From positions 1-12,914 of the forward strand of contig QHXL01000021.1 in the NCBI GenBank assembly GCA_003222935.1: 12,914 nucleotides of DNA, given 5' to 3'. The notes beneath the pieces are model-generated. The model had not been told where the DNA came from, ran no database searches, and saw only the letters and a program-made list of their open reading frames with translations. The stretch is from Acidobacteriota bacterium (lineage in GTDB: Bacteria > Acidobacteriota > Blastocatellia > Pyrinomonadales > Pyrinomonadaceae). Below, piece by piece: positions 1 to 12,914 of the stretch (positions are counted from its first letter, which is position 1; every line of letters starts with the position of its first letter). Position numbers and translations under genes: made by a program.

Positions 1-115
1 AAACCGCCACCACCGAAACCGCCGCCACCGCGACCACCACCGCCCTGTGGACCACCGCCACCGCCACCAGGACCGCCGCCGCCGGGAGCACGACCGGCCA
101 TACCGCCACCCATCA
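1..115. repeat. GGN-codon low-complexity tract (poly-Gly coding)
   Basis: The plus strand shows repeated CCG/CCA/CCT triplets (accgccaccaccg-type), which read on the minus strand as GGN glycine codons. It is part of the Oar-like gene and is prone to slippage and assembly error. Confidence 0.85.
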
Positions 116-434
116 TTGTTTGGCGCTGACCTTCGTTACCTTGACCCTGCGCATTCTGGCCTTGACGATTCTGTGCACTTGCGTTGCCCTCAGAACCGAA
201 GCTCCAGGTTTTGCTGACTCGCAGATTGACACTGGTTGAGCCCGGACCTTCAGCATAGTTGCGTGAGATCATCACGTCACCGGGAGCTAAGCTCACTTTG
301 AAATTGCCGTATGGCGTGCACCTGAAATTTGTGGTGTCGCTGCAATTGAAGGCGCCTGTCGCTAACGACGGACGTTCGGTGTTGAGTGTGTCGCCGTTGA
401 TGTCTCTTCCAAGAGTTATGTTGAATGGTCGACC
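1..434 (-). CDS. C-terminal fragment of the Oar-like protein with Gly-rich tail, runs off the left edge
   Basis: From 434 the frame reads GRPFNITLGRDINGDTLNTE, a conserved late-barrel motif, then NLRVSKTWSFGSEG. A Gln/Asn-rich stretch follows (bases ~120-190), and then a long Gly-rich run (bases 1-115) with blocks such as PGGGGPGGGGGG and GGGRGGGGGFGGGG. Poly-Gly insertions near the C-terminal strands are common in Acidobacteriota members of this family, but I cannot say what they do. The frame is open at base 1, so the final strands are missing from the window. Relative to the middle fragment the frame has shifted by the equivalent of one lost base. Confidence 0.7.
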
Positions 435-1384
435 GTGATGAAGGGGTTCAAACTAATACCCCAGAAGGTCCGGATATTACCCGTCATTACGAAACGATGC
501 CTGATGTCTGATGACGCTCGACCGTATTCGGTACTGAAGTCATAAGGATTGGCAGGAAGCGTTCCTGAACCGTCCGTATCGCTACTCGCCTTTGCCAACA
601 CATAGTAGGCGTTGAACGAAATGTTGCGTGTCATGCGACTGTTGAAGTTAACGATGAACTGGTTCTGGTTATAACGACCACTCGAGTCGTACTCGTAAAT
701 GTTACACGTCGTCGAGGGGTTGATGCTGACTGGGATAAAGTCAGCGCAATTCAATGGACGAACTCCGCTGCCCGGCACACCCTGGATGAAGGTTCCGGGT
801 AATGGAGCATTCAACGGTCGCGTGCGCAACATGTGAAGCGTACGAATATTGATATAGCTGGTCGCTACCGTCATGTTGCGTGGTAACTGACGCTCGACGC
901 TAAACACAGACTGCAAAGTGTACGGAGCCTGCAGATTATTCTCGAGCTGATATACCGATCCGGGCACCGAGAACTGCACCAGTGTTGCCGGAGTTGGGAT
1001 GATCGGGAAAAAGTCAGGATTCTGTACAGTGAACTGTTGTTGATTGACACCATTCAAGCGATTGGCTTGCAGCGTCAAGCTTTCGTTTACGCGTTCGTAG
1101 AAAACACCATAGCCTCCGCGTATAACGGTCTTCGACTGTTGTCCGCCGGGCGACCATGCAAATCCGATTCGCGGAGCCACATTCAAATTGCTATTGATGT
1201 TGCTCTGGTTCTCGTAGCGAAGACCCATGCTGAGCGTAAAGTTTGGACGTAATTTCCAATCGTCTTGAGCGAAGCCGCCGAAGTCCCACTGGCTAACTTT
1301 GGTTTCCGGATTTCCAGACGAGAGACGGAACTGACTGGCGCCACCGCCAAGTAATCTGATTTCGGCTGCACTCTTACCTTGCGT
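416..1384 (-). CDS. Middle fragment of the Oar-like protein (central beta-barrel)
   Basis: Reading from about 1384 the frame gives QGKSAAEIRLLGGG, then FAQDDWKLRPNFTLSMGLRYE, then PRIGFAWSP and VIRGGYGVFYERV. These are the standard alternating barrel-strand motifs of the family, so the piece continues the N-terminal fragment after skipping one base. An ATG exists at 1228, but it falls inside a barrel strand and has no credible ribosome-binding site; it is not expected to be a real start. Four Cys codons are scattered in loops. The frame ends at a TAA (418-416) just after SLNPFITVDHST, where the family continues into a strand typically reading GxPFNITxGRDxNGD; that strand is present in the next frame. 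Confidence 0.75.
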   Translation of the reverse strand, partial: TQGKSAAEIRLLGGGASQFRLSSGNPETKVSQWDFGGFAQDDWKLRPNFTLSMGLRYENQSNINSNLNVAPRIGFAWSPGGQQSKTVIRGGYGVFYERVNESLTLQANRLNGVNQQQFTVQNPDFFPIIPTPATLVQFSVPGSVYQLENNLQAPYTLQSVFSVERQLPRNMTVATSYINIRTLHMLRTRPLNAPLPGTFIQGVPGSGVRPLNCADFIPVSINPSTTCNIYEYDSSGRYNQNQFIVNFNSRMTRNISFNAYYVLAKASSDTDGSGTLPANPYDFSTEYGRASSDIRHRFVMTGNIRTFWGISLNPFITVDHST

Positions 1385-2864
1385 GCGCCAGGAAAACCTG
1401 AGTTCGCCGATAACGTTCGATACTGGTCACGGTCTGCGTACTGCCAGGGATGACGTTGTCGTTAGCATCCAATTGCGGACCAACGCCACCACCGAAAAAC
1501 GTGTAGGTTCCGCCGAAATTCTGTGGCGAGAACTGGTTGATGTGGACCGAGCGTACGCGAGCGCCAACCTTGAAAGAATGCATTGCAACTGCGAACGACG
1601 TGTTGTTCGTCAATTCCCAGTTATTATTGGTGTTCTTTGACTGGCCTACCTGCGAGCCACCACCAGTGAATGCTTCCTGAACCTCCAGGGTCGGAATCGA
1701 GTTATCAGCGTTCTGGCTGCCGGTGCCGTGCTCAAACTGAAAACGAGTTTCGTTCACGATAGTCTTGTTAATGATCGAGGTTTCGGTGAACTGGATGCTG
1801 TGCTCAGTGTTTTCAGAATCGTAAGCACGTGAAGGAAGTGAAAATCCACCGACACCTTGCACGCGAGTATTCTGCGAGTAGCTGTAGCGGCCGACAAGGG
1901 TATTGTTGGCATTGATCGAATAATCCACTCGAGGACTAAAAGAAGTCCGGCGACTCGGAATCGGTGCGGTTTGATTGAAACCGACTATCTTGTTATTAGC
2001 GTCCAGCACCTGGGCGATGATCAACGTCTCGTCGTCGGTGTCGCGCTTGTCGAAGTCAACAAAGAACGACGCCTTCCCCTTGGAGATAGGACCACCAAAA
2101 TTTCCACCGTATTGACGGGTTTGCAGGGGTGGTCGCTTGTCCGTTTTTGAGAACGGATTGCGCGAGTTGAACGATTCGTCGTTGAAGTTGAAAGATGCTG
2201 AACCGCGGAAACGATCGGTTCCGGGGCGAGTCAGGATCTCAATACGACCAAAACCCAGGCGATCATATTCCGCTGAAAATGGATTTGAGTTGATCCTTAT
2301 CTCGCGAATTGAAGCGCGAGGCGGCAGGCGACCGCCAGTGAAGCCGTCAACAAATATTTGCCCACCATTTGGACCAGCTGACGGACCAGCAAGCGCCTGA
2401 AGCGCGGCGGCGAGGTCGTCCGGATCGTCCGGCAGTGCGTCGATATCTTCTCCCTTAAGCACTACCGCACCCGCATTGTTTTCGGGCTCGGTATTCACTG
2501 TGTTGGCGGAAGCATCAATCTCAACCTTCTGTTCTTCGATCGCAACCTTCAAGGTGATCTCGAGTTGCTGTACCTTTGCGGCAGCAACGTCGACTTCCGT
2601 TTGCTCAAAAATGCTAAAACCAGGATTCACCGCGCGAACGGTGTACTTACCAGGCGCTAAACCATTTATCGTGAAGGCGCCGCCGTCGTTTGTAACCACA
2701 GTCTTCTCGACGCCCTTCGCGTCAATTGCGGTCACCGTGACACCCACGATCGCGCCACCTAGTTCGTCAAGGACCTGGCCCTTAAGTGAACCGTTGCGCT
2801 GTTGAGCAACCGCCAAAGCAGCCAAACTCAAACACAGGGCGATTGCTATCAATATTCGTTTCAT
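1374..2864 (-). CDS. N-terminal fragment: signal peptide, carboxypeptidase regulatory-like domain, TonB plug and first barrel strands
   Basis: The fragment begins MKRILIAIALCLSLAALAVA, a clear Sec signal peptide ending AVAQQ. The start at 2864 is preferred over the in-frame ATG at 2879 because GAGGAG lies 7 bases before it. Residues ~25-110 form a CarboxypepD_reg beta-sandwich (GSLKGQVLDELGGAIVGVTV, then GLAPGKYTVRAV). Next comes a plug-like region (VVLKGEDIDALPDDPDDL, IFVDGFTGG, IREIRINSNPFSAEYDR, RIEILTRPGT), then aromatic-rich barrel strands. In this family the protein sits in the outer membrane and may bind large substrates or adhere; its actual substrate is unknown. The frame closes at a TAA right after ERYRRTQVFLAHAR, about one third into the expected barrel, so alone it could not make a full barrel. 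Confidence 0.85.
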   Translation of the reverse strand: MKRILIAIALCLSLAALAVAQQRNGSLKGQVLDELGGAIVGVTVTAIDAKGVEKTVVTNDGGAFTINGLAPGKYTVRAVNPGFSIFEQTEVDVAAAKVQQLEITLKVAIEEQKVEIDASANTVNTEPENNAGAVVLKGEDIDALPDDPDDLAAALQALAGPSAGPNGGQIFVDGFTGGRLPPRASIREIRINSNPFSAEYDRLGFGRIEILTRPGTDRFRGSASFNFNDESFNSRNPFSKTDKRPPLQTRQYGGNFGGPISKGKASFFVDFDKRDTDDETLIIAQVLDANNKIVGFNQTAPIPSRRTSFSPRVDYSINANNTLVGRYSYSQNTRVQGVGGFSLPSRAYDSENTEHSIQFTETSIINKTIVNETRFQFEHGTGSQNADNSIPTLEVQEAFTGGGSQVGQSKNTNNNWELTNNTSFAVAMHSFKVGARVRSVHINQFSPQNFGGTYTFFGGGVGPQLDANDNVIPGSTQTVTSIERYRRTQVFLAHAR

Positions 2865-2955
2865 CTGGAGACTCCTCATTTTTTCCTTTTAGTGCCTGGC
2901 GTACACGCGACAATACTCGCCCTGCTAATGGAGCGGGATTGTACTCAAATGGGGC

Positions 2956-2992
2956 GTAAAGAGTCTGTCAACGGATTGTAAAGTTTTGTCAG
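2956..2992 (+). promoter_or_regulatory. Four phased GTAAA/GTCAR half-sites, candidate CpxR-type operator
   Basis: GTAAA occurs at 2956, GTCAA at 2967, GTAAA at 2978 and GTCAG at 2988, giving start-to-start spacings of 11, 11 and 10 bases, about one helical turn each. The described enterobacterial CpxR box is GTAAA-N(4-8)-GTAAA, and OmpR-family regulators bind head-to-tail half-sites at this phasing. The array lies 87 bases before the CpxR-like gene (3079) and 92 bases before the divergent outer-membrane protein gene (2864), so it could serve either or both. A consensus TTGACA lies at 3010-3015, but no good -10 follows it, as would fit an activator-dependent promoter. Binding is inference. Confidence 0.45.
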
Positions 2993-3078
2993 TTTCGCGC
3001 AGATGATGATTGACACTTCTTTACGGATGAAAATGCTTGTTTCCTGTAGGATTTCGGCAACTTGCTAAGGGTGGGGAT

Positions 3079-3810
3079 ATGTCTTTCAATTACGTCGAGC
3101 AAACAATGGAACGAGTGCTGGTCATTGATGATGATGTTGGTCTCTGCGAACTGGTAGGTGAATACCTGCAACCGGAAGGATATGCGGTTGAAGCGATTCA
3201 CAACGGCGAACGTGGCGTAGACCGCGCACTGGCCGGTGAACATGACCTTGTGGTCCTGGACGTAATGCTTCCAGGGGCCAACGGATTCGATGTGCTCCGA
3301 CGTATTCGAGCGAAGTCGCGCATTCCCGTCCTGATGTTAACTGCACGCGGCGACGATGTGGATCGCATTGTAGGTCTCGAGATTGGCGCTGACGATTATT
3401 TACCAAAACCATTCAACCCACGCGAACTCGTCGCCCGAATTCGAGCAGTGCTCCGCAGGACCCAACCAACCGAATCATCAAGTGCTCCAAGAGAAATGGT
3501 CGCAGTCGGCGACATTGAGATTGACAGTAATACACGCAATGTACGAAGGGCCGGTGAGGTCATAGAACTAACTGGTGTTGAATACGATCTGCTGGAGATC
3601 CTTCTACGCAATGCGGGTCAGATCGTTAAAAGGGAAGACTTGGTCAAGGAAGTACTGGGGCGCGAGCTGTCGCCATTCGATCGCAGTATAGATATGCACG
3701 TCAGCAACCTGCGTAAGAAGTTGGGCCATCAGTTCAACGGCCTGGAAAGAATTAAGACAATACGCGGCGTGGGCTATATCTACGGCGCCCCAGCAGAGAA
3801 GTCAGAATGA
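3079..3810 (+). CDS. CpxR-like OmpR-family response regulator
   Basis: This is a cytoplasmic two-domain regulator of 243 aa. The receiver domain (residues ~11-125) has the acidic pocket DDD at 17-19, phosphoacceptor Asp61 in LVVLDVMLPG, Thr88 in MLTARG and Lys110 in DDYLPKPF. The C-terminal winged helix (~140-238) ends RGVGYIYG. The stretch VLGRELSPFDRSIDMHVSNL closely resembles CpxR of enterobacteria. The start at 3079 is chosen because GGGTGGGG lies just before it; ATG 3106 (MERVLVIDDD) is a plausible alternative, and the TTG at 3037 is unlikely. Its stop overlaps the kinase start by ATGA, indicating translational coupling. Half-sites upstream suggest autoregulation. The family role is envelope-stress or metal response; the signal here is unknown. 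Confidence 0.93.
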   Translation: MSFNYVEQTMERVLVIDDDVGLCELVGEYLQPEGYAVEAIHNGERGVDRALAGEHDLVVLDVMLPGANGFDVLRRIRAKSRIPVLMLTARGDDVDRIVGLEIGADDYLPKPFNPRELVARIRAVLRRTQPTESSSAPREMVAVGDIEIDSNTRNVRRAGEVIELTGVEYDLLEILLRNAGQIVKREDLVKEVLGRELSPFDRSIDMHVSNLRKKLGHQFNGLERIKTIRGVGYIYGAPAEKSE

Positions 3811-5201
3811 AAATTCCTTTTCGTAGTTTATATTTCAAAATCTTTGTTTGGTTTTGGTTGTGCATGATTCTGATCAACGTGGCGTTGTTTGCCGCGGTGG
3901 CACTTACCAGGCCAACTCCAACAGGGCGTTCATGGCGCGACCTGGCCCAGGTTGGTCCAAACGCCATGAAGGCGACTGAGATCTTCGAACAGAACGGTTC
4001 AACCGCCCTCGTTACCTACCTCCAGGACATCGAGAAAAGATCAGGAGTTACAGCAACACTCTTCGATGAGAGTGGCCGCGAACTGTCAGGTCGAACACAA
4101 GCCCCCGGCACGACGGAGTTGATTCAGACTGCGGCTAAGAGTAACGAAATAGAATTTAACTTCGCCGGAAGAAATACATTAGTTGCCCGTCCGCTGGTAA
4201 GTCCCAAGGGTCAACGGTTCACTTACGTCGCACATATCCCACGCCAACCTTTTCAGATGAGTTACCAAACGCAGGGACTTCGTTTGCTCGTAGTCCTGCT
4301 GACTGGTGGCCTCTTTTGTTTCTGGCTAGCCCGTTATCTGACTAAGCCATTGGCGAACCTGAGAACCACAACCAACCAGCTCGCCCAGGGAAATCTTGCA
4401 GCTCGAATTGAGACAAACCTGACGAAACGTCGCGACGAGATTGGAGAACTTGGCCAGGACTTTAACGGCATGGCTGAGCGTCTCGAGTCGATGGTTAAAG
4501 CACAACAACGACTACTCGGCGACATCTCACACGAGCTTCGTTCACCTCTCGCACGACTCGGTGTTGCCTTAGGGCTCGCCCGTCAGCGTTCAGGCGCCGA
4601 GGCCAGCGGGTCACTCGATCGCATCGAACGCGAGTCAGACAATCTCAACGAGATGATCAGTCAACTGCTAACGCTCACGCGTCTTGAGAGTGGTACCGAT
4701 GGACGAAAACGGAGCGACGTTGATCTGGCTGAGCTTGTGCGGGACGTTGCCGAGGATGCTGATTTTGAGGCACGAAGTTTGAATCGCTCGGTGCAGGTTG
4801 TCACGAGTGACAATTGCTCGATTAACGGTGTCGAAGAGTTATTGCGGAGCGCAGTTGAGAACGTGGTGCGGAATGCCGTTCGCTATACTGCGGAGGGTAC
4901 TGCGGTTGAAGTCGCCCTCAGAAAACAGAACGGCAGTAGCGACCACTTCGCAGTTATCAGTGTGCGTGATCGAGGTAATGGCGTTCCCGAGGAAGCTCTC
5001 GAAAAGATCTTCAGGCCTTTCTACAGAACTGAAGATGCACGCGATCGACAAAGTGGTGGCGGTACGGGTTTGGGATTGGCAATCACAGAGCGTGCGGTGC
5101 GAATGCATGGCGGCACGGTGGCGGCGACGAATGCTCCCGGCGGCGGATTGTCGGTCGAGATGAAGTTACTCTTGCCTGCAAATGGCGCGTCGAAGAACTA
5201 A
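3807..5201 (+). CDS. CpxA-like membrane sensor histidine kinase
   Basis: This is a 464-aa inner-membrane kinase and the partner of the preceding regulator, sharing 4 bases (ATGA). Transmembrane helix 1 spans ~9-33 (IFVWFWLCMILINVALFAAV), followed by a periplasmic sensor of ~120 residues with no family I can name. Transmembrane helix 2 spans ~158-177, followed by a HAMP linker to ~232. The HisKA motif is LLGDISHELRSPLARL with phospho-His242. The ATPase domain shows the N box (ENVVRNAVRYT, Asn356), the D box (VRDRGNG, Asp388), the F box (IFRPFYR) and the G2 box (GGGTGLGLA, 417-425). All catalytic residues are intact. The HisKA region resembles CpxA (DISHELR-x-PL-x-RL). It ends with TAA at 5201, directly against an inverted repeat. 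Confidence 0.93.
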   Translation: MKIPFRSLYFKIFVWFWLCMILINVALFAAVALTRPTPTGRSWRDLAQVGPNAMKATEIFEQNGSTALVTYLQDIEKRSGVTATLFDESGRELSGRTQAPGTTELIQTAAKSNEIEFNFAGRNTLVARPLVSPKGQRFTYVAHIPRQPFQMSYQTQGLRLLVVLLTGGLFCFWLARYLTKPLANLRTTTNQLAQGNLAARIETNLTKRRDEIGELGQDFNGMAERLESMVKAQQRLLGDISHELRSPLARLGVALGLARQRSGAEASGSLDRIERESDNLNEMISQLLTLTRLESGTDGRKRSDVDLAELVRDVAEDADFEARSLNRSVQVVTSDNCSINGVEELLRSAVENVVRNAVRYTAEGTAVEVALRKQNGSSDHFAVISVRDRGNGVPEEALEKIFRPFYRTEDARDRQSGGGTGLGLAITERAVRMHGGTVAATNAPGGGLSVEMKLLLPANGASKN

Positions 5202-5300
5202 TGTCCGATATGCTTTAGCTTGTCGTGAGTCTGGCAAGAAGCTAGTTAAGTTCCAAGTAGTCATAAGCAAGAGTCACGACAAGCTGAAGCATATCGGACA
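5202..5300. repeat. 99-bp inverted repeat filling the gap between convergent genes
   Basis: Arms 5202-5232 and 5270-5300 match at 29 of 31 positions in inverted orientation; they begin TGTCCGATATGCTT(T/C)AGC. The loop is 37 bases. One mismatch would be a G-U pair in RNA, so either transcript would form a ~31-bp hairpin. Each arm is itself an imperfect palindrome around GCTTTAGC. The element starts on the base after the kinase TAA and ends one base before the PAP2 stop codon. It has no T-tract, so it is not a classical intrinsic terminator, although it may stop or protect both converging transcripts. A REP/MITE-like mobile palindrome is the other reading. Confidence 0.85.
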
Positions 5301-5301
5301 T

Positions 5302-6012
5302 TCAGCGCGCTCGATTCTTTCTTCGCATTAACTGCATCTCGGAAAATCTAATTACTGAAATCCAGATAAGTGCAGCAGTGAAACCTGCCAGTACGTCTGT
5401 CGTGTAATGCACGCCCAGGTAGATTCGCGACAATCCAATCGAAAACACAATTAGGGCAGCGGATATCCAAATGATTAACCTGGTCCTGCGATTATCGATT
5501 CGTGCGGTAACGAGTGCGGCGAGCGCGCCAAAGAAACAGAAGCTTGCCAACGAATGACCGCTGGGGAAGCTAAATGTTTCGGGCGCCGTTAGACCGAAGA
5601 AGGGAACGGGACGAGGCCGCCTGAAGGTTAATTTGAGAGTTGTATTCAGGATAGCGGCGCCGAGCATCGTTATCGCCAACAGCCACGCCTCACGTCGCCA
5701 CTTCCGCGACATGAACCAAAAAAACAAGAATACCGTTGCTGAAGCGAGCGAGATAGTTGAGCCAACGAAAGACAAACCACGCATCGTCGCTGTGAGCGCC
5801 GGCGTTGCGAACTGATGGACTGCAGCCCTGGTCACTTCATCGAAACGTTTTGTCTCTCCGTCGAGTACTTCATCAGTAAGCCAGGCAAAAAACAGCAAGG
5901 CCGCAATTGAGGCAACTAAACCCAGTACAAGTCGAAAACTGGAGAGTTCCAACGAAGGTTTTTTTAGCGGGGCCACCGGCAGACTATGATAGAGAGGAAA
6001 AAGAAAACGCAA
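5302..6012 (-). CDS. PAP2-superfamily membrane phosphatase
   Basis: This is an integral-membrane acid phosphatase of the PAP2/type-2 phosphatidic-acid phosphatase family, 236 aa. The catalytic signature is complete: K127-x6-R134P135 (KLTFRRPRP), P150-SGH153 and S195R-x5-H202-x3-D206 (SRIYLGVHYTTD). About six hydrophobic helices are visible (~28-45, 84-100, 108-125, 152-170, 178-196, 205-222). Related enzymes dephosphorylate phosphatidic acid, phosphatidylglycerol phosphate or undecaprenyl pyrophosphate; which one applies here cannot be told. The start is uncertain: the TTG at 6012 has no clear ribosome-binding site and lies 15 bases after the upstream regulator stop, and a GTG about 12 codons in is an alternative. 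It is probably co-transcribed with the regulator. Confidence 0.88.
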   Translation of the reverse strand: MRFLFPLYHSLPVAPLKKPSLELSSFRLVLGLVASIAALLFFAWLTDEVLDGETKRFDEVTRAAVHQFATPALTATMRGLSFVGSTISLASATVFLFFWFMSRKWRREAWLLAITMLGAAILNTTLKLTFRRPRPVPFFGLTAPETFSFPSGHSLASFCFFGALAALVTARIDNRRTRLIIWISAALIVFSIGLSRIYLGVHYTTDVLAGFTAALIWISVIRFSEMQLMRRKNRAR

Positions 6013-6027
6013 GAAGTAATTTGCTGC

Positions 6028-7926
6028 TTAGTCAACCTGGTGTTTTTTCAGAAGCTCATTGAAGCGTGGATCATCTCTTAGAGGATCAAGTTGCGCTTCG
6101 TACTTGAGGGTGGCGCTGATAAAACGGTTCGGTCGGATCTCATTCAAATCGTTAAAGGCTTTGTCCTTGTCACCAAGTGCTCCGTAAACAACTCCGTAGT
6201 TGATATGATTTCGCATTCCAGAGGTGTTGATCTTCTCGACTTCGGCCAACATGCGCATACAGTCTTCACGGCGGCCCTCTAACGCATATGCATATGCTTT
6301 CTCCCAGTAAACATAGCGCGGATTCCGGCCGAGCCACTGGTCCAAATTTTCATGCGCTTCCCTGAACATGCGTTTTTGAATATACGCCTCCGACAGATTA
6401 AGACCCGCCGCGTCTTGAGTTGGTTCCAACTCCAGTGCTCGCTTTGAATAGACGATACTTGTATCGAAATCGCGAGCGTGGTAGAGCATTCCCGCCAGTG
6501 CCCCGTTTGTAATCGACGACACCGGATCAAGCTGTTGTGCTCGACGCATATGAACCAACGCCTGGTCTAACTTCAGTTCGTAGTACAGGTAGTAGGCGTA
6601 TCGCAAGTGGGCGACGGCATAGTTCGGATTCAACTCAAGAGCACGCTGAAACTCACGTCCAGCTTCGTCAAAGTTGCGCTCAGCCATTTTCAGGCCAGCT
6701 TTGACGGTGTGTGCCGCTGCCAGGGAGTCGTTCAACTCGAGCGCTTTCGTTACTGATATTTCAGCCCGCTTCAAGGCTTCATCCGGATCAGTGCGACCAT
6801 ACTCATCCTGCATGCTCAGGTAATAACAATCTGCCAGTATTGCCCGCGCTTCAGCGAAGTTTGGATCTATCGCAACCGCTTGTTCGAGGTGTGCAATCGC
6901 CTTTGGCAGGTTCTCCCGGGTTCGTCGATTCCAGAAATACAAACCAGTTATGTAAGGCTCGTAGGCTTCGGTGTTGTCGGTAGAATGAACCGACAGAGCA
7001 TTCTTATCGCTTTGTGTAAGCTGGGGACGCAACGAACCAGCAAGTTGCTCAGACACGGAATCTTGAAGTGTGAAGATGCTGCTGTAGCGCTCATCAAACT
7101 TTCCTGACCAGACAGTCTTGCCATCACTCAGTCTGATTAGTTGTGCTGTTACTCGAACCCACTCGCCATCACGCTGAACAGTTCCATCAAGCACACTTTC
7201 CACATCCAGTTCACGACCAATCGCAACTGGATCCTTGTCGCGTTCGGTATAGCGAAAGATTGAGCTGGTAGGTAAAACAGAAAGCTGATCCAGCCGGCTT
7301 AGCTTGATGATCAAAGCGTCGGCCATTCCCAAGCCCAACAGATCGTTTTCGCTGTTTGTGCCGATTGTCTTGAACGGTAAAACGGCCACCGAACGCGGCA
7401 CAAAACGTTCGCCGTTGTTTCTGAAACGGAACCAGTAAACAACTGACAGCAAAAGTGCGAGAACAACCACTCCAACAATCGCGATCGGGTAGACGTTTCG
7501 GCGGGGAGGAAGCGGAACCGGCGTTTCAAGAGGACTCGACTGCTCTGCTACAGGAGACGCCTCAACCGTTTTTATTGCGTGACCATTTGTCAGCTCATCC
7601 AGTTCGTTGACGACGGCATTAAATCGGTAGCCTCGTTTGGGAATGGTTTCAATGTAGTTATTTTCGCTGTCACCCTCTGCCAGTGCGCGGCGCAACAATG
7701 AGATGTTTTGCGTGAGGCTACTTTCTTCAACGAAGCTGTCGGGCCAGAGGTGCTCCATCAGCTCGTTCTTTTCCAGGATGTGACCGTTGTTTTCAACCAG
7801 GACGAGGAGTGTGTCGAGAACCTTCGGAGTCAGCGCGACCATCTCGCTCCCGCGATACAGGATTCGTTCCGTTAAGTTGAGACGGAAAGGACCAAACTCG
7901 TAGAAGTGGAGAGCGCGTTGGTTCAT
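6028..7926 (-). CDS. Membrane-anchored winged-helix regulator with TolB-like and TPR domains (CadC-like layout)
   Basis: This is a 632-aa one-component regulator type common in Acidobacteriota. Residues ~8-105 form an OmpR/CadC-type winged helix (YEFGPFRLNLTERILYR, ALTPKVLDTLLVLVENNG, then IPKRGYRFNA) with no receiver domain. A Pro-rich linker leads to one transmembrane helix (~148-167, IAIVGVVVLALLLSVVYW). Outside the membrane is a TolB/FlgO-like alpha/beta domain (RSVAVLPFKTIG to ~300). Then come at least five TPR-like repeats (for example AIAHLEQAVAIDPNFAEARA, AGREFQRALELNPNYAVAHL, SIVYSKRALELEPTQDAA). DNA binding inside and a protein-binding TPR solenoid outside suggest signal transfer across the membrane; the ligand and targets are unknown. 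There is no strong ribosome-binding site before the ATG. A 33-bp inverted repeat sits directly upstream. Confidence 0.88.
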   Translation of the reverse strand: MNQRALHFYEFGPFRLNLTERILYRGSEMVALTPKVLDTLLVLVENNGHILEKNELMEHLWPDSFVEESSLTQNISLLRRALAEGDSENNYIETIPKRGYRFNAVVNELDELTNGHAIKTVEASPVAEQSSPLETPVPLPPRRNVYPIAIVGVVVLALLLSVVYWFRFRNNGERFVPRSVAVLPFKTIGTNSENDLLGLGMADALIIKLSRLDQLSVLPTSSIFRYTERDKDPVAIGRELDVESVLDGTVQRDGEWVRVTAQLIRLSDGKTVWSGKFDERYSSIFTLQDSVSEQLAGSLRPQLTQSDKNALSVHSTDNTEAYEPYITGLYFWNRRTRENLPKAIAHLEQAVAIDPNFAEARAILADCYYLSMQDEYGRTDPDEALKRAEISVTKALELNDSLAAAHTVKAGLKMAERNFDEAGREFQRALELNPNYAVAHLRYAYYLYYELKLDQALVHMRRAQQLDPVSSITNGALAGMLYHARDFDTSIVYSKRALELEPTQDAAGLNLSEAYIQKRMFREAHENLDQWLGRNPRYVYWEKAYAYALEGRREDCMRMLAEVEKINTSGMRNHINYGVVYGALGDKDKAFNDLNEIRPNRFISATLKYEAQLDPLRDDPRFNELLKKHQVD

Positions 7927-7940
7927 GGTCGGAAGATCAA

Positions 7941-8063
7941 ATCATTTTCCAGATCTCATTAGACATTTTTCAGTTATCAATTTGATTGGATAAGGGTCTA
8001 CATGGGCTCCGGGCATTCAGTAAATGACATCTGAAAAATGTCAAATGACAAATGGAAAATGAA
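7941..8063. repeat. 33-bp imperfect inverted repeat upstream of the wHTH-TPR regulator
   Basis: Bases 7941-7973 and 8031-8063 match at 28 of 33 positions in inverted orientation, including a perfect 12-bp core (GACATTTTTCAG at 7962-7973 and its complement at 8031-8042). The spacer is 57 bases. The A/T-rich arms carry short ATGACAAATG-type runs. It starts 15 bases upstream of the regulator ATG, so it overlaps the likely promoter and leader. It may be an operator, a leader hairpin or a decayed mobile palindrome; I cannot tell which. Confidence 0.7.
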
Positions 8064-8822
8064 TCAGAACTTTATCAGCCGTATATTAGGACTCTTAGCT
8101 TGTCGAACGATTAAGCTGAATGACGAGGTGGGTGAGGGCTTATGCTTGTCGACGGTCGCGCAACCGATCGTTAGACGTGCTGGCTCAAAACTCGCCTCGC
8201 ATTTCAACTCTCTAAAGTCGAAACCGTCAATCGTTCGTGGTTCCAACCATCGGCCGCGAATCGAACAGACCTGCTAGAAAAATCCCGAATAGCACTGTTC
8301 GCAAAAAGCGAATGTTAGATGGCAACTGTCCTAATGCGGTTTGCTGAATGAAAGTCTAAATATTTTGATCTTTCACCACTCGGACCTCATAGACTCCGAA
8401 GATCCGTACGCTTATCCAATTTCAAGAACAAAACGCGTCGGCCACGCTGGTCTAGGTCTGCAAAATCTACAATCTTATTTCCATAGAAATGTACTGCCGA
8501 CTTCAAAATGCCTTCAGCCAACTAACAACTCCTCATAAACACTTCACAATCGTGCCGGTAGTCGATTGACTGTCTTAGAAAACTTTCACTTACTCAAATG
8601 CCGCGCCAGTAGATGAATTTGTAGGGGTGGCCCTCCGTGGTCACCCCGTCCCCATTTCCCGAGCCTTTGAGCGTAAAAAGGTTCACCGCAAATTCAAAAA
8701 ACCTCATATATCTCCAACCTTTTAGAAATCTATCAGCATTTTATCAACGGAACCCTAGGACATTTCGTGTAGTCGACGCCTAGAGTCAGCCTCGTAGTAA
8801 GTAAAGAATCTGAGGAAAAACT
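8064..8822. other. Non-coding stretch with a REP-like hairpin
   Basis: About 760 bases without a convincing gene. Short open frames here (8064-8277, 8341-8538) have no ribosome-binding site, no recognisable domain and poor codon character. I saw no tRNA or other structured RNA. The only structured item is the hairpin at 8624-8647. The last ~100 bases before 8823 are A/T-rich and presumably carry the promoter of the Fis-type gene pair, but I could not pick clear -35/-10 boxes. Confidence 0.5.
8624..8647. repeat. REP-like palindrome of the GTAGGGG...CCCC type
   Basis: GGGGTGGCC pairs with GGTCACCCC (nine pairs, one of them G-U) around the loop CTCCGT, preceded by GTA. Similar intergenic palindromes starting GTAGGGG are dispersed in many bacterial genomes. 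No T-tract follows, so I do not call it a terminator. Confidence 0.6.
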
Positions 8823-9167
8823 ATGCGCATGCAACACCTGAGATCGTTAGATCAAAATCAACTTACTCCCCAGGCTCACACTGATTCCCTTCCTGCTGAC
8901 GGCAAGTTGCTCTATAGCAAACTCGCCAACATTAGCAGTCTTGTTTCTTCTCTAAACGCCGCCGTGGAAGACCTCGAAACGCAAGAGATCACGCCCTTGG
9001 GCGATGAGTTCGACTTCTACAACGAAGTGGAGCGATTTGAAGTCAACTTAATTCGAAGCGCGTTGCGCGTTAGCGGAGGCTCGCAGGTAAGAGCCGCGAG
9101 ACTTCTCAAACTGAACCCCACTACGCTTAACGCAAAAATGAAAGCCCTAAAGTTGTTAGGAAGGTAG
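8823..9167 (+). CDS. Small stand-alone Fis-type helix-turn-helix protein (copy 1)
   Basis: This is a 114-aa protein whose C-terminal half (~65-110) is a Fis-family DNA-binding domain: EVERFEVNLIRSALRVSGG, then QVRAARLLKLNPTTLNAKMK. It is the type found at the C-terminus of sigma-54 activators, but no AAA+ or receiver domain is present. Residues ~25-60 look like a helical, possibly coiled segment (KLANISSLVSSLNAAVEDLE). AGGAAAAA before the ATG gives a moderate ribosome-binding site. It lies 15 bases upstream of a paralogue with the same layout, so the two probably form an operon and could heterodimerise. By analogy with Fis it may bind and bend DNA as a dimer; targets are unknown. Confidence 0.82.
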   Translation: MRMQHLRSLDQNQLTPQAHTDSLPADGKLLYSKLANISSLVSSLNAAVEDLETQEITPLGDEFDFYNEVERFEVNLIRSALRVSGGSQVRAARLLKLNPTTLNAKMKALKLLGR

Positions 9168-9182
9168 ATAGGAACCAAAGTC

Positions 9183-9599
9183 ATGCATAGATATCAACCG
9201 GTAAATAACCTTGCTCGATCGCCCATCGAGCGTTTGAATACGCCGATCACGTCGACTCAAGAACAAGGTTTGCCACCGAACACGTTCTCGCTCAAAGAAC
9301 TCTCGAAGGCGCACCTGAGTTCACCCACGGCCGAGGAAGCGCGTCTCGCGTCGCTAAAGGTCCTGGCAATGACGCTGCTTAGTCAGGTCGAGTCGCTCGA
9401 AAAACAGCTGGATGCAGGCACGGTGCCGGAGTTGAATCTTCAAAACGAAGTTCATCGCTTCGAGGAAGAAATAATTCGCAGCGCACTCAGGAAAACAGGG
9501 GGTCGCCAGCGACGTGCGGCCCGGCTGTTGGGTGTTAAAGTCACCACCTTGAACACAAAGATCAAACGCTACAACATCAACTCGAGTAAACCTGAGTGA
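9183..9599 (+). CDS. Small stand-alone Fis-type helix-turn-helix protein (copy 2)
   Basis: This is a 138-aa paralogue of the preceding gene. The Fis-type domain spans ~88-132: EVHRFEEEIIRSALRKTGG, then QRRAARLLGVKVTTLNTKIK. It shares the pattern E-x-x-RFE-x-x-(L/I)IRSALR and RAARLL with copy 1. Residues ~45-82 form a helical segment (LKVLAMTLLSQVESLEKQLD), and the N-terminal ~40 residues look disordered. A ribosome-binding site (AGGAA, 9170-9174) sits 8 bases before the ATG. The basic, Arg/Gln-rich loop GGRQRRAARLL suggests tight DNA contact. The copies are clearly diverged, so the duplication is not recent. Function beyond DNA binding is unknown. Confidence 0.82.
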   Translation: MHRYQPVNNLARSPIERLNTPITSTQEQGLPPNTFSLKELSKAHLSSPTAEEARLASLKVLAMTLLSQVESLEKQLDAGTVPELNLQNEVHRFEEEIIRSALRKTGGRQRRAARLLGVKVTTLNTKIKRYNINSSKPE

Positions 9600-9699
9600 C
9601 TTACTCCATCAGTACGAGTTGGAAGAGTGAGCGGCGCAACAGGTACCTTCTAGAGTTTCACAAGTTAGAAACTGGAAGGCCAGCGCTACACGAACCTCT
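9600..9699. repeat. Degenerate outer copies of the 42-bp repeat (left side)
   Basis: Two decayed units precede the clear array. One runs from about 9612 (AGTTGGAAGAG, then GCGGCGCAAC and GGTACCTT). The other starts at CTAG 9650 and retains CAAGTTAGAAACTGGAAG and CCAGCGCTAC. They show the array was once longer on the left. Confidence 0.45.
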
Positions 9700-10168
9700 C
9701 TAGAAAAGTGCAAGTGAGGGAGCAGCTACCGGCACCTGACTAGAAAAGTGCAAGTGAGGGACCAGCGCTACCGGCACCTGACTAGAAAAGTGCAAGTTGG
9801 GAAGGGGGCAGCGGCGTTACCATGACCGGTGATTAATGGCCCGAGCGTGCCCCCGCGGCCGTTATCCTCCTGAGCCTCAGGACTACAGTTTACTTTTCGT
9901 CATCCCTTCCAACGTGGTCTCGCAGCAAGCAGGTCGGAAGTTGAGTGATGGGTGAGATCGATTTGCCGAGATTCAAGTGAAAGGTTCTGGCTTCAAATGA
10001 GCGTCAGCGGGGGCGCGCTCGGTGCTACTAATCAAAGGTCGTGGTTGCGCCGCTCTGCCCCCTTCCCGACTTGCACTTTGCTCGCGGAGTACTTGTAGCG
10101 CTGCTTCCCAACTTGCACTTTTCTAGCCAGGTGCCTGTAGCGCTGCTCCCCAACTTGTACTTTTCTAG
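9700..10168. mobile_element. Symmetric repeat element: three 40-42-bp direct repeats facing three inverted copies
   Basis: Left units start with CTAG at 9700, 9740 and 9782. Right units, read on the minus strand, start at 10168, 10126 and 10084, exactly 42 bp apart. A unit begins CTAGAAAAGTGCAAG, continues with GGGAAGCAG or close variants, and ends near GCTACCGGCACCTGA. The innermost unit on each side changes into a ~60-bp module (9799-9856 and 10007-10067) opening GGGAAGGGGGCAG and ending GCCCCCGC. The ~150-base centre has no open frame of note. Repeated subterminal sites in inverted orientation recall transposase-binding ends, so a non-autonomous MITE-like element is plausible. No transposase or target duplication was seen. 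Confidence 0.55.
9868..9882. repeat. 15-bp palindrome in the element centre
   Basis: TCCTGAG and CTCAGGA flank a single C, a perfect 7-bp inverted repeat just inside the left inner module. Confidence 0.5.
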
Positions 10169-10192
10169 TGAGGTACTTGTAATCCCGTACTT

Positions 10193-10204
10193 CTTATTAA
10201 TAAG
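10193..10204. promoter_or_regulatory. Perfect 12-bp palindrome CTTATTAATAAG upstream of the propeller gene
   Basis: The sequence is fully self-complementary and ends 22 bases before the ATG at 10227. It could be a dimeric regulator site or contain the -10 (TATTAAT). No matching -35 at good spacing was found, so its role is open. Confidence 0.35.
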
Positions 10205-10226
10205 GTCACTTCTTTAGGAGCGTTTA

Positions 10227-11522
10227 ATGTCATCGTCTAATTCATTCGGATTTCGAACTCTGATCTGTTGCTTAGTGCTCGTTACTTCGAGCCAACTCGC
10301 GCTGACCCAGGTCGATCAAAAAGACGGGCGCTATTACGAATCACTTGCGCGCAAGGCCTACCAGGAAAAGAACTATCCGACCTTTCTCGAAAACATGAAC
10401 CTCGCAGCTCAGTTGCGACCGAATCATCCGCGCCTCATGTATAACCTCGCCGTCGCTCACGCCTTGAATGGACATCCATCTGAAGCTGTGAGGTGGTTAC
10501 GCAGGACCGCTGAGATGGGATTGATTTTCCCTGCCAGTTCCGACAAGGACTTCGAGTCGCTTCGCGACCTTCCGGATTTCAAGGAAGTCTTGAAACGGTT
10601 TGAGAAGAACAAAGAGCCAAAGATAAATAGTTTGCCAGCCTTCACTGTGCAGGAAAAAGACCTGGTGCCTGAAAGTGTGGCTTACGACCAGCAAGCGGAC
10701 ATCTTTTACCTGAGCAGCGTTTACAAGAGGAAGATCTTAAGCATCACGCAGTCGGGTGAAGTTAAGGTTTTTGTCGGCGAGAGCGATGACCTTTGGAGTG
10801 TTATGGGGATGAAGGTTGATCGTACGAATCGTGTTCTGTGGGTTTGCACTACAGCACATCAACAAATGAGCAACTATCGTCCTGAAGATAAGGGTAAATC
10901 AGCTTTGCTTAAGTACGATTTGAAGAATGGAAAGCTGCTCGGAAAGTTTGAACCTGCAGATACCACTACGCCACACTGGCTCGGTGATCTTGCGATCAAT
11001 TCCAAAGGTGATGTCTTTGCTACCGACAGCGTTACGCCTGCGATCTACGTTGTCAGGCATGACAGTAACAAGCTGGAAACGTTCTTTGAAGGCGCGCCGT
11101 TTATTTCACCGCAAGGTCTCGACTTCACAAAAGATCAGAAGCAACTTTTTGTGGCCGACTACTCGAAGGGTATTTTTCTTGTCGACCTGAAGACAAGAAA
11201 GGCCAGTAGTATTGCTTCCGACTTTACCTTGCTCGGAATCGATGGCCTTTACGCTTACAAGGGTTCTTTGATCTGTGTGCAAAACGGTGTGAATCCCCAA
11301 CGTGTCATCAGGCTGACGCTCAACAAGAATCTCAATCGCTTTGATCGATTCGAAACTATCGAGGCAAACAATCCTGTGTTTGATGAACCAACCCTGGGAG
11401 TACTCGTGAAGGATCGTTTCTACTTCATCGCTAACAGTCAATGGGGCGCGATCGATCAATCAGGTCATCTCGCCCCGGTGGATAAGCTTAAAGAGCCCAC
11501 GATTCTGAAATTGAAACTCTGA
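10227..11522 (+). CDS. Secreted TPR plus beta-propeller (SMP-30/NHL-like) protein
   Basis: This is a 431-aa protein with a likely signal peptide (~1-28, TLICCLVLVTSSQLALT). Residues ~35-95 form a short TPR-like pair (YYESLARKAYQEKNYPTFLE, then RPNHPRLMYNLAVAHALNG). From ~130 to the end is a six-bladed propeller of the SMP-30/gluconolactonase/NHL type, with repeated blade patterns such as PESVAYDQQADIFYLSSVYK, WLGDLAINSKGDVFATDS and SPQGLDFTKDQKQLFVADYS. Some SMP-30 relatives are metal-dependent lactonases. I could not confirm the metal ligands, and many secreted members have no known activity. The start is supported by AGGAG 7 bases upstream. It sits right after the symmetric repeat element and converges with the thioredoxin-fold gene. 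Confidence 0.85.
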   Translation: MSSSNSFGFRTLICCLVLVTSSQLALTQVDQKDGRYYESLARKAYQEKNYPTFLENMNLAAQLRPNHPRLMYNLAVAHALNGHPSEAVRWLRRTAEMGLIFPASSDKDFESLRDLPDFKEVLKRFEKNKEPKINSLPAFTVQEKDLVPESVAYDQQADIFYLSSVYKRKILSITQSGEVKVFVGESDDLWSVMGMKVDRTNRVLWVCTTAHQQMSNYRPEDKGKSALLKYDLKNGKLLGKFEPADTTTPHWLGDLAINSKGDVFATDSVTPAIYVVRHDSNKLETFFEGAPFISPQGLDFTKDQKQLFVADYSKGIFLVDLKTRKASSIASDFTLLGIDGLYAYKGSLICVQNGVNPQRVIRLTLNKNLNRFDRFETIEANNPVFDEPTLGVLVKDRFYFIANSQWGAIDQSGHLAPVDKLKEPTILKLKL

Positions 11523-11544
11523 GGGATGAGGGTCAGTACCCTAC

Positions 11545-12432
11545 TCACTTAGTTAGCTTATCGATCAACCTTCCTGCCTTCTCATGTAAATCCGGCGTGG
11601 CGCCATAGAAGATCCCTGCCGTCTTCCCTTGCGAGTCGAACACAAACATTCGCGGCACACTTCCAAAAGTTCCAAATGGCGCGATCAACTCGGGTGTCGA
11701 CATTACAAAACTCACCGGCGTTCCCAGCGCTTTTGTTAACTCGCGTACCTGCGCTTCCTCCGACTCAACGGCCACTGCCACCACAACTACTTTCTCAGCG
11801 TTGCGACGTTTTAGCTCACCCAACCAACTCAACGTCGACCTACACGGTGGACACCAGGTGGCCCAAAACTCAACTACCACTGTCTTGCCCGCCAGCAACG
11901 CGAAATCAATCGGACGTCCGTCGAGGTCGCGAACACTCAAGGCCGGTAGCTTAGCGATATCGTCTTCCTCGCCAGTTTTGGTCCTGCCTTCCGCGGCGAG
12001 TTCTTTTTCACCACGCAACAGTTGCTCGATCATTCGGGTGAGGTCGTTTTGAAACTTGTCGTGATTGGATTTTTCTCGCCAGGGAGCGTACTTACCACTA
12101 GGATCGCCCCAACCTCCGAAGTCGCTTGGCGAAGCGATCAAAATGTCGTCAACAAAAACTGCCGGGTATCGTTTCACACCATAACGCTCAGCGAGCTTCG
12201 ACTCGCCCCAGTTCTCACTGACAAACTCAGCACGAGGGCCAAACCCGTGAACGACGTCTTTGATCAGCAAACTTGCCGGATCGGAGAGACTTCAAGTGTA
12301 GGGCCAGCGCACCAGCGTCACAGTTACCTTCCGAGGTTTAGCTGTATCACTTGTTTGCCCCACAACTGCCGGGCTCAAACTCAACAGAACGAAGCAGCAG
12401 CCAATCATTACTGAGCGCCAGTCGAATTTCAT
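11545..12432 (-). CDS. Candidate selenoprotein: secreted protein with Sec-containing thioredoxin-like domain fused to a TlpA-like domain
   Basis: Reading codon 47 (TGA, 12294-12292) as selenocysteine gives a 295-aa protein. The start ATG at 12432 has AAGGAG upstream and overlaps the preceding stop as ATGA. Residues 1-26 are a signal peptide. Domain 1 (~34-140) has a thioredoxin-fold plan: strand VTVTLVRWPYT, then U47-S-L-S at the catalytic position, helix, ENWGESKLAERYGVKRYP with cis-Pro90, then AVFVDD. Domain 2 (~160-295) is TlpA/ResA-like, with W193-C194-P-P-C197 and a cis-Pro in FGSVP (Pro261). The likely role is periplasmic thiol-disulfide or peroxide chemistry; the substrate is unknown. 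A caller using TTG 12270 would lose the signal peptide and active site. The alternative is a nonsense mutation of a Cys codon. The final stop is also TGA. Confidence 0.72.
12256..12290 (-). promoter_or_regulatory. SECIS-like hairpin directly after the in-frame TGA
   Basis: On the minus strand, GUCU (12290-12287) pairs with AGAC (12259-12256). GAUC (12282-12279) pairs with GAUC (12265-12262). GGCA (12277-12274) pairs with UGCU (12269-12266, one G-U). C12278 is bulged and the tetraloop is AGUU. The loop starts 19 bases after UGA with G as its second base. Bacterial SECIS elements are described as an apical loop about 16-37 bases after UGA with a G in the first two loop positions, so this fits. 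The fold was drawn by hand. Confidence 0.5.
12292..12294 (-). other. In-frame TGA codon, proposed selenocysteine 47
   Basis: It lies between WPYT and SLSD, one base change from either Cys codon, at the end of the first beta-strand of a thioredoxin fold where the redox Cys normally sits. The frame is open on both sides, from ATG 12432 to the TGA at 11547-11545. Confidence 0.65.
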
Positions 12433-12914
12433 TTTGTCTCCTTCAGGTAATCGGAGTAGCTTGGCAGTACGATATTCAAAATCACAGCCGCGCGTTTTAT
12501 TTGAGCCGCAGTGGGTTCTGTTTTGCTCGTTGGATTTAGCGAAGTCTCAGCCATCTCCCAAAATAAAGCCGCGATACTCTGGTCCTTTTTATCTGCTTTC
12601 AACTGTCTTCCTGTTTCCGCACTTCGCTCTCGCAGATGCGCGACGTCTTCGTTGTCGGCTGTAGTAATTAGTAAGCCAAAAAAGAGCCGCGTCTCGAGAT
12701 ACTTGAGCAGTGCACCCTCAAACATCTTCGCGCGGTTAAGTTCACCGGCAACTTTCAGGTTCGAATTCAGCCGGTTGAAATTGGCCTGTTGAGTGCTGAC
12801 GTCCGCCGATTTGTATGTTTTGAGAATCGCTGTTTCTAGTTTTGTTAACTCCGGCACCGGGGATCGAAACGTTAGCGGCGTCTTGTTCTGAGGAAAGTTT
12901 AGACCACGCAAAAA
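12429..12914 (-). CDS. Protein of unknown function, partial (C-terminal ~160 residues), coupled to the selenoprotein candidate
   Basis: The frame is open to the right edge, so the start is outside the window. I do not recognise the family. The visible part is nearly all helical with heptad-like stretches (TKLETAILKTYKSADV, LKVAGELNRAKMFEGALLKY, AAQIKRAAVILNIVLPSYSD), has no Cys, and contains two Thr/Asn-rich turns. It may be a small periplasmic helical-bundle protein, but no signal peptide is visible because the N-terminus is missing. Its stop TGA shares bases with the next gene's ATG (ATGA), and its last codons carry the AAGGAG ribosome-binding site for that gene. The two are therefore translationally coupled and probably act together. 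Confidence 0.75.
   Translation of the reverse strand, partial: FLRGLNFPQNKTPLTFRSPVPELTKLETAILKTYKSADVSTQQANFNRLNSNLKVAGELNRAKMFEGALLKYLETRLFFGLLITTADNEDVAHLRERSAETGRQLKADKKDQSIAALFWEMAETSLNPTSKTEPTAAQIKRAAVILNIVLPSYSDYLKETK

Follow-up and report, generated by a model that had tools for sequence, protein, structure and literature searches.

A probable thioredoxin-fold selenoprotein joined to a TlpA-like domain in Acidobacteriota and Planctomycetota

We analyzed positions 1 to 12,914 of contig QHXL01000021.1 from an Acidobacteriota bacterium (assembly GCA_003222935.1); this stretch of 12,914 nucleotides is "the window." On the minus strand, a single frame runs from an ATG at 12432 to a stop codon ending at 11545, and the only break in it is a TGA at codon 47: 46 codons precede the TGA (12294-12292) and 248 codons follow it before the stop (11547-11545). 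No open frame is present on the plus strand of 11545-12432. The ATG (12432-12430) lies within an ATGA (12432-12429) in which the upstream ORF (12429-12914) also terminates. An initial annotation of this DNA had reported the continuous frame, the ribosome-binding site, the ATGA overlap, and the TGA at codon 47, and we found all of these on the minus strand, which it had not named. Its VKRYPAVFVDD loop and WCPPC motif are also where it had placed them. It had mentioned neither the partner domain upstream nor the SECIS-like hairpin. Table 1 lists the features.

Table 1. Features of the proposed selenoprotein gene and its surroundings in the window.
Feature	Position	Strand	Basis
Helical partner protein, C-terminal part (runs off the contig)	12429..12914	-	ORF and homologue context
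Ribosome-binding site AAGGAG, 5 bases before the ATG	12438..12443	-	Sequence
Selenoprotein gene, 295 residues with TGA codon 47 as selenocysteine (Sec)	11545..12432	-	Frame and homologues
Probable export signal peptide, residues 1-26, with a charged start and then a hydrophobic stretch	12355..12432	-	Read by eye from the sequence
Domain 1, thioredoxin-like Sec domain (about residues 36-139)	12016..12327	-	Alignments and structure model
TGA codon 47, proposed selenocysteine	12292..12294	-	TGA in 27/27 distinct loci
Bacterial SECIS-like hairpin with the apical loop AGUU (12273-12270), 18 nt downstream of the TGA	12264..12279	-	Sequence, family comparison, and the model in PMC13188914
Pro codon of the YP (cis-Pro-like) loop, domain 1	12165-12163	-	
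Domain 2, TlpA/ResA-like with CPPC (residues 156-295)	11548..11967	-	Profile matches and model
CPPC Cys codons, domain 2	11853-11851 and 11844-11842	-	

Elsewhere in the window, a CarboxypepD_reg/outer-membrane beta-barrel protein is broken into pieces that occupy different frames (3-2879, minus strand), and these frameshifts may reflect either assembly error or decay. A tandem pair of small Fis-type (HTH_8) proteins is encoded at 8823-9599 (plus strand).

We searched for relatives of the gene by scanning contigs with the 241 residues downstream of the TGA, and we kept the best 80 of 545 relatives. Of these 80, we examined the 11 that match from residue 1. The remaining 69 start at residue 65 or beyond, which means that they are mainly matches to the TlpA domain, and they were left out. 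All 11 have a TGA at the same codon. We also made an even draw of 396 genomes from the source phylum, in which domain 1 was found in 16, and a draw of 294 genomes from Planctomycetota (the phylum of genome G009), in which it was found in three; each of these 19 cases has exactly one TGA inside the domain. After removing duplicates (L121, L126, L128, and L146), the set comprises 27 distinct loci from Acidobacteriota and Planctomycetota. All 27 have the TGA at the codon-47 site, with conserved residues on both sides, and this is far beyond chance. Across 24 loci (276 pairs), pN/pS is 0.14 over the 11 codons before the TGA and 0.19 over the five codons after it. Because these five codons are ahead of any in-frame ATG, GTG, or TTG, the low ratio indicates that the stretch evolves as translated protein.

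Just downstream of the TGA, the family shares a potential hairpin. The case for it rests most on frozen synonymous codons and on a pair of coupled loop bases. At codons +6, +7, and +9 after the TGA, synonymous identity is 1.0, whereas the 42 other codons average 0.48 and reach at most 0.81; the frozen bases are CC(A/G)GCA-(A)GU(U) or (G)GU(C)-UGCUG(G). At the two ends of the loop, the bases are A-U in 18 of the 27 loci and G-C in the other nine, with no mixed combinations, and the tree requires at least two double changes between these states. Four of the seven hairpin pairs are invariant, double changes occur in just one, and the outermost of the family's pairs is an unpaired C-A in the window. 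Overall, 97.9% of cells pair (20 of 25 sequences), and none of 500 shuffles equaled the pairing score or the covariation score, although kinship among the sequences can beat such shuffles without any structure. Two of the five measures were matched by shuffles (pairs with changes on both sides in 455 of 500, and further pair types in 500 of 500). RNAalifold draws five of these pairs, none of them with a double change. The free energy of the hairpin is not lower than that of synonymous shuffles (mean z of -0.79), so stability alone does not distinguish the site.

The bacterial SECIS model, as given in PMC13188914, has a G in the first two loop positions, a loop of 3-9 nt, an upper stem of 4-16 bp, a distance of 16-37 nt from the UGA, and an energy of -7.5 or below. 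The hairpin in this family has a loop of AGUU or GGUC (with G in the second position or in both of the first positions), a stem of 5-6 bp, and a distance of 18 nt from the UGA, which agrees with the model. The energy of the 36 nt after the TGA is within the limit of -7.5 in 24 of 25 loci, including the window (-9.0); the one locus outside it is L123 (-5.4 kcal/mol). Rfam model RF00031 had no match anywhere. We take this model to represent the eukaryotic type of SECIS, so the null result is uninformative.

The TGA lies within domain 1, which has no Pfam or NCBIfam match above the cut-offs, including to Pfam's thioredoxin family. Nevertheless, its predicted structure has a thioredoxin fold, as matched with VIA-align, with the YP loop in the place of the cis-Pro. 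The initial annotation had put the Sec ahead of the first helix of such a fold, and the predicted structure agrees, with the Sec directly before that helix. The Sec appears to sit approximately at the place of the nucleophilic Cys of thioredoxins, with a Ser at +3; this placement is supported by a global alignment, by matches such as 7c3f (E = 0.062), and by the ranges in the model. When domain 1 is forced into a global alignment with domain 2, the U falls on the first Cys of WCPPC, while in the best PDB profile match (3tco, E = 0.011) it falls on the second Cys. A profile comparison of the two domains is weak (probability 27%), and the Sec loop is the less certain part of the models (block means of pLDDT of 69 and 73). 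In place of the CXXC or UXXC of a thioredoxin active site, U-x-x-S is found in 24 of the 25 loci counted. The earlier statement that a resolving Cys is missing at +3 thus holds for these 24 but not for L001, which has U-x-x-C.

The proposed fusion to a TlpA-like domain is borne out by TlpA/ResA matches and by the CPPC downstream in the same frame. Domain 2 is of the redoxin type with a CXXC motif, both of whose Cys are invariant in 24 loci; with L132, L145, and L147 added, a TlpA domain with two active-site Cys lies downstream in frame in all 27 TGA loci. From its putative signal peptide, we infer that the protein is exported. The Sec ORF of L129 begins differently from the window's signal, with MMQRRLVLKG, which presumably resembles a Tat export signal.

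The upstream ORF belongs to a second conserved component. We compared the neighborhoods of 27 loci in 26 genomes (L146 repeats L009, and L132 is outside this set). In all 27, a domain of roughly 300 residues, which from its sequence is probably helical, is either fused in frame or encoded by the next gene upstream. Most homologues have it fused to domain 1; the window and L140-L144 encode it as a separate gene. In the window, the end of the contig cuts it off and leaves the C-terminal part. This domain is probably exported, and it has no clear relative by sequence in Pfam, NCBIfam, or the PDB (the best E value was 0.036, to an MIT domain). Within the flanks of these loci (from about 1 kb or less to 6 kb, which limits the comparison), no other shared neighbors point to a function. 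The only groups common to at least three loci were the two halves of the selenoprotein with the partner, other frames that overlap the gene, and one further group, which occurs in four loci and includes the window's transcription regulator (6031-7941). A scan of 10 proteins near the gene matched diverse families.

The source genome (G000) encodes selA, selD, a tRNA-Sec with anticodon tca (UCA), and selB, although selB is in two overlapping ORFs. This selB (L138, G000:C693, 24-1899) is split by a frameshift near 1066-1148, which may be an assembly error or a mutation. The genome's selD (L137, G000:C640) is probably a selenoprotein as well, because its frame contains a TGA at the usual position of Sec. 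In the first 12 genomes, selB was over the cut-off in 11, selA in 10, and selD in 11, and ARAGORN confirmed a tRNA-Sec in 11. In G011, the best tRNA-Sec match was rejected, as ARAGORN identified it as a tRNA-Ser. We relied on ARAGORN because the Rfam tRNA-Sec model had matches in all 14 controls (over the cut-off in five). Within the draw of 396 genomes, selA was over the cut-off in 250 overall and in all 16 carriers of the family; two further carriers (G409 and G609) also have selA over the cut-off and a tRNA-Sec according to ARAGORN. G208, which is from the same genus as the source, has selA and no match to the family. With 16 carriers against 250 genomes with selA, the family is a minor and patchy part of the Sec users. 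Overall, the initial annotation's proposal of an unannotated selenoprotein is supported by the TGA in 27 of 27 loci, by coding on both sides of it, and by the Sec machinery of the source genome.

Taken together, there is strong support for a conserved UGA that is read through with a SECIS-type hairpin in Sec-decoding genomes, in a protein with two thioredoxin folds per chain. That Sec is inserted at UGA codon 47 is almost certain, and the explanation as a whole (a selenoprotein gene in which a hairpin guides the insertion of Sec at codon 47) is very probable. SelB and Sec-tRNA(UCA) would read codon 47 as Sec, with guidance from the SECIS hairpin, the loop of which is 18 nt further on. How the protein would then work is a scheme that we hold at slightly below even confidence. 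The selenolate would attack an oxidized substrate (a peroxide, a sulfoxide, or a disulfide), the oxidized Sec would be reduced by the chain's own TlpA-like domain through its CPPC, and a membrane protein of the DsbD/CcdA type would recharge the TlpA-like domain. The helical partner might bind the substrate or anchor the complex. One DsbD-type protein is present. More tentatively, the exported helical, Sec-thioredoxin, and TlpA domains could form an envelope redox system of Acidobacteriota and Planctomycetota that is dedicated to Sec, with the Sec recycled by the CPPC in the same chain.

A serious alternative to this scheme is that the protein is a selenoprotein whose TlpA-like domain does not serve the Sec, so that domain 1 would act as a separate unit (a peroxidase, a chaperone, or a metal binder) and depend on an external reductant. 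The database protein P0063 fits this reading, as it has a Cys form of domain 1 and the upstream helical domain without a TlpA domain (read by eye, its start looks lipoprotein-like). Also, the two-domain model has a pTM of 0.76, so the arrangement of the domains is not settled. On the other hand, every one of the 27 TGA loci retains the in-frame TlpA domain with its two active-site Cys, and since a Cys at +3 of the Sec is missing from 24 of 25 loci, another thiol is needed. We consider the separate unit quite possible, though we do not favor it.

The other alternatives concern the TGA itself. If it were a true stop codon, then the downstream part would be a separate TlpA-family protein with an internal start, which is how the databases annotate it. 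Indeed, 232 of the 241 database homologues listed begin after the Sec site, and three homologues with public names are each a "TlpA disulfide reductase" of 239-242 amino acids, which matches the stretch downstream of the TGA in length. Similarly, 115 of the 120 homologues listed (480 were counted) have 224-251 residues. However, codons +1 to +5 keep their amino acids while changing synonymously, before any possible start; 9 of the 27 loci have CTG instead of the TTG at +8; domain 1 would lose its first strand; and the SECIS-like hairpin lies at the site. We therefore consider a true stop to be very improbable.

Just five of the 241 homologues cross the site, and they have Cys (P0037 and P0063), Ser (P0025), Trp (P0032), or Arg (P0184) there. 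Among the other four, three extend upstream of the site but have their alignment wholly downstream of it, and P0126 starts at the site itself. A search with residues 25-105 of P0037 found only two proteins. Thus, the comparison with homologues, which the initial annotation had expected to show Cys or TGA, gives TGA at all 27 loci and a mixed picture in the database proteins. The Ser, Trp, and Arg might suggest that the UGA encodes a different amino acid, such as Trp, through a near-cognate or suppressor tRNA, but the Trp may be a TGG or a table-4 translation, as these homologues are known from protein alone. The carriers' Sec machinery, the tca-anticodon tRNA typed as tRNA-Sec, the SECIS-like hairpin, and the Cys in two homologues all argue against this reading, whose probability we put at close to nil. 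Finally, the source assembly is fragmented (695 contigs) and has other frameshifted genes (selB and the pieces of the outer-membrane gene in the window), but a sequencing error or a pseudogene mutation is scarcely credible given that the coding sequence is under purifying selection and that all 27 distinct loci share the TGA, whose conservation makes a read error very unlikely.

The preferred reading, hairpin-guided insertion of Sec at codon 47, enlarges the set of predicted selenoproteins by one family and suggests that many of the entries in databases are truncated at the TGA. It also offers a testable case in which one chain pairs a Sec site with a CPPC domain. The authors of deep-Sep (PMC12013277) say that their own method may filter out selenoproteins without Cys/Sec pairs. 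Cys homologues are so rare here that methods relying on such pairs may filter this family out; if the protein does belong to a dedicated Sec redox system, then surveys based on Cys/Sec pairs would have missed it because Cys forms are nearly absent. The family is not mentioned in the parts that we consulted of PMC13188914, PMC12013277, PMC1794560, and PMC7539508. Nor is any of the 119 families in the 2026 catalogue like it, as far as Table 1 of PMC13188914 allows a comparison by names, models, and motifs and not by sequences (for example, for "peroxiredoxin-like UxxS, MDX2448127.1").

Thioredoxin-fold selenoproteins are known, and we regard this one as a new selenoprotein family that has a domain plan of its own and hardly any Cys forms. 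The relatives of domain 2 are the TlpA/ResA/DsbE thiol-disulfide oxidoreductases, although its scores are far below the NCBIfam cut-offs (54 versus 170 bits for ResA), and the window's TlpA domain differs from them in being preceded in the chain by a Sec domain. The NCBIfam model WAxxUGC_long (NF041054) matches weakly (35.7 bits versus a cut-off of 300), and that match starts at residue 143, away from the Sec. SelW-related proteins have CxxU (Table 1 of PMC13188914) instead of UxxS, and the best matches of domain 1 are thioredoxins. The Sec-containing thioredoxins and TlpA/redoxin selenoproteins in the same table share with this family the thioredoxin fold and a Sec-UGA followed by a SECIS-type hairpin. 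Judging by the motifs in the table rather than by sequences, the TlpA/redoxin selenoproteins have their Sec in UGC or UxxC. In contrast, the window's protein keeps both Cys of its TlpA domain and has its Sec in a second thioredoxin-like domain, which matches no Pfam or NCBIfam model above the cut-offs, as U-x-x-S.
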